From assembly GCF_014696105.1 (NCBI RefSeq), contig NZ_JACJPO010000056.1, forward strand, positions 186,001 to 250,000: a stretch of 64,000 bases of DNA, given 5' to 3'. Below, one piece after another: positions 1 through 64,000 of this stretch (its first letter is position 1; each line of letters begins with the position of its first letter). The notes under the pieces were generated by a model. The model saw only the letters and a list, made by a program, of their open reading frames with translations, had not been told where the DNA came from and did no database searches. The stretch comes from Microcoleus sp. FACHB-1515 (GTDB lineage: Bacteria; Cyanobacteriota; Cyanobacteriia; Elainellales; Elainellaceae). Both the position numbers and the translations under genes were made by a program.

Positions 1-1794
1 ATCGCGCAGCATCCGAGCGTCGATCAAGCCGTTGTCATCGCAGCAGATCAGGGGCAGGGTGAAAAGTGCCTGATTGCCTATGTGGTTTTCCAATCGATTG
101 TGTTTGAAGAAACGGTTGCCCTTGCAGAATTGCGATCGTTCTTGAAGCAGCAGCTACCCGCCTACATGATCCCGGTGCGGTTTGTGCCGCTAGACGCGCT
201 GCCGCTTAGCCCAATCGGAAAAGTCGATCGCCAAAAGCTCGCGGCGCAATCTGTAGCAACTGAAATAGCGCCATCAACTCGATCGAACAGCTCGATCGCC
301 GCTCAAATTGCCAATATCTTTCAAGGTCTGCTTCAGCAATCGATCGGCCTTGACGATAACTTCTTTGATTGGGGAGGAACGTCGCTGCTCGCCGCTCAAG
401 CCCTCGCGCAGATCACTCGCACTTGGCAAGTGTCTGTGTGGATGCGTCAGTTTTATCAGTCACCCACGCCTGCGGCACTTGCTCAAATTGTGCTTGCTGC
501 ACAGCAAGGCAAGCCATCGCTGAACGAGTCGATCGATTTTGAGGCGGAAGCTCAGTTTTCTCTGGAGGTCGATCGCGCCAAGCCCGTGCTGTCTGTCGCA
601 GCCGCTCAAACCATTTTGCTGACGGGAGCCACCGGATTTTTGGGTGCGTTTCTGCTGCACGAACTGCTGCAAACTACGACGGCAACGATCGTCTGTCTCG
701 TTCGGTGTCGCGATGCCACCGCAGGACAAGCCCGCCTGCAATCGATCCTGACCCAATATCACCTGTGGAATCCCGCCGATCGCGACCGGATTCAGATTCT
801 ACCTGGCGATCTCGCCCAGCCTCGGCTTGGCCTCAGCGAAGCCGCATTTCTTCAGCTTGCCGATCGCGTTGAAGCGATTTATCACAGCGGCGCGATCGTT
901 GATTTTATCAAACCCTATTCGCTGCTCAAAGCCGCCAACGTCCTTGGCACAGCAGAAATTCTGCGGCTTGCGAGCAGCGGCACGGCCATCAAACCGCTGA
1001 TTTACATTTCCACGATCGGCGTGTTTGGAGCGGCAGGCTACTTCACAGGCAACACCGTGATTCACGAGCAAACGCCGCTTTCAGTCAGCAAGCCATTTAT
1101 TGGCTTAGACGACGGCTATGCTCAAAGCAAGTGGGTCGCGGAACGAATGGTTCAGCAGGCACAGCAGAAATTGCCGATCGCAATCGTGCGACCAGGATTC
1201 ATTTTTGGTCACAGCCAAACTGGAGCCGCCAACCACAAAGACTACATTTCTCGCTTGATCAAAGGCTGCATCGAACTAGGCTGTGTATCGCCGATCTTTG
1301 GACAAAAAGATCAGATGGTTACGGTCGATTACGTGGCACGAGCGATCGTTTATCTTTCAAAAAGTTCTCAGCACATCGGCAAGATTTTTCATCTAACACC
1401 GCCCCCTGGCCGCGACATCAACACACACCAACTGTATCGGTTATTGGGAAAATTTGGCTACTCTCTTGATTGGGTGAGCTATTCAGAATGGACGCAACGA
1501 CTCGCCAGTTCTCCGACCAATTCGCTTTATCCGCTGCTGCCGTTATTTAGCGAACCTGTTTATCAGGGCAAATCTCTGATTGAACTTTACGAACACTGCC
1601 CAGACTACGACTGTTGCACAACGCAAGCAGCACTTGCAGCGATCGAAATGACATTTTCATCAATTGAGCCAGTCTTGCTCAAAACCTACCTGCCCGCTTG
1701 GATTCGCAGCGGATTTTTGACCCCGCCCGAAAAGGTTGAATTGTCAACAGTTCAGCCTCGGTTACTCACGTCTGCTACGGCACCTGAGCATTAG
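1..1794 (+). CDS. NRPS C-terminal part: adenylation end, carrier protein, thioester reductase (5' partial)
   Basis: The reading frame is open from base 1, so the gene begins outside the window; 597 residues are visible. Residues 1-82 are the C-terminal subdomain of an adenylation domain, ending in the usual GKVDRQKL (catalytic Lys). A carrier domain follows, with the phosphopantetheine Ser at about residue 128 in GGTSLLA. From about residue 200 there is a Lys2/carboxylic-acid-reductase type thioester reductase with the Rossmann motif TGATGFLG and the SDR Tyr/Lys in YAQSKWVAE. Such domains release a peptidyl or acyl thioester with NAD(P)H as an aldehyde or alcohol, so this is the last module of an assembly line in the cytoplasm. 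The stop is TAG. The substrate cannot be read because the A-domain core is outside the window. Confidence 0.9.
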   Translation: MAQHPSVDQAVVIAADQGQGEKCLIAYVVFQSIVFEETVALAELRSFLKQQLPAYMIPVRFVPLDALPLSPIGKVDRQKLAAQSVATEIAPSTRSNSSIAAQIANIFQGLLQQSIGLDDNFFDWGGTSLLAAQALAQITRTWQVSVWMRQFYQSPTPAALAQIVLAAQQGKPSLNESIDFEAEAQFSLEVDRAKPVLSVAAAQTILLTGATGFLGAFLLHELLQTTTATIVCLVRCRDATAGQARLQSILTQYHLWNPADRDRIQILPGDLAQPRLGLSEAAFLQLADRVEAIYHSGAIVDFIKPYSLLKAANVLGTAEILRLASSGTAIKPLIYISTIGVFGAAGYFTGNTVIHEQTPLSVSKPFIGLDDGYAQSKWVAERMVQQAQQKLPIAIVRPGFIFGHSQTGAANHKDYISRLIKGCIELGCVSPIFGQKDQMVTVDYVARAIVYLSKSSQHIGKIFHLTPPPGRDINTHQLYRLLGKFGYSLDWVSYSEWTQRLASSPTNSLYPLLPLFSEPVYQGKSLIELYEHCPDYDCCTTQAALAAIEMTFSSIEPVLLKTYLPAWIRSGFLTPPEKVELSTVQPRLLTSATAPEH

Positions 1795-1852
1795 AATCCT
1801 GCTGGTAATCAAACTCGATTTTCCTATCGATCGAATTGATGGCTAGAACAGG

Positions 1853-1891
1853 TTTTCGTAGGGGAACGGTATTGCCACGCCCCTACGAAAA
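1853..1891. repeat. GTAGGGG-type palindrome, 12-bp perfect arms
   Basis: Arms 1853-1864 (TTTTCGTAGGGG) and 1880-1891 are perfect inverted repeats with a 15-base loop, 58 bases after the NRPS stop. A related palindrome occurs at 12111-12137. It could fold as a terminator, since the arms end in A/T, but it resembles the dispersed GTAGGGGC palindromes common in cyanobacteria. Confidence 0.6.
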
Positions 1892-1997
1892 TTTACCCGA
1901 CTCGCCAATTCATTTAGTACTAGATAATCGAATTGCAACAACAAAAACTCATTTTTATTTAGCTTTTGAAATATTTGGGTTCTATATGGATTGAAAG

Positions 1998-2025
1998 TTC
2001 AAAAACACAACTTCTCTTTTATAAT
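1998..2025 (+). promoter_or_regulatory. Candidate sigma-70-type promoter for the 2112 gene
   Basis: A perfect TATAAT lies at 2020-2025 in an AT-rich stretch. A weak -35 (TTCAAA, 1998-2003) sits 16 bases upstream. The predicted leader is about 80 bases. The -10 is convincing, the -35 is not. The rest of 1892-2111 shows no gene. Confidence 0.4.
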
Positions 2026-2111
2026 ACTTGTATGCTTAAGCTGCATTCATTCATCAGACTGTGTTCAAAATTGAAGGCTAATTCAACGATTCACTCTCTG
2101 AGGAGACAATC

Positions 2112-2546
2112 ATGAAATTGAAGTCTGCTTTTGCAGCGATCGCAGCAACAACTGCTCTAACAGGCGCAGTTCTGATAACAACAACTGCCCAGGCTCAACC
2201 CTGCATCTATGGTGAGCAAGGTGGAATCACAAACACCACTCCTTCTGATGCACCATCGATCGATCCAATCACGACGCAAGCTGATGTTGGCAATCTCAAT
2301 AAACTGGGAATTGTCGGTGCAAGCTTTGCAATTTTGGGCAGTTTGTTTGCAGGGGGTATGCTTCTCAAGCAGCGATTTGATCGGAAGTCTGAACCGCTGA
2401 TTGAAGAATCACAAACCGAAGTTCTGCCCAGTCAACTGCCAGAACCTTTGTTTGAGCCGTCTGAGTTTGTGATCGTGATTCCACCTGAAGTTTTGCAATC
2501 AATTCAAGCTTCAGAAGTATCTGATGAGTTGACTTCAGCCCGTTAA
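2112..2546 (+). CDS. Exported single-pass protein of unknown function
   Basis: 144 residues, starting at ATG after a clear Shine-Dalgarno (GAGGAGA, 5 bases upstream). Residues 1-28 are a signal peptide ending TTAQAQ. After a short Ser/Thr/Pro/Asp-rich segment a second hydrophobic stretch (about residues 63-80) forms a likely membrane anchor, followed by Lys/Arg and an acidic Glu/Pro-rich tail. I do not recognise a family. The likely topology is an N-terminal part outside and a C-terminal tail inside the cytoplasm. It stands alone with its own promoter-like sequence and a strong terminator, which suggests a monocistronic mRNA. Confidence 0.7.
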   Translation: MKLKSAFAAIAATTALTGAVLITTTAQAQPCIYGEQGGITNTTPSDAPSIDPITTQADVGNLNKLGIVGASFAILGSLFAGGMLLKQRFDRKSEPLIEESQTEVLPSQLPEPLFEPSEFVIVIPPEVLQSIQASEVSDELTSAR

Positions 2547-2566
2547 TTGCTTGCAGTTCGACTAAA

Positions 2567-2600
2567 CAAAAGCCTCCAGTTTGACCGCTGGAGGCTTTTG
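2567..2600 (+). terminator. Rho-independent terminator after the 2112 gene
   Basis: CAAAAGCCTCCAG (2567-2579) pairs perfectly with CTGGAGGCTTTTG (2588-2600) around an 8-base loop. The T-rich 3' arm gives the U-tract. Confidence 0.85.
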
Positions 2601-2650
2601 TTTGAAATCAACCTAAGTAGTTAGACATGATTAAACATAAAACCAATAGA

Positions 2651-2685
2651 CCCAGTAGCACTCGTAGCGGGCGTTACTGGGTTTT
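2651..2685. terminator. Second hairpin with T-tract between convergent genes
   Basis: CCCAGTA (2651-2657) pairs with TACTGGG (2675-2681) and is followed by TTTT on the plus strand. It lies between the 2112 gene and the convergent Deg protease and could be a back-up terminator for either side. Confidence 0.5.
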
Positions 2686-2752
2686 GGATCTGGTTTTGAA
2701 TCAGAGGCTACTTATCAAAGTATGATCGCTTCAATTTCAAATCTTCCTTGAA

Positions 2753-3493
2753 TTAGCTAACAATTTGTGCGGCAATTGCTTGAGCGCGATCGATTGGAAT
2801 CGCAAATCCCAAGCCTTGAGTGCGACCAATGATTGCGGTGTTCATGCCAATCACTTCGCCCTGCTGATTGAGCAGTGGACCACCGGAATTACCCGGATTA
2901 ATTGCAGCATCGGTTTGAATGAAACTATCGCGTCGATTGGGAGAACCGATCGCGCTGCCCGATCGATCCGTCGCGCTGACAATGCCAACGGTAACGGTGT
3001 GATCGAGGCCGAGCGGATTGCCGATCGCGATCGCCCATTCTCCCGGTTGAACTTGAGCCGAATTGCCCAATGTTGCCACTGGCAAATTGTTGGCTTGAAT
3101 GCGAACAACAGCGACATCTGCCGATTCATCTTCTCCTAAAACTTGACCTGTAAAGGTGCGGCCATCATTTAAGGTAACTCGAACATTTGAGGCGCTATCC
3201 ACGACGTGAGCATTTGTTAAAATCAAACCGCTTTCATCAAAGATAAAACCGGAACCTGTGCCGCGAACAATTCGAGATTGAGCGCGTTGTGAAGCACGAG
3301 TTGAATCGATTCGCACAACGGCGGGACTTACTTCTTCAACCACAGCAGTAACGAAGTTGGAATTGGCGTCGTTTGACTGAGCGGCAATCGAAGTAAACGG
3401 CTGAGACTGAAGCGGCGTTGGGCGATCGAGCAGCGAGAAACTAACAACTGAACCAATCAGCAAAGCAGATAGATAAACGACTGACTTTTTCAT
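2753..3493 (-). CDS. Deg/HtrA-type serine protease lacking a PDZ domain
   Basis: 246 residues with an N-terminal signal or anchor segment (about 1-22), then a trypsin-fold S1C protease. The triad is His96 (TNAHVVD), Asp126 (ADVAVV) and Ser203 (GNSGGPL). The protein stops directly after the protease domain, while HhoA/HhoB/HtrA proteins are usually near 400 residues with one PDZ domain, so substrate recognition and oligomer control must differ. It probably acts in the periplasm or at the membrane on misfolded proteins. Its start lies 9 bases after the stop of the M28 peptidase gene, so the two are very likely co-transcribed. Confidence 0.9.
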
Positions 3494-3502
3494 TGCAGGA
3501 CG

Positions 3503-4783
3503 TTAAGAACCAGAAGTAAGAAGGCGTTCAAGTAAGGCGATCGAAATTCGAGCAGTTTCATCTAAAAGTGAAGCGTTGACCTGTCGATCGCGAGGTGAAT
3601 GATAGTTTGGCTCCATGCCGCGCGTGAAGAAGAGAACGGGCACATCGGCATCGGCAAAAGGGATATGATCGCTGCCGCCCGATTCGCCGACTGTGGCGAT
3701 CGAGCCATCGACAGACTTGGCAAGGCTGGTGAGTGACTCCGCGCCGCTTACTTCTAGGCGATCGTTGATGCCGACCATATCAAAGTTGAGCATGGCGCGA
3801 AGCTGGCTGAGAAACTGTGGCTGGGCGTTACGCACGAACGATCGCGATCCATGCAGTCCGTCTTCTTCACCATCAAATGCGACAAACCACGCTTGATGCG
3901 CCAGTGGTGTATCAGACATCTGCCGCGCTAGATCGAGCAGAACCGCAGTGCCCGAAGCGTTGTCATTTGCACCCGGAGAACCTGCCACCGAGTCGTAGTG
4001 AGCGCCCAACAGCACTTCCGGCTGTGTGACGCCTTCCATGTAAGCGATGACGTTGCGGCCTGTAACCGTTTCCTCGATCGCATTCACATTGAGCGTCACC
4101 GAGTCAGAAGTTGAGCCAGAGAGCAGTGTTTGTCCTTCTGCCCCGCCCAAGGACAAAACGGGAATTGCCGCCTCGCCGCCTAACGTTCCCCAAAAGTTAT
4201 CGGCTTCGGTGTTGACAATCACCAGTCCGATCGCGCCTGCCCTTGCTGCATTGTTCGCCTTTTCGAGGAAGCGAATTTCACCACGCTGCACGATCGCGAT
4301 CGCGCCTCGCACATCCACCTGAGCAAAATCCTCGGTGCGTCCAACGTTGGGCACAGCGACCAGCGACGCCGTCAGATTGCCAGAAGTCGAACCGTTGAAG
4401 GCGCGTCCTTCCAAGGTAAAGCCTCCTGCGGTCAAGGTAGAGCCGCGATCGACAAACTTCGAGTAGGTAAAGGTCTGCACCTCGGTTGCATATCCGGCTT
4501 GCCGAAATGCTTCTTCGAGATAGCGGCTGGCCTGTTCAGTGGCGGGCGTTCCTGCAACTCGTGGCCCGATCGCCACCAACGCCTCAGCATCCGCGATCGC
4601 AGAACGATCCGGTTGCGGGGCTGTTGCTGCGGACGAGTTAGGTTGATCGATCGCCTGTCGCATCGAAACGGCAGTTTGGCTACATCCGGTCAGGCCAACG
4701 CCCACCACACCCACGCTCGCAACGATCAACTGCATCCAGCGCTTTGAGCGAACAAACTGTAATCGGCCATTCATGGCGTGCAT
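3503..4783 (-). CDS. M28-family zinc aminopeptidase lipoprotein with PA domain
   Basis: 426 residues. A hydrophobic signal ends in the lipobox LTGC (Cys about residue 34), so the mature protein is probably lipid-anchored outside the cytoplasmic membrane. A protease-associated (PA) domain occupies the middle (about 130-245). The C-terminal M28 domain shows the two-zinc ligand pattern: HYDS, GANDNASG, DGEEDG, FDMVG and SDHIPF. The family cleaves N-terminal residues from peptides. Start at the first ATG, with AGGA 9-12 bases upstream; a second ATG three codons later is possible. It sits upstream of the Deg protease in an apparent extracytoplasmic proteolysis unit. Confidence 0.88.
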   Translation of the reverse strand: MHAMNGRLQFVRSKRWMQLIVASVGVVGVGLTGCSQTAVSMRQAIDQPNSSAATAPQPDRSAIADAEALVAIGPRVAGTPATEQASRYLEEAFRQAGYATEVQTFTYSKFVDRGSTLTAGGFTLEGRAFNGSTSGNLTASLVAVPNVGRTEDFAQVDVRGAIAIVQRGEIRFLEKANNAARAGAIGLVIVNTEADNFWGTLGGEAAIPVLSLGGAEGQTLLSGSTSDSVTLNVNAIEETVTGRNVIAYMEGVTQPEVLLGAHYDSVAGSPGANDNASGTAVLLDLARQMSDTPLAHQAWFVAFDGEEDGLHGSRSFVRNAQPQFLSQLRAMLNFDMVGINDRLEVSGAESLTSLAKSVDGSIATVGESGGSDHIPFADADVPVLFFTRGMEPNYHSPRDRQVNASLLDETARISIALLERLLTSGS

Positions 4784-4854
4784 CGAACGTTTTTCCTACT
4801 CTTTTACTTGATTGTGAACAGCAAATGTGACATCAAAATGTCAGCGCAAGTTGA

Positions 4855-5268
4855 TCAGCGCAGTTCGATCGCCTGCTGGTCGATCGCAATTTGCTCGACG
4901 CGCATCTGATTCGCCTGTGCCCGATCTGGAAAGCCAACGAGCCTCACCGTTTGCCCAACTCGCAAAGCCGTTTGTGGCAAGCCGCGCTGCTGCATCTGGG
5001 CAGGAGAAGCGAGGAAAGCCTGCCACACCTGTTCACCCGCCTGAGGTTGAAGCGTCACGATCGGATTGCGGTAGCGGATGCTTTGCACTTCGCCAATCAG
5101 ATTCAGCGTTTGGCTGCGGTTGTAGTTGCTCCAGCTTTGAGCAGATGCGCTGCCTGTGGCGATCGAAGCAGTCGTAAACACGGCAGCCGCAACCGCCGTC
5201 AGCAAAAAGCGGTTTCTCAGCCGAGGTCGGACGGTGTGAAACGTGCGTTCGATCGAAGGTTTAGACAT
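4855..5268 (-). CDS. Small exported protein of unknown function (DUF6152-like)
   Basis: 137 residues. A basic N-terminus and a hydrophobic segment (about 20-43) ending ASAQS give a signal peptide, so the mature part (about 95 residues) is periplasmic. The mature domain opens with LIGEVQSIRYRNP, a pattern like the small beta-rich DUF6152-type proteins; that assignment is tentative. It lies 65 bases after rppB and 71 bases before the M28 gene, on the same strand, so it may be part of the two-component operon or an output of it. Confidence 0.7.
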   Translation of the reverse strand: MSKPSIERTFHTVRPRLRNRFLLTAVAAAVFTTASIATGSASAQSWSNYNRSQTLNLIGEVQSIRYRNPIVTLQPQAGEQVWQAFLASPAQMQQRGLPQTALRVGQTVRLVGFPDRAQANQMRVEQIAIDQQAIELR

Positions 5269-5333
5269 GGCGGTAAAGGGGCGATCGCGTTCTACTCATT
5301 CTGAGTATGAGCGGCAAAAGTGACCGAAAAGTG

Positions 5334-6569
5334 TCAGGCTTTGAGGGGCAGTTCGATCGCAAACGTCGATCCTTGACCCAGAACGCTACTGACCGTGATT
5401 TGTCCGCCATGCGCCCGAATGATTTGCTGTGCGATCGCCAGTCCCAGCCCAAAACCGCCTGTCTGCCGAGTTCTCGCTTGATCGACCCGGTAGAAGCGAT
5501 CGAAAATATGCGGCAGATCCGCAGCCGGAATGCCAATGCCGTTGTCCGTCACGCGAATGACGATGCGTCTTGCCTGAGCGGTCAGTTGAAATTCGAGCGC
5601 ACCTGCCGCAGGCGTGTACTTGATCGCATTATCGAGCAAATTTCTGACAGCCTGTTGGAGTAGATCGGCATCAGCGCGGAACAGAATGGGGGATGGGTAG
5701 AGATCGATCGAAAAGCGCAATTCTGCTGCTGCTGCAATTTCTGCGTACTCTTCAGCCAACGGTTGCAGCAGCGCGACTAAATCAAGGGTCTTGAGCGCGT
5801 CGGGCGTCAACTGGCCTTCCTGTCGAGCCAGAAACAGCAGATTGCTGACCAAACCGTTCATCAGCTTGGTCAGTTCAACAATTTTGTCGAGCCGCTGGCG
5901 GGGCTGCGTGGTATCTTCTGACGGCGCAAGCAATCCCACCTGTGCGTTACTTTGAATGGCGGCAAGCGGGGCGCGAAGTTCGTGCGAAGCATCTGCCGTG
6001 AAGCGCTGAAGCTGATCGTAAGAGCGGCGAATCGGCTGCATCGCCAGTCCGCCCAGCCACCAGCCCACCAGCCCGATCGCCCCCAACGTGACGGGAACCC
6101 CGATCGCCAAAAAGAGTTGAGTCTGCTGTAGACGCTCTTGCACCGGAGCGATCGACACCCCAACTTGAAGATAGCCAATCAACACGCGATCGCTTGGTGC
6201 TCCCGCAACCATATTGCGATATACGGGCAAAGTAACCTGACGCGAATCGGGCGCGATCGTCTCAAAGCCAACGACGGGCGATTCCACAGGCGGCACTCCG
6301 GTGAACTGCCGCAGATTGCCCTTCGCGTCATACCAGCGCAGGTACGAAACTGCTTCAGCGTTGGCGAGATCGACCTGCCACTGATTTTGTTCAAACTGAT
6401 AGTCGCTTGCAGCGGCGATCGCTTTGCTTTTGGCATAGAGGTCTTGGTCGAGCGATCGCAACTGGTCTTGCACTTCGCGCCAGTAGACGACAGCCGCAAA
6501 GAAAATCAAAATGCCGCCCATTGACAGGGCAAACCACGAGGCCAAACGACGACGACTGCGATTAAACAC
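5334..6569 (-). CDS. rppB: Sensor histidine kinase, RppB type
   Basis: 411 residues if started at GTG 6569, 19 bases after the rppA stop. A longer frame to 6683 would overlap rppA by 95 bases and is less likely. Order: transmembrane segment (about 15-30), periplasmic sensor region, second membrane segment (about 150-172), HAMP-like stretch, HisKA with His196 in [10 protein letters not shown], then HATPase_c with NAIKYTP, DNGIGI and GLGLAI. It autophosphorylates at the His and passes the phosphate to RppA. Synechocystis RppA/RppB (also called NrsR/NrsS) respond to redox state or nickel. The signal here is not known. Confidence 0.85.
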
Positions 6570-6588
6570 GGCTGCGATTAAATATAGA

Positions 6589-7260
6589 TTAAGGCGGAGC
6601 AAGGCGATAGCCCATGCCGTAGACGGTTTCGAGCCAGTCTTTTGCCCCGACGGATTCGAGCCGCTGGCGCAACCGACGCACAAGCGTGGTGACGGCGTTG
6701 CTCTCTGGCTGATCGCTCCATTCCCACAGCGATCGCTCGATCTGATCGCGAGACAAAACCTGATTGGGATGACGCATCAAATACTCCATCAGTTGAAATT
6801 CGCGCACCGAAAGCAGAGCAGTCTGCTGATCGCGTTCGAGCATCAGTGTTTGCCGATGAAGCTGCAAGTCAGCCAGATTCAGAATATCGCCGTTCCACAG
6901 CGGCGATCGTCGCCCCAAAGCTCGCACCCGCGCCAGCAGTTCCATCACGTCCACAGGCTTCACGAGATAGTCATCCGCACCCGCATCGAGTCCGGTGATT
7001 TTGTCGATCGTTGTGTCTTTGGCGGTCAGCATCAAGACAGGAGCCGTTTTGCCCAACTGTCGAGACTGCCGACACAAGGCAACACCACTAACCTGCGGCA
7101 GCATCCAGTCGAGAATCAGCAAGTCGTATTCTTTTTGAGCAATCAGCCACTGTGCCGTTTCGCCATCTGCGATCGCATCGACAATATGTCCTGCCTGCGA
7201 CAACGCTGTATGCAGCGGCTCTAGCTGTTCCGGGTCGTCTTCCACCAGTAGAATGACCAT
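6589..7260 (-). CDS. rppA: OmpR-family response regulator, RppA type
   Basis: 223 residues from ATG 7260; a TTG at 7293 would add 11 non-conserved residues. The receiver domain starts MVILLVEDD with the phospho-acceptor Asp51 in LILDWMLP, the Thr/Ser site in MLTAKD and Lys in YLVKPVD. A winged-helix DNA-binding domain follows ([28 protein letters not shown]). Receiver and spacing match cyanobacterial RppA closely. It is transcribed just before rppB and divergently, 51 bases away, from the small membrane protein at 7312, whose promoter it could control. Confidence 0.88.
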
Positions 7261-7311
7261 GACGGAGTGAATTTGGCCTTTCGTTTTGACCAAATTGTGA
7301 CTTAATTTCAG

Positions 7312-7677
7312 ATGTTTCGATCGCTGCGTTCTTTAGGACTTGAATTTTGGCTGCCGCTGCCGCTGCTCGGCGGATTGTTTTGGGCGGGCAGCAGCCTGAT
7401 CGAACATCAACTGCTGAACCGATCGAATACTGTTACCCCAATTCAGGTGGAACCGCGCCAAACGCCTGCTGCCCAAGTGCTCTCGATCAAAGTCGAGATC
7501 GATCGCGATCGCAACGTTTCACGGGTGAGCGCCAGCACCATAACCAGCACTACGAAAACACAGCAATTCGAGATTTCTGGAACCGATCAAAAACAAGTGG
7601 AAACAGCGATCGCACAGCGGTTCAAGCTGTCGCCAGAACAAGTTAAGGCGATCGTGCGCTATCAGGTGAAAGATTAA
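7312..7677 (+). CDS. Small membrane-anchored protein divergent from rppA
   Basis: 121 residues, ATG start. One N-terminal transmembrane helix (about residues 10-28, rich in Leu, Pro and Gly) is followed by a polar domain with a Ser/Thr-rich strand region and an acidic-basic C-terminal helix (KLSPEQVKAIVRY). No family is recognised. The shared 51-base intergenic region with rppA suggests it is a target or accessory of that two-component system. Confidence 0.65.
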   Translation: MFRSLRSLGLEFWLPLPLLGGLFWAGSSLIEHQLLNRSNTVTPIQVEPRQTPAAQVLSIKVEIDRDRNVSRVSASTITSTTKTQQFEISGTDQKQVETAIAQRFKLSPEQVKAIVRYQVKD

Positions 7678-7862
7678 TTTTAGGACGAGAAAATCATGGT
7701 CGCGATCGCCGTCTGCTAAAACAATCTTGAATTTCGCTCAAAAAGCTGCTTACCTCTCCATCAATAGGCAGAAATTTCTCTGAGAAGATCTGACTCCTGC
7801 GTAGGAGTAATTGAGCAAAGAGGCTGTCTTAATGTGTTACCGACAGCAAGCAAGGAGAAGCG

Positions 7863-8309
7863 ATGATGATTCCACCTGCATCTGCTCAAAGAACGTGGGT
7901 AATGCAAATGGCGGCTGTTCTATTGCCGATCGCAATTGCCAGTGTTGGCATTAAACAGTCTGCACAAGCCAGTCAAACTAATTCCAATTACGCCACTTTG
8001 CCTGATGGCGTTTACCTTTATGGCGATACAGCCGCACCTAACCAAATCTCGCACAGCTACGTTGTATTTGAACATCAAGACGGTCAAGTGATCGGTGCAT
8101 TTTATTCACCGCGATCGGAGTTTTCCTGCTTTGCCGGAGAAATGCAGGGAACTCGATTAGATGTCGAAGCAGCAGTCAACGGAGAACCTCATTCGGTTGA
8201 AGCTGATACGTCACTGGTTGGTCTGCATCCGATTCAATCAGTGGGTGCGATCGACAGACAAATTCTTTCGACCTGTGCTCAATCTGAGATTGCTCGATCG
8301 CAAGGGTAG
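7863..8309 (+). CDS. Exported protein of unknown function
   Basis: 148 residues; AAGGAGAAGCG gives a strong Shine-Dalgarno just before ATGATG. A hydrophobic segment (about 13-37) ending AQASQ is a signal peptide. The mature part contains a YATLPDGVYLYGD opening and a VIGAFYSPRSEFSCF segment with two further Cys, typical of small cyanobacterial secreted proteins, but I cannot name the family. Upstream (7793-7808) is a small dyad ACTCCT-GCGT-AGGAGT that may be regulatory. No partner gene is adjacent. Confidence 0.7.
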   Translation: MMIPPASAQRTWVMQMAAVLLPIAIASVGIKQSAQASQTNSNYATLPDGVYLYGDTAAPNQISHSYVVFEHQDGQVIGAFYSPRSEFSCFAGEMQGTRLDVEAAVNGEPHSVEADTSLVGLHPIQSVGAIDRQILSTCAQSEIARSQG

Positions 8310-8321
8310 CTACTAAGAATT

Positions 8322-8390
8322 AGCGATAACATTGCTCGACTTTCTGCATTTCGATCGCGAACAACTGCTCAGCGAAGCAATGTTATCGCT
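8322..8390. repeat. Perfect 15-bp inverted repeat in an intergenic region
   Basis: AGCGATAACATTGCT (8322-8336) and its exact reverse complement (8376-8390) flank a 39-base spacer. It starts 12 bases after the stop of the preceding gene. No T-tract follows, so it is not a typical terminator. The remaining 8391-8669 shows no convincing gene. Confidence 0.7.
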
Positions 8391-8669
8391 CACTTACAGC
8401 GGCTTTTGAGAAAATGAAATTGTTTTGGTTGAACGAACTACTGAGCCGAGTTCACTTTATATTAGCCAAATCAGGTCGTTAAATTTGCTCGTTCTTGAAA
8501 GCATAGCTTTTCTCAAGGCGCGATCGACTCTGATGCCAACTTGCTCGAATCAAGCAATGGTAGCAGCGTTTTTCAATTCTCATGAATGGTTTATCTTTAA
8601 TCGATCTCAATCACCTTTTGGAAGCGCAATCGCTATGCTAAATAAAGATTGTTCTGCAAGCGTAAGATT

Positions 8670-9569
8670 GTGACTGCTTCTCTTCCCTTGTCGATCGGCC
8701 ACCAGCGCGATTGGGCTTGGCGCGGCTGGCAAATTCGCTACAGCTTCTTTCGCAGTGCGAATTCTGAAAACGCACCGATGCTGATGTTGCATGGATTTGG
8801 GGCGGCTTTGACGCAGTGGCGATCGAACCTGCTACCCTTGAGCGAACATCACAGCGTTTACGCGATCGATCTGCTCGGTTTTGGCGCATCCGAAAAGGCC
8901 GCTGCAACCTACAATGTCGCCTTGTGGGTCGAGCAGGTGTATGAATTTTGGCAAACATTCATCAACCGTCCGATCGTGCTGGTTGGGCATTCGCTCGGCG
9001 CACTCGTTGCCCTGACTGCCGCTTCCCAGCATCCCGACATGGTGCAGGGTTTGGCACTGATGACTTTGCCCGCCGCTCGGCAAGAACTGCTCTCCGGTCG
9101 ATTGCAGGCGATCGCAGGCCGACTCGAAGGCTGGATGGCGCAACCGTTTTTGATTCGCCCAATGTTTCAAATGCTGCGCCGTCCAGCAATTTTGCGATCG
9201 ATTCTCAAACTTGCCTACGCGAATGCCGATCGCGTCACCGAAGAACTGATCGAAAGCTTCACGATTCCCACGCTCGATCGCGGCGCGGCGCGAGTGTTTG
9301 CTCGTCTGTCGCAGGCGCGGACGCGATCGGACTTCAGCCTGGAAACGCGATCGCTTCTGCCACGAGTGCAAGTTCCGATTTTGCTGATGTGGGGCGAACG
9401 CGATCGCGTCATTCCCCTCACCTGGGGACGCCAACTCGTCAATTTGCACACGGATTTGCGGCTGGTGGAAATTCCCGATGCGGGGCACTGTGTCTATGAC
9501 GAATGCAGCGATCGCGTCAATCAAGAACTGATCGACTGGGTGCGCGATCGCAACGGAGTCGGCGGATGA
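8670..9569 (+). CDS. Alpha/beta-hydrolase fold protein
   Basis: About 299 residues from GTG 8670; a TTG at 8649 is an alternative. The oxyanion motif [13 protein letters not shown], nucleophile elbow VGHSLGA, acid GERDRVIP and catalytic His in DAGHCVYDE give a complete triad. No signal peptide, so cytoplasmic. Cyanobacteria hold many such hydrolases of unknown substrate; sequence alone does not tell esterase from peroxidase or lipase. The stop overlaps the start of dtd by four bases (ATGA), so the two are translationally coupled. Confidence 0.88.
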
Positions 9570-10021
9570 GAGTGGTGATTCAGCGCGTCACGAGTTCGCA
9601 AGTGACGATCGACGGCACGATCGTCGGGGCGATCGCGCAAGGGCTGAATTTGCTGGTGGGCATTGCCGAAACCGACACCGAAGCCGAACTCGACTGGATG
9701 GCGCGAAAATGTCTGGACTTGCGATTATTTCCCGACGAAAACGGCAAGCTCGATCGATCCGTTGTGGAGATTCAAGGCGAACTGCTGGTCGTCAGTCAGT
9801 TCACGCTGTACGGCGATGCGCGAAAAGGGCGTCGGCCATCGTTCGATCGCGCTGCAACTCCGGCCAAGGCAGAAACGCTGTATGAAGCATTTGTTGCAAA
9901 GCTGCGAGCAAGCAATCTGCGGGTTGAGACGGGAAAATTTGGGGCGATGATGCAGGTTTCGATCGAAAACTCCGGTCCGGTCACGATCATCTTAGAGCGG
10001 GAAAGCGAGAGTTCCGGCTGA
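9566..10021 (+). CDS. dtd: D-aminoacyl-tRNA deacylase
   Basis: 151 residues from ATG 9566, within the stop of the hydrolase gene. It opens [13 protein letters not shown] and carries both DTD signatures: SQFTLYGD and the cross-subunit NSGPVTI (the Gly-cisPro equivalent). The enzyme is a cytoplasmic dimer that hydrolyses D-amino acids and glycine mischarged on tRNA, including Gly-tRNA(Ala). Length matches the family. Confidence 0.95.
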
Positions 10022-10154
10022 AATTGATGCTTGGGACGGGCTGCGGTGGATAGTGAGACCGGACATTATCGATAAAATCTTCAAATGTTTCTGAATGCTG
10101 ACATTTGCCGCAGCTTATGTCTTAATGTAAAGAGTTGTTTCCTGCATTCGCTTC

Positions 10155-10934
10155 ATGAGCAGAACCGCGCTAACCGATCGCCCCTCCCAAAGCACCTCCG
10201 CTTGCACTACGCTCACGGTTTTTTGCGACTTCGACGGTCCAATCGTGGACGTTTCCGATCGCTACTACACCACCTATCAGTTTGGGCTGGCGGACGTGCA
10301 GGAACAGTTTGGCGGACGGGCGATCGCGAGCTTGCGGAACGGTATCGCTCCGCTCTCCAAAGCGCAGTTTTGGCAGATGAAGCAAAATCGCGTCCCCGAT
10401 GTCGAAATTGCCGAGCGATCGGGCTTGCAGGGCGAACAAATTTCCTGGTTCATGCAGCGCGTCTGCGAAATCGTCAATCAGCCTGCTTTGCTGCATCTCG
10501 ATCGCCTCCAGCCCGGAGTGCGCTGGGCGCTGGAACTGCTGCACAGTCAGGGCGCAAGGCTGGTTCTCGTCACGCTCAGAGAACGTCAGCAGGCGATGCA
10601 GTTTTTGCACAGCCACGATTTATTGCACCTGTTCGATCGCATCTGGGGCGCAACGGACGATCACGCGGCCTATCAAAATTGCGCTGACCACAAGACGCAG
10701 CTTTTGAGTGAAGCGATCGCCGTTCACAGTAGCGATTCAGCCTGGATGATTGGCGATACCGAAGCCGATGTACTGGCCGGACAAGCCGCCAAAGTGCCGA
10801 CGATCGCGCTCACCTGCGGCATTCGCAGCCGCCGCTATCTCCATCAGTTCAATCCCAATTTGATTCACAGCGATCTGGTTTCAGCCGTGAATTCGATTTT
10901 GTATAGCAACTGGCGCAGCCAAAATTTCGCTTAA
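10155..10934 (+). CDS. HAD-superfamily hydrolase
   Basis: 259 residues. Motif I is FCDFDGPIVDVSD (nucleophile Asp and general acid Asp), motif II is near LVLVTLRE (Thr in place of the usual Ser), and motif IV is MIGDTEADVLAG. A helical cap lies between motifs I and II, as in class C1 phosphoglycolate-phosphatase-like enzymes. The N-terminal 18 residues are not part of the fold. The substrate is unknown. It stands alone between dtd and hemC. Confidence 0.85.
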   Translation: MSRTALTDRPSQSTSACTTLTVFCDFDGPIVDVSDRYYTTYQFGLADVQEQFGGRAIASLRNGIAPLSKAQFWQMKQNRVPDVEIAERSGLQGEQISWFMQRVCEIVNQPALLHLDRLQPGVRWALELLHSQGARLVLVTLRERQQAMQFLHSHDLLHLFDRIWGATDDHAAYQNCADHKTQLLSEAIAVHSSDSAWMIGDTEADVLAGQAAKVPTIALTCGIRSRRYLHQFNPNLIHSDLVSAVNSILYSNWRSQNFA

Positions 10935-11098
10935 TTTCTGGCGAGAAGGCAAAATTTCGATCGCAAACGACTTCGTAAATTGCAACATTTGACAGCCGTT
11001 CGATCGCCACTCGAAAGCGATCGCCGTGCGGTAAGCTGATGAAGTGGTTACACACCGCACATTTCACATTTTGCAATGGATTGAGTTCGTCGCTGCCA

Positions 11099-12082
11099 AT
11101 GGTCGCCAGTCTTCCCCGCACAATTCGCATCGGTTCTCGCAAAAGCCAGCTTGCCTTGGTGCAAACCTACTGGGTGCAAGAACAGCTCCAAAAAGCCTTT
11201 CCCGATCGCACCTTTGAAGTTCAAACCATGAACACGCAGGGCGACAAAATTCTCGACGTGGCGCTTTCCAAAATTGGCGACAAAGGCTTGTTCACGCAAG
11301 AGCTAGAGTCGGGCATGATCGACGGCAGCATTGATTTTGCCGTGCATTCGCTCAAAGATTTGCCGACTCGTTTGCCGCAAGGTTTGATGCTCGGCTGCGT
11401 CACCGAGCGCGAAGATCCGGCTGATGCGATCGTCGTTCACGATCGCAACCGCGACAAACAGCTTGACACCCTGCCCGAAGGCGCAATCATCGGGACTTCC
11501 TCACTGCGTCGCCTCGCCCAACTGCGCCACCACTATCCGCACCTCAAATTCAAAGACATTCGCGGCAACCTCAACACGCGCCTCGCCAAACTCGATGCGG
11601 GCGAATATGATGCAATCATTCTCGCCGTTGCCGGACTGGAACGTCTGGGCATGAGCGATCGCATTCACCAAATCTTGCCGCCAGAAATTTCGCTTCACGC
11701 CGTTGGACAGGGCGCACTGGGAATCGAATGTCGATCGGACGATCCCGAAATTCTCTCGGTGATCAAAGCGCTGGAACACACTCCAACCGCTCAGCGCTGC
11801 TACGCTGAACGCGCCTTTCTGCGCGAACTTGAAGGCGGCTGCCAAGTGCCGATCGGCGTCAACACTTCGATCGACGGCGACCAACTGACGCTCACAGGCA
11901 TCGTTGCCAGTCTGGACGGTCAGCGATTGGTGAAAGACACGATCGCCGGATCGGTGACTGAGGCCGAAGCAATCGGCACGGAACTGGCCAAAAAGCTGCG
12001 ATCGCAAGGCGCACAGGAAATCCTCAACGAAATCTTGTCGCAAATTCAGCGCGAAGCCAAACCGGGAATCAGCGAGCAGTAA
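11099..12082 (+). CDS. hemC: Hydroxymethylbilane synthase (porphobilinogen deaminase)
   Basis: 327 residues from ATG 11099, which places [17 protein letters not shown] at the usual N-terminus; the frame is open to 11039 but the extra 20 residues are not family-like. Motifs: [23 protein letters not shown] and the dipyrromethane-cofactor Cys in [10 protein letters not shown]. It condenses four porphobilinogen molecules to hydroxymethylbilane for haem and chlorophyll synthesis. Confidence 0.97.
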
Positions 12083-12110
12083 GGCGATCGCGAAGCATCA
12101 ATTTCCAGCG

Positions 12111-12137
12111 TAGGGGCAGGACATGTCGTTGCCCCTA
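12111..12137. repeat. GTAGGGGCA palindrome between convergent hemC and hydrolase
   Basis: TAGGGGCA (12111-12118) and TGCCCCTA (12130-12137) form perfect arms, similar to the palindrome at 1853-1891. The right arm overlaps the last codon and stop of the dienelactone hydrolase gene. There is no T-tract; it is probably a dispersed palindromic repeat that may also help termination. Confidence 0.55.
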
Positions 12138-12950
12138 GAGCCGATCGCATCGCGTCAAATGATATTGCAGAAAATTCATTGTGATTTGCCATGCTTCTTC
12201 GGCAGCGGCGGCATTGTAGCTGTCGCGGCGATCGCTGAAAAAGGCGTGTCCCGCATCAGGAAAAACGTTGATTGCATAGCGTTTGTTTGCGGTTGAGAGC
12301 GCTTCGGCAATCCGGGCGTGTTCCTCAGGCGCGATCGAGGCGTCTTTTGCCCCATACATCAGCAAAATCGGCGCTTGCATCTGCGGCACACCCGGAAGCA
12401 GCGAGGGACGCCCGAATCGATCTTCGGTGGGCGCAATTCCGCCGCCGTAGTAGGCGACAGCGGCTTTGAGTTTGTCGGCGTGAACTTCGTTCGTCAAGAA
12501 AGTCGTGCGTCCACCCCAGCAAAATCCGATCGCGCCGATCGCCTCAGACAGCACATCACCGCGTTCTGACAGGTAGTCGATCGATTGGCCGACGACTTCG
12601 GTAATCATGGCGTCGTCGATCGATCGCACTCTGCCGATCGCAGTTTGAACATCGCTATACTCAAAGGTTTGACCGTTGTAGAAATCGGGAGCAAGCGCGG
12701 CAAATCCGGCTTGGGCGAGGCGATCGCACACGCTTTTGATGTAGTCATTCACCCCGAAGATTTCCATAAACACGAGCATGGCGGGAACGATGTTGCGCGT
12801 CCGGGGTCGAACGTAGTACCCCTGCAAATCTCCCGCGATCGTCACCATTTCTCCGATCGCAGTTTGGGCAGCGACGGGGTGCGCGGTTTTGGCAAACAGC
12901 ATTGTGGTTGCCAAGCCGGAAGAAGCCATTAACAGGTTGCGTCTTTTCAT
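12135..12950 (-). CDS. Dienelactone hydrolase family protein with Tat-like signal
   Basis: 271 residues from ATG 12950; the frame is open to 13166, but MKRRNLLMASSG gives a twin-arginine-like export signal ending VAAQ at about residue 28, so I prefer this start. Catalytic Cys in GFCWGGRT, Asp in GAKDASI, His in DAGHAFF and the Glu of FMEIFGVN match the dienelactone hydrolase active site. Probably a periplasmic hydrolase. The substrate is unknown, and many homologues have no link to chlorocatechol degradation. Confidence 0.88.
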   Translation of the reverse strand: MKRRNLLMASSGLATTMLFAKTAHPVAAQTAIGEMVTIAGDLQGYYVRPRTRNIVPAMLVFMEIFGVNDYIKSVCDRLAQAGFAALAPDFYNGQTFEYSDVQTAIGRVRSIDDAMITEVVGQSIDYLSERGDVLSEAIGAIGFCWGGRTTFLTNEVHADKLKAAVAYYGGGIAPTEDRFGRPSLLPGVPQMQAPILLMYGAKDASIAPEEHARIAEALSTANKRYAINVFPDAGHAFFSDRRDSYNAAAAEEAWQITMNFLQYHLTRCDRL

Positions 12951-13070
12951 ACCAAAAAAAGAAAACAGCAAAAAAGGGAAACAGCGATCGGTAGTCCTTG
13001 CGAATTCTAAATCGTCCTGACCTCGATCGCCCCATTCCGAAAGGATCAATATCTGTAACTGTGTGTCTTG

Positions 13071-14999
13071 ATGATCGCGCTTCCTGTGGCAGAAATTCCG
13101 TTTCGTCGAGTGCTGGGACTCAACCAGCAAACGTATCAGCGGCTCAAGCTCGCGTTGGGTTTGCAATTGCGCCGTCAGGTGTTTGTGGCCGTGTGTGATG
13201 ATTTGGTGCTGCGCGATCGACTAGCCGCACAACTGCAAACCGATTTGGCCGCAGGCGAACCGCCGATGCGCTTGGTGACGCTGCGCCTGAATGCCACTCA
13301 AGCCAATCCGATCGCCCAAATGAGCGACTGGATCGAGCAGGCCAGAGAGCAACCGACTTTTCAGATCGTTGGCGTTGAACAGCTTACGCGCCAGCCTGCC
13401 GCCGTGCAAAGGCAGTTTTTGACGAATCTGCAAACCTTCGATCGCACTTTCGGGCATCTAGATTGCAACTTGCTGTTGTGGATGCCGCAGCCTTGGTTTC
13501 GATCGATTCGCCAGTCGGCTCCGGGATTTTGGCAGATTCATACCGGAGTGTTTGAATTTGTTGGCGACCCCACGCCCTTACAGCCGATCGTCGAGCCGCT
13601 GCGTCCGATCGCTGAACGATCGCAGCCAGATTTGGACACGCCCGAATCAAACTTGGATGCAGAAGCGATGCTGGTTCCGGCGGCAATGCCCAATCGCCAG
13701 CAGCTTGAAGAATTTCCCGCTGCCGCTGCTTTGATTCCAACCGAAGACCGCAGCAGCAAGATCGCCATTCTGCCTGCAAAAAAAGGCCGCCTGATCGAGG
13801 ATCCGATCGCCCAACCGCTGCTCGATCGCATCGAACAACTGCACCAACAGCAGGCCGCAGCAGAAACGCTGGCCGAAGCCTATCGAGCGCTAGCCAATCT
13901 CTATCGCGATCGCATCGATCAAGGTGACGCCTCCGATACAACTTGGCAGCGGGCGATCGAAGCCTACGAGCAAGTGCTGGTTTGGCTTCCGGAGACCGCG
14001 TCGCAGTGGGCGGATGTGCTGAATGATTTGGGCAATTTGCACTGGGGACGGTCGCGCCATTCTGATCCGGTTCCGCATTTGCAGCAGGCGATCGAACTGT
14101 ATGAACTGGCGCTCTACAAAACCGAGCAGCCGCAGATCTTGGGGATGCTGCAAAATAATTTGGGTGCAGCCTACGCGGATCTGGCTCGCTACGAAAATCC
14201 GACTGAAGCGCTGCAAAATGCGATCGCCGCCTATCAGCAAGCCTTGCAGAATCGATCGCCCCAAAGTGATCCCCAGCGCTATGCCTCAACGCAGAACAAT
14301 CTGGGCACGGCACACTGGAATCTAGCGCAGCATCAGCAACCGTTGGACAATTTGCGAGGGGCGATCGCCGCCTATTCCGAAGCGCTGCACTTCTACCGCC
14401 CCGAACAAGACCCGCTCAACTACGCGATGATTCAGAACAATTTGGGCACGGCCTACTGGAACATCGCGCAATACGAACGTCCGCAAGACTGGCTGCGACT
14501 TGCCCTATCGAGTTACGCTCAAGCCCTGCGCTATCGAACAGCAACAGTGTCACCTGCTGCCTTTGCCGCCACGCAGAGCAATTTAGGTACGGCTTGCTGG
14601 CATCTGGCAAACTGCACCGACGATCCGCAGATGCAGCGCAGCTATCTTCAGCGAGCCGTTGCTGCGTATGAAGCTGCGATCGACACTGCTGCTACGCTCG
14701 ATTCGACCCTCAGCTTTGACATTTTCGCCACGCAAAACAATTTGGGACTGGCCTATCACCAACTGGCGATCGATCCGCACGAAACGACAGACGATCGATC
14801 GGCTCAGCTTGAACAATCGCTGCATCATCACCTGCAAGCACTGCAAGGCTGGCAAAATTCTCCTTTACGCCAAACTGCGCTCGATAGCGTGCTTCAGACG
14901 ATGCGATCGATCTACGAGCAGGGCGGCATCTACGCTCAAAATCAAGCCTTTGCCAAACTTCCGGCCAATCTGCTGCCGGAACTGCTGCCACAGCTTTAG
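13071..14999 (+). CDS. Tetratricopeptide-repeat protein with N-terminal ATPase-like domain
   Basis: 642 residues from ATG 13071 (a TTG is one codon upstream). The first 170 residues look like a degenerate nucleotide-binding domain (IPFRRVLGLNQQTYQRL, then VFVAVCDD) without a clear Walker A. A Pro/Glu-rich linker covers about 175-240. From about 260 there are at least six TPR-like units of 45-50 residues, with recurring QNNLGTAYWNLA. It is a probable cytoplasmic scaffold. Similar proteins are widespread and uncharacterised in cyanobacteria. Confidence 0.8.
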   Translation: MIALPVAEIPFRRVLGLNQQTYQRLKLALGLQLRRQVFVAVCDDLVLRDRLAAQLQTDLAAGEPPMRLVTLRLNATQANPIAQMSDWIEQAREQPTFQIVGVEQLTRQPAAVQRQFLTNLQTFDRTFGHLDCNLLLWMPQPWFRSIRQSAPGFWQIHTGVFEFVGDPTPLQPIVEPLRPIAERSQPDLDTPESNLDAEAMLVPAAMPNRQQLEEFPAAAALIPTEDRSSKIAILPAKKGRLIEDPIAQPLLDRIEQLHQQQAAAETLAEAYRALANLYRDRIDQGDASDTTWQRAIEAYEQVLVWLPETASQWADVLNDLGNLHWGRSRHSDPVPHLQQAIELYELALYKTEQPQILGMLQNNLGAAYADLARYENPTEALQNAIAAYQQALQNRSPQSDPQRYASTQNNLGTAHWNLAQHQQPLDNLRGAIAAYSEALHFYRPEQDPLNYAMIQNNLGTAYWNIAQYERPQDWLRLALSSYAQALRYRTATVSPAAFAATQSNLGTACWHLANCTDDPQMQRSYLQRAVAAYEAAIDTAATLDSTLSFDIFATQNNLGLAYHQLAIDPHETTDDRSAQLEQSLHHHLQALQGWQNSPLRQTALDSVLQTMRSIYEQGGIYAQNQAFAKLPANLLPELLPQL

Positions 15000-15054
15000 C
15001 ACTGTCGAATTGCTGAATCAGTCATTCACACTCACGATTCATTGATGCTCACCA

Positions 15055-15798
15055 TTAGATGTAGCTGAAATCAGATGAGTCGATTTGATCAACAACATTT
15101 CCAAGTACAAATCCGACAACCTTATCGCCGTGATAGATTCTCGTTTCGTTCGTGATTGAATTGTAATCGACACTGATGTTTCCCAAGCTCATGCCTTCAG
15201 AAAGAGCAAACTGATCCGCGCCGTTGCGGAAATCTCTGATGAATGTGTTTCCCTTTCCTCTCAAACCCAACGCAAACGTATCTCTTCCACTACCGCCGTA
15301 AACAAAATTGTAGAATGCATCATCTTCAATTCGGGTCAGACCGTCATATTGATCCGCTTGTCCGACAATTCTTCCGCACATCAAGACATCATCTCCAGCG
15401 CCGCCATATAGCGTATCGCCGCCCTTGCCACCCTCCAAATAATCGTTACCTGTTCCACCCAGGATGCGGTCAATGCCGTTTTCACCGTAAAGCTCATCGT
15501 TGCCACCCTGACCAAGAATAATATCGTTCGCCTGAGTGCCCACAATCTGATTCGCACGGGATGTTCCTGTGATTTTCCGCCCTGAACGGGAATAGTTCAA
15601 ACCCGCAGATTTGAATAAGGAAGGCTGGAGATCGCGATCGATTTCAGACGGAGAATCAGACTCCAATTCAGGCTCGATTCCAATTCCGATAAACTGATTC
15701 AGTTCAAGCTTGGCAACACTAATCTCAATAAACGAAATGGCTGAAGAATGAAGTTCCAAGTTAAGTGATCCGATCGCATTTTCGACTAATAATTCCAT
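15055..15798 (-). CDS. RTX (hemolysin-type Ca-binding) repeat protein, small
   Basis: 247 residues from ATG 15798, which has a strong Shine-Dalgarno (AAAGGAG, 7 bases upstream). The first 90 residues are non-repetitive. About six GGxGxDxLx nonapeptides follow (NDIILGQGGNDELYGENG and on), forming a calcium-binding parallel beta roll. The C-terminal 90 residues hold GNTFIRDFRNGADQFAL, a usual RTX end. Such proteins are exported by type I systems through a C-terminal signal; no T1SS gene is nearby. Exoprotein or cell-surface role inferred. Confidence 0.85.
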   Translation of the reverse strand: MELLVENAIGSLNLELHSSAISFIEISVAKLELNQFIGIGIEPELESDSPSEIDRDLQPSLFKSAGLNYSRSGRKITGTSRANQIVGTQANDIILGQGGNDELYGENGIDRILGGTGNDYLEGGKGGDTLYGGAGDDVLMCGRIVGQADQYDGLTRIEDDAFYNFVYGGSGRDTFALGLRGKGNTFIRDFRNGADQFALSEGMSLGNISVDYNSITNETRIYHGDKVVGFVLGNVVDQIDSSDFSYI

Positions 15799-15950
15799 GA
15801 CTTTCTCCTTTAAATTAGTTCTCAAGCCAAGCAACTTGCTTAATTACTAATTTAAGGCGATCGATCGCTTAATATGTTTCAGTTTTGTTTAGAAATAGCG
15901 ACCAGTATTGGAGGTTGAAATTGTAGAAAAGCGCAGAAGAATAGAAAAAC

Positions 15951-15993
15951 AAAAATAGGTAGAGCAACAATAAGAATTGCTCTACCTATTTTT
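15951..15993. terminator. Strong bidirectional terminator, 17-bp perfect stem
   Basis: AAAAATAGGTAGAGCAA (15951-15967) is exactly complementary to 15977-15993 with a 9-base loop. It lies just downstream of the minus-strand VOC-like gene and ends in a U-run in either direction. Confidence 0.88.
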
Positions 15994-16018
15994 AACTTGC
16001 GGTCTCTATCTTGTCAAA

Positions 16019-16528
16019 TTACACGCTAGCTGGCACTTGATGGGACTGATGTTTGTCTGCAAATTCGCCCGATTCTGCCATTGCAAGAAAAACTTTCCAG
16101 TTTTCAATTTTGACAAAACCCATGTATGTAGCGGCAAATTCTGGCGGCAAAAATTCCAGCATTAGTTTATTTTCGACCCAAAATTCTATCACTTTGAAAG
16201 GACCGCGATCGCACACTCGCACTAGCCAGCCTTCGCGCTGACCAATTGCCTCAATTTGTGCTTGAGTTGTTGGAACTGAAATCGCCGCGTGAACCGAAAG
16301 ATAGTGAGGAGAATTTGCCGCTTCAGCGAACACCACGTCATCGGAACCTGGAACCAATTGAGTCGTGGCGGGATAAAGTTCGATCGCTGTGCCAAATTCA
16401 TCGCCAGCCATCACAAAATAGCTGCCAGGATGTGGAGGAAACGGAAAAGCTTGACCACCGATCGCTTCGGCAAGCACAGTTGCAACCTGTGCCGGATAAT
16501 TCACTGCAACGGAAATATGATGTAGCAT
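16019..16528 (-). CDS. VOC/glyoxalase-fold-like protein
   Basis: 169 residues, ATG preceded by AAGAGGT. The opening MLHHISVAVNYPAQVATVLAE and later HYLSVHAAISV are two beta-alpha-beta units of the vicinal-oxygen-chelate type. The C-terminal third (FLPPEFAATYMGF) is an extra segment. Metal ligands are not obvious, so enzymatic activity is uncertain. Monocistronic, ending at a strong terminator. The 16529-16926 gap holds a 10-bp inverted repeat (16639-16648 with 16718-16727) and no gene. Confidence 0.7.
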   Translation of the reverse strand: MLHHISVAVNYPAQVATVLAEAIGGQAFPFPPHPGSYFVMAGDEFGTAIELYPATTQLVPGSDDVVFAEAANSPHYLSVHAAISVPTTQAQIEAIGQREGWLVRVCDRGPFKVIEFWVENKLMLEFLPPEFAATYMGFVKIENWKVFLAMAESGEFADKHQSHQVPASV

Positions 16529-16926
16529 ACGTTACCTCTTGAAGGGATGTAGAGTATTTCACGTTTGTTTGAATCGTTTCCCAATGAAGAATTAACCGAC
16601 TTTGGATCAAATGGTTGCCGAAAAGTGCAATCAAGCGGATTACTGATTAAAATTACTTACTATTCAAAGTAAATTTGAGCAATTGCCGATTGCGTTTGCG
16701 ATCGCGTGGAAATGTTCAATCAGTAATTTGTTCAGTAAGTGATTTTGCTTACTTGCAGCTCATCTTCATTCATCAAATTCACCTGAAGCGTCATCGGCGA
16801 AATCTTCCAAAGAAAGCGGAGTTGTCTATCCGTCTTTTGGCTTAGATCAACAGCGGAACTGCGGATGCCGATCGATCGCTGAGATAGGACAATAACAGTG
16901 AGGAGATCAGCAGGAGGAACCGGATT

Positions 16927-17073
16927 ATGCTCGCCAAACTACTGCAAGCGGTGATGCTGACGCTTTTCTTTCAGCTTTGGATGAATCTGAGCTTGTCGCC
17001 CGCCGCACCGATTGCGGCTCAGCCCGTCCTGCCCCAGTTGATCAGCTTGCTCACCAATACCTCTGCCCAGTGA
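16927..17073 (+). CDS. Short exported peptide, 48 residues
   Basis: ATG follows a very good Shine-Dalgarno (CAGGAGGAA, 6 bases upstream). The peptide begins MLAKLLQAVMLTLFFQ, continues as a hydrophobic signal-like helix and reaches PIAAQPVLPQ, which looks like a signal cleavage site, leaving about 16 mature residues. It stops 49 bases before recJ and may be in the same transcript. It matches no family I know. The ribosome binding site and hydrophobic pattern argue that it is real. Confidence 0.55.
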   Translation: MLAKLLQAVMLTLFFQLWMNLSLSPAAPIAAQPVLPQLISLLTNTSAQ

Positions 17074-17122
17074 GTGCCACCCGCAAGCTACTGTAGTCAA
17101 ATGGTGCGCTCAATCTGCGGCA

Positions 17123-19459
17123 ATGCGTGAACCTTCAGTGCAGTGGCAGGTGGCTCCGGCGATCGACCTGTCGGCAGAATTTGTTGCGGCTGTGCGAACC
17201 TATCTGCCCGATGCCGAGGCGCAGGGACAATTTGCGGCAACGCTGCTCTGGCAGCGCGGCTGGCGCGATCTTGACGAACTCGCTGGATTTCTCGATGCGA
17301 ATCGCTATCAGCCAACGAGTCCGTTTGCGTTCGGGGAAGAAATGCAGCGGGCGATCGATCGCCTCCTCGCTGCTTGCGATCGCAACGAATTCGTCGCCAT
17401 CTGGGGCGATTTTGATGCCGACGGAATCACGGCAACGGCGGTTTTGTGGGAAGGCTTGGGGCAGTTTTTTCCATCCGATCGACTGACCTACACGATCCCC
17501 AACCGCCTGCATGAATCGCACGGCCTTTCGATCGCGGGACTCGATCGCCTCGCGGCTCAAGGCGTTTCGCTGGTCATTACCTGCGACACAGGCAGCACCA
17601 ATCCGGCGGAACTGGAGTATGCACAGGCGATCGGACTGGACGTGATCATCACTGATCACCACACCTTGCCTGCGGAACGTCCGCCCGTGACGGCCATTCT
17701 CAATCCGCGCTATCTGCCTGCCGATCATCCGCTGGCTCACCTGTCCGGCGTGGCAGTGGCCTACAAGCTGGTGGAAGCGCTGTATGAAACGCGGCCAAAT
17801 CGAGTCGATCGTGCAGCGCTCCCGGAACGGTATCGCCCGCTCACCGATTTGCTCGATCTGGTGGCGATCGGGCTGATTGCCGACTTGGTGCAGCTCAGGG
17901 GCGACTGTCGCTATCTCGCGCAGCAGGGACTGGTGCAGCTTCAGCAGCAATGCAATCCGCTCAAGGCGTCCCGACCGGGGATCGCTCGTCTGCTGGAACT
18001 GTGCAAACGCAGCGGCGATCGCCCCACCGATATTTCGTTTGGGATTGGGCCGCGCATCAACGCGATTAGCCGGATTCACGGCGATGCCCGCTTTGGCGTT
18101 GAGCTGTTGACCAGCCGCGATCGCAACCGCTGCCGTCAGCTTGCCGACGAAACCGAACTGGCGAACACCCGCCGCAAAGCGCTCCAGAAAGATTTGTTGC
18201 AGCAGGTGCAGGTCTTGCTGGCGCAGATCGATTTGTCCACCACCAGCGTAATTGTCCTCAGCGATCCCCAGTGGCCGATCGGCATTTTGGGACTTGTTGC
18301 CGGACAAATTGCCCAGCAGTACGGACGCCCAACGATTTTGCTGAGCGAAGAAGTCTCGCCTGAAGGCGAACCGCTGGCAAGAGGATCGGCGCGATCGATC
18401 GGCGCGATCGATTTGTACGAACTGGTTCAAGACCAAGCCGATTTGCTTCACAGCTTCGGCGGACATCCGCTAGCCGCCGGATTGAGTCTGCCTGTGGCAA
18501 ACATTCCGCTGTTTCGCTCGGCAGTCAATCAAGCGCTGCGGCGACAAAATCTGCTTGCTGCTTCCATCCTGACGGCAGATTTGACAGTGACGATCGCCGA
18601 TTTGGGCGGCGTGCTGTTTCGCGAACTGCGGCTCTTGGAACCTTACGGCATCGGCAATCCGCCGCCGCGCCTGCTGATTCGCAACTGCTGGTTTCGCGAA
18701 GTTCAGACAGAAAAAATTCAAGATTGGAAGGGCGGCAAGGTTCGCTACAGCAAAATTAGCTTCAAAATCTGCGACGAAACCGGAGAATTTTTCGGTGTTT
18801 GGTGGGAGCACACGCCCGCTGATTTGCCGCAGGAACGCTGCGACGCGATCGCAGAACTCGAAAACAATCCCTATCAAAAGCGCTACGAAATCCGCTTGGT
18901 TGCAGTGCAATCGATCGCTCCCGCGATTGCGACCGCCCCTGATGCCAATTGGCTACTTGACTGGCGCACGGAAAGACCGATCGATCCGCCCGCCGCCGTG
19001 CTGGAATTGCGCGAGTGTCCTCGCAGTTGGGAAGAGTTTCACCAGTGGGCACACCGCGCTCGACAAACGGGGCGATCGCTCGCCTTGGCTTACTCGCTGC
19101 CCTCCAGCAAATCGGCTGAAGATTTATGGCAAGACTGGCTAGGGCTAGCGAAATTCTTGAGCCGCACTGGAGAAGCTGTGGATCGATCGCAACTACAAAC
19201 GAAGTTCCAGTTCGGTGATTCTGCATTCACCTGTGGACTCGACAGCCTACAAAAAATTGGCTTTGGCGTGACGATCGATCAAGATGCGATTGCCTTCAGT
19301 TTGGACGAATCGATCGAACCGGATTGGAATGCCGCTCGCCAAGCGTTTGTGGCCGCCGTGCGCGAAGAACAATTTCGGCAGCAATATTTTTGTCAGGTCG
19401 ATCGGGCGATTTTGCAAGCTGCCCTTCAGCAGATTGTCCTTCAGTCAAACTACGCTTGA
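17123..19459 (+). CDS. recJ: Single-stranded-DNA-specific exonuclease RecJ
   Basis: 778 residues. DHH-phosphoesterase motifs: GDFDADGITATA, CDTGSTN, DHHTLP and GLIADLVQL. The DHHA1 part has FGGHPLAAGLSL, and an OB-like region follows. RecJ degrades single-stranded DNA 5' to 3' with Mn or Mg in recombination and mismatch repair. About 160 extra C-terminal residues beyond the E. coli length are usual in cyanobacteria. The last 10 bases overlap the end of the convergent phosphatase gene. Confidence 0.95.
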   Translation: MREPSVQWQVAPAIDLSAEFVAAVRTYLPDAEAQGQFAATLLWQRGWRDLDELAGFLDANRYQPTSPFAFGEEMQRAIDRLLAACDRNEFVAIWGDFDADGITATAVLWEGLGQFFPSDRLTYTIPNRLHESHGLSIAGLDRLAAQGVSLVITCDTGSTNPAELEYAQAIGLDVIITDHHTLPAERPPVTAILNPRYLPADHPLAHLSGVAVAYKLVEALYETRPNRVDRAALPERYRPLTDLLDLVAIGLIADLVQLRGDCRYLAQQGLVQLQQQCNPLKASRPGIARLLELCKRSGDRPTDISFGIGPRINAISRIHGDARFGVELLTSRDRNRCRQLADETELANTRRKALQKDLLQQVQVLLAQIDLSTTSVIVLSDPQWPIGILGLVAGQIAQQYGRPTILLSEEVSPEGEPLARGSARSIGAIDLYELVQDQADLLHSFGGHPLAAGLSLPVANIPLFRSAVNQALRRQNLLAASILTADLTVTIADLGGVLFRELRLLEPYGIGNPPPRLLIRNCWFREVQTEKIQDWKGGKVRYSKISFKICDETGEFFGVWWEHTPADLPQERCDAIAELENNPYQKRYEIRLVAVQSIAPAIATAPDANWLLDWRTERPIDPPAAVLELRECPRSWEEFHQWAHRARQTGRSLALAYSLPSSKSAEDLWQDWLGLAKFLSRTGEAVDRSQLQTKFQFGDSAFTCGLDSLQKIGFGVTIDQDAIAFSLDESIEPDWNAARQAFVAAVREEQFRQQYFCQVDRAILQAALQQIVLQSNYA

Positions 19460-20310
19460 TTTCGCAGCCAGACGGCTTTTTGCAGACGCGATCGCAGCGC
19501 ATGAACATAGGCAGGCCAGCCGATCACAATTTCCTGCTGATGTGCCAGCGTGTCGTTGTCGATGAAGTCCGGCGAAAATTGCAGCGGATTTCCGGCCAAG
19601 TCACAGCAGATTAATCCGGCAGCGCGGGCGAGAGCGATCGGCCCAACGGTGTCCCACAGCTTGACGCGCCGATTCAGGTAGATATAAATTCCGGCTTTGC
19701 CCTGCACCACCTGCATCACCTTGAGGCCAAAGCTGCCGATCGTGCTGAACTGTGCAGGCGGAATCAAGCGGGCGATCGTCTCCCCATAGCGCTTTTGGTC
19801 TTTGTAGCCAATCAAAATTTCGCAGGTGCGATCGTCCGGTGGCGGCGGTGCGGTGGAAATCAGCGGCTCGACTGGACGATCGCCAACCGCCTGAAACAGT
19901 CCCCAATTTTGTCCGCCAAAGAAAAGCTGATCGAAAGCGGGTGCATAGATCCAGCCGACAGTCGGCTGCTGCGCTTCTAGCAGACCCAGCATCACGGCAT
20001 AGTGCAGTTTGCGCTGAATGAAATCGTCGGTTCCATCGAGCGGATCGACGCACCAAACCCGCTGGGGATTCGATCGAAACGCCTTTTGCGAGTCGCGATT
20101 TTCCTCGGTGATGATCGGGTCGTGCGGAAAAAGTTCGCGCAGGCCGATTGTCAGCTTGGCATCGAGGGCGCGATCGACTGACGTCACGTAATCGTCGCGG
20201 CCTTTTTCAAACACCTCAAAATTTTGTTCCGCTGTGGCAATCTGGCCGCAAGCCTGCAAAAGCCGCCGCATTTGAGGAACCACTGGAGAAAATTCGATCG
20301 ACGGCTTCAT
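19450..20310 (-). CDS. Inositol-monophosphatase-family phosphatase, CysQ-like
   Basis: 286 residues from ATG 20310, chosen because AGGA lies 5 bases upstream; the frame extends five codons further. Metal-binding motifs: ITEEN, WCVDPLDGTDDF and, near the C-terminus, KLWDTVGPIALARAAG. This family dephosphorylates 3'-phosphoadenosine 5'-phosphate from sulfur assimilation, or inositol or fructose phosphates; the exact substrate is not settled here. Convergent with recJ and overlapping it by 10 bases. Confidence 0.88.
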   Translation of the reverse strand: MKPSIEFSPVVPQMRRLLQACGQIATAEQNFEVFEKGRDDYVTSVDRALDAKLTIGLRELFPHDPIITEENRDSQKAFRSNPQRVWCVDPLDGTDDFIQRKLHYAVMLGLLEAQQPTVGWIYAPAFDQLFFGGQNWGLFQAVGDRPVEPLISTAPPPPDDRTCEILIGYKDQKRYGETIARLIPPAQFSTIGSFGLKVMQVVQGKAGIYIYLNRRVKLWDTVGPIALARAAGLICCDLAGNPLQFSPDFIDNDTLAHQQEIVIGWPAYVHALRSRLQKAVWLRNQA

Positions 20311-20349
20311 GAATTTCCTGTGCAATGCCGCAGCGATCTTAACAAAAAG

Positions 20350-20580
20350 TCAAGGTGTGATTTTGCGATCGATACCGTTTTGGGATGTCGCGATCGAACT
20401 GCACTGCACATTCGGCTCAAACATGACTTCAAATCGATAGGCGAGATCAAGCCGCGACATCAGCAGCGCGAAGTTCTGAGCATCTGTGTATCTGCAAAAA
20501 TACGCAACATCAACGGTCTGACAGTTGGGCAGCAGGCGCACCACCACCCAACGCTTCCGTAAGCGCTCTGCGTAGGTCAT
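20350..20580 (-). CDS. Small conserved-looking protein divergent from the HTH cluster
   Basis: 76 residues from ATG 20580 with GGAG 10 bases upstream; the frame is open further to 20643. The protein is basic at the start (YAERLRKRWVVVRLLP) with aromatic residues following (YFCRYTDAQNFALLM) and has no signal peptide. I do not recognise it. It reads away from the three helix-turn-helix genes across 149 bases that hold a perfect dyad, so it may be regulated by them. Confidence 0.5.
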   Translation of the reverse strand: MTYAERLRKRWVVVRLLPNCQTVDVAYFCRYTDAQNFALLMSRLDLAYRFEVMFEPNVQCSSIATSQNGIDRKITP

Positions 20581-20667
20581 AATAGATTGTCTCCAACTCA
20601 ACGACGGAGCCAAGGCCAGTGCAGAACTTCTCAGGGGACGCACTGGCTTCTGACTTGTTAGAGTTTA

Positions 20668-20688
20668 TCACACAGAAATCTTGTGTGA
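20668..20688. promoter_or_regulatory. Perfect dyad, candidate operator
   Basis: TCACACA (20668-20674) and TGTGTGA (20682-20688) are perfect inverted arms around GAAATCT. It lies in the divergent intergenic region 42 bases before the first TTG of the HTH array. A related half, CTGTGT, recurs a few bases downstream. Autoregulation by the HTH proteins is inferred. Confidence 0.5.
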
Positions 20689-20729
20689 ACAACTAAATTT
20701 TCTGTGTTGCTGCAAGATTTAAGGAAAAG

Positions 20730-20948
20730 TTGACAATTCGCTGGCGATTGAGAGAAGTAATGGCGCGGCAACGCATGACCAACAAGCGTTTGGCCGAGTT
20801 GATGGGCGTTCATCCCAACACAATTTCAAATCTAAAAAATCAAGACAGCTTACCGCACATTGGAGAAACACTAGATGCGCTATGCAAAATTCTCGATTGC
20901 ACACCTGATGATTTAATTGAATACATTCCGGAGAAAGATCCAGATTGA
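20730..20948 (+). CDS. HTH regulator, tandem copy 1 (YozG-like, Cro/CI type)
   Basis: 72 residues starting at TTG 20730, preceded by AAGGA. It consists almost only of a Cro/CI-type helix-turn-helix (HTH_26-like): WRLREVMARQRMTNKRLAEL, then GVHPNTISNLKNQ as turn and recognition helix, then LDALCKILDCTPDDLIEY. Copy 1 and copy 3 share an 83-base identical tract. The stop overlaps the next TTG as TTGA. A small dimeric DNA-binding protein is inferred. Confidence 0.88.
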   Translation: MTIRWRLREVMARQRMTNKRLAELMGVHPNTISNLKNQDSLPHIGETLDALCKILDCTPDDLIEYIPEKDPD

Positions 20949-21251
20949 CAATTCGCTGGCGACTCAGAGAAATCATGGCTCGGCAACGCATGAGCAATAA
21001 GCGTTTAGCTGAATTAGTAGGAGTTCACCCTAACGCGATTTCTCGCTTGAAAAATCAAGACACACTGCCTCAAATCGGCGGAGAAATGCTGGATGCGCTG
21101 TGTCATCACTTGGACTGTACGCCGAACGATCTCATCGAATACACTCCAGAAAAAGGCTCAGATTGACGATTCGCTGGCGATTGAGAGAAGTAATGGCGCG
21201 GCAACGCATGACCAACAAGCGTTTGGCCGAGTTGATGGGCGTTCATCCCAA
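20736..21251 (+). repeat. 83-bp identical tracts in HTH copies 1 and 3
   Basis: Bases 20736-20818 and 21169-21251 are identical over 83 positions, while copy 2 between them differs at many synonymous sites. Outside the tract copies 1 and 3 diverge. Seen directly by comparing the two stretches. Confidence 0.9.
20945..21166 (+). CDS. HTH regulator, tandem copy 2
   Basis: 73 residues from TTG 20945, which overlaps the stop of copy 1 by TTGA. Same fold as copy 1, but codon choice and some residues differ along its length (REIMARQRMSNKRLAELVG). Its recognition helix reads NAISRLKNQ instead of NTISNLKNQ, so DNA specificity could differ. The absence of a separate ribosome binding site and the 4-base overlap indicate coupled translation. 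Confidence 0.87.
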   Translation: MTIRWRLREIMARQRMSNKRLAELVGVHPNAISRLKNQDTLPQIGGEMLDALCHHLDCTPNDLIEYTPEKGSD

Positions 21252-21390
21252 TGCAATTTCGTATCTTAGAAACCAAGATACTTTCCCTCGCATTGGAGAA
21301 GAAACCTTTAATGCACTCTGTAAATTTCTCGACTGCACGCCGTTCGATTTAATTGAATACATTCCAGACGAAGAAAAAGATCTCGATTGA
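21163..21390 (+). CDS. HTH regulator, tandem copy 3
   Basis: 75 residues from TTG 21163, again inside a TTGA overlap with copy 2; an in-frame ATG at 21100 would overlap copy 2 and is not preferred. The first 30 residues are those of copy 1 except the start and recognition-helix edge (NAISYLRNQ). The C-terminal half has diverged and ends in an acidic tail. The three together form one operon of paralogues. The next 257 bases to 21647 hold no gene. Confidence 0.87.
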   Translation: MTIRWRLREVMARQRMTNKRLAELMGVHPNAISYLRNQDTFPRIGEETFNALCKFLDCTPFDLIEYIPDEEKDLD

Positions 21391-21647
21391 CGATCTAGTG
21401 GCAAATTGAAATGCGTTCTCAAGTTCTTCTAAACTCTTCGGCTTTAATATTTCAAGCATCCTGCTACCTGTTTAAAGTTGTCTTTTAATAATCTTTTTCA
21501 GCTTCAGTAAATTGAATACATCTTCAATTAGCAATCACTAAATTCTACAAAAAGATAGAGTCCACAGTCCGCCTTGCAGTAGACCAATTCAAGTCAAGTT
21601 GCGATTAAGGTGTACATAACTAACCCAGCACTTGAGAGTCTAGAATC

Positions 21648-22409
21648 ATGGCCGCTAGCAAGAAAAAAGGTGCGAATTCCAAGCAAGATGCCGCGATCGA
21701 TCCTGCCGAATCTCCTGCGATCGATCCTGTCGAGCAGTCTGCTGTTGAAGTCGAAGCGGTGATCGATCCGGAAGCTGAGCCGACTGAATCAACCGATTCG
21801 ATGGCGGTTGCAAAAGCGGGAATTGTCGGAGCGGCGATCGGCGGACTGCTCGGCGGCAAAGCAGGCGCAACAATCGGTGCAACCGTTGCCAGTGCAGCGC
21901 GAGCCGCCGTTGGCGACGAAAAAGCAGCAGAGCTGAGCGGGTCGGTGCAGGGCGCGATCGATGCCGTTAAGGAAGCCGTTCAAGATGTCACTCCGGCGGT
22001 GGCAGAAGTAGCGAAAGCCGCCAAAGATGCCGCGATCGAAGCGCAACATTCGACAGCGGAAGCGCTCGAAAAAGCGAAAGACACGGCGGCCACGACTCGC
22101 CAGCAAATTGAAGAAGCCAAGCCGAAAGTTGAAGGTGCGATCGATCGCGCGAAAGACGTCGCAGGCGAAGCGAAACAAAAATTAGACGAGGCGATCGATT
22201 CAGCCAAAAATGTCGCGAAGAAAGCGAAAAAGCAGCAGGAAGCTATTGCCGAAGATACAGCGGAAGCCGTGAAGGAAACGGCCAAAGCAACTCGCAAAAA
22301 ATCAAAGCAGGCCGCCGATTCGATCGAAGCTTCGGCTGACGAAGCGAAAGCAAAAGTTGACAACGCGATCGCCAAAGCGAAAGCACAAGGCAAACGCGCC
22401 GATTCTTAA
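21648..22409 (+). CDS. Ala/Lys/Glu-rich LEA-like helical protein with glycine zipper
   Basis: 253 residues. After an acidic N-terminal 50 residues there is a glycine-zipper hydrophobic stretch (AGIVGAAIGGLLGGKAGATI, about 57-76). From about 105 to the end comes a continuous amphipathic helical region of repeated AK/EA patterns (KAKDTAATTRQQ, DRAKDVAGEAKQKL), like group 3 LEA or apolipoprotein-like proteins. It may protect membranes or proteins under desiccation or osmotic stress; this is inferred from composition. It ends at a strong terminator. Confidence 0.75.
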   Translation: MAASKKKGANSKQDAAIDPAESPAIDPVEQSAVEVEAVIDPEAEPTESTDSMAVAKAGIVGAAIGGLLGGKAGATIGATVASAARAAVGDEKAAELSGSVQGAIDAVKEAVQDVTPAVAEVAKAAKDAAIEAQHSTAEALEKAKDTAATTRQQIEEAKPKVEGAIDRAKDVAGEAKQKLDEAIDSAKNVAKKAKKQQEAIAEDTAEAVKETAKATRKKSKQAADSIEASADEAKAKVDNAIAKAKAQGKRADS

Positions 22410-22436
22410 TCAAGCTTGGATGGGTTCCAACTTCTG

Positions 22437-22461
22437 GCCGGAGTGCAATCCGGCCTTTTTG
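22437..22461 (+). terminator. Rho-independent terminator after the LEA-like gene
   Basis: GGCCGGA (22437-22443) and TCCGGCC (22450-22456) form a perfect stem with a 6-base loop and are followed by TTTTT. Confidence 0.9.
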
Positions 22462-22475
22462 CTGTATTTTCGTTT

Positions 22476-24152
<1,677 letters not shown>

Positions 24153-24223
24153 TCATGATGCCACAAACCTTCCTGCTTCGAGTTGCTCAAGGCAAGCGAT
24201 CACCATTAATGCTCATTACTTCA

Positions 24224-24272
24224 GTGTTGCACTTAGATGCACCGCCATTTAGACTGTAGGTGTTGCACTTAG
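24224..24272 (+). repeat. Two 13-bp direct repeats upstream of the 24282 gene
   Basis: GTGTTGCACTTAG occurs at 24224-24236 and 24260-24272, start to start 36 bases. The bases after each copy are also similar. They lie within 60 bases of the downstream ATG and could be operator sites or a small duplication. Confidence 0.7.
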
Positions 24273-24281
24273 TTGCCACCA

Positions 24282-24635
24282 ATGGAGTTAAAGTTTGAAC
24301 TGAACCCAGTCGAGCTAAATTTTGTGAGTCTCGCCGCTGCAACAAAGGGCATCAACAGCCTAGCTGCGTACATGAAAGCCGCCACGATCGCAGCTTCAGA
24401 ATTGGTGCTTGTCGATCGGCTGGAACAACTTCGGCCACTTGCTGAAAGTTTGCCAGATGCAAAGGCATCTGCTGAAACACTCGAAGCTGCCTTGCAAAGG
24501 GTATGGGCGATTGGTTTACCGGAAATCAGTTTAGAATCTGACACCGCCTTTGATGATACAGATGAATTAATATCACGTCTAAAGGATTTACTTACAGACT
24601 TGCAAGCATTTCTTAGGCAACATCAGGAGGAGTGA
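24282..24635 (+). CDS. Unknown small helical protein
   Basis: 117 residues from ATG 24282 (a TTG lies three codons upstream). No signal peptide or membrane segment. The sequence is mostly Leu/Ala/Glu-rich helix, with an acidic patch (LESDTAFDDTDEL) and a C-terminal helix LKDLLTDLQAFLRQ. I recognise no family. Its end overlaps, by 13 bases on the opposite strand, the end of a ribbon-helix-helix gene. Confidence 0.55.
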   Translation: MELKFELNPVELNFVSLAAATKGINSLAAYMKAATIAASELVLVDRLEQLRPLAESLPDAKASAETLEAALQRVWAIGLPEISLESDTAFDDTDELISRLKDLLTDLQAFLRQHQEE

Positions 24636-24808
24636 TCATCTTCATTCTCAGTTGCCTCTGAGGGTGGCGGATAGCGATCGAGTGTCGCTTGCAGCATCAG
24701 TTGAGACAAAGAAATTGCCCGCGATTTTGCGACCTGCCGCAAATATTTGGCAAGCGGTTTGGGCATCGAGATCATTACCCTGGTGGTTTTGTCGGGGTCG
24801 ATCGGCAT
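24623..24808 (-). CDS. Ribbon-helix-helix-like small protein
   Basis: 61 residues from ATG 24808 (GTG 24814 possible). A strand-like TTRVMISMP is followed by two helices (KPLAKYLRQVAKSRAIS, LSQLMLQATLDRY), the arrangement of CopG/Arc-type DNA-binding domains, then an acidic tail. It may be an antitoxin-like regulator, but no toxin gene is co-directional. Its 3' end overlaps the convergent gene at 24282-24635. Confidence 0.55.
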   Translation of the reverse strand: MPIDPDKTTRVMISMPKPLAKYLRQVAKSRAISLSQLMLQATLDRYPPPSEATENEDDHSS

Positions 24809-24883
24809 GGGCACAAGCGGTTTTCGGTGTGCCTATTCTATTGTGATTGGGCGATCGATGTGAGATGTGAGAGCTTAGGGAAG

Positions 24884-24919
24884 CCCCCTAAATCCTCCAC
24901 TGGTGGGGGACTTTGAGGA
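24884..24919. repeat. Dispersed CCCCCTAAATC...GGGGGACTTTGAG element, copy 1
   Basis: CCCCCTAAATCCTCCAC, then TGGTGGGGGACTTTGAGGA, matches in layout the element at 38951-38989. The arms can pair in part. This C-rich/G-rich element is a common cyanobacterial intergenic repeat. It lies 26 bases beyond the end of the large RTX gene. Confidence 0.7.
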
Positions 24920-24944
24920 TAGTTAGCGGGGGAGGCTGTTCTCG

Positions 24945-26648
24945 TTACAGAATCAGGAAATCTGGCGCGGCGATCGCTCTTGCCCTGTCGATCGTCACAA
25001 ACTGCTCACCTCCGCCCCAGCCGGATGCGGCGCGATTGGCGTTGTAGAACAAGCTGCCGCTGCTGCTGTTGTAGACGATCGCAGCAGTACTCAGGCGGGC
25101 AGCGCGATCGCTGGCAACGATCGCAAAATCGCGGAGGTTCGAGAAACCTGCTCCGGCTCGGCTTTTGAGTGCGGTAAAAGTGCGGCGATCGAGCAAAATT
25201 TTGTCTGTGCCGCTGCTGAAGCCTTGGATCAAATCGAGGCCGATCGCGTCTGGCGCAAAAGCGAGTTCTGTACTGTAGATGAAGCGATCGGCTCCGGCTC
25301 CACCAATCAGGACATCGTTTCCTCCTGCTCCTACCAAGCGATCGCGCCCCTGACCGCCGAGGATGCGATCGTCGCCTTCACCTGCTGACAGTCGATCGTT
25401 GCCCGCGCCGCCGTTGAGTCGATCGAGTCCCGCTTCACCAAACAGCGAGTCGTTGCCCGTTCCGCCTGACAGTGAATCGTTGCCTTCACCGCTGTAGAGA
25501 AAGTCTGTTCCCGCACCGCCGATCAGCGTGTCGTCTCCAACTTCGGCAAACAGTACATCGTTTCCATCTCCACCATCGAGGCGATCGTTTCCCGTTCCGG
25601 CAAACAGCGAGTCGTCTCCCGCTCCGCCGAATAAGCGATCGTCTCCAACTTCGCCAAACAAATTGTCTGCATCTGCGCCGCCATCGAGCGCATCGTTGCC
25701 TTCGCCGCCATAGAGGAAGTCTGCGCCCGTGCCGCCTGCGATCGCGTCATCGTCGGCTTCACCCAGTAGTTCATCGTTGCCGTCGTCTCCGGCGATCGTG
25801 TCACTGCCAACGCCCCCGAAGATTTTGTCGTTGTCGGTTCCGCCGCTGAGCGTGTCGTTGCCAGCTTCGCCGTGCAGTTCGTCTTGGCCTGCATCTGCGG
25901 CGATCGCATCATCGCCCTCGCCGCCGAAGAGTTTGTCGTCTCCTGTGCCGCCGCTGAGCGTGTCATTTCCGGCTTCACCCAGCAGTTCGTCATTGTCTGC
26001 ACCGCCGTCCAGCCTGTCGTTTCCTTCTCCGGCCAGAAGAAAATCTGTACCTGCATCGCCATTGAGGGTATCGTCACCGCCGCCGCTGCTGAGTTTGTCC
26101 GTGCCCTCCCCGCCGCTGAGGATGTCGTTGCCCAGATCGTCGATCAGTTCGTCTGCGCTTTCTCCGCCGCTGAGGATGTCGTTGCCGATTTCGCCATACA
26201 GCGTGTCGTCGCCGCTGCCACCGTCGAGTCGGTCATCGCCCTCGCTGCCGTGTAGCGAGTCGGCATCTGCGCCTCCGTTGAGCGTGTCGCTGCCCGCCTC
26301 GCCATACAGCGTATCAATTCCAGCATCGCCTTCGATCGCGTCATTGCCAATGCCGCCATACAGCGTATCGTTGCCTAAATTGCCAAACAGCAAGTCGTTT
26401 CCGCCGCTGCCATAGAGTTCATCGTTGTCTGCCGTGCCGATGATTTGCTCATCGCGATCGTCTCCGAAAATTGTTGCCAAGTCGTTTGCTCCTGTTGAAA
26501 CTGTTTCGATTTGGCAGAACCCTTCGATCGCCATGCTAGCCAAACAGCTTTTGTCAACAGGTAAAGCAATGACGCTGATTTGTGATGTTTGGAACAAGAG
26601 TTGGTGAATCTTGTCACGTCGCGTCAGGCTGCGGTATGTCAGAATCAC
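24945..26648 (-). CDS. Large RTX calcium-binding protein
   Basis: Up to 567 residues from GTG 26648; ATG 26534 would remove 38 residues and neither start has a good ribosome site. From about residue 60 to 470 the protein is almost entirely GGxGxDxLx nonapeptides (more than 35 units), folding as calcium-bound beta rolls. The end has GADRFIYST and FSSGTDKILLDRRTF, typical of the C-terminal region of secreted RTX proteins. No enzyme domain is visible, so a surface or extracellular-matrix role is likely. No type I secretion genes are in the window. Confidence 0.88.
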   Translation of the reverse strand: MILTYRSLTRRDKIHQLLFQTSQISVIALPVDKSCLASMAIEGFCQIETVSTGANDLATIFGDDRDEQIIGTADNDELYGSGGNDLLFGNLGNDTLYGGIGNDAIEGDAGIDTLYGEAGSDTLNGGADADSLHGSEGDDRLDGGSGDDTLYGEIGNDILSGGESADELIDDLGNDILSGGEGTDKLSSGGGDDTLNGDAGTDFLLAGEGNDRLDGGADNDELLGEAGNDTLSGGTGDDKLFGGEGDDAIAADAGQDELHGEAGNDTLSGGTDNDKIFGGVGSDTIAGDDGNDELLGEADDDAIAGGTGADFLYGGEGNDALDGGADADNLFGEVGDDRLFGGAGDDSLFAGTGNDRLDGGDGNDVLFAEVGDDTLIGGAGTDFLYSGEGNDSLSGGTGNDSLFGEAGLDRLNGGAGNDRLSAGEGDDRILGGQGRDRLVGAGGNDVLIGGAGADRFIYSTELAFAPDAIGLDLIQGFSSGTDKILLDRRTFTALKSRAGAGFSNLRDFAIVASDRAARLSTAAIVYNSSSGSLFYNANRAASGWGGGEQFVTIDRARAIAAPDFLIL

Positions 26649-26845
26649 CGAAACCGCGCGGTTTGCTGTTGCTGTTGGACAAAAGGGAACCTCGATCGCT
26701 CAACAAGTAGCAAATTTATCTTTGTTCAGGAAAAAACTCTTCCTGATTTGTTGTTCTGATCATTGTCATAGGGAACAGGTCATCGCTCTTGACTGTTCTA
26801 GATTCACGGTTTGTAACGTTTTTTATCCTGAAGGTCATCTCACAC

Positions 26846-27013
26846 ATGGAACTTTTTCCTTTGATTTTTCTGCTGGCGATCGCGTTTGCCGAACTTGCAA
26901 AAGACCGTTCTGAAAAACCGAAATCTGAAGAGAAAGAACTGGGCGACGCAATGGTTAAATATCTCTCGAAAGGAGTCAAAGTCCGAATCGAAGCAACCGA
27001 CGATAAAAAATAG
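26846..27013 (+). CDS. Small membrane-anchored protein
   Basis: 55 residues from ATG 26846; the frame extends upstream to a TTG at 26789. An N-terminal hydrophobic helix (MELFPLIFLLAIAFAEL) is followed by a highly charged Lys/Glu segment. No family is recognised. Its end is 22 bases from the convergent xdhC end. Real coding is plausible but not proven. Confidence 0.4.
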   Translation: MELFPLIFLLAIAFAELAKDRSEKPKSEEKELGDAMVKYLSKGVKVRIEATDDKK

Positions 27014-27035
27014 GTAAATCAGGGCGATCGCAATT

Positions 27036-27998
27036 TCATCGCTCATTTGTTCGCAATCGTTCAGAAAGCGATCGTCCTGTTCCACCTCGTTTCACTAAAA
27101 CCAATTCTGCGGTAATACTGATCGCAATTTCCTCTGGCGTTAATGCACCAATATCCAGCCCGATCGGTGCGTAAATCGATCGCAGCTTGGCCGCATCAAC
27201 GCCAGATTTTTCGAGTGTTAAAATCACCTGTTTGACGCGCTTTTCGCTGCCAATCATGCCGATATAGCGACAGGGTTTTTGCCTTTGCATCAGTCGCTCT
27301 AGCGCCGATAAATCGTACTGATAGCCTCTCGTCACCAGCGCAACGTATAGCTGAGAATAATCGGCCAGCCGATCGATCGCCTCGATCGATTCTGCCAAAA
27401 TTTGCATGGCTTGCGGATAGCGCTGTGAATTTGCCCAAGCAGAGCGATCGTCCTGCACAATAATTTGAAAACCAGCAAAATTCGCGGCTTTTGCAAGCTG
27501 TTCTCCCACATGTCCCGCGCCGATAATTAGCAGCGTCGGCGACGGTTCGATCGTTTCCACAAAACCGCGATCGACTGCATCTTTTTCAAGCAAATGCGGC
27601 GATCGATCACAATCAAACGGCGTGATTAATGTGATCGATTGTCCAGACTGGAGGCGATCGAGAATCGCTTCAACCAGCGGTAGTTCACGACTCGTCCAGC
27701 GCTCTAGCCAAACGCGCATCCAACCGCCACAAATGCCTTGCGTTTCGCGCCACTGTGCGCCGGATAAATCAATTTCAACCGATTGTTTTTCACCTGTTTT
27801 GAGAACTGCGATCGCCTGCTGAATTACTTTTGCTTCACCTGCGCCGCCGCCGATCGTCTCAAACGTTCCATTTCCCCAAATTAGCATCTTCGCTCCAACT
27901 TCTCTGGGAACGGAGCCTTTGGTATCAATGACGGTTGCCAAAACGATCGATTCAACGGGCAAAACTTCCGCTAGTTTCTGATAGCAGGAAATTGACAT
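27036..27998 (-). CDS. xdhC: XdhC/CoxI-family molybdoenzyme maturation factor
   Basis: 320 residues from ATG 27998, one base after the xdhB stop (TGA-A-ATG), so translation is coupled. N-terminal XdhC part: IDTKGSVPREVGAKM and a TIGGGAGEAKVI loop. C-terminal Rossmann part: LLIIGAGHVGEQLAKAA, YIGMIGSEKRV and PIGLDIGALTPEEIA. XdhC binds and sulfurates the molybdenum cofactor and inserts it into XDH. It is the third gene of xdhA-xdhB-xdhC. Confidence 0.93.
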   Translation of the reverse strand: MSISCYQKLAEVLPVESIVLATVIDTKGSVPREVGAKMLIWGNGTFETIGGGAGEAKVIQQAIAVLKTGEKQSVEIDLSGAQWRETQGICGGWMRVWLERWTSRELPLVEAILDRLQSGQSITLITPFDCDRSPHLLEKDAVDRGFVETIEPSPTLLIIGAGHVGEQLAKAANFAGFQIIVQDDRSAWANSQRYPQAMQILAESIEAIDRLADYSQLYVALVTRGYQYDLSALERLMQRQKPCRYIGMIGSEKRVKQVILTLEKSGVDAAKLRSIYAPIGLDIGALTPEEIAISITAELVLVKRGGTGRSLSERLRTNER

Positions 27999-27999
27999 T

Positions 28000-30321
28000 T
28001 CAAGACTTGGGTAATAGCAACTCTGGCGTGGCGATCGATTCGCGGACTGATTCAATTGCCCACAAAATTGCTTCCGGTGTGGCAGGAGAAGCCAGTAAAA
28101 CTGATTCGGATTGGCCGAAGGCAGCGATCGCGGCTCGAATCGCTTCGCGCACTGAAATTGCCAGCATGAACGGCGGTTCACCAACCGCTTTGCTGCCGTA
28201 AATCACGCCGTCTTGAGCAGCGCGATCGAGCAGTTGCACGTTGAAATGTTCAGGAACTTCGCAAATCGTAGGAATTTTGTAGGTGCTGGGTGCAAAGGTT
28301 TTCAGTTGGCCTTGGTCATCCCAAACCAATTCTTCCATTGTCAGCCAGCCCATGCCTTGAACGAAGCCGCCCTCAATTTGGCCGCGATCGATCAGCGGAT
28401 TCATCGATTCACCGACATCATGCACAATATCGACTTGTCTTAGCTTGAACGTTCCGGTGAATCCGTCGATTTCCACTTCACTGACTGCCGTTCCATAAGC
28501 GAAATAATAGAACGGTCGGCCTTTGCCTGTATCGGCATTCCAGTAAATATTTGGGGTGCGGTAATATCCGGTAGCAGCAAGGCTGACGCGATCGCCATAC
28601 GCCTGCTTCACGACTTCTGCAAAGCCGATTTTTTTCTGTGGATAAGTGCGACAATAAATCCAGTCATCTTCAAACGCTAATTCGCTTGGCGTATCGAGTT
28701 CTAAGAGCGACGTAGCAACAGCAGCAAGACGAGATTTCAACGTTTCACAGGCATCTTTGACGGCTTGACCGTTGAGGTCGGAACCACTAGAAGCAGCGGT
28801 GGCGGAGGTGTTAGGAACCTTGTCCGTACTGGTCGGCATCATGCGGAATCGATCGAGCTTTACGCCCAAAGATTTCGCCGCCACTTGCAGCATTTTCGTA
28901 TGCAAACCCTGCCCCATTTCTGTGCCGCCGTGATTCAGTTGAATGCTGCCGTCGGTGTAGATCAGAATGTATGCGCCTGCCTGGTTGTACTGAGTTTTGT
29001 TAAAGGAAATTCCGAATTTAACAGGCGTGATTGCGAGGCCGCGCTTTTGATGAGAATGCGATCGATTGAATGATTCGATCGCTACTTTTCGTTCGGCAAA
29101 ATCCGAGATTGCTTTCGCTTCACTCCAAACGCGAGCAATCCGATTATCAACAATTTCTTGACCGTAATGAGTCGTATTGGTTTCGCCTTCGCCATGATAG
29201 AAATTGCGTTCGCGCACAACTTCTGGCGGCAGGTTGAGTTTACGAGCAATGCGATCGATTACTTCTTCAATCACGACCATTCCTTGCGGTCCACCAAAGC
29301 CGCGAAAGGCCGTATTCGACACTTTATTTGTCTTGGCAATGCGTCCCCGAACTTCGAGATTCGGGATGTAATAGGCATTATCCACATGCAGCATTGCTCG
29401 CAGCAAAACGGGTGGCGATAAATCCAAACTCCAGCCGCCATCCGCATACAAATCGACATCGAGAGCAGTAATTTTTCCCTCAGACGTGAAGCCAACTCGA
29501 TACTGACCTAAAAAGCCATGTCGCTTCCCGGTCAAAATCATGTCGTGGTGGCGGCTGAGTTTGACGCGGACGGGGCGATCGCACTTTTTCGCTGCCACTG
29601 CCGCGACCGCCGCATACGGATTCGCCTGCGATTCCTTGCCGCCAAAGCCGCCGCCCATTCGCAAGCAGGTGACGACGACTTGATTGCTGGAAACGCCCAA
29701 AACGCGGGCGATGATGATTTGCGTTTCGGTCGGGTGCTGCGTCGAAGCGTAGATTTTGTAGCCGTCTTCGCCATCGGGGATCACCCAGCTTGCCTGCGTT
29801 TCCAGATAAAAGTGGTCTTGCCCGTTCATCTCGATTTCGCCATCCAGCCGCATTTCAGCGGATTCGATCGTCTCCGGTTCGCCGCGCCGCACGGTTTGAG
29901 GAGCATTGAGAAACCAGCCCGCTGCGATCGCCTGCTTGATCGTCACGATCGGCTCGATCGGCTCGTATTCGACGACAATTTGCGCGGCGGCTTGTTTGGC
30001 GGCGGCTTCGGTTTCCCCAACTGCCCAAGCGATCGCCTGTCCCCAATAGCTGACTTCCTCGGTCGGGAACAAAATTTCGTCGGGGACGATGACGCCCGTG
30101 TTGTTTTCGCCTGGTACATCTTCCGCCGTCAGAACGGTGACGCAGCCCTCGATCGCCAAGGCCGGACGCGGATCAATGCGGAGGATGCGAGCGCGAGCGT
30201 AGGGTGAAAGGACAGGATAGACCGACAGCATTCCGACGGGCGATCGCTGTTCATCGGTGTAAACGGCTTTTCCGGTGACGTGCCCTTGGGCGCTTTCGTG
30301 GGATTTGCGCTGTCCGACCAT
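28000..30321 (-). CDS. xdhB: Xanthine dehydrogenase, molybdopterin-binding large subunit
   Basis: 773 residues, the usual XdhB length. It starts MVGQRKSHESAQGHVTGKA. Cofactor and active-site motifs: GGGFGGKES, RGFGGPQG (substrate Arg), MGQGLHTKM and the base-catalyst Glu in KAVGEPPFML. With XdhA it forms the cytoplasmic enzyme that oxidises hypoxanthine to xanthine and xanthine to urate with NAD. It lies 28 bases after xdhA and one base before xdhC. Confidence 0.96.
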   Translation of the reverse strand: MVGQRKSHESAQGHVTGKAVYTDEQRSPVGMLSVYPVLSPYARARILRIDPRPALAIEGCVTVLTAEDVPGENNTGVIVPDEILFPTEEVSYWGQAIAWAVGETEAAAKQAAAQIVVEYEPIEPIVTIKQAIAAGWFLNAPQTVRRGEPETIESAEMRLDGEIEMNGQDHFYLETQASWVIPDGEDGYKIYASTQHPTETQIIIARVLGVSSNQVVVTCLRMGGGFGGKESQANPYAAVAAVAAKKCDRPVRVKLSRHHDMILTGKRHGFLGQYRVGFTSEGKITALDVDLYADGGWSLDLSPPVLLRAMLHVDNAYYIPNLEVRGRIAKTNKVSNTAFRGFGGPQGMVVIEEVIDRIARKLNLPPEVVRERNFYHGEGETNTTHYGQEIVDNRIARVWSEAKAISDFAERKVAIESFNRSHSHQKRGLAITPVKFGISFNKTQYNQAGAYILIYTDGSIQLNHGGTEMGQGLHTKMLQVAAKSLGVKLDRFRMMPTSTDKVPNTSATAASSGSDLNGQAVKDACETLKSRLAAVATSLLELDTPSELAFEDDWIYCRTYPQKKIGFAEVVKQAYGDRVSLAATGYYRTPNIYWNADTGKGRPFYYFAYGTAVSEVEIDGFTGTFKLRQVDIVHDVGESMNPLIDRGQIEGGFVQGMGWLTMEELVWDDQGQLKTFAPSTYKIPTICEVPEHFNVQLLDRAAQDGVIYGSKAVGEPPFMLAISVREAIRAAIAAFGQSESVLLASPATPEAILWAIESVRESIATPELLLPKS

Positions 30322-30349
30322 GTGAGGAGTGGGGGGTGAGGGGATGGGC

Positions 30350-31738
30350 TTACGAAGTCGCTTCGATGAAGAATTTCTCGAAGAGGTTGGCGACGAGGAG
30401 TTTGCGGTAGCTGGCGCTGCCGCGCAGATCGGTCAGGGGGGCAAAGGTTTCGCGCAGAAGCGGTTTGATTTGCTGGATGGTTTCCGGCGTCCAGGGGCGA
30501 TCGATCAACTGCTCCTCGATCGCGATCGCTCGAATTGGCGTGGCCGCCACTCCCCCATAGGCGAGTCGGGCGTGAACAATGCGATCGTTAGCGTCGAGGT
30601 CGATCGTGAAGGCGGCGGCGACCGTGCTGATGTCGTCTGTGCCGCGCTTGCCAACTTTGTAGGAGCGGCTGAGGCGGCGGGCGGATTGCGATCGCGGAAT
30701 TTTGACCGAAACGATGATTTCTCCGGGCTGAAGGGCGGTTTGGCGATAGCCGCGAAAGAATTCGGCGATCGGCAGCGATCGTTCTCCAGATTGTCCAGCA
30801 ATTTGCAACTCGGCATCGAGGGCAAGCAGGACAGGAGGCAGATCGCCGATCGGAGAAGCCGTGCCGATGTTGCCGCCCAGCGTGGCGCGATTGCGAATTT
30901 GGCGGGCGGCAAACAGATGCAGCATCGCGTCAAGCGCGGGAAATTCGCCGTGTAGCTGGCTTTCGATGTGGCTCAGCGGCAGGGCTGCGCCGATTTCTAC
31001 TCTGTCAGCAGTGCGATCGATTTGGAGCAGTTCCGGCACGGCTTCCAGGGAAATGAGTTTGGAGAACGTGCGGCGATCGTGGCTCATCTCCAGTCCCAAG
31101 TCGGTGGCTCCGGCGATCAGCGTCGCGTCGGGATGCTGCTGCAACAGGGCGATCGCGTCTGCCAAACTCGTCGGACGGTAGAATTCGTGAACGCCTTGAT
31201 AGTGCAGCGGTTGGGGTGTGCAGTCGATCGATTGAAGCTGGCGGACAAACTCGTCGTTCGGCTGCGCTTGTGTCACCTGTGCGGCAGCTTTGCGGATGGA
31301 CAGATAGCCTGTGCAGCGGCACAGATTGCCTTCGACGCTGGCGTCATCGACCACACCGTCATAGTAGGCGGCGAACAGGCTCATGATGAATCCGGGTGTG
31401 CAGTAGCCGCACTGCGAACCGCCTGTTTCGATCATCGCGGCCTGAACGGGATGCAGCGATTCCCCTGCGATGCCTTCGACCGTGACGATCGATCGTCCCG
31501 CCACTGCGCCCAGCGGAATCAAGCAGCTATTCACCGCCTGATAGCTCGGCTGGCCGTTCGCATCTTTGCTGACGATCGCGACCGTGCAGGCTCCACAGTC
31601 GCCATCTCCGCAGCCCTGTTTGGTTCCCGTCCGTCCGGTTTGCAGCAGATATTGCAGCAGCGTGGTGTTTGGCGAATGCTGCGGCGCGATCGATTCGCCG
31701 TTGAGCGTAAAAGTCAGTTGCGTAGCGGTTTCAGTCAT
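30350..31738 (-). CDS. xdhA: Xanthine dehydrogenase, iron-sulfur/FAD small subunit
   Basis: 462 residues. The N-terminal plant-type 2Fe-2S cluster (GCGDGDCGACTV), the second cluster (QCGYCTPGF and CRCTGY), the FAD domain (LIAGATDLGLEM, TLGGNIGTASPIGD) and the CO-dehydrogenase flavoprotein C-domain are all intact. It passes electrons from the Mo centre in XdhB to NAD. The upstream region holds a promoter-like pair and the TGTATACA motif shared with the ABC importer. Confidence 0.96.
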   Translation of the reverse strand: MTETATQLTFTLNGESIAPQHSPNTTLLQYLLQTGRTGTKQGCGDGDCGACTVAIVSKDANGQPSYQAVNSCLIPLGAVAGRSIVTVEGIAGESLHPVQAAMIETGGSQCGYCTPGFIMSLFAAYYDGVVDDASVEGNLCRCTGYLSIRKAAAQVTQAQPNDEFVRQLQSIDCTPQPLHYQGVHEFYRPTSLADAIALLQQHPDATLIAGATDLGLEMSHDRRTFSKLISLEAVPELLQIDRTADRVEIGAALPLSHIESQLHGEFPALDAMLHLFAARQIRNRATLGGNIGTASPIGDLPPVLLALDAELQIAGQSGERSLPIAEFFRGYRQTALQPGEIIVSVKIPRSQSARRLSRSYKVGKRGTDDISTVAAAFTIDLDANDRIVHARLAYGGVAATPIRAIAIEEQLIDRPWTPETIQQIKPLLRETFAPLTDLRGSASYRKLLVANLFEKFFIEATS

Positions 31739-31804
31739 AATAAAAATTCGATCGCGAATAATCGAGTCAAAATAAACGCATGAAAGGGCTAAACGCCAAC
31801 CTGC

Positions 31805-31860
31805 ATACTGTATACAAATTAATTGACTTGATTATAAAATGAGCGATCGAATCAAAACAA
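31805..31860 (-). promoter_or_regulatory. Predicted xdhA promoter with TGTATACA operator motif
   Basis: On the minus strand TTGTTT (31855-31860), 18 bases of spacer and TATAAT (31831-31836) form a promoter-like pair. About 14 bases past the -10 lies the palindrome TGTATACA (31809-31816), within the 12-mer ATACTGTATACA (31805-31816). The same 12-mer, inverted, is at 54594-54605. A repressor site overlapping the start of transcription is inferred; the divergent gene at 31883 may share it. Confidence 0.55.
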
Positions 31861-31882
31861 ACTGTGTCTATCAATACCAGCA

Positions 31883-32284
31883 ATGACGGCTCCCGATAAG
31901 AAGCGTATTTTCATCTGCGGCTCTGCGCTGCGCGGCCAGCCCGATCACCAAAATTTGCAAGAGGCAGCGTTCATTCGTCCGGCAGCAACGCAGCCGCGAT
32001 ACCGACTGCATTCGGCGGGCAACGGTTGGCATCCGGCGATCTACGAAGTTGAGTCGGGCGGGGTCTCAATTCCCGGTGAAGTTTACGAACTGACGCAGGC
32101 CGAGTTTGAACATCTGGCCGCAACGGAACCGCCAAACATGTATCCGAGCGATGTCGTGCTGGAAGATGGCGAAGTGCTGACGGCGTTTCTCTATCCACAA
32201 GAACTGATTGAGAAATACAACTGGCCGGATATTTCCGATTTGGGCGGGTGGGCAGCATACAAAGCCAGCAGCGTTGCAGAATGA
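31883..32284 (+). CDS. GGCT-like protein related to the allophanate hydrolase C-terminal domain
   Basis: 133 residues. It opens RIFICGSALRGQPDH, close to the YGSL loop of the gamma-glutamylcyclotransferase fold. It continues GWHPAIYEVESGG, IPGEVYELT and ends with NWPDISDLGGWAAYK. This stand-alone type is often named allophanate-hydrolase-related. Position divergent from xdhA, across the TGTATACA motif, suggests a role in purine or ureide nitrogen use. The exact reaction is unknown. Confidence 0.8.
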   Translation: MTAPDKKRIFICGSALRGQPDHQNLQEAAFIRPAATQPRYRLHSAGNGWHPAIYEVESGGVSIPGEVYELTQAEFEHLAATEPPNMYPSDVVLEDGEVLTAFLYPQELIEKYNWPDISDLGGWAAYKASSVAE

Positions 32285-32312
32285 TGTGATGCGATCGCCA
32301 AGGAATCGATCG

Positions 32313-32362
32313 CTTGCCCGATAACCCGTAGATCCTGGGTTGCAGGCCATCGGGCACGCAAG
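32313..32362. other. Long nested hairpin between convergent genes
   Basis: CTTGCCCGAT (32313-32322) pairs in part with ATCGGGC (32349-32355) and CAAG (32359-32362); inside, AACCC (32323-32327) pairs with GGGTT (32337-32341). It could be a factor-assisted terminator or a structured RNA. There is no T-tract. Confidence 0.5.
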
Positions 32363-32446
32363 GCAGGACGGGCGAACTGCGGATCAAACAAACGTTATGC
32401 GGCAGTTTTTGCACCCTCAGCGAATCGTGCGATCGCGCCGCAATTG

Positions 32447-33418
32447 CTAATACAGTCGGCTCAAAACGTAATCAGAAAGGTCAATCAGAGCTTGCTTGGA
32501 GGCGGTTGGCGGCAACTCTTTAAGGTGATCGACGGCCAACTGAGCGTGATGGGCGGCAAGTTCACGCGATCGCTCAATGCCTTTGCTGTCTTTAACCAGC
32601 GCGATCGCCTCCTCGAAGTCGTCCGCCTGCTCGAATTCGCGATCGATCAAGGTTTTGAGGTAGGGCTTTTCTTCTAAGGCATAGAGGGCAGGCGCGGTGA
32701 GGTTGCCGCTCTGCAAATCAGAGCCAGCAGGTTTGCCCAGCACTTCGCTCGATGCGGTGAAGTCAAGAATGTCATCGACAATTTGAAAGGCGAGTCCAAT
32801 GTGACGACCGTAGCCAAACAGGTTGGCGGCCATTTCTGGAGTCGCGTTGCTGAGCAGTCCGGCAGCTTTGGCGGAGTTTGCCATCAGCGAAGCGGTTTTG
32901 TAATAGCTTTTTTCGAGGTAGTCTTCGATCGACAAATCGCTGTCAAACCGAATCAGGCTTTGCCGAATTTCGCCTTCCGCCAAATCCATGATTACCTGCG
33001 ACAGCAGCTTAACAACGGCCAAATTGTCCAGGTTTGCCAAATGCCATGAAGACTGTGCGAACAGAAAGTCGCCCGCGAGCACCGCGACGCGATTGCCAAA
33101 GCTGCTGTGAACCGTTGCGATGCCGCGTCGCGTTTCGGCTTCGTCCACCACATCATCATGCACCAAGCTAGCCGTGTGAATCATCTCGGTAATTTCAGCA
33201 AGACGGCGGTGCTTTTCGGTCGGGGTTTGGTCGGGCGTTGTTGCTCTGGAAATCAAAAAGACGATCGCGGGTCGCAACCGCTTACCGCCTGCTCCAAACA
33301 AATGCTCAGCAGCGGCATAGAGAATCGGATGTCCCTTGCCGACAAGATGCTTGAGATTCTCCGTCAGCGAGCGCAGGTCTGCTTCTACAGGGGAAAAGAG
33401 CGTGGTGGCTGAGGTCAT
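32447..33418 (-). CDS. sds: Solanesyl diphosphate synthase (polyprenyl synthetase)
   Basis: 323 residues. The first Asp-rich motif lies in HDDVVDEAETRRG, the second in QIVDDILDF; GAGGKRLRP and GSDLQSGNLTAPAL are standard. Residues before the first motif lack bulky chain-length stoppers, consistent with a long-chain (C45) product used for the plastoquinone side chain. Adjacent murI and amiC form a neighbourhood often seen in cyanobacteria. Start ATG 33418. Confidence 0.93.
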   Translation of the reverse strand: MTSATTLFSPVEADLRSLTENLKHLVGKGHPILYAAAEHLFGAGGKRLRPAIVFLISRATTPDQTPTEKHRRLAEITEMIHTASLVHDDVVDEAETRRGIATVHSSFGNRVAVLAGDFLFAQSSWHLANLDNLAVVKLLSQVIMDLAEGEIRQSLIRFDSDLSIEDYLEKSYYKTASLMANSAKAAGLLSNATPEMAANLFGYGRHIGLAFQIVDDILDFTASSEVLGKPAGSDLQSGNLTAPALYALEEKPYLKTLIDREFEQADDFEEAIALVKDSKGIERSRELAAHHAQLAVDHLKELPPTASKQALIDLSDYVLSRLY

Positions 33419-33982
33419 GGTGCGCCGCTTCTGGAGAATGGAATAAGGTTACGAAATCTTACAGATCTTGTACTCATTCTAAGCTAACCCTCTTCCATCT
33501 GACGGATTTGAACGGGCAACTTTCGCAAATCCATCCGGAATTGCGTGATTCGATCGCGCTTCATTCATCTTTTTGCCGAATCTCATTTGTCGATCGCGCT
33601 GCAATTGGCGATCGCTGATCAGCCCGAAACGACGCAACATCACTTCACAAAAAAGCCGAAAATCCGCCGGATCACTCCCAAAAATTTGTGCTAGCTTTAT
33701 ATAAGAATTTCAAAACTACATAGCGCGAGTCAGCGAGCAGCCCAAGTTCGTCTCAAGTGGCTCGCTGTACTTGCCAGTCAAGCCAGGCCGCTGCAACCGA
33801 ATTCGACATCGCAATTCGAGAAAGCTTCGCTTAGCAATGGTTTGACGCTGTATGGCCGCTGATCTGCGCGAGTTTTTCGCAGGCGGCAGAAATTGAGTTT
33901 GGATCAGCTTCGAGCTTGCGGGTCAGGCTGACGACTGATTTAGGTTTGCTGTATTGATTAGTTTTATTAATGAGTGTGAGCA
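33419..33982. other. 564-bp non-coding stretch with a small stem-loop
   Basis: No convincing gene on either strand. CAGCGAGC (33731-33738) pairs with GCTCGCTG (33760-33767). An AT-rich GCTTTATATAAG segment at about 33694 could be part of a promoter. Confidence 0.5.
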
Positions 33983-34084
33983 ATGGCTTTTGACGATGTT
34001 CCAATGGCAATTCCGATTTTGGCAGTAGGCTACCTACTCGTGGTGTACGTTCTGCTGCGCTTGGCCGAGCGATCGCGAGCTTAG
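33983..34084 (+). CDS. 33-residue single-pass membrane peptide
   Basis: ATG 33983 to TAG 34084. The peptide starts MAFDDVPMAIPILAV, has one hydrophobic helix (about residues 8-26) and ends in a basic cluster (LRLAERSRA). Size and layout resemble the small membrane subunits of photosynthetic complexes, but I cannot match it to any known Psb, Psa, Pet or Ndh peptide. The ribosome site is weak (GTGAG). Confidence 0.45.
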   Translation: MAFDDVPMAIPILAVGYLLVVYVLLRLAERSRA

Positions 34085-34114
34085 GGCTTGATTTCCAAAT
34101 CGGCTTCATTTCCC

Positions 34115-34151
34115 AGTGCTGAGGACTGCGCTTTTCTCAATCCTCAGCACT
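34115..34151. terminator. 11-bp perfect hairpin between convergent genes
   Basis: AGTGCTGAGGA (34115-34125) pairs with TCCTCAGCACT (34141-34151) around a 15-base loop, just past the murI end and 30 bases past the 33-residue peptide. Termination is inferred; it may also be a dispersed repeat. Confidence 0.55.
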
Positions 34152-34173
34152 CAGGTTTAGTTAAACCCGCAGC

Positions 34174-35010
34174 TTAAGGTTCAGCCGATTCGAGCAGCAT
34201 CGCCTGTAGCTGCTGCACATCGATCGCCTCCACGATCGGCGTGTAGCCAAGCCATTGCGTTGACAAGACTTGAAAGGTTGCAGGAGTGCCGCTGACCGCA
34301 AACCGAGTCGGTCGGGCAGATTTGGTGTTACGCAGGCCAAGTAAATCAAGCTCTTGCGCCGCCGCTGCGACGACATGCACAGCCGGATCGACCAGCCGAA
34401 CCGAATTGGGCAGAATCGATCGCAAGACGGGCGCTAGATGCGGATAGTGCGTACAGCCATAGACCAGCGTATCAATCGATCGATCGAGCAAGGGCGCAAG
34501 ATACGTTTCGGCCACCTGCCGAGTGTACGGATCGTGGATGCGGTTTTGTTCAATCAGCGGCACAAATTCTGGACAGCCGACCTGCCACACCTGCGCGTTG
34601 GGATTCACTTCTTCGATCGCCCGGCGAAAGGCTTGACTGGCAGCAGTTGCTGGCGTTGCAATCACGCCAATTCGGTTTCCCTGGGCAACAGCGGCTCTGG
34701 CTCCCGGCAAAACCGTTCCCAAAATCGGAAACTCAAATTCCGATCGCACCGTTTCCAGGACGAGGGCAGAACTCGTATTGCAGGCCATAATCACCATCTT
34801 CACTTCTTGCTGGCGCATCCAGGTGAGAATTTCGCGCACAAAGCAAAGAATTTCGGTTGCCGATCGATCGCCATAGGGCAACCTGGCCGTGTCGCCAAAA
34901 TAAAGAATCGATTCGTTTGGCAGTTGTCGATAGAGTTCTCTTAAAACCGTCAGTCCGCCGACGCCGCTGTCAAAGATGCCGATCGGAGCATGTTGCTGGT
35001 TTGTTTGCAT
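34174..35010 (-). CDS. murI: Glutamate racemase
   Basis: 278 residues. GIFDSGVGGLTVLREL, the first catalytic Cys in MACNTSSA and the second in YGCTHYPHL. It supplies D-glutamate for peptidoglycan in the cytoplasm. It lies downstream of the amidase amiC on the same strand. Confidence 0.97.
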   Translation of the reverse strand: MQTNQQHAPIGIFDSGVGGLTVLRELYRQLPNESILYFGDTARLPYGDRSATEILCFVREILTWMRQQEVKMVIMACNTSSALVLETVRSEFEFPILGTVLPGARAAVAQGNRIGVIATPATAASQAFRRAIEEVNPNAQVWQVGCPEFVPLIEQNRIHDPYTRQVAETYLAPLLDRSIDTLVYGCTHYPHLAPVLRSILPNSVRLVDPAVHVVAAAAQELDLLGLRNTKSARPTRFAVSGTPATFQVLSTQWLGYTPIVEAIDVQQLQAMLLESAEP

Positions 35011-35102
35011 AGAAGAATTCGTTCAGGTTAGGGATTCAATGCGATCGCATCAAAGTTAGCAGCATCACACCAAATCTTGACCCTCCTCGTCAAGTCCAGC
35101 GG

Positions 35103-35149
35103 GGCAGAAGGCAGAAAATAGACTGTCTTCTTTCCTCCTGCCCTCTGCC
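35103..35149. repeat. Inverted repeat between amiC and murI
   Basis: GGCAGAAGGCAG (35103-35114) and CTGCCCTCTGCC (35138-35149) pair at 11 of 12 positions with a 23-base loop. It may reduce read-through from amiC into murI, or be a copy of a cyanobacterial GGCAGAAG-type repeat. Confidence 0.5.
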
Positions 35150-35156
35150 TCGCCTT

Positions 35157-36995
35157 CTAGAGATTATTCTGCTGCACGTATTGAAGAATGCCCTGCGCGA
35201 TCGCGATTGCCATGCGCGATCGATAGGCTGGATCAGACAGGTTGCGAGCGTCATCGCGTCCGGTCACAAATCCGGTTTCGATCAGTACGGCGGGCATATC
35301 GGTATTTCGCAGCACGTAGAAGCGGGCAGAGCGCACACCGCGATCGTTTCCGCCCATATTGCGAATAATGTTGCTGTGAATTGTCTGAGCTAAGCGCTGA
35401 CTGGCAGATGAACCATAAAAGTAGGTTTCAATGCCGTTCACGTCGGGGCGGCTGAGGCTGATCGCGTTGGCGTGGATGCTGACAAATAAATCAGCATTGG
35501 CGCGATCGGCAATTTGCACGCGCGGTTCAAGTTCTAGGTTGCGCTCGCTCGTGCGCGTCATAATCACATTGACGCCTTGCCGTTCCAAGATTGCGCCGAC
35601 CTGCCGACCAATATCTAGCACAATATCGGTTTCGCGCAGGCCGCCAATGCCGATCGCGCCTGGATCAGGTCCGCCATGTCCCGGATCGATTACGATTACC
35701 ACGCGGCCATTCGGAACAGTAGGCAGCGTTCCGGGGGTGGTTGGTGTGGTCGGCAGCGGTGTGGGATTGGGTCGCACCGGAGGCGGCACGGGAATCGCTT
35801 GCGAACTCGCCTGAATCGACAAAGCAAGCGTTTGGGAACTGGGCTGATTGAGTTCACCGATGCGCGTACCGCTAGCAGGCTGCACTAGCACAACCACCGT
35901 TCGATCGTCTTGCTGCACCAGTCGCACCCGCTGCAAGGGACTCGTCGGCGGCAAAACAGGCGGCGTCACCTGATCGGCCAAGCGAGCGTTGGGAATTACA
36001 ATCCGGTAGGAAGCAGTTGCGCTGTCAAAACCGCTGGTATAGCGAATCGGTGCATCGGCACGAATCAAAAGCTGAGAACCGTTCGGCGCAAGTTCAACCG
36101 CCTGCACGATCGCTGTTCGCGTCTGTGGCGTGGTTGGAACTGTGACGGGTGGCGTCACGGGCTGATTGCTGGAAGGATTGCTCGGCTGAGAAGTTCCCGG
36201 TCGCGAAGCCACCGAGCCGCTGATCGGCAGCACAACAATGCCGCCTAAGTTGCTGGCGGTGGCTTGCCAGTTGGTGTTGGGATCGCTGAGGTTCAGCGTA
36301 ATTCGCACGTTGTTCGACTGCGGCGTGATTTGCAGGCGATCGACGCCAAACTGATTGATCGTCTGCTCTGCCTGCACCTGCGAAGTCAGGCTCGCGTTTG
36401 CGACGTTGATCTCGACCTGACGGCGATCGCGGCTGCGACTAACTTGGATTTGCGGCGTTGCGCCGCTGGTGCGAATGAAAAAGCCATCTCCGGTAATCCG
36501 CACACCTTCGATCCGGGTGGCGGCAGTGGGGTTGGGTGCGGGTGTCGTTGGAGTGGTCGGTGTGGTGGGTGTGGGCAGCGTCGCGATCGGGGGTGTAGCT
36601 TCACGCTGCGGGCGGGGAAGCTGCACCGACCACTGGCTGGGCGTGTCGCCGCGCACCTGCACCTGCTGCGGATCGATCGTGTAGCCCGGACTCATTTCAA
36701 TCACGATGCGCGTGGTTTGGGCATCAAACTGGCCGACGCGGACTTCACGGATGCCGCCGCCAACCGCTTGATTCACAGTCGGACGCCCGATCGTCGTTCC
36801 GGGCAGATCGATCACCAGCCGCGTTGGATTGGCGATCAGTTGCGCTCTCGGCTGCACGCCGCCGACAGTGGTAAACACCAGCCGATTTTCGCTGGGATTG
36901 AATCGCCAAGATTGCAAAGTGGCGGCCTGAACACTGGCAGACAACACCAGCGAACCAATCACGCCCAGCAAACTGGGAAGCCAAAAAACTCTCAC
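35157..36995 (-). CDS. amiC: N-acetylmuramoyl-L-alanine amidase with AMIN domain
   Basis: 612 residues from GTG 36995, which has GAGG 6 bases upstream; a TTG at 37019 is an alternative. A signal peptide ends SVQAA. One clear N-terminal AMIN domain (peptidoglycan or septum targeting), a second AMIN-like region and Pro/Thr-rich linkers precede the C-terminal Amidase_3 domain. Its zinc site shows in DPGHGGPDPGA, ETDIVLD and SIHANAIS, with VLIETGFVT containing the catalytic Glu. It cuts the glycan-peptide bond in the periplasm during cell separation; in filamentous relatives such amidases drill septal nanopores. Confidence 0.92.
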   Translation of the reverse strand: MRVFWLPSLLGVIGSLVLSASVQAATLQSWRFNPSENRLVFTTVGGVQPRAQLIANPTRLVIDLPGTTIGRPTVNQAVGGGIREVRVGQFDAQTTRIVIEMSPGYTIDPQQVQVRGDTPSQWSVQLPRPQREATPPIATLPTPTTPTTPTTPAPNPTAATRIEGVRITGDGFFIRTSGATPQIQVSRSRDRRQVEINVANASLTSQVQAEQTINQFGVDRLQITPQSNNVRITLNLSDPNTNWQATASNLGGIVVLPISGSVASRPGTSQPSNPSSNQPVTPPVTVPTTPQTRTAIVQAVELAPNGSQLLIRADAPIRYTSGFDSATASYRIVIPNARLADQVTPPVLPPTSPLQRVRLVQQDDRTVVVLVQPASGTRIGELNQPSSQTLALSIQASSQAIPVPPPVRPNPTPLPTTPTTPGTLPTVPNGRVVIVIDPGHGGPDPGAIGIGGLRETDIVLDIGRQVGAILERQGVNVIMTRTSERNLELEPRVQIADRANADLFVSIHANAISLSRPDVNGIETYFYGSSASQRLAQTIHSNIIRNMGGNDRGVRSARFYVLRNTDMPAVLIETGFVTGRDDARNLSDPAYRSRMAIAIAQGILQYVQQNNL

Positions 36996-37365
36996 GCTAA
37001 ACCTCAAGATTCCTTGCAAAAACGGGTGGAGGAGCAGTCAATTTTAGGAGGCGAACCAAAAATGAAGAAAGACCAGCGATCGTAAGGAGAAGCAGGCAGC
37101 ACGCGAAATTAGACTGCACGAATGAATCGATTTTGTCAATTCGGGCGATGCCGTTGCTGACTATACCGCATTGTCTGGAAAGCAAACCGGAAACTTTCGA
37201 TCGATCGTCCCAACTTTACAGAGGGTTGCCAGGCGATCGATCGTGCTAGTAATCAATGCAATCTTCGGGGAAATCAAGTTTCCCGAAAATTCGGCCAAAG
37301 CCGCGCATCAATGGTAGATCTTTCCCCTTGGACGCACGAACTTCATAGAAGTTTCACACTGATTT
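36996..37365. other. Non-coding stretch between amiC and the antiporter
   Basis: About 370 bases with no credible gene on either strand. It contains two CGATCGATCG clusters near 37200 and 37234 and probably holds the amiC promoter. Confidence 0.5.
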
Positions 37366-38778
37366 TTAGGAATCAACTTGCTGCGCTTCTGCCTGAGCTT
37401 CGACGGGCGATTGAAACACAACGCGCAGCAGGACGGGCGCTAGGAACGTTGTCAAAATCACCATGACCACGATCGCCGCTTTCAAAGGCGCAGACAGCAC
37501 GCCGCTCGCCGCACCCACCCCCAAAAAGACCAGTCCAACTTCGCCACGCGGAATCATTCCCACACCGATCGCCAAGCGGTTGAGCGAACCTTGTCCAAAC
37601 ACGCTTGCTCCCGTCACGACCTTGCCCAAAATTGCCACAGCGACCAGGAAGATTGACATTATCAAACCTTCTTGATTGGCGGGAATAAATGGATTCAAAA
37701 CGCTAACATCGGTGCGAGCGCCAACGGTGACGAAGAAGATCGGCACGAAGAGATCGGCGATCGGAATTACCAGTTTTTGCAGTTCATTGCGCTCATCGGT
37801 TTCATCGAGTACCAAGCCTGCCGCAAACGCGCCCAAAATTGCTTCTAGGTGCAGCGCGGCTCCCAAATAGGCCATCACAAACGCAAAAATGAAAGCCGGA
37901 ATAATAATGCCGCCGCGCGTTTTCAGCCAGCTAACAACGGTAATAAACGCTTCATTAAAGATGCGACCGAGCAAAATTGCGCCCAGCAAAAATGCCGTTG
38001 CGCTGACGATTAAAACAATGACGTTGGTAACATCAACTTCGCCCGTTTTTGCCAAGCTTGCGACAACTGCCAGGACAATAATTCCCAACACGTCATCGAT
38101 CACAGCCGCACCTAGAATAATCTGGCCTTCTTTAGACGTGAGCCGCCCCATTTCTGACAGCACACGAGACGTGATGCCGATGCTGGTGGCCGTCAATGCT
38201 GCGCCCGCAAAAATCGCAGGCACAGCCGGAATTCCGAAGAAGAACATCAAGCCTGCCGTGCCTGCCGCAAACGGAACGACCACACCGACACAGGCCACGA
38301 CGATCGCCTGCGTGCCAACCGACATCAACTGTTTCAGGTCAGACTCCAAGCCGATCTCAAACAGCAGCACGATCACGCCCAGCTCCGCCAAAACCGCAAT
38401 CACTTCGCTCTGCGTTTGAAACAGCAGCGGCACTTGCGCTTCTGACAGCCCGCCCGTCCGTTCCAAAAACTGCATGATCAGCGAATCAGTTCCATCACTG
38501 CCGCTTTCGGGAAAGACGAGCAGCCGCAGAGCAGACACTCCCACCAAAACGCCGCCCACCAGTTCGCCCAGCACGGGCGGCAAATTGATTCGCGCACAAA
38601 TTTCGCTGCCCAGCTTGGCCGCAAAATAAATTGCCACCAAACTCAACAGCACACTTCCCAGCACCAGCGAATCGTCCACTTCGATCGCGTCTGCCGCAGG
38701 TTCAACCGCAATCGATTGCCACAGATTTGATTGCCCCATCAACAGCGGAAAAATTTTCCCAAGCGTGAAATCAGCCAT
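37366..38778 (-). CDS. Cation/proton antiporter, CPA2 family (NhaS3-like)
   Basis: 470 residues with about 12-13 membrane segments across residues 35-455. The unwound-helix region GLESDLKQL, AALTATSIGITSRVL and GAAVIDDVLGIIVLAVV (with the paired Asp used in H+/cation exchange) match the Na+/H+ exchanger domain. No C-terminal TrkA-N domain, so it is the short form, like Synechocystis NhaS3, an essential Na+(K+)/H+ antiporter of the thylakoid membrane. Ion specificity here is inferred. Confidence 0.85.
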   Translation of the reverse strand: MADFTLGKIFPLLMGQSNLWQSIAVEPAADAIEVDDSLVLGSVLLSLVAIYFAAKLGSEICARINLPPVLGELVGGVLVGVSALRLLVFPESGSDGTDSLIMQFLERTGGLSEAQVPLLFQTQSEVIAVLAELGVIVLLFEIGLESDLKQLMSVGTQAIVVACVGVVVPFAAGTAGLMFFFGIPAVPAIFAGAALTATSIGITSRVLSEMGRLTSKEGQIILGAAVIDDVLGIIVLAVVASLAKTGEVDVTNVIVLIVSATAFLLGAILLGRIFNEAFITVVSWLKTRGGIIIPAFIFAFVMAYLGAALHLEAILGAFAAGLVLDETDERNELQKLVIPIADLFVPIFFVTVGARTDVSVLNPFIPANQEGLIMSIFLVAVAILGKVVTGASVFGQGSLNRLAIGVGMIPRGEVGLVFLGVGAASGVLSAPLKAAIVVMVILTTFLAPVLLRVVFQSPVEAQAEAQQVDS

Positions 38779-38950
38779 CAGGAGAAAATACTCGACCTGT
38801 TTACTCTACAAGGTTCTTTTTGTGCAGAGACAGTCTGAGGTCGATCGCTTGTCAAAGATGAATGACACCAAATGCAGTAATGGTCAGCGGGTTTGGGTAA
38901 TCTCTAGGGTGTGTGTTAAACCCTGCTGGTCGTTTAATTTCTCCACTGAG

Positions 38951-38989
38951 ATCCCCCTAAATCCCCCTTGGAAAGGAGGACTTTGAGAG
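38951..38989. repeat. Dispersed CCCCCTAAATC...GGACTTTGAG element, copy 2
   Basis: ATCCCCCTAAATCCCCCTT, then GGAAAGGAGGACTTTGAGA, same layout as 24884-24919. It lies within the 438-base intergenic region 38779-39216, which has no gene. The stretch just after it (about 39000-39030) is also G-rich. Confidence 0.7.
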
Positions 38990-39216
38990 GTTGTTCGGCT
39001 CCCTCCTTGTTTATGGGGTTGGGGAGGATGAATGCCTGTTAAAACTCACCCTAGCCTGCGATCAGCAAAACGATCGGCAAAATTGCTGCGTCACCAATAT
39101 CCTTGCAAGCGAGGAATTGTGACTCGTTTTAAAATAAAATGTGCTATGCATCTTTCGCTTCGGTAAACGTAAACTGCACCTACGCTAAATTCTCCTCAAA
39201 GTAGGCAAAATCCTGT

Positions 39217-39714
39217 ATGTTATCGAGTTTCGATCGCCTGCTGTTTGTTCGAGGCGTTCCCATCTTTCAAGAACTGCGCGATGATTTTTTAGTGCGGCTC
39301 GCGTCAATCATGGATGAGGTCGCATTCAATAGCAACCATACGATTTTCACCGCAGGGCAAGAAGGACGATCGCTCTATATTTTGGTGTCGGGCAGCGTCC
39401 GTGTCCACAATGGCGATCGCGTCCTTGCTCACGTCGAAAAAGGCGGCTTTTTTGGTGAAATGGCGCTATTTGATGCTGAACCGCGATCGGCTTCGGTGAC
39501 GACGCTAGAGCCGTGCGAATGCTTAATTTTGACGCAGCAGCAGCTTTATGAAGCGATCGACGAAATTCCCGATATTGCCGTTAATATTATCCGCTTGATG
39601 TCGCGCCGCATTCGCGATTTGAACCACAAGCTAGACGCTCAAAGAAATCAAGCAAATGCAGCGCAGGCGATCGGGCAAATTCCCCAAACTGCGCCATTTT
39701 CCGCTAGCCATTAG
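39217..39714 (+). CDS. Cyclic-nucleotide-binding-domain protein without HTH
   Basis: 165 residues. One CNBD/cupin barrel: FQELRDDFLVRLAS, GQEGRSLYILVSGSV, the phosphate-binding-cassette region GGFFGEMALFDAEPRSA, then an alpha-helical C-terminus (IRLMSRRIRDLN). No CRP-type DNA-binding helix follows, so it is not a transcription factor by itself. It may sense a nucleotide and bind a partner. Start ATG 39217. Confidence 0.85.
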   Translation: MLSSFDRLLFVRGVPIFQELRDDFLVRLASIMDEVAFNSNHTIFTAGQEGRSLYILVSGSVRVHNGDRVLAHVEKGGFFGEMALFDAEPRSASVTTLEPCECLILTQQQLYEAIDEIPDIAVNIIRLMSRRIRDLNHKLDAQRNQANAAQAIGQIPQTAPFSASH

Positions 39715-39727
39715 TTTCTGGCAGCCA

Positions 39728-40807
39728 CTAGCGCGGCTCAGACGAAACCGGATCGCGAGGCAAATGAACGGGCGATCGCGCCTGCATTTCTTCAATCTCG
39801 AACAGACTGACGATCACGCCTGCGATCGGAATTGCCAGAAAAATTCCTAAAATTCCGGCCACTCTCGCGCCGATTAGCAGGGCGAGAAACATCAAGACCG
39901 GATTGATGTTGAGCGAATTTTGCATCAGGCGCGGCAGCAGAAAATTCTCCTGCACCTGCTGAATCAGAACGCAGGCAACCAGTACCTTCAGCGACAGCCA
40001 AACGCTTTGCGATAGCAAAAACAAACACACCACACTGATTCCCAGCGTTGCCCCGATGCCTGGAATTAGATCAAACACGCCTGCGATCACGGCCAGCAAC
40101 AAGGGAAACGGTACGCCCAAAGCCAGAAATGCCACAAACGAGCAGGCGATGAAAAACAGCCCGATCAGCAGTTGGCTCCAAAAGTAGTTTTGCAGGTTGC
40201 GCCGGATCACGTAGGAGAAGCGATCGCGCAGATGAATCGGCACGAGCTTCAGTACAAATTCCCACAGCCGCGTTCCATCGAGCAGCATGAAAAAGGCGAT
40301 CACGGCGATGAAAATCAAATTGATCAGGTTGCGTAGCAGAATTTGCAGCAGCGAAAGGCTCGATGTAATTCCCGAAAGTGCCTGATCGCGAAATCGATCG
40401 CCCACCAAATTCAAATCAAGATAAAGATTGCGGCTTTCGAGATAGCGTTCGGCCTGCTCCAAAACCGGAGTCAGCGAGGTAATGAAATCGGCAATGCTTT
40501 CGGTCATCCGCTGCCACTGCGACAAAATCGCCAGCCCCAATGTGGCCGTTGAGCCAACAATCAGCGTCAGACTGACAAAAAAGACAATGAACACCGCCCA
40601 GCCATGCGGCACAAATCGGCGCAGCACTCGCACCGGATGACTCAGCAAAAAGGCGAGCAGCGTCGCTGAAATAAAAATGACGACGACCGTTTCAAAATAA
40701 GCGAGAACGCGCACGATCGCCCAACCGCAGGCAAACAGCAGCAGAAATCGGACAAGCGCCATCGTCTGAAGACGCTCCCACAGCGAAGAAGCAGAAGGAT
40801 GGCTCAT
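39728..40807 (-). CDS. AI-2E family transporter (TqsA/PerM-like)
   Basis: 359 residues with about eight membrane segments; conserved FVLKLVPIHLRDR, then LIGLFFIACSF, and the PGIGATLGI motif with IQQVQENFLLPRLM. The family covers quorum-signal exporters and Na+/H+ or glycolipid-related proteins; the substrate is unknown. Encoded 20 bases after the DUF2288 gene, so probably one operon. Its end is 13 bases from the convergent CNBD gene. Confidence 0.85.
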   Translation of the reverse strand: MSHPSASSLWERLQTMALVRFLLLFACGWAIVRVLAYFETVVVIFISATLLAFLLSHPVRVLRRFVPHGWAVFIVFFVSLTLIVGSTATLGLAILSQWQRMTESIADFITSLTPVLEQAERYLESRNLYLDLNLVGDRFRDQALSGITSSLSLLQILLRNLINLIFIAVIAFFMLLDGTRLWEFVLKLVPIHLRDRFSYVIRRNLQNYFWSQLLIGLFFIACSFVAFLALGVPFPLLLAVIAGVFDLIPGIGATLGISVVCLFLLSQSVWLSLKVLVACVLIQQVQENFLLPRLMQNSLNINPVLMFLALLIGARVAGILGIFLAIPIAGVIVSLFEIEEMQARSPVHLPRDPVSSEPR

Positions 40808-40827
40808 AGCGATGGCTTCACGGGCGA

Positions 40828-41115
40828 CTAAAGGGTTTGGACTAAAACGTAAGGCTGCACGATCAGCGTGGTGAAGCGTTTGCGGCGATCGCGCTCCCAG
40901 TCGGTTAGCTGCGCCTGCGTCGGTTTGCTGATCAAGCCTTCGCCAATCCAGTGCTGTACCGACATGACGTTATCGCTGGCGATCGCCACACCCACATCGG
41001 CCAGATCCAGATTCGTATCGACAATGACGATCGCATCGCGCTGCACGTGGGGCACAAGCCAGTCCCATTCGGCCTGATCGATCATTTCAGTCAGTTCAGA
41101 TTTGAGGTCTTGCAT
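40828..41115 (-). CDS. DUF2288 family protein
   Basis: 95 residues. The sequence AEWDWLVPHVQRDAIVIVD, followed by LDLADVGVAIASDN and WIGEGLISKPTQAQLTDWE, fits the DUF2288 pattern. Small, soluble, no signal peptide. Function unknown. Upstream neighbour of the AI-2E family gene on the same strand. Confidence 0.8.
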   Translation of the reverse strand: MQDLKSELTEMIDQAEWDWLVPHVQRDAIVIVDTNLDLADVGVAIASDNVMSVQHWIGEGLISKPTQAQLTDWERDRRKRFTTLIVQPYVLVQTL

Positions 41116-41191
41116 GATGGCGGCAGATTAACCAAGGTTTTATTTTACCTTGGCTTTTCGGGTACGCCTGTCCACCGGGGGTAGGAATCGC

Positions 41192-41221
41192 TTGACAAAA
41201 CAAACTCATAACGAGTACGTT
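41192..41221 (+). promoter_or_regulatory. Candidate promoter and dyad upstream of the peroxiredoxin
   Basis: A consensus -35 TTGACA (41192-41197) has a poor -10 (TACGTT, 41216-41221) after 18 bases. In the spacer ACTC (41204-41207) and GAGT (41213-41216) form a small dyad that a redox regulator could bind. Weak evidence. Confidence 0.35.
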
Positions 41222-41230
41222 TATTGAGAA

Positions 41231-42031
41231 ATGTTTCACCAAGAGATTTCCGCAATGTTAACCAACCGAGAAGGACAGCGCGTTCCCACCGTTACCTTTC
41301 GCACCCGCCAAGACAATCAGTGGGTGGATGTCACGACCGACGAACTGTTTGCAGGCAAAACCGTTGTCATTTTCTCGCTGCCCGGAGCCTTCACGCCGAC
41401 TTGCTCCTCGACGCATCTACCCGGATACAACGAACTGGCTCGCGTGTTCTACAGCAACGGTGTTGACGACATTTTGTGCTTCTCGGTCAACGATCCGTTT
41501 GTGATGAGCGAATGGGCAAAAGACCAAAACTCAAAGTACGTCAAGCTGATTCCCGACGGCAACGGCGAATTCACTGAGGGAATGGGAATGCTGGTTGATA
41601 AAGCCGATCTAGGATTTGGCAAGCGATCGTGGCGCTATTCTGCCTTGATCAAAAACGGCGTGATCGAAAAAATGTTTATTGAGCCAGAAGAGCCGGGCGA
41701 TCCGTTCAAGGTGTCGGATGCTTACACGATGCTCAACTACATCAATCCCAATGCCGTCCATCCGCGTTTGATTACGCTGTTTACCAAAGTTGGCTGTCCG
41801 TTCTGCGCTCGCGCCAAAGCAATGCTGAAAGAGCGCGATTTGGAATTTGAAGAAATTGTTTTGAACCGGGATATCACGACGCGATCGCTCCGCGCGGTCA
41901 CAGGTGCAACCACCGTCCCGCAAGTGTTTGTTGATGGCACGCTGATCGGCGATTCCGAAGCGCTGGCAGATTATTTTCTAGGTCTAGAGCAAGGAAACGT
42001 CGATGACTGCTTGACAACTGCAACCGCCTAA
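41231..42031 (+). CDS. Peroxiredoxin 5-glutaredoxin fusion
   Basis: 266 residues from ATG 41231; ATG 41255 with AAGAGA upstream may be the true start (258 residues). The N-terminal Prx5 domain has the peroxidatic Cys in [11 protein letters not shown]. The C-terminal glutaredoxin has CPFCARAK and TVPQVFVDG. In such hybrids the Grx domain uses glutathione to recycle the Prx domain that reduces H2O2 and alkyl peroxides. Followed by a strong terminator. Confidence 0.93.
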
Positions 42032-42056
42032 TCCTTCGCGTCACATTTTTAAGCTG

Positions 42057-42100
42057 AATTCGATCGAGTGATTGGCTGGAAACCACTCGATCGAATTTTT
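42057..42100 (+). terminator. Rho-independent terminator after the Prx-Grx gene
   Basis: AATTCGATCGAGTG (42057-42070) pairs perfectly with CACTCGATCGAATT (42084-42097) and is followed by a T-run to 42100. Confidence 0.9.
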
Positions 42101-42199
42101 GTTGGACGAAAAGCAAATGGTAGGATGGAAATTCTCATTGCTGCTTCTCGCCATTGGGTCAATCCGGCTCGCATCAACAGGCTCAGATCAAAGTGAAAC

Positions 42200-42871
42200 A
42201 TGGATAAATCGTTCAAGCATCTCGACACAATTACCGCGCTGTTTGTGGCAGTGCTGTTAATCTCCAATGTTGCCTCTACAAAAATTTTGGAGTTAGGGCC
42301 ATTTACGTTTGATGGCGGAACAATCTTATTTCCGCTCAGCTATATTTTTGGCGACATTTTAACCGAGGTGTATGGCTATGCGCGATCGAGAAAAGTGATC
42401 TGGCTCGGCTTCATTTCGGCGCTGCTAATGTCGATCGTAATCATTGTTGTGGGAGCGTTGCCGCCCGCTCCAGACTGGCAGTTTCAAACCGCATACGAGC
42501 AAATCTTAGGCTTCACGCCCAGAATTGTATTTGCCAGCCTGCTTGCTTATTTTGCGGGTGAATTCTCAAATTCTTTTGTGTTAGCCAAGCTGAAAGTCCG
42601 AACGCGCGGCAGATGGCTTTGGAGCCGCACCATTAGCTCAACGCTGATTGGTCAAGTCGTAGACACTGCAATTTTTGCGATCGTCGCGTTTTCCGGCGTG
42701 ATTCCGAATGCCCTGCTGACTCAACTGATTATTTCCAACTACATCTTTAAGTGCGGCGTCGAAATTCTGTTTACGCCCATCACCTATTGGATCGTTGGCT
42801 GGCTGAAGCAGCAAGAGCGCGAAGATTATTACGACGTGGAAACGAATTTCAATCCGTTTCGCTTTCAGTAG
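42200..42871 (+). CDS. Queuosine precursor transporter, YhhQ/VUT family
   Basis: 223 residues with six hydrophobic segments. The family signature is clear: LISNVASTKILEL, FPLSYIFGDILTEVYGYARS and LIISNYIFKCGVE. YhhQ-type carriers import queuine precursors (preQ0/preQ1) used for tRNA modification; the family also has members of unknown substrate. Start ATG 42200. No preQ1 aptamer is visible in the leader. Confidence 0.88.
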   Translation: MDKSFKHLDTITALFVAVLLISNVASTKILELGPFTFDGGTILFPLSYIFGDILTEVYGYARSRKVIWLGFISALLMSIVIIVVGALPPAPDWQFQTAYEQILGFTPRIVFASLLAYFAGEFSNSFVLAKLKVRTRGRWLWSRTISSTLIGQVVDTAIFAIVAFSGVIPNALLTQLIISNYIFKCGVEILFTPITYWIVGWLKQQEREDYYDVETNFNPFRFQ

Positions 42872-43090
42872 GCGCGATCGATCGCGCCAGCCTTGCCCCC
42901 ACTGGCTGAATTGTTCGATAGCGTTTGAGCTTTCGGCGATCGAAATTCAGGACGATTCAAGCTCGATTTGCTGGTTGGCGATCGCGTGGAAATTTTGCTT
43001 CTGACGCTTGAAAAGCTGAAGTGAGAAATCTTACCTGAAGCAGCCGTGTTTGCACTAGATAATTTTCTTTCAAAAGAAAAAACAAAAGGC

Positions 43091-43121
43091 AAAAAAAGAC
43101 CTCTGGCGGTGAACCAGAGGT
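43091..43121 (-). terminator. Minus-strand terminator with no upstream minus-strand gene
   Basis: ACCTCTGG (43099-43106) pairs with CCAGAGGT (43114-43121). Read on the minus strand the stem is followed by seven T from the A-run at 43091-43097. The nearest minus-strand CDS is moaC, over 470 bases upstream and beyond an opposite-strand gene, so this may end a small RNA or long moaC read-through. The rest of 42872-43243 holds no gene. Confidence 0.65.
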
Positions 43122-43243
43122 GCTAATCAGGGTGCATCTACTATTTAGTTCTAACCTGAATGATGGTGATTATTGGGAAGTAAATGACTCGATTCGGTCA
43201 AGACTGTTTGAAGTATTAATGAAGACTCTGGTGATCTACGGTT

Positions 43244-43585
43244 ATGCGCTATCCCGTCACGCCCGATGGTCGCTATTTCGTCGTGAAAGGTCAGCTTTGG
43301 CGATGCACTAATCCGCAGCTTTCCGAGGCTGATCGATCGCGACTGGTCAAAGAACTAATGCAGGCACGACGCGCCGTCAAAACCGCCCTTCAACACAAAG
43401 ATGCAAATGCCCTTCAGCAGGCGCGGCAACAGGTGGACGCCGCAAAAGTGGCACTAGGCGAACGAGGAGCCGTGTGGTGGACAGATGGCGCACCCGACTA
43501 CAATCGTAAATTTGCCAAAAATACGCCCTATGCCGATTGGTATGCGGCACTGGAACAAGCGAGTGATGCAGGCACGATCGAATAA
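43244..43585 (+). CDS. Conserved hypothetical protein
   Basis: 113 residues. It starts MRYPVTPDGRYFVVKGQLWR and ends with GAVWWTDGAPDYNRKFAKNT, then YADWY; these ends resemble a small cytosolic protein found in many bacteria, without known function. The centre is a charged helix (LVKELMQARRAVKTAL). Its 3' end is 10 bases from the convergent moaC end. Confidence 0.75.
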   Translation: MRYPVTPDGRYFVVKGQLWRCTNPQLSEADRSRLVKELMQARRAVKTALQHKDANALQQARQQVDAAKVALGERGAVWWTDGAPDYNRKFAKNTPYADWYAALEQASDAGTIE

Positions 43586-43595
43586 GCCAGTCGGT

Positions 43596-44171
43596 TCATG
43601 CTTCGCGCTGATAGTCTCCCGACTTGCCGCCCGTTTTGCTGAGCAATCGAATCGATTCGATCGACATTGACTTTTCGATCGCTTTTGCCATGTCATACAG
43701 CGTCAGAGCGGCGATCGAAACTGCTGTCAGCGCTTCCATTTCAACTCCGGTTTCGGCCTTGATGCGGACGGTCGCTCGAATCTGGTATCCCGGAAGGTCG
43801 CGATCGGGCGTGATTTGCACTTCAACTTTTTGCAGCGGCAGCGGATGGCAGAGCGGAATCAAATTCGCAGTTTGTTTCGCGGCCATAATTCCGGCGAGGC
43901 GGGCTGTACCAATCACGTCGCCTTTGGGCGCATTGCCCGATTCGATCGCATCCAAGGTTTCCGGCTGCATTCGGACTTGAGCAGCGGCGATCGCTTCACG
44001 CACCGTCACCGCTTTTTCAGACACGTCAACCATGTTGGCTTCGCCGCTGGCGCTAAGGTGCGTCAGGTCGGCTGGCGTGGCCTCAGGGCGATCGGGCTGG
44101 TCGGGCTGAACCGCGTCGAGATAGTCGGTTTCTGCGGTGTTTTCGGGATTGGGAAAATTACTTTGCGTCAT
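43596..44171 (-). CDS. moaC: Cyclic pyranopterin monophosphate synthase
   Basis: 191 residues; the usual 155-160-residue domain begins [18 protein letters not shown] at about residue 36, after an acidic extension. [21 protein letters not shown] and the C-terminal [10 protein letters not shown] are the active-site elements. It converts 3',8-cyclo-GTP to cPMP, step 2 of molybdenum cofactor synthesis, needed by XDH encoded at 28-31.7 kb. The N-terminal 35 residues may mark a wrong start or a real extension. Confidence 0.96.
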
Positions 44172-44206
44172 CGCGATTACCTGTGCTACTATTAGAACTT
44201 GTGAAA

Positions 44207-44280
44207 GGGCTTGTAGCTCAGTGGACTAGAGCACGTGGCTACGGACCACGGTGTCGGGGGTTCGAATCCCTCCTAGCCCG
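44207..44280 (+). tRNA. tRNA-Arg (anticodon ACG)
   Basis: Cloverleaf: acceptor GGGCTTG/CTAGCCC with one T-T mismatch, D-arm GCTC/GAGC, anticodon stem CGTGG/CCACG with loop CTACGGA, T-arm GGGGG/CCCTC with TTCGAAT, discriminator G at 44280. The CCA end is not encoded. It reads CGN Arg codons after A34 deamination. Confidence 0.95.
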
Positions 44281-44285
44281 TCCCC

Positions 44286-44317
44286 AAGGGTGGACTCGTT
44301 AAGAGTCTACCCTTTTT
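44286..44317 (+). terminator. tRNA-Arg terminator, overlapping the MFS gene end
   Basis: AAGGGTGGACTC (44286-44297) pairs with GAGTCTACCCTT (44303-44314, one G-U pair) followed by T's. The 3' arm is at the same time the last codons of the minus-strand MFS gene. Confidence 0.8.
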
Positions 44318-45549
44318 GCTTGCGGCCCGTTAATCGCGTAGATGTCGCGTCCCCGCCCGATCGCAAAGCGAAACGAATGCGCCAAATTCTTGCTCGACAG
44401 CGTGGCAAAGACAACGATCGCCAGCATCGACAGCAATCCGGCTAGGCCAAAAATGCCTCGATAGCCGATCGCGATCGCCACCGTTCCCAAGACGGGTCCC
44501 GCGATCGCAATGCCCAAATCAAAGCCGACCATGCAAACGCCAAAAATTCGCCCGCGCTCGTTGGGCATGGCGCGATCGGCCATCAGCGCGGCCATCATCG
44601 GAATCAAGGTTCCGGCTCCTGCGCCTTCGATCGCGCCAGCCAGCAAAAATTCCGTCGCGCTGGTTGCTCGCCACAGCAGCAGCATCGACAAGCTGTACAA
44701 AATCAGGCTGAAGGAAATGAACAAGCCGCGCCCGTAGCGATCGGAGGCGCGACCCGTCACCAGCCGAATGCTGAAGCTGGCGATCGCCGCTGCCGTATAG
44801 AACAAGCCAACATTCAGATCGACTCCCGCTTCCTGCACGAACAGCGGCACAAACGTACTGAGTGTGCCAAACGCCAAACCGATCAGCAGCAAAACCGCCG
44901 CTGGAATGCGAACGCGCGGCGTGATCAGCAAACCCCAAAACTGACTGCTATCGGTTTCGGCACTGGTGCGATCGATCGTCGGTTCCTGCACCTGAGCCGT
45001 ACACAGCAGCCCGATCATTCCCAAACCTGCTGCCGCCGCAAACATCGGCAGATAGCCCAGCCATTCGTGCAGATAGCCGCCCAAGGCGGGACCAAGCGCC
45101 ATGCCGATCGGATTCACCAAGCTCATGTAGCCAATCAGTTCGCCGCGATGAGCAGGCGGCGAAAAATCCACCACCAGCGCACTGTAGGCCAGCGCAAACG
45201 CAGCAATGCTGAGTCCGTGCAGGGCGCGAATCCCCATCAGCAGCGGAATCGAATCGGTAAGCGCATAGCCGATCGGGGCGAATGCCACTGCTGCCATGCC
45301 GATCAGCAAAACGAGTTTGCGGCCTTTGCGATCGGCCAACTGCGCCAGCCAACTGCGCGAAATCAACAGTCCGATCGCAAACGTGCCCATGACGATGCCG
45401 ATCGCCTGACTGTCTGCTCCACGATCGCGAATGTACAGCGGCAAAGTTGGCAGTAGAGCGGCCAGCGCTGACCAAAACAGCAAGCCTGCCGTAAACAAAA
45501 TCAGCAAATTTTTCCGCAAGCTGGGACTAAAAGAAAAAATCAGGTTCAA
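44299..45549 (-). CDS. MFS transporter
   Basis: 416 residues, 12 predicted membrane segments. The loop 2-3 motif is LAQLADRKGRKLVL (MFS motif A), repeated in the second half as VTGRASDRYGRGLF. Drug/H+ antiporter-like; substrate unknown. The start is TTG 45549, as no ATG or GTG fits the first helix. Convergent with tRNA-Arg. Confidence 0.85.
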   Translation of the reverse strand: MNLIFSFSPSLRKNLLILFTAGLLFWSALAALLPTLPLYIRDRGADSQAIGIVMGTFAIGLLISRSWLAQLADRKGRKLVLLIGMAAVAFAPIGYALTDSIPLLMGIRALHGLSIAAFALAYSALVVDFSPPAHRGELIGYMSLVNPIGMALGPALGGYLHEWLGYLPMFAAAAGLGMIGLLCTAQVQEPTIDRTSAETDSSQFWGLLITPRVRIPAAVLLLIGLAFGTLSTFVPLFVQEAGVDLNVGLFYTAAAIASFSIRLVTGRASDRYGRGLFISFSLILYSLSMLLLWRATSATEFLLAGAIEGAGAGTLIPMMAALMADRAMPNERGRIFGVCMVGFDLGIAIAGPVLGTVAIAIGYRGIFGLAGLLSMLAIVVFATLSSKNLAHSFRFAIGRGRDIYAINGPQAKRVDS

Positions 45550-45641
45550 GGTGAAGATGCAGCATAACGCCGTTTTGATTGTTGCGCCAAAACTACGAGT
45601 ACGACATCTGGCTTATGGTGCAAGCGTTCGCGCTCCAATTT

Positions 45642-45935
45642 CTAAGGCAACAAAAACGGAAACAGCGATCGAATTGCCTGTCGAATTCGCAACAGCCGAA
45701 TCGTATTGCTGACGCGACGGCTCAAGATCGGCGTGCCGCGATCGCTCAATTCCTCTTGCAGCCGCGCATATTCTCCGGGCGAAACAGGTTCACCATCAAC
45801 GGGCGATCGCGCCTCGGTAATAATTTCCGTCCGCAGCACTTCCTCTGGCGGATCATCAGGCGGCGGCAAGGCGGCAGCCGGAAGCGTCCACAGCAGCCCG
45901 CCCACGAACAGAAATAGACACAGGAAGCGAATCAT
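45642..45935 (-). CDS. Small exported protein
   Basis: 97 residues from ATG 45935 (the frame extends to 46007). Signal peptide: MIRFLCLFLFVGGLLWTLPA, then AAALP. The mature part is acidic, then ends in basic helices (RRVSNTIRLLRIRQAIRSLF). No family is recognised. It is divergent from the ParA gene, whose start lies 119 bases away. Confidence 0.6.
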   Translation of the reverse strand: MIRFLCLFLFVGGLLWTLPAAALPPPDDPPEEVLRTEIITEARSPVDGEPVSPGEYARLQEELSDRGTPILSRRVSNTIRLLRIRQAIRSLFPFLLP

Positions 45936-46054
45936 GTAGCAACCATAGCAAAGCCGACCTGAATTCCCGACAGCCCCTTGTGACATTCCGCAACTGAATC
46001 GCTGCATCTTCGCTCGATCGCGGTATATTCAAACAGCGGATTTCTATCAGTAAT

Positions 46055-46705
46055 TTGGCTGTGACTTCGACTGCTCCGGGCAAAATTCTCGCCGTACTCA
46101 ACGGGAAAGGCGGAGTGGGAAAAACCACAACGGCCATTAATCTATCGGCAATTTTGGCGAAAGAATGGCCTGTTTTGCTTGTCGATGCCGACCCGCAAGG
46201 CTCAGCCACCTGGTGGAGCGATCGCAATCCCATCAATATCGGCTTTGACATTACGCAAGAAACCAATCCGCAACTGTTGAACCGTTTACGCAAGGTGCAA
46301 GGCTACGGGCTGATCGTGGTGGATACGCCGCCTGCCCTGAATTCTGAAACCCTGGCAGCAGTCGTGGCGCAAGCGGATTATTTGGTTTTGCCGACGCCGC
46401 CTGCACCGATGGATCTGGCGGTTTTGATTGAAACAGTGAAGTCTGCGGTGCGTCCCTCTCGTGTTCCGCATCGCGTGCTGCTTACGAGAGTTGATCCGCG
46501 CAGCATCAATGAAGCGAAAGAAGCACAAAGCACTTTAATGGAGCTAGGGATTCCGGCTTGTCGTGCCTTTATTCGAGCTTATAAAGCACATGAGCGATCG
46601 GCCTTGGAAGGCGTCGCAATTACGCAGTGGCGCGGCAGACAAGCCAAAGAAGCCGCAGCCGACTATCGCCGCGTGGCAACTGAGATACAGCAAGACTGGA
46701 GATAA
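46055..46705 (+). CDS. ParA-family ATPase (McdA-like candidate)
   Basis: 216 residues from TTG 46055 (GTG 46061 possible). The deviant Walker A with both Lys is [15 protein letters not shown], Walker A' is [15 protein letters not shown] and Walker B is LIVVDTPPA. ParA ATPases form nucleoid-bound gradients that position plasmids, chromosomes, chemoreceptors or carboxysomes. No ParB gene follows. Instead, 3 bases after the stop lies a coiled-coil protein with a C-terminal Trp, the layout of McdA/McdB carboxysome-positioning pairs. This link is inference. Confidence 0.85.
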
Positions 46706-46708
46706 AAA

Positions 46709-47458
46709 ATGGTAAGAAAGCGCAATTTATCCGATCTGCTCCGCGACGAGGCCGGAGCGCTGGACAACTCTAGTGACGAGCCACCTGCGGCTGAGCAGAC
46801 AATTGATGTTTCTGCTGAAGTTGCCGACGAAAGCGCGATCGAACCGACTCGCCGTCCACATTCACCTACGAAGGCGGAGTTGCAAGCGATCGTCACCGAT
46901 TTGACAGTCGAATCGGAAGCACTGCGCGATCGCGAGCAGCAGCTTGATCATCAAATTGCTGAACTTCAAGCTGAATTAAAATCCCGTCAAACCGAAATCG
47001 AGCAGCTTCAAAATCAGCTTCAGCAGCAGGCCGACCAGTTCAAGCAGCAGCTAGACCAAGCGCAGCAGGCCGACCAGTCTGCCGAACTTGTCCAGGTTCA
47101 GCAGCGACTCGCAGCGGAGCAAGCCCAAACCGCACAGCTTAAAACAGAACTCGAAGAAGCCAAGCAGCTTATCTTGAAGCTCAGCGAGGCGAACAGTAAG
47201 CCAGCAGCAAAAGCGCCAGAAACCAAAGCGATCGATCGCCCTGCTCCCGCACCCCAACGCGCTCCCCTACAGGCAAAACCGCTTCCCCAGCGGGGCGGAG
47301 CGATTGCGCCTGCACGTCCGCCTGCTCCGCCTGCGCGTCCGGCTGTTCAGCCGCGCCCCTTCGTGCCGACTCGTCCGATCGCACCAAACAACGTGCCAAT
47401 GATGCCGTCTGAAAGCGACACGCGCCTGTCAGATGCAGATATCGGCTGGGTAGACTGA
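46709..47458 (+). CDS. Coiled-coil, disordered-ended partner of ParA (McdB-like candidate)
   Basis: 249 residues. N-terminus basic (MVRKRNLSDLLRDEAG), acidic linker, then a long Gln/Glu-rich coiled coil (about 65-155). A Pro/Ala/Arg-rich disordered stretch (about 165-235) follows, and the end is RLSDADIGWVD with one Trp three residues from the end. McdB proteins share this layout (charged N-terminus, glutamine-rich coiled coil, near-terminal invariant Trp) despite low sequence similarity. It starts 3 bases after the parA stop. A different adaptor role is also possible. Confidence 0.75.
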   Translation: MVRKRNLSDLLRDEAGALDNSSDEPPAAEQTIDVSAEVADESAIEPTRRPHSPTKAELQAIVTDLTVESEALRDREQQLDHQIAELQAELKSRQTEIEQLQNQLQQQADQFKQQLDQAQQADQSAELVQVQQRLAAEQAQTAQLKTELEEAKQLILKLSEANSKPAAKAPETKAIDRPAPAPQRAPLQAKPLPQRGGAIAPARPPAPPARPAVQPRPFVPTRPIAPNNVPMMPSESDTRLSDADIGWVD

Positions 47459-47644
47459 CGCAATTTACGCTGTTTTTGACATCCTTCCTGGGGGAGAGGT
47501 GGAGCGCAACTACCCCCGCTACGCTACAAGTTGTATTGGGCTTGCAATCGCGACTAGCCGTGACTTTTGGCTGGTGGCGATCGCTGCCAAGCGTTTATGG
47601 TGACGCTTTATTTCTTACGATCTCTAGATGTAAGGGGTGTGGAT

Positions 47645-48634
47645 GTGAACAAAACTTGTCTCGATCGCTTTTCTCAAGGACTTGCTGCAACCGTGCTGGT
47701 TGCGGGCGTTGCCGGAATTGCCTCAACTGCCCAGGCCGAAACGGTTGCTTCTGCGGCTGCTCTGCTTGAACCCGCTGCAACTGAAACGATCGTTCCGACT
47801 GAGGCGACGATCGCGCTGCAAGAGCCATCGCTGTTTGCCACAGAAGGATTTAGCCCGGAGGCGATCGTCGCCCAAACAACCCAGCCGACGCCGCTTGATT
47901 CGCCCAACCAACTGCCGCCGCCCGGCGAACCAGTGCCGCAACAGCCTTCGCAGCCGGGTCGGACGGGTGCACCCGTCACGCTGCCTCCCGAATCAACGCC
48001 GGGAACGCAGCCGACGCCGCTTGATTCGCCCAACCAACTGCCGCCGCCTGGTCAGCCAATTCCTGATCAGCCTAGCGAACCCAGCTTGACTGTGCCGCCG
48101 CCGACGACTCCAACCACTCCGCCGCCGACCACCCCAACCACCCCACCGCCCACAACTCGACCCGCACCGCCACCTCGCCAGGAAGGTGGAATTCAGCCGG
48201 GGCGGGCGACTGCAACAGGAGCAAGCTACATTGGGGCAGGTGCGAACATCGGCATCGGCGAAGGTGACAGTGCAGTGGGAGACGGCAGCTTTGCGGTCTT
48301 CAGCAAAATTGGCTTGACGCAGGAAATCTCGATTCGTCCGGCTGTGCTGTTCTCAGACGACGCGACATTCTTGATTCCGGTGACGCTCGATTTCATTCCG
48401 CTCCTGACGCCTGCCACTCGCGACGTGGGCGAAGCAGTCGGCCTGCGAGTTTCACCGTATGCTGGCGCGGGAGCCGCGATCTCGACAGGCGACAACAGCA
48501 GCGTTGACTTCTTGCTGACAGGCGGCGTTGATGTGCCACTGAGCAATCGTCTCACGGCCACTGCCCAGGTCAACGTCACGTTCGTTGACAATACCGCTGT
48601 TGGTTTGCTGCTCGGCTTGGGCTACAACTTCTAA
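47645..48634 (+). CDS. Pro-rich exported protein with C-terminal beta-barrel-like domain
   Basis: 329 residues from GTG 47645 with AAGGGG upstream. A signal peptide ends STAQAE. Residues about 75-180 are low complexity and Pro-rich and contain a duplicated unit (TPLDSPNQLPPPG at two places, 127 bases apart in the DNA). The C-terminal 140 residues (GASYIGAGANIGIG ... GLLLGLGYNF) alternate polar and hydrophobic and end in an aromatic Phe, like an outer-membrane beta barrel. Function unknown. Confidence 0.72.
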   Translation: MNKTCLDRFSQGLAATVLVAGVAGIASTAQAETVASAAALLEPAATETIVPTEATIALQEPSLFATEGFSPEAIVAQTTQPTPLDSPNQLPPPGEPVPQQPSQPGRTGAPVTLPPESTPGTQPTPLDSPNQLPPPGQPIPDQPSEPSLTVPPPTTPTTPPPTTPTTPPPTTRPAPPPRQEGGIQPGRATATGASYIGAGANIGIGEGDSAVGDGSFAVFSKIGLTQEISIRPAVLFSDDATFLIPVTLDFIPLLTPATRDVGEAVGLRVSPYAGAGAAISTGDNSSVDFLLTGGVDVPLSNRLTATAQVNVTFVDNTAVGLLLGLGYNF

Positions 48635-48794
48635 ATTTTGCCTTCCATCCAAAGGTGCTCGAAGCGATCGCACCGTCGCGATCGCTTTTGGCTGTGAGAA
48701 GTTTTTGCGCTGAGCAGCCAGCGGGCAGTGCGACACTTCCGACCTTTCACTTTCTCCCGCTAGACTGAAGACAAGCAATTTTCGGCGGGATGGC

Positions 48795-50234
48795 ATGATT
48801 TCTGAACTTTCTCAAGCGCTGGCAGCGATCGATCTGGCAGCGGACTGGATCGGGTTGCGAGCGGTGAAGTCTGCAATCGGCATGACAACAGTGCGCGACG
48901 GACTGCCGCAGCGCAACGGGCGATCGCACAGTCAGGGTGTGATGGTCGAAGTGTTGGCAGGAGGGCAGATCGGCTACAGCGCCGTAAATTCACTACGCCT
49001 GATTGATCTGCAAGCTGCCGCAGAAGCGGCTTATCGGCAGGCGATCGCCGCCAGCAAATGGGCAATTTTTCCGACCTCAACAGCGGCGCGTCCGAAAGTC
49101 GTCGGCCAATATGCTTCGCCTGTCCAAAAAGCGCTGGATCTGCTCAGTCCTGGAGAAATTAACGAAATCTTGGTGCGGCTTTGTCACGAGATGAAGCGCA
49201 GTGATGCGATCGTGCAGACCAGTGCAACTGCCGTGACGGATGAAACCGAATCGTGGTTTGTCAGCAGCAACGGCTCGGAAGTGCATCAGAAATTTGTGAT
49301 GCTGGAGACGCACTTCGGCGCGACGGCTCAAGATGGATCGATCGTGCAGCGCCGCAGCAGCAACGGCTATCTCGCCCACAGCTATCAGGGCGGCTGGGAA
49401 CTGTTTCTGACGCCGGAACTGTGGGAGCAAGCGAAAACAGTGGGTGAACAGGCGATCGAACTCCTCACAGCCGCAGAATGCCCCAGCGAAACGACGACGC
49501 TCGTTCTTGCCCCTGACCAGATGATGCTGCAAATTCACGAAAGCGTCGGCCATCCGCTGGAACTCGATCGCATTTTGGGCGACGAGCGCAACTATGCCGG
49601 AGGCAGCTTTGTCAAACCCGCTGATTTCGGCAGCTTGTCCTACGGTTCCAAGCTGATGAACATTACGTTCAACCCGGATGTCGAAGGCGAATTTGCCAGC
49701 TATCGCTTTGACGACATCGGCGCACCTGCCAGCAAAGAATATTTGATTCGCGAAGGCGTCCTACAGCGCGGTTTGGGCAGCTTGGAAAGTCAGCAGCGGT
49801 TGGGCGTTCCGGGTGTCGCCTGCGCTCGCGCCAGTTCGTGGAATCGCCCGCCGATCGATCGAATGGCAAACATCAACCTAGAAGCGGGAACCGAAAATCT
49901 CCACGCACTGATCGGCAACATCGAGCGCGGCGTATTCATGGAGGCAAATCAGTCCTGGTCGATCGATGATCAGCGCTACAAATTCCAGTTCGGCTGCGAA
50001 TACGCCAAGCGAATCGAAAACGGCAAGCTGACCAAAACCCTGCGAAATCCCAACTATCGCGCTACGACACCGCAGTTTTGGCACAGTTTGGCGAAAGTTG
50101 GAGACACGAGCACTTGGGAAGTCTACGGTACGCCGCTGTGTGGCAAAGGCGAACCCAATCAGGCGATTCGCGTCGGTCACGGTTCGCCCGTCTGCGTGTT
50201 TGAGAACATCGAAGTGTTTGGAGGTGGCGCGTGA
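48795..50234 (+). CDS. tldD: TldD-type metalloprotease subunit
   Basis: 479 residues. The zinc-binding HExxxH is IHESVGHPLELDRI. GASYIRDE-like regions of the family and the C-terminal domain are present. TldD is the catalytic subunit of a TldD/TldE heterodimer that degrades unfolded peptides and matures microcin B17 and other modified peptides. Its stop overlaps the tldE start (GTGA), so translation is coupled. ATG 48795. Confidence 0.92.
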   Translation: MISELSQALAAIDLAADWIGLRAVKSAIGMTTVRDGLPQRNGRSHSQGVMVEVLAGGQIGYSAVNSLRLIDLQAAAEAAYRQAIAASKWAIFPTSTAARPKVVGQYASPVQKALDLLSPGEINEILVRLCHEMKRSDAIVQTSATAVTDETESWFVSSNGSEVHQKFVMLETHFGATAQDGSIVQRRSSNGYLAHSYQGGWELFLTPELWEQAKTVGEQAIELLTAAECPSETTTLVLAPDQMMLQIHESVGHPLELDRILGDERNYAGGSFVKPADFGSLSYGSKLMNITFNPDVEGEFASYRFDDIGAPASKEYLIREGVLQRGLGSLESQQRLGVPGVACARASSWNRPPIDRMANINLEAGTENLHALIGNIERGVFMEANQSWSIDDQRYKFQFGCEYAKRIENGKLTKTLRNPNYRATTPQFWHSLAKVGDTSTWEVYGTPLCGKGEPNQAIRVGHGSPVCVFENIEVFGGGA

Positions 50235-51568
50235 AGATCGAGCAAACCGAAGCGGCCTTTACGCAGGTGGTTGAGGCGTTGCGATCGCATCTCCAGCCCG
50301 ACGAAGCCTTTACGCTGGAACTGTGGGGCGAGCAAAGCCAGTTTGTCCGCTTCAATCAGGCCAAAGTGCGACAAACAGGAACCGTAATCGACGGTCAAAT
50401 GCAAATCACGCTGATGCAAAACCAGCGCAGCAGCTATCGCGAAGTGCCGTTTACCGGAGAGGCCGCGATCGACCTGCCGCAAGCGCTCAGGGCGATCGAA
50501 GAACTGCGATCGATTCTGCCTCAGTTGCCGATCGATCCGTATCTTGTTCTGCCTGCGGGCAGTGCGACAAGTCGCGATTCGCATCAAGGCGATTTGCTGG
50601 CGATCGATGCGGTTGCCGACGCAATTTTGCCTGCGGTCAGCGGCTTGGACTTCACCGGACTGTATGCAGGCGGCTTGGTGCTGCGTGCTTATGCTGACTC
50701 TGCCGGACAGCGGCACTGGTTCGCGACGGATTCGTTTGCGATCGACTATTCGATCTTCACTACTGACGGACAAGCGGTCAAAGGTACTTATGCCGGAAGT
50801 GCGTGGAACCAAACGGACTACAGCGCCAAACTCGATCAGGCCAAACTTCAGCTTGAACGGTTAGCTCAGCCGCCAAAAGCCATTCCCAAAGGACAATATC
50901 GCACCTACCTTGCCCCCGCAGCAATGGCCGAACTAATCGCGATGTTTTCCTGGGGGGCAGTCAGTGAAGCCGCCTTGCAGCAGGGCAACAGCGCACTTGC
51001 CAGCTTGCAGCGCGGGGAAAAGCGATTTTCGCCGCTGTTTACGCTGAAGGAAAACTTCGATCGCGGGCTTGTTCCCCGCTTCAACGATTTGGGAGAAGTT
51101 GCGCCGATCGATCTGCCGCTGATCGAAAACGGCCAGCTTGTGAATACTTTGGTTAGCTCCCGGACGGCAAAGGAATATGGCAAAACGGCAAACGGAGCCG
51201 ACGGCGGCGAATATTTGCGATCGCCCGAAGTTGCGCCTGGAAAACTCGCTGCCGACGATGTTTTGAAAACGCTTGACACCGGATTATTTTTGTCGAATTT
51301 ACACTATTTGAACTGGAGCGATCGCCCGACTGCTCGCGTGACAGGAATGACTCGTTACGCTTGTTTCTGGGTGGCAAATGGCGAAATTGTTGCACCGATC
51401 GAAAATCTGCGCTTCGATGAAAGCCTTTATCGCTGCTTTGGTGAAAATCTCGTCGCGCTCACGGATTTTCAAGAGTTTATTCCTGAAGTTGGCAGCTACG
51501 ATCGCCGCAGTTTAGGCGGAACCTGGACACCCGGCGCGATCGCCGACGACTTCACCTACACCCTCTAA
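50231..51568 (+). CDS. tldE: TldE/PmbA subunit
   Basis: 445 residues from GTG 50231. It is homologous to TldD but lacks HExxxH, as expected for TldE/PmbA. Conserved parts include SHQGDLLAIDAVADAI and MTRYACFWVANGEIVAPIEN. It forms the non-catalytic half of the tunnel-shaped protease. No RiPP precursor was found near the pair. It ends at a bidirectional hairpin. Confidence 0.9.
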   Translation: MKIEQTEAAFTQVVEALRSHLQPDEAFTLELWGEQSQFVRFNQAKVRQTGTVIDGQMQITLMQNQRSSYREVPFTGEAAIDLPQALRAIEELRSILPQLPIDPYLVLPAGSATSRDSHQGDLLAIDAVADAILPAVSGLDFTGLYAGGLVLRAYADSAGQRHWFATDSFAIDYSIFTTDGQAVKGTYAGSAWNQTDYSAKLDQAKLQLERLAQPPKAIPKGQYRTYLAPAAMAELIAMFSWGAVSEAALQQGNSALASLQRGEKRFSPLFTLKENFDRGLVPRFNDLGEVAPIDLPLIENGQLVNTLVSSRTAKEYGKTANGADGGEYLRSPEVAPGKLAADDVLKTLDTGLFLSNLHYLNWSDRPTARVTGMTRYACFWVANGEIVAPIENLRFDESLYRCFGENLVALTDFQEFIPEVGSYDRRSLGGTWTPGAIADDFTYTL

Positions 51569-51608
51569 AAAATTCCGCAGGAAGTCATGCGACTCCTGAG
51601 GAATTTTT
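51567..51608. terminator. Hairpin terminator shared by tldE and the ABC operon
   Basis: AAAATTCC pairs with GGAATTTT and CAGGA with TCCTG in a longer interrupted stem; a T-run follows on the plus strand. The A-run before it gives U's on the minus strand, for the permease side. Confidence 0.7.
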
Positions 51609-51626
51609 GATGCTAATTCAAGCAGC

Positions 51627-52388
51627 CTATCGCGCCCAATAAATCACTTTTTTTTCGACAAAAACAAAGAAACCATAGAGAACGACACCCATCAACGCGA
51701 GGATGAGTAGGGCAGCAAATGCAAGCGGAATATCAAAGCTGGAAGTGGCTTGCACAATCAGATAGCCCAAGCCAGCATTAGACGCAACCGATTCAGAAAT
51801 AACTGTGCCAATAAAGGCAAATGAAGCAGCAATTTTGAGCGAAGCAAAAATATAAGGCAGCGTGTGCGGCCAGCCGATTTTTTGAAAGGTTTCAACTTGG
51901 TTTGCGCCGAGCGATCGCAGCACATCTTTCATTTCTGGCTCAACGGTATCCAGTCCCAAAGCCACGTTGACGGCGATCGGGAAAAAGGCGAGCAGAAACG
52001 CTGTAATCACCGCAGGTCGAGCGTTCGCACCCATCCAAATTGCTAGCAAAGGGACGATCGCCGCCTTGGGAATCGTATTAAAGGCCACCAGCAAGGGATA
52101 GAGCGTCAGGTAGGCAATTCTCGAATAGCCAATCATAAATCCGAGAAGCACACCAAACCCAACCGCCAACACAAATCCAACCAAAGTTGTCCACAGCGTC
52201 CGCCAGGAATTAGCAATTAGCTGCGGCGCAAAATTTGCCATTGCTTGCAAAATTCCGCTGGGTGCAGGCAGGCTGAACGGTGGAATTTTGAAGATAATCA
52301 CCACCAGTTCCCACAGGGCAAGCAGAACGATCGTCGCGACAAACGGCAAGACAAAACCCGCTGTTTTTGACTTAAGAAATTTTTCCAT
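51627..52388 (-). CDS. ABC transporter permease (SsuC/ThiX type)
   Basis: 253 residues from ATG 52388, one base past the ATPase stop. Six membrane segments. The EAA-like loop GANQVETFQKIGWPHTLPYI couples to the ATPase. The nitrate/sulfonate/taurine (NitT/TauT) importer family. The substrate cannot be told from the permease. Part of a three-gene minus-strand operon. Confidence 0.9.
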   Translation of the reverse strand: MEKFLKSKTAGFVLPFVATIVLLALWELVVIIFKIPPFSLPAPSGILQAMANFAPQLIANSWRTLWTTLVGFVLAVGFGVLLGFMIGYSRIAYLTLYPLLVAFNTIPKAAIVPLLAIWMGANARPAVITAFLLAFFPIAVNVALGLDTVEPEMKDVLRSLGANQVETFQKIGWPHTLPYIFASLKIAASFAFIGTVISESVASNAGLGYLIVQATSSFDIPLAFAALLILALMGVVLYGFFVFVEKKVIYWAR

Positions 52389-52389
52389 T

Positions 52390-53214
52390 TTAGTTGTGCT
52401 GAATCTGGCGGCGAATGCTGGAGAAATAGTGATTAAACTCGTCACTCAATTCCATATCAAGCGTGCGCGGACGCGGCAAATCAATCTTCGTTTCATAAAT
52501 GATTGTGCTGGGTCGAGCGCTCATCACGAAGACGCGATCGGACAGGAATACGGCTTCTCTCAAATCATGCGTAATCAAAATGCCGACGCATTTCACGCGC
52601 ATCCATAATGCTTGCAGCATCGTCCACATTTCTTCGCGAGTAAATGCATCCAGTGCGCCAAATGGCTCATCGAGCAATAGAATTTCTGGCTGATGAATCA
52701 AAGCACGACAGAGCGAAGTGCGCTGCCGCATTCCGCCCGATAGCTGCCAGGGAAATTGCTTTTGGAAATCTTGCAGGCGAACGGTTGCGAGTAAATCTTG
52801 CGCCATGTGAATGAATTCCGCTTTCTTTTGACGAAATTCATTTTTGTATGGCTGCACAATTTCCAAAGGCAGCAGCACATTATCAAGTGTGTTGCGCCAA
52901 GGCAGCATGACCGGATTCTGAAAGGCAATCCCCACATTTTTGAGCGGCTTGGTGATGCGCTGACCGCGATAGCGAATTTCACCGATCGCAGTCGGATTCA
53001 ACCCAGAAACCATTCGCAAAATTGAAGTTTTGCCGCAGCCCGATGGCCCCACAAACGACACAAATTCACCAGGCGCGATCGACAGCGAAACTTCTTGAAT
53101 AATCCGGCGCATCCGCTTCTCAAACGGATATTCCAAGCCGACACCATCAAATTCCAAAAGCGGCTGTCCGTCCGCAAAACCAGGCTCACGAGAATTAGTC
53201 AGCGGTTGAACCAT
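52390..53214 (-). CDS. ABC transporter ATP-binding protein
   Basis: 274 residues from ATG 53214; the frame is open to 53304 but the added residues are not family-like. Walker A: GPSGCGKTS; Q-loop region VGIAFQNPVMLPWRNTL; signature LSGGMRQRTSLCRAL; Walker B LLLDEPFGALD; H-loop ILITHDLREAV. Typical of TauB/SsuB. Coupled with the permease by a one-base gap. Confidence 0.93.
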   Translation of the reverse strand: MVQPLTNSREPGFADGQPLLEFDGVGLEYPFEKRMRRIIQEVSLSIAPGEFVSFVGPSGCGKTSILRMVSGLNPTAIGEIRYRGQRITKPLKNVGIAFQNPVMLPWRNTLDNVLLPLEIVQPYKNEFRQKKAEFIHMAQDLLATVRLQDFQKQFPWQLSGGMRQRTSLCRALIHQPEILLLDEPFGALDAFTREEMWTMLQALWMRVKCVGILITHDLREAVFLSDRVFVMSARPSTIIYETKIDLPRPRTLDMELSDEFNHYFSSIRRQIQHN

Positions 53215-53268
53215 AAGCTTCACCGAGTGAAATGAAATTGCGCGATCGAGATGGGAAAGAGATGAAGA

Positions 53269-53311
53269 GTGAGGAATGAAAGGTGAGGAGGGGGCTTTCC
53301 TCATTCCTCAC
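53269..53311. repeat. Intercistronic inverted repeat in the ABC operon
   Basis: GTGAGGAATGA (53269-53279) and TCATTCCTCAC (53301-53311) are perfect 11-bp arms; an inner GTGAGGA can pair alternatively. It sits between the binding-protein gene and the ATPase gene and may stabilise the upstream mRNA. Confidence 0.55.
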
Positions 53312-53318
53312 CCTTGCT

Positions 53319-54452
53319 TTAGCTCAACGGTTTGCGTTCGCTGGCAGGGGGAAGCTGGCGATCGGCGGCTGGCGGCAAAAATTCATCCGTAAACACATCG
53401 GAAACTTGCGGTGTGCCTTGCAGTCCAAAACCTTCTGCGGTTTGCTGAAGCGATTTCTCCAAACGAGCCGTATCCACGCCGCCGAGTCCATTTTTTTCAA
53501 CTTCTGGCGTGATGAACATGCGCTCAAGGGCAATTTGCAATCTTGCTTTTTCCGCTGTGCGATCCATCAGCTTGCTTTGGTCAGCAGCGATCACAGCATC
53601 GAGTCCGGCATTTGGGTCTTTCAGCACATCTTGCAGACCCCGCATGTAGGCGCGAATGAAGCCGCGCACCGCTTCAGGATTTTGTTCGGCAAAGGCGGCT
53701 CTGGTGAGAATCGCGTTGCCGTAGAAGTCCAAGCCGTTTTCGTTGTAGTAGAAGACGTTGATGTCGTCGGGCGATCGACCCGCCTTGTACAAGCTGGGCA
53801 ACACCGAGGTGGCGAAGCCGCTCACGGCGGGCACTTGACCTTGCAGCAAAAAGCTTTCGCGCAGTTTGGGATCCATCGTCACCCACTTCACCGAATTGGG
53901 GTCGATGCCGACTTCTTGTGCAAACAGCGGAAACAGCTTGCGAGGGCCATCGCCTGCGGGCGCACCAATTTCTTTTCCGGCTAGATCTTGCGGTGAATTG
54001 ATGCCGCTATCTTTGAGCGTCACGATCGCAAACGGTGCGGCATTTTGGGTAATCGCAACGGCCATCACTTTGCTGTTGGGATTTTTCTGATTGAACTCTA
54101 GCGCGTTGTACATGTCGCTAAAGGCGATGTCAAAGTTTCCGCTGCCGAGTTTGCTGATTGTGTCGGCATTGCCAAAGCCACGCTCATAAGAAACGTTTAA
54201 CCCTTCTTCGGCAAAATAGCCTTTGTCGATCGCCACAATCAAAGGTGCATCCAAACTTTGCGTTAAGAAAGAAAGCTGCACGCGCACATTCGTTTGCCCT
54301 TGCTGATTGGCAGGCGAGGCAGCAGTGGTTGCGGCAGGTGAAGCACCCGCACCAGAATTTGCGGTGGGAGCTTGCGTGGCACATCCGGCCACAGCCGTCA
54401 TCAGCGTTGCGGCGAGAAGCAAAGACAGGTATTTCAAATTCGCTTTCTTCAC
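53319..54452 (-). CDS. ABC transporter substrate-binding lipoprotein, NMT1/SsuA-like
   Basis: 377 residues from GTG 54452, 7 bases after GGAG. Lipoprotein signal with lipobox VAGC, Ser/Thr/Ala-rich linker, then a type II periplasmic-binding fold: LDAPLIVAIDKGYFAEEGLNV, NADTISKLGSGNFDIAFSD, KEIGAPAGDGPRKLF. This family binds sulfonates, nitrate, thiamine precursors or purine-like ligands. The shared TGTATACA motif with the xdh region points to a purine or ureide ligand (inference). First gene of the operon. Confidence 0.9.
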   Translation of the reverse strand: MKKANLKYLSLLLAATLMTAVAGCATQAPTANSGAGASPAATTAASPANQQGQTNVRVQLSFLTQSLDAPLIVAIDKGYFAEEGLNVSYERGFGNADTISKLGSGNFDIAFSDMYNALEFNQKNPNSKVMAVAITQNAAPFAIVTLKDSGINSPQDLAGKEIGAPAGDGPRKLFPLFAQEVGIDPNSVKWVTMDPKLRESFLLQGQVPAVSGFATSVLPSLYKAGRSPDDINVFYYNENGLDFYGNAILTRAAFAEQNPEAVRGFIRAYMRGLQDVLKDPNAGLDAVIAADQSKLMDRTAEKARLQIALERMFITPEVEKNGLGGVDTARLEKSLQQTAEGFGLQGTPQVSDVFTDEFLPPAADRQLPPASERKPLS

Positions 54453-54593
54453 AATAAATCTCCAGCGTGCAAACAAAGGGCAGTTGAGCGGGGCAGTCGA
54501 GCGAACTTAGGCGGTTTCTCTTACTTTCATCCGGTGCGATCGCAGTTCGATTGTGAGCGATGGGCGCTACGATCTACCTTGAGTGAGATGGAA

Positions 54594-54605
54594 TGTATAC
54601 AGTAT
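54594..54605. promoter_or_regulatory. TGTATACA motif upstream of the ABC operon
   Basis: TGTATACAGTAT is the exact reverse complement of ATACTGTATACA at 31805-31816, upstream of xdhA. It lies 142 bases before the start of the binding-protein gene. Common control is inferred. Confidence 0.6.
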
Positions 54606-54609
54606 TCAT

Positions 54610-54852
54610 TCAAGAGACAGATTTAGCTATTTTCTGTATTTTGATATACAAATTGAGTTTATTTTTACTCGTTCTTCCGTAGTAAGCGTGTGACAATTGC
54701 ATCAAAGTTAAGGAACTTTGACATCCAGCTAAAACTTGAGTGGAATCAATTGCTGAGGTGATATCCTGTGTTTCAACGCTCCCAACATCTGTATTGCAAC
54801 TTGATTCTTTGGGCGAGAATTTTTGCGATCGCTGATGTAGTTTTGGTGACAT
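54610..54852 (-). CDS. Possible small protein, uncertain
   Basis: 80 residues from ATG 54852, Ser/Lys/Gln-rich with no recognised domain, in an AT-rich 500-base intergenic stretch (54477-55058). The ribosome site is weak. It may be chance, since the region also carries the regulatory motif at 54594-54605. Confidence 0.22.
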   Translation of the reverse strand: MSPKLHQRSQKFSPKESSCNTDVGSVETQDITSAIDSTQVLAGCQSSLTLMQLSHAYYGRTSKNKLNLYIKIQKIAKSVS

Positions 54853-55058
54853 AGGCTTTCTCTTACTTTGGTTGTTTCTTGCTGTGATCAAGCTCTGCTG
54901 ATTGCGCTGCGAAAGTCTGCTCGTTCAGGCGATCGCTGTCAGTAATTTGGTCAGCGTTTGCTGTTTGGTGATTCGCTTCCTCCACGCCGCTTGTGCGATC
55001 GATTTGCGTTGTTTCGACCGCACAGTTCAACTTCACCTGCACGAATTTCACAACTTCA

Positions 55059-57059
55059 ATGAACACTCAACCCGTTTCAACTCAGGCACGTTTGTTTTGG
55101 CGGCGATCGCTTTTTAATTCACTGTTTCTGGCGCTGGTGCTGATTGCGCCGCCCGTTCTGGCAGATGATTTGGTGATTGAACTGAGCGATTCACCCGATG
55201 CGATCGAGCCGTCTTCCACTGAACTGAACGATTTGCCCCAATTCATTGAGCCGTCCCCGGAGATCGAGCCATCCGCAACCGTCCTGCTTGAACGACCTGT
55301 GCCGACCAAGGCGATCGAGCAACCTGCTTCAAGTCCGGCTATGTCGCAAGTTCCTTCGGTGTCGCAGCTTGCCGAGGTGCAGCCAACCGATATACAGCCG
55401 ACGCGATCGAATGCAACGGCGATGGCGCAGGTGACATCGATCTCGCAACTGTCGGACGTGCAGCCGACCGACTGGGCGTTTCAGGCGTTGCAATCCCTCG
55501 TTGAGCGCTACGGCTGTATTGCCGGATATCCCGATGGAACCTATCGAGGACAGCGGGCACTGACGCGCTTCGAGTTTGCGGCAGGATTGAATGCCTGTCT
55601 CGATCGCATCAATGAAATCATTCAGGCCGGACTTGCCGATGCCATCACGGAAGAAGATTTAGCCTCGGTGCGGCGCTTGCAAGAAGAATTTGCCGCAGAA
55701 CTAGCAACCTTGCGCGGTCGCGTTGATGCGCTCGAAGCTCGCACGGCAGAACTCGAAGCCAATCAGTTTTCCACCACAACCGTTTTGCGCGGTCAGGTTT
55801 GGTTCAACGTCACGGGTGCAGCAGCGACCGATGATGTACAGGTTGAAACGAGCAATCTTGGTACACCGCTGAATTTGCGTCCGGCAGGCCGAAATTCAGT
55901 GACGGGCAGGCCGATCGTCAGCATTGTCGATGGCGACGACGCGGAAATTGTGTTTAACCGCTATGCGCTGTTGAGCCTGAACACGTCTTTTTCAGGGCGC
56001 GATTCGCTTGTGACGCAGTTGGTGTTTGGTTCGTCCAATTCGCCGAGCAACGTGTTTGCCTCAGCCGGATTATTCAACACGTTTGGAACACCATTTACTG
56101 ACCAAACCGGAACCCCAACGGCCAACGTCGTCAGCGTCCGCGAATTGTTTTACAGCTTTCCCGTCGGCGATGATTTTCAGTTTGTTGTGGGGCCGCGCAT
56201 CAACTGGTATCGCTATTTTGACCAGAACGCTTTCACACTTTTCCTCACAGGAGCCAGCAGCTTTAACGCCAGCGGCAGCACACTTTTGAACGCGATCGAT
56301 CGCGGTTCTGGCCTCGTCATCGTTTGGGATATCAACGACCAGTTTGATTTCGCGGTGGGCTATTTGGGCGAGAATACCGAGTTTTTGCCGGATGCCTTTT
56401 TCAACACGTCGTCAAATCCTAGTCGCGGCTTATTCAACGGCACCAATACCATCACGGCGCAACTCACCTATTCACCCAGCAGTCGCGCCAATCTGCGGTT
56501 TATCTACAATCGATCGACTTTGGCGGCCAATGTGAACATCCGCAATGAAAACGGCGTGATCACAGGTCAAGGCGTCGGCGGTGCAACCGGAGAACCGATT
56601 TACGGCGTGGCAGACGATGGCTTTGGTGGCTCGATCGAAGACGCGACTGCCGACACCTTTGGCTTCAACTTCGACTGGTTCATCACTGACAACATCGGGC
56701 TGTTTGGCCGCTATACCTATGGCTCAACCGACATCGTGCCGGAAGATGACGATCGCGACAGCGGCAGCATCAACGCGCAATCGCTTCAGGCAGGAATTTC
56801 GTTTCTCGATTTCCTCACGGATGGCGCTCGGCTGACGCTTTCCTACACCACACCGTTCTCGGTTCTCGACGGACGCAGCTTCCTCGCTGCGGGCGGCGGT
56901 GATGGCGGCGTGCAGTATGATTTTGAAGCGACCTATTACTTGCCGATTACCAACAATATTGCGATCGTGCCCGCAATCTACTTCATCGGCAATCCGAATA
57001 ACTTCAGCGACAACCCGAATATTTGGGTCGGCAATTTACGCACGCAGTTCTCGTTCTAA
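55059..57059 (+). CDS. SLH-domain outer-membrane porin (iron-uptake-porin type)
   Basis: 666 residues from ATG 55059. Signal peptide ends PPVLADD. A Ser/Pro/Glu-rich segment is followed by one SLH domain (about 125-180: QPTDWAFQALQSLVERYGCI, GYPDGTYRG, LTRFEFAAGL) that binds peptidoglycan-linked polymer. Next come a short coiled coil (LATLRGRVDALEARTAELEA) and a C-terminal beta barrel ending in RTQFSF. Cyanobacterial porins of this type pass inorganic ions such as iron. Terminator follows. Confidence 0.88.
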   Translation: MNTQPVSTQARLFWRRSLFNSLFLALVLIAPPVLADDLVIELSDSPDAIEPSSTELNDLPQFIEPSPEIEPSATVLLERPVPTKAIEQPASSPAMSQVPSVSQLAEVQPTDIQPTRSNATAMAQVTSISQLSDVQPTDWAFQALQSLVERYGCIAGYPDGTYRGQRALTRFEFAAGLNACLDRINEIIQAGLADAITEEDLASVRRLQEEFAAELATLRGRVDALEARTAELEANQFSTTTVLRGQVWFNVTGAAATDDVQVETSNLGTPLNLRPAGRNSVTGRPIVSIVDGDDAEIVFNRYALLSLNTSFSGRDSLVTQLVFGSSNSPSNVFASAGLFNTFGTPFTDQTGTPTANVVSVRELFYSFPVGDDFQFVVGPRINWYRYFDQNAFTLFLTGASSFNASGSTLLNAIDRGSGLVIVWDINDQFDFAVGYLGENTEFLPDAFFNTSSNPSRGLFNGTNTITAQLTYSPSSRANLRFIYNRSTLAANVNIRNENGVITGQGVGGATGEPIYGVADDGFGGSIEDATADTFGFNFDWFITDNIGLFGRYTYGSTDIVPEDDDRDSGSINAQSLQAGISFLDFLTDGARLTLSYTTPFSVLDGRSFLAAGGGDGGVQYDFEATYYLPITNNIAIVPAIYFIGNPNNFSDNPNIWVGNLRTQFSF

Positions 57060-57063
57060 CGTC

Positions 57064-57107
57064 AAACAGGCAGTCAAGATTTCGATCGCGCTTGACTGCC
57101 TGTTTTT
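57064..57107 (+). terminator. Porin gene terminator, 15-bp perfect stem
   Basis: AAACAGGCAGTCAAG (57064-57078) pairs perfectly with CTTGACTGCCTGTTT (57091-57105), followed by T's. Confidence 0.9.
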
Positions 57108-57247
57108 GCGGCAAAGTGTAAAAGATGCAACACTTCTCCGGTTTCTAAGACGCTATATCAAAGTAAACTGGCTCAACTTTTTCAGCCTTTTTCTAACGCA
57201 AAATTTCTCAGAGCAAGAATCTCAGGAAAAAATGATAGTAAATGCTT

Positions 57248-57499
57248 TTAATCCATCAGCAGCCACAGCTTATGCAGCGCTTTTGACTCGCCTGCATAAG
57301 GTGCTTCGTAATTCAGCATCCAGCAGCGCTCTAAATACTCGGTGCGCTGCTCATAAAATTGCTCTCGCGCCAAAGCATTGAGGAGCGATCGCCAAGCTGC
57401 CGTGAGCGGCAACCCAAGCTGGAACTTTGCTTGACGCGGAGCAGGTGCAGAATCGGGAATTAATTCGAGTTCTCGATAGCGTTGCCACTGCGGATTCAT
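57248..57499 (-). CDS. Small cytosolic protein of unknown function
   Basis: About 83 residues from ATG 57499, chosen because GGAGGAT lies 6 bases upstream. Composition rich in Arg, Leu, Glu and Tyr (MNPQWQRYRELELIP; EQFYEQRTEYLERCW). No signal peptide or known domain. It reads away from the hpxO operon. Confidence 0.65.
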   Translation of the reverse strand: MNPQWQRYRELELIPDSAPAPRQAKFQLGLPLTAAWRSLLNALAREQFYEQRTEYLERCWMLNYEAPYAGESKALHKLWLLMD

Positions 57500-57684
57500 G
57501 GTTATCCTCCAGAAAGTGAAGCGCAATTTGAGCGCAGCTTAATTCCAGAAAACCCAAATCTTTCAAGGTTCTCGCGGCATGGCGCAGCAATTTCGGACAA
57601 GATGCAGTCAAATTGTTCTTCAGTAACATTTTTATTTTACAAGCTGTACTAGAGATTTCACATCTTCCACTGGGGTAACTCAAA

Positions 57685-58842
57685 ATGGAAAACTTAAAAG
57701 CGATCGTGATTGGCGCGGGAATGGGCGGTTTGGCAACCGGGATTGCCCTGCGGCAGGCCGGATATGCAGTCGAAATGTACGATCGCGTCAGCGAACTGCG
57801 CCCTGCCGGAGCCGGAATTTCGCTGTGGTCAAACGGCGTCAAAGTCCTCAACCGTCTGGGTTTGGGCAAAGACATCGCGGCAATCGGTGGGCCGATGGAG
57901 CAGGTCGCCTACTACAGCAACACAGGCGAAAAGCTGACGGCGTTTAGCCTCAAACCCCTGGTCGATCGCGTCGGTCAAGCTCCGTATCCCGTTGCTCGCA
58001 CGGATTTACAGGGAATGCTGCTTGACAAATTCGGCGCGGAAAACGTGCAGCTCAACTCGAAATGCGTCGCGATCGAGCAGGACGATCACAGCGTCACCGC
58101 CATCTTTGAAGACGGACACAAAGCAACAGGCGATGTTCTCGTGGCCGCCGACGGAACTCACTCGATGATTCGCCCTTATGTGACTGGATCTCCGATCGAA
58201 CGGCGCTATGTGGGCTATGTGAACTGGAACGGACTGGTTCCCGCCAGCGAAGACCTCGCCCCGAAAAATAGTTGGGATGTGTATGTCGGCGAACACAAGC
58301 GAGCATCGATGATGCCTGTGGGCGGCGATCGCTTCTACTTTTTCTTTGACGTGCCGTTGCCAAAAGGCACACCCGCAGGCGATCACCGCGAAGATCTATC
58401 CGGCTTCTTTGCAGGCTGGGCGGCTCCGGTGCGGCGACTAATCGATCGGCTCGATCCGGCCAAAACCAATCGCGTCGAAATTCACGACATTGAACCGCTA
58501 CAAACCTTGGTGCGCGGACGAGTTGCCCTGCTTGGCGATGCGGCTCACAGCACCGCACCCGATTTGGGGCAGGGGGGCTGTCAGGCAATGGAAGATGCGC
58601 TGGTGCTGACAAACTATTTGCAGACGACGAATCTCAGCGTTGAGGATGCCTTGAAGCGATATGAAGAAGCGAGGCGCGATCGCGTGGCAGACGTGATCAC
58701 TCGCGCCCGCAAGCGATCGAACATGACGCACGGCAAGGAACCGGAGAAAACTCAGCAGTGGTATGAAGAACTGAAAAGCGAAGATGGCTCTAACATTATG
58801 GATGCGATTTCGCGCACAATTTTGGCGGGGCCACTTCAGTAA
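57685..58842 (+). CDS. hpxO: FAD-dependent urate hydroxylase
   Basis: 385 residues. FAD Rossmann motif VIGAGMGGLATGIALRQAG, second Rossmann-type motif VAADGTHS, GD motif LLGDAAHSTAPDLGQGG. The body matches Klebsiella HpxO along its length, including YVNWNGLV, FYFFFDVPLP, RVEIHDIEPLQ and the C-terminal ITHGKD-like THGKE. It oxidises urate to 5-hydroxyisourate with NADH and O2, replacing uricase. First gene of the urate operon. No TGTATACA motif is seen before it. Confidence 0.93.
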   Translation: MENLKAIVIGAGMGGLATGIALRQAGYAVEMYDRVSELRPAGAGISLWSNGVKVLNRLGLGKDIAAIGGPMEQVAYYSNTGEKLTAFSLKPLVDRVGQAPYPVARTDLQGMLLDKFGAENVQLNSKCVAIEQDDHSVTAIFEDGHKATGDVLVAADGTHSMIRPYVTGSPIERRYVGYVNWNGLVPASEDLAPKNSWDVYVGEHKRASMMPVGGDRFYFFFDVPLPKGTPAGDHREDLSGFFAGWAAPVRRLIDRLDPAKTNRVEIHDIEPLQTLVRGRVALLGDAAHSTAPDLGQGGCQAMEDALVLTNYLQTTNLSVEDALKRYEEARRDRVADVITRARKRSNMTHGKEPEKTQQWYEELKSEDGSNIMDAISRTILAGPLQ

Positions 58843-58855
58843 TTTGGCATGAACG

Positions 58856-59209
58856 ATGGGCAAATTAACCACGCATGTTCTTGACACGGCGAACGGCTGT
58901 CCAGCAGCCAATTTGACGATCGAACTTTGGCAGATCGATCGCGCTTCTGGTGAAAAAATACGGCTCAAAACCGTCACCACAAACTTGGATGGCCGCACTG
59001 ATACACCGATGCTGGCTGATGATGAGTTTGCGATCGGACTTTATGAACTGGTGTTTTTTGTTGGTAGCTATTTCGCGAATGAAACGTTAGGCGATCCAGC
59101 GTTTCTCGATCGAATTCCGATTCAGTTTGGCATTGCCGATGCAGCCGCACACTATCACGTGCCGCTTTTAGTTTCGCCTTGGTCGTATAGCACGTACCGA
59201 GGCAGCTAA
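58856..59209 (+). CDS. uraH: 5-Hydroxyisourate hydrolase
   Basis: 117 residues, transthyretin-like. N-terminal [14 protein letters not shown] (catalytic His), middle RTDTP and ending with the signature [17 protein letters not shown]. It hydrolyses 5-hydroxyisourate to OHCU. It starts 13 bases after hpxO. Confidence 0.96.
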
Positions 59210-59216
59210 ACTTGGA

Positions 59217-59792
59217 TTGGCGAATTTTCTCAACTCGGTGTTTCACTACAAAATTGATGACGAATTAGAACTGCGGCTGTTTGAAATGCGTCATGCAGAA
59301 ATTCTGTTTGCGCTAGTAGACCAAAATCGCGATCGCCTGCGCCAATGGCTATCTTGGGTGGATGATTCGCGATCGCTTCAAGACACGGAAAAATTCATTC
59401 AAGACTCTTTGCAAGAATTTGAAAGCGATCGCGGTTTTGCCGCCGGAATTTGGTTTCAACATCAGCTTGTCGGCAGTCTTGGCTTGCATGATATTTGCCA
59501 GAGAGACCGCAAAGCCACGATCGGCTATTGGCTATCAAAAACCGCAGAGGGCAAAGGAATTATGACCAATGCTTGTCGAGGCATTATCAACTATCTGTTT
59601 GAGGAACAAAAGCTGCATCGATTAACAATTCGAGTCCAGCCTGAAAACCATCGCAGCCGAGCAATTCCAGAGCGGCTTGGATTTCAAAAAGAAGGAATTC
59701 TGCGACAGGATAACTGGATGTACGATCGCTATATTGATCTGATCGTTTACGGACTGCTTGCAGATGAATGGCAACGCGATCGCGCTCAATGA
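59217..59792 (+). CDS. GNAT acetyltransferase, RimJ/RimL type
   Basis: 191 residues from TTG 59217, 7 bases after uraH; a GTG at 59238 would also fit. Fold: LRLFEMRHAEILFALVD, IGYWLSKTAEGKGIMTNA (acetyl-CoA site) and ENHRSRAIPERLGF. This family acetylates N-terminal or small amine substrates. It is embedded between uraH and uraD, so expressed with them; a metabolic link is not evident. The substrate is unknown. Confidence 0.87.
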   Translation: MANFLNSVFHYKIDDELELRLFEMRHAEILFALVDQNRDRLRQWLSWVDDSRSLQDTEKFIQDSLQEFESDRGFAAGIWFQHQLVGSLGLHDICQRDRKATIGYWLSKTAEGKGIMTNACRGIINYLFEEQKLHRLTIRVQPENHRSRAIPERLGFQKEGILRQDNWMYDRYIDLIVYGLLADEWQRDRAQ

Positions 59793-59814
59793 ATCTTTTA
59801 TCATCAATTAAAAC

Positions 59815-60318
59815 ATGACTTATTCGATCGCCCAACTCAACGAAATGAGCGAAGCTGAATTTGTTTCCGCGCTTGGAGACATTTTTGAAAATACACCAGA
59901 CATTGCGCGTGAAGTTTATCAGCAGCGTCCGTTTTTCGATCTAGAAGTGCTGGTTGAGCGCATGGAAGATGCGGTTTTTCTGCTGGATGAAGCGGCAAAG
60001 CTTGCCTTAATTCAGGCACATCCTGATTTAGGCAGTCAAGCAAAAATGGCGGATGCTTCTATCCAGGAGCAGGCAGGAGTCGGACTCGATCGCCTCACGT
60101 CCGAAGAATTCGATCGCTTTCAAACGCTGAATCAAACCTACAAAGAGCGATTTGGGTTTCCATTCGTGATGGCCGTGAAAAATCAAACGAAGGAAAGTAT
60201 TTTAGAAGCGTTCGATCGCCGTCTCGAAAATCCATTTGATACTGAGATTGATCAAGCATTAGAAGAAATCACCAAAATTGCTGAATTTCGCCTGCGCGAT
60301 CGAGTAGAGCCTGCCTAA
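59815..60318 (+). CDS. uraD: OHCU decarboxylase
   Basis: 167 residues. LNEMSEAEFVSALGDIFENT, the catalytic His in QAHPDLGSQAKM, and RFGFPFVMAVK match 2-oxo-4-hydroxy-4-carboxy-5-ureidoimidazoline decarboxylase. It gives S-allantoin. Last gene of the hpxO operon. Allantoinase and later ureide enzymes are not in the window. Confidence 0.96.
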   Translation: MTYSIAQLNEMSEAEFVSALGDIFENTPDIAREVYQQRPFFDLEVLVERMEDAVFLLDEAAKLALIQAHPDLGSQAKMADASIQEQAGVGLDRLTSEEFDRFQTLNQTYKERFGFPFVMAVKNQTKESILEAFDRRLENPFDTEIDQALEEITKIAEFRLRDRVEPA

Positions 60319-60473
60319 AGCGGTTTTGGCTCGTTCAATTCCCACAAGTTGCCTGTTTCCGCTCAGCAATTTCCTCAGCCGAAAATTACTGGAATCTGGC
60401 GATCGCACTCGCTCTAGAAGCAGGTAAATTCAGGCAAAATAAGTGGGTATAGCCCGTACATTGTCCTTTTGCC

Positions 60474-62651
60474 TTGAATCATTTTCTTTGGCTTGACCAG
60501 GTGCAGCCGAGTCATCACTGCATTGTGGGCGAGCAAGCCTTGAGTTTGAGTAAATTGATGCAGCGCGGTTTCCCGGTTGCAGGCGGAGTCATCACCGCGA
60601 TCGCCTTTGAGCAGTTTCGCACCGCGATCGACTGGCTCGATCCGCTGCTGACCGATTTTTCGCAATCGACGCTGCATCTAGAGTCGGATGCCAAACAGCT
60701 ACAGGCGATTGCCCGCCAGCTTCGCGATCGCATCGCCGCCACGCCGCTGCGGGCTGACTGGCTGCCCCACACCTGGCAAACTCCGGCCTTGCTGCTGCGT
60801 CCCCAAGTGCTGCACTCCGGCGCAAGCGCGAACGACTGGCTCGCGCCGCAAATTTGCTGGGCAGAACCGGACGCGATCGCAGTGGCACTCAAGCGCGTTT
60901 GGAGCGAAGTGTTTCGGGCAAAAAGCTTGCTGTTCTGGCAGCGAATGCGTTCCGGTAGCCCTTCGGAATCGCACCTGCCGCTTGCAGAAATTCAGTTGGC
61001 CGTTTTGGTGCAGCCGATTTCAGCCGCGATCGCGTCGGGACGGCTGCGCCTGAGCGAAACGGAAAAACTGCTGCAAGGTCAGCCCGGACTCGACGGCATA
61101 AGCGGTTTAACCGATACGATTCTCGCAAATCTGCTGCAAGGATCGAGCGCCAGTCCGCATCACCTGCAACTGAACAGTCACGATCGATCGCCTGATTGCC
61201 TTGTTCGCACCACTGCAACTGCCCAGCCTATTCTCCAGCCCAGTCAAATTCAGCAGTTGATGCAGCTTGCCCAAGCCATTGCCGCCGAAATGCACAGCGG
61301 CATCGAATTCGAGTGGCTGCTGACCGATCGCTTTTGGCTGACGCAGGTGCGATCGCTGTCCGGCGAGGTTGGCCTGCCGCAGCCCAGTCTTGCGAGCGAT
61401 CCGGTTTGGGTGCGCGGCCTCGCCGCCTCCAGCGGACAAGCGATCGGAACAGCTTGGGTGCTGAACGACGAAACAATTCCTGCCGATTTGCCTGCGGATG
61501 CGATCGTGATTGCCAAGCGGCTTGCGATCGCATCTTTTCACCGCTTCAGCATTCAGGGCTTCGCGATCGAGCAGGGCAGCATGACCAGCCACAGCGCAAT
61601 TTTGGCTCGCGAACTGGGCATTCCGGCGATCGTTGGCGCGATTGATGCGACGCGACAAATCAAAACGGGCGATCGCGTGTGTCTCGATGGCGATCGCGGC
61701 CTGCTCTATCCGGTCGCGATCGATCGACAGTTGACGGGTAAATCTATGACGGTCAAACCTAGCGCACCCATTCGGGCGATCGCCCTGTCCCCGCCTCATC
61801 TATCTCCGACGCAGCCAAAGCTGATGGTGAATATGAGTCAGGCGGCGACGCTGGAAACGATTCAGTCAGTGCCGATCGCGGGAATTGGCTTGCTGCGAGC
61901 CGATTTGCTGCTGCTCGATCTGCTGCAAGCTCCGGCAACAGTGTCCACCAGCATTCAAATTAAAGATCGTATCCGTCCGTTTGCCGCTGCCCTTCATCCG
62001 CGTCCGGTGTTCTATCGATCGATCGATCGATCGCTTCAGGTGAGTGGTCGTCCGCTGTTGGGACTGCACGGCACGTCTAGCTATGCGCTGGAAACAAGCT
62101 GGTTTCAGCGGGAACTGCTTGCCCTGCGCCAGCTTCAGCAGGAAGGCTATGACAATTTGCATTTGCTGCTGCCGTTTGTGCGGACGGTGGAAGAGTTTGA
62201 GTATTGTCGATCGCAAGTTGAGCAAGCGGGGTTGATGCAGCCTTCTTTTCAGCTTTGGATCATGGCGGAAGTGCCTTCTGTGCTGTTTTTGCTGCCTGAC
62301 TATGTGAAAGCGGGAGTGCAGGGCATCGCGATCGGTTCCAATGATTTAACGCAGCTATTGCTGGGAATCGATCGCGATGAGCCGCAGTTTGCTCACCACA
62401 CCGCTATGCATCCTGCCGTTTTGCAAGCGATGCAGCAACTGATTCAAACGGCTCAACGGCTCAACATTTCCTGCTCGATTTGCGGCCAAGCCGCCAGCCA
62501 GCCTGAGCTGATTGCCCTGCTGGTGCAGTGGGGCATTTCGGCAATCTCTGTTGAACCGCAGGCGATCGAAACCACCGCACAGGCGATCGCTGCTCATTGC
62601 GCTTCAAGGATGCCGATCGATCGAAAATTTGATTTTCGCGACTTCCATTAA
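60474..62651 (+). CDS. PEP-synthase/PPDK-like protein with degenerate ATP-binding part
   Basis: 725 residues from TTG 60474. The N-terminal 300 residues align only loosely with the PPDK ATP-grasp domain: the usual VRSSA-type motif reads LLLRPQVLHSGASAND. The central phospho-His domain is intact (QGSMTSHSAILARELGIPAI, His about 369). The C-terminal PEP/pyruvate barrel has GIGLLRADLL, LLPFVRTVEEF, GSNDLTQLLL and the Cys in SICGQAAS. It could be a PEP-utilising enzyme with a changed nucleotide step. Confidence 0.75.
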   Translation: MNHFLWLDQVQPSHHCIVGEQALSLSKLMQRGFPVAGGVITAIAFEQFRTAIDWLDPLLTDFSQSTLHLESDAKQLQAIARQLRDRIAATPLRADWLPHTWQTPALLLRPQVLHSGASANDWLAPQICWAEPDAIAVALKRVWSEVFRAKSLLFWQRMRSGSPSESHLPLAEIQLAVLVQPISAAIASGRLRLSETEKLLQGQPGLDGISGLTDTILANLLQGSSASPHHLQLNSHDRSPDCLVRTTATAQPILQPSQIQQLMQLAQAIAAEMHSGIEFEWLLTDRFWLTQVRSLSGEVGLPQPSLASDPVWVRGLAASSGQAIGTAWVLNDETIPADLPADAIVIAKRLAIASFHRFSIQGFAIEQGSMTSHSAILARELGIPAIVGAIDATRQIKTGDRVCLDGDRGLLYPVAIDRQLTGKSMTVKPSAPIRAIALSPPHLSPTQPKLMVNMSQAATLETIQSVPIAGIGLLRADLLLLDLLQAPATVSTSIQIKDRIRPFAAALHPRPVFYRSIDRSLQVSGRPLLGLHGTSSYALETSWFQRELLALRQLQQEGYDNLHLLLPFVRTVEEFEYCRSQVEQAGLMQPSFQLWIMAEVPSVLFLLPDYVKAGVQGIAIGSNDLTQLLLGIDRDEPQFAHHTAMHPAVLQAMQQLIQTAQRLNISCSICGQAASQPELIALLVQWGISAISVEPQAIETTAQAIAAHCASRMPIDRKFDFRDFH

Positions 62652-62753
62652 CAAAACTTAACTATACTAAAGGCTTATTTCAGATGGGGGACGACCAAAT
62701 GTAATTGGCGTTACTAATCTGGACAGGTGTGAATTTTTCTGGAGATATTTTTA

Positions 62754-63917
62754 ATGAGATCCTCGCTTCAGTTTCTCGCCAGCTTTATTGGCGTTGCAGG
62801 TTTGAGCTTGTCGGTTAGCCTCCCCTCGGTTGCTCAAACCAGTCCTTCGCGTCAGGGTGTGACGGGCAGCAACTACCAATCTGCCGTGTCGATCCCGGCT
62901 AACTCGCAGTCAGAAAGCATCGTCGCGATCGTCGATGAAAGCGATTCGTTTGAACTGCTAAACGCCTTGATTCGCGTCGCAGCGATCGAAGACCCCAGCA
63001 TTGCGACAAAACTGAGCAGTGGTGAATTTACCGTTTTTGCACCGACCGATGAAGCCTTCGCCGCCCTGCCGCCCGATGCGATTCGCGCTTTGGTGCAGCC
63101 GCAAAACCGCGATTTGCTGGTTCGCATTCTCTCCAATCACATCGTTCCGGGCGTTGTTCCTGCCTCGGAAATTGCCTCGATCGATTTGGGCACCAGCATT
63201 GGTACTGGCTTGACGCCGCCTCCGGGTGACTTTAGCCCCAATGACAACGTTGCCAACGTGGACACCAGCCAGTCGATTCGCCCCAACAGCGATCGCGACA
63301 TGAGCAACGCAGGCGGACTGCCTTCCAGCGGTGTGCAGCCAGAAGGCAACTTGACGCCACCTCCGGGTGACTTCAATCCCAACGATAACGTCGGCAATGT
63401 GGACACCAGCGACTCGATTCGTCCCAACAGCGACCAAAGCATGAGCAGTCCCGGAGGCGTGGGAAGCGTTGCTCAAACGGAAATTCCGGGTCGTCCCGAA
63501 GCTACACCCGGATTTGACACGCCGGGCGATGTGCAGCGCGGTGACTCGAACATGAACATGGACAGCATGGACAGCATGGGCAGCACCGGCAACATGAATA
63601 TGGACAGCCGTGACGACAACCAAGCCTCTGAGCCGCCTTCGGGTGAACTGCGTCCGAACGAAAACGTGGCGAACGTGCAGGGCGAAACGCTTTCCCCGCG
63701 CGGCGATCGCAACTCCGCAAGCAACTCGATGAACATGGGTAACTCGTCGGCGATGAGCGGCACCTCGATCAGTGCGGCTCGCGTAATTGGCGCAGACATC
63801 CCAGCAAGCAATGGCGTCATCCATGCGATCAACCGCGTCATCTTGACGCCGGAATTGCAGTCGGAACTGCAAGAAGCGATCGTCAATGTGGATAGTGCCA
63901 GCAGCCCTGCCCGCTAA
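62754..63917 (+). CDS. Exported FAS1 (fasciclin) protein with an interrupting repeat insert
   Basis: 387 residues. Signal peptide ends PSVAQT. The FAS1 H1 motif FTVFAPTDEAFAALPPDA is at about 92-109 and the YH-like NHIVPG follows at about 128. The H2 end, ARVIGADIPASNGVIHAI, comes only at about 342-359. Between them, residues 152-337 are low complexity, with two copies of TPPPGDF-PNDNV-NVDTS (153-183, 200-230), a weak third and a Met/Asn/Ser-rich tract. FAS1 domains mediate adhesion. A strong terminator follows. Confidence 0.85.
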   Translation: MRSSLQFLASFIGVAGLSLSVSLPSVAQTSPSRQGVTGSNYQSAVSIPANSQSESIVAIVDESDSFELLNALIRVAAIEDPSIATKLSSGEFTVFAPTDEAFAALPPDAIRALVQPQNRDLLVRILSNHIVPGVVPASEIASIDLGTSIGTGLTPPPGDFSPNDNVANVDTSQSIRPNSDRDMSNAGGLPSSGVQPEGNLTPPPGDFNPNDNVGNVDTSDSIRPNSDQSMSSPGGVGSVAQTEIPGRPEATPGFDTPGDVQRGDSNMNMDSMDSMGSTGNMNMDSRDDNQASEPPSGELRPNENVANVQGETLSPRGDRNSASNSMNMGNSSAMSGTSISAARVIGADIPASNGVIHAINRVILTPELQSELQEAIVNVDSASSPAR

Positions 63918-63938
63918 TTTACGACAGTCACACTTCTA

Positions 63939-63987
63939 AAAAAGCCGTTCCCGCTCGCCAGTTGGCCGTTTGCGGGAACGGCTTTTT
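63939..63987 (+). terminator. Terminator after the FAS1 gene
   Basis: AAAAAGCCGTTCCCGC (63939-63954) pairs perfectly with GCGGGAACGGCTTTTT (63972-63987), ending in T's. Confidence 0.92.
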
Positions 63988-64000
63988 AGTGCGATTGAAC

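Follow-up and report, generated by a model that had tools for sequence, protein, structure and literature searches.

Three tandem HTH_26 genes with TTG starts and TTGA overlaps face a small gene of an unnamed cyanobacterial family in Microcoleus sp. FACHB-1515

Introduction

One of the closest described systems is CylR2, the cytolysin repressor of Enterococcus faecalis (PDB 1utx, 2xiu). CylR2 consists of an XRE domain alone, about 66 residues long. The divergent promoter that it represses overlaps the promoter of its own gene (PMC3709268). The closest described gene junctions are the ATGA and GTGA overlaps used in termination-reinitiation (PMC10666635, PMC6728339). Among overlapping genes, those sharing four bases form the commonest class, and subunits of complexes are over-represented among genes with short overlaps (PMC10666635). 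In Cyanobacteria fewer than 10% of gene pairs overlap, and overlapping pairs use Shine-Dalgarno (SD) motifs amply (PMC6728339). Here we analyze three tandem helix-turn-helix (HTH) genes of the filamentous cyanobacterium Microcoleus sp. FACHB-1515, joined by TTGA overlaps and transcribed away from a small gene. Literature searches returned no description of such an array.

Results

The window, the whole 64,000-nucleotide stretch of DNA that was analyzed, holds the three genes one after the other (Table 1). The open reading frames agree with the initial sequence-only reading: all three begin with TTG, AAGGA lies 4 bases upstream of the first (20721-20725), and stop (TGA) and next start (TTG) share TTGA at 20945-20948 and 21163-21166. 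SD-like motifs also precede copy 2 (GGAG, 20930-20933) and copy 3 (AAGG, 21153-21156). The units are spaced 215 and 218 bases apart, and the proteins of copies 2 and 3 are 78-79% identical to copy 1. As repeats of one unit at this identity, the copies cannot be due to chance, and they are too diverged for an assembly error. All three match Pfam HTH_26 (PF13443) with 65.2, 60.4 and 54.9 bits (curated cut-off 22 bits) over positions 1-63, the full model. Each is thus a complete Cro/C1-type domain with no other part, and the description of the array as a row of paralogous minimal regulators holds. The array is flanked by the divergent small gene and, on the other side, by a gene for an alanine-rich protein, past which lies an open reading frame that we take to be CTP-synthase-like. 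Elsewhere in the window, on the minus strand, a reading frame rich in GGxGxD-like repeats (24945-26648) resembles, by eye, calcium-binding RTX repeats, and a small one without a Pfam match (24623-24814) reads like a ribbon-helix-helix protein.

Table 1 Features of the array and its divergent neighbor, in positions of the window.
Feature	Positions	Strand	Description
Divergent small gene	20350..20580	-	76 aa, MTYAERLRKRWVVVRLLPN..., predicted alpha-beta-beta-alpha-beta, unnamed cyanobacterial family
Leader hairpin of small gene	20615..20648	-	covarying across relatives, just before ribosome site
Promoter-like element of small gene	20662..20689	-	TTCACA-16-TAAACT, consensus match only
Candidate operator	20668..20688	.	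TCACACA-N7-TGTGTGA, palindrome TCACACAGAAATCTTGTGTGA, contains ACACA-N9-TGT
Possible second operator	20689..20705	.	ACA-N11-TGT; weak, chance-hit probability a few per cent
HTH_26 gene copy 1	20730..20948	+	72 aa, TTG start, residue 34 = N
Near-identical tract, copies 1 and 3	20730..20817 vs 21163-21250	+	1 difference in 88
HTH_26 gene copy 2	20945..21166	+	73 aa, TTG start, residue 34 = R; TTGA overlap with copy 1
HTH_26 gene copy 3	21163..21390	+	75 aa, TTG start, residue 34 = Y; TTGA overlap with copy 2

Among 16 close genes from 11 genomes, which take in the three array copies, the aligned first codon is TTG in 15 and GTG in one, and never ATG. Among more distant relatives, GTG or ATG is the usual codon at this place or close to it, and in three loci (L020, L021, L022) GTG directly follows TTG, so that either codon could be used. 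Codons 2-10 of the close genes, 5′ of an internal ATG, change almost only synonymously (ACA/ACG/ACC; CGC/CGT/CGG; TTG/CTC/CTA/TTA/CTG) or between I and V. Several relatives carry in-frame stops 2-4 codons upstream of the TTG. In the predicted fold, residues 2-5 form a strand, residues 7-13 helix 1 and residues 63-66 a second strand. The synonymous changes, the upstream stops and the predicted strand and first helix place the start at TTG or GTG and bear out the choice of TTG over the internal ATG. The latter, at codon 11, is found in 16/16 genes, but translation from it alone, which would make the TTGA meaningless, is highly improbable, as codons 2-10 change synonymously, encode the predicted strand and the beginning of helix 1, and are needed for the full HTH_26 match.

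Nearly all relatives start with TTG followed by A (TTG ACN), indicating that TTG-A is the ancestral start and that each copy brought its own TTGA. The proposal that the junction had been copied together with the gene therefore holds only in part; the special feature is a repeat unit bounded by TTGAC on either side. For the overlap to form, the upstream copy has to end in ...GAT TGA on the same bases as the next TTG. The end of copy 3 also reads GATTGACGAT, which suggests that TTGAC(A/G)AT may have stood at either end of the ancestral gene, in which case in-register duplication would create exactly such a junction. By this route, read from the sequence, an ancestral single gene would have begun with TTG, retained as a weak start, and tandem duplication between the TTGAC of the start and the TTGAC over the stop would have given units joined by TTGA. 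The immediate TTGACGAT match past the stop of copy 3 fits microhomology at the end of the unit. A remnant of a fourth copy after 21390 was considered and rejected, as the sequence past the stop resembles the unit no more than shuffled sequence does (443/2000). Looking for adjacent HTH_26 genes in other genomes yielded tandem pairs in G027 (gap 78 bases) and G008 (gap 59 bases), two copies each. Tandem copies recur in these two relatives; the TTGA overlap, among the loci compared, occurs only in the genome of the array.

Between copies, dN is 0.08-0.18, compared with a dS of 0.6 (copies 1-3), 2.8 (copies 2-3) or saturation (copies 1-2). All three frames have thus been kept, and these rates indicate purifying selection on each of them. 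Between copies 1 and 3 there is 1 difference in the first 88 bases and there are 13 in the next 44 (Fisher p 1.7e-6), while copies 1 and 2 show 16 and 15 in the same two stretches. The simplest reading of this tract over the first third of the gene is probably gene conversion. A single clade of the three copies is rejected by the protein data (p-AU 0.0096) but not by the DNA data (0.19, 0.29, 0.43).

Residues 28-39 are near-invariant in the 16 close proteins, with the exception of residue 34. This residue shows seven residue types (2.61 bits), far more variation than any other in the recognition helix, and it differs inside all three tandem sets seen (N/R/Y in the array; R/H; S/C). The copies do have different recognition helices, as previously claimed, yet nearly only at this residue. 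HMMER aligns it with Gln37 of the P22 c2 repressor, a residue that contacts bases. Because residue 34 differs, the copies may differ in affinity for the inner operator bases. In loci L016 and L014 an operator-proximal copy with Arg34 occurs together with ACAC-N5-GTGT, a motif present in 0 of 9 other regions; these two cases point to a possible match between residue and operator.

The candidate operator TCACACAGAAATCTTGTGTGA overlaps the promoter-like element of the small gene and has its only exact match in the genome here. A palindrome of such quality is not significant on its own and the evidence lies in its conservation. Of the 11 intergenic regions, 10 have ACACA-N9-TGT and all have ACA-N11-TGT, compared with shuffle expectations of 0.02 and 0.38; the shuffles take no account of the relatedness of the regions. 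The conserved site lies about 89-93 bases from the start of the small gene, its ends and spacing being constant and its inner bases varying among clades. Part of it may be conserved as promoter instead. The second ACA-N11-TGT is found only in this genome and in none of the relatives.

A relative of the small gene faces the HTH gene in 11 of 12 loci, the window included, at a distance of 132-205 bases; L022, the exception, has the regulator without the small gene. Relatives with the HTH gene include Oculatella, Drouetiella, Pegethrix, Elainella and Phormidium tenue FACHB-886. The small-protein family has 12 members in this genome and no match in Pfam, NCBIfam or PADLOC. Its predicted fold has no significant Foldseek match, and ClpS, which gave the best VIA-align rows, scored a Z of 4.5, too low to use. 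Seven of the 12 small genes are divergent within 500 bases of an HTH_26 match, with two further weaker cases; the chance expectation for this pairing is about 0.04, as estimated from match density (18 HTH_26 matches in the genome). Elsewhere, family members are paired with HTH_3, HTH_31 or RHH_5 genes, and some had no visible DNA-binding partner. The RHH_5 (CopG-like) gene stands opposite the small gene in place of an HTH gene in L196, L199 and L201 from other cyanobacteria, so the DNA-binding partner seems exchangeable. No close relative turned up on plasmids, which gave HTH matches below 60% identity and two small-protein matches, or in viral contigs, which gave one distant HTH match; a viral origin was accordingly rejected. 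The defense library gave only generic HTH matches.

Many genes of the small family carry the leader hairpin. The 20 distinct leaders compared form standard pairs in 94% of pair cells, and 6 of 10 pairs have changed on both sides. The covariation score is 0.343, compared with 0.162 for shuffles, none of 500 of which scored as high; sliding the alignment gave 0.078 at most. Of 36 genomes of the order, 20 contain the hairpin according to a covariance model, with up to seven per genome; small-family genes are favored by this model because the ribosome site and start codon are part of it. An Rfam search of the region gave nothing credible, and the hairpin is a candidate for an undescribed cis-acting RNA. 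In one other locus (L074, G017:C165, 1981-4849) three small-family genes follow one another at intervals of about 1.35 kb, and all three have a leader hairpin. Small-protein family and hairpin are more novel than the array itself, and lie outside the 20730-21390 stretch covered by the sequence-only reading.

Discussion

The three genes probably encode minimal XRE repressors of CylR2 type and form the repressor half of a divergent two-gene module, in which they would keep the small gene off. Comparison of the loci shows the gene structure, the TTG starts, purifying selection, the divergent pairing and the conserved site; we infer repression, translational coupling, the dimer partners and the duplication route. 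Three products would be made from one mRNA by termination-reinitiation across the TTGA, and these proteins would bind the ACACA-N9-TGT inverted repeat in the intergenic region. Bare XRE dimers would then repress the divergent small-protein gene, much as CylR2 acts on its divergent promoter, and probably also the array itself. Local repression is the simpler main function once three things absent from the sequence-only reading are considered: the small gene on the other strand, the conservation of the operator, and relatives in which the regulator is single-copy or its copies are spaced. Mixed dimers of the copies are possible and not required by this explanation.

Why the array has three copies may also be explained by dosage or drift, a less likely reading in which redundant duplicates serve to make more of a repressor whose TTG start is weakly translated, their similarity being maintained by gene conversion. 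This is consistent with a conserved TTG or GTG start that is never ATG, with the conversion tract between copies 1 and 3 and with the recurrence of tandem copies in G027 and G008. On the other hand, the recognition residue and the C-terminal half are not the same in the three copies, and a single recent clade is rejected by protein, though not by DNA.

It seems rather unlikely that the array is kept as proposed in the sequence-only reading, with coupled products forming homo- and heterodimers of graded operator specificity. The variability of residue 34, which differs within every tandem set, the enrichment of short overlaps for complex subunits (PMC10666635) and the two adjacent ACA-N11-TGT sites restricted to this genome would all suit such a system. 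However, the site and the divergent gene are also found in single-copy relatives, which shows that a set of copies is dispensable, and the overlap may be a mere by-product of the duplication boundary.

A broader reading, which we regard as doubtful, sees here a widespread undescribed cyanobacterial module of a small alpha-beta-beta-alpha-beta protein, a covarying leader hairpin and an exchangeable HTH or RHH repressor, in which, at this locus, mixed dimers of the coupled paralogues would read two adjacent operators. That the small protein is harmful and the array its transcriptional brake, as in toxin-antitoxin systems, is improbable: the many small-gene copies per genome (12 here) and the choice of HTH or RHH partner recall antitoxins, but the genes are divergent rather than in the one operon of type II systems, the regulators consist of a DNA-binding domain in which no toxin-binding part is apparent, and the small protein gave only two plasmid matches and none in PADLOC, Pfam or NCBIfam.

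With local repression as the preferred reading, the locus presents near-identical, probably co-translated repressors that vary mainly at one recognition residue beside a conserved candidate operator. This makes it a compact test bed for paralogous regulators diverging or staying redundant after duplication. It also leads to an uncharacterized, multi-copy family of cyanobacterial small proteins with a structured mRNA leader.

Among solved structures, the nearest sequences are 3bs3 (E 5.7e-6), an uncharacterized putative DNA-binding protein from Bacteroides fragilis, and P22 c2 (2r1j, 3jxb; E 1.7e-4), a longer phage repressor with a C-terminal dimerization domain. The structural neighbors of the copy model are small XRE proteins, CylR2 included: 1utx and 2xiu are among the best matches and share the fold (E 2.8e-4 to 5.5e-4). 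As in CylR2, the HTH of the predicted model is flanked by N- and C-terminal strands, and an inverted-repeat candidate operator, conserved in 11 of 11 regions, lies in the divergent promoter region. In contrast to the array, CylR2, about 20% identical to its proteins, is a single gene with a membrane partner, CylR1, whereas here three tandem copies face an unrelated small gene as putative target. The TTGA junction has the same four-base geometry as the ATGA and GTGA overlaps, with TGA formed inside the start triplet plus A (PMC10666635, PMC6728339), but it starts with TTG, its partners are tandem paralogues and its coupling is predicted. Overall, the array is an unusual arrangement of fairly ordinary, known parts.
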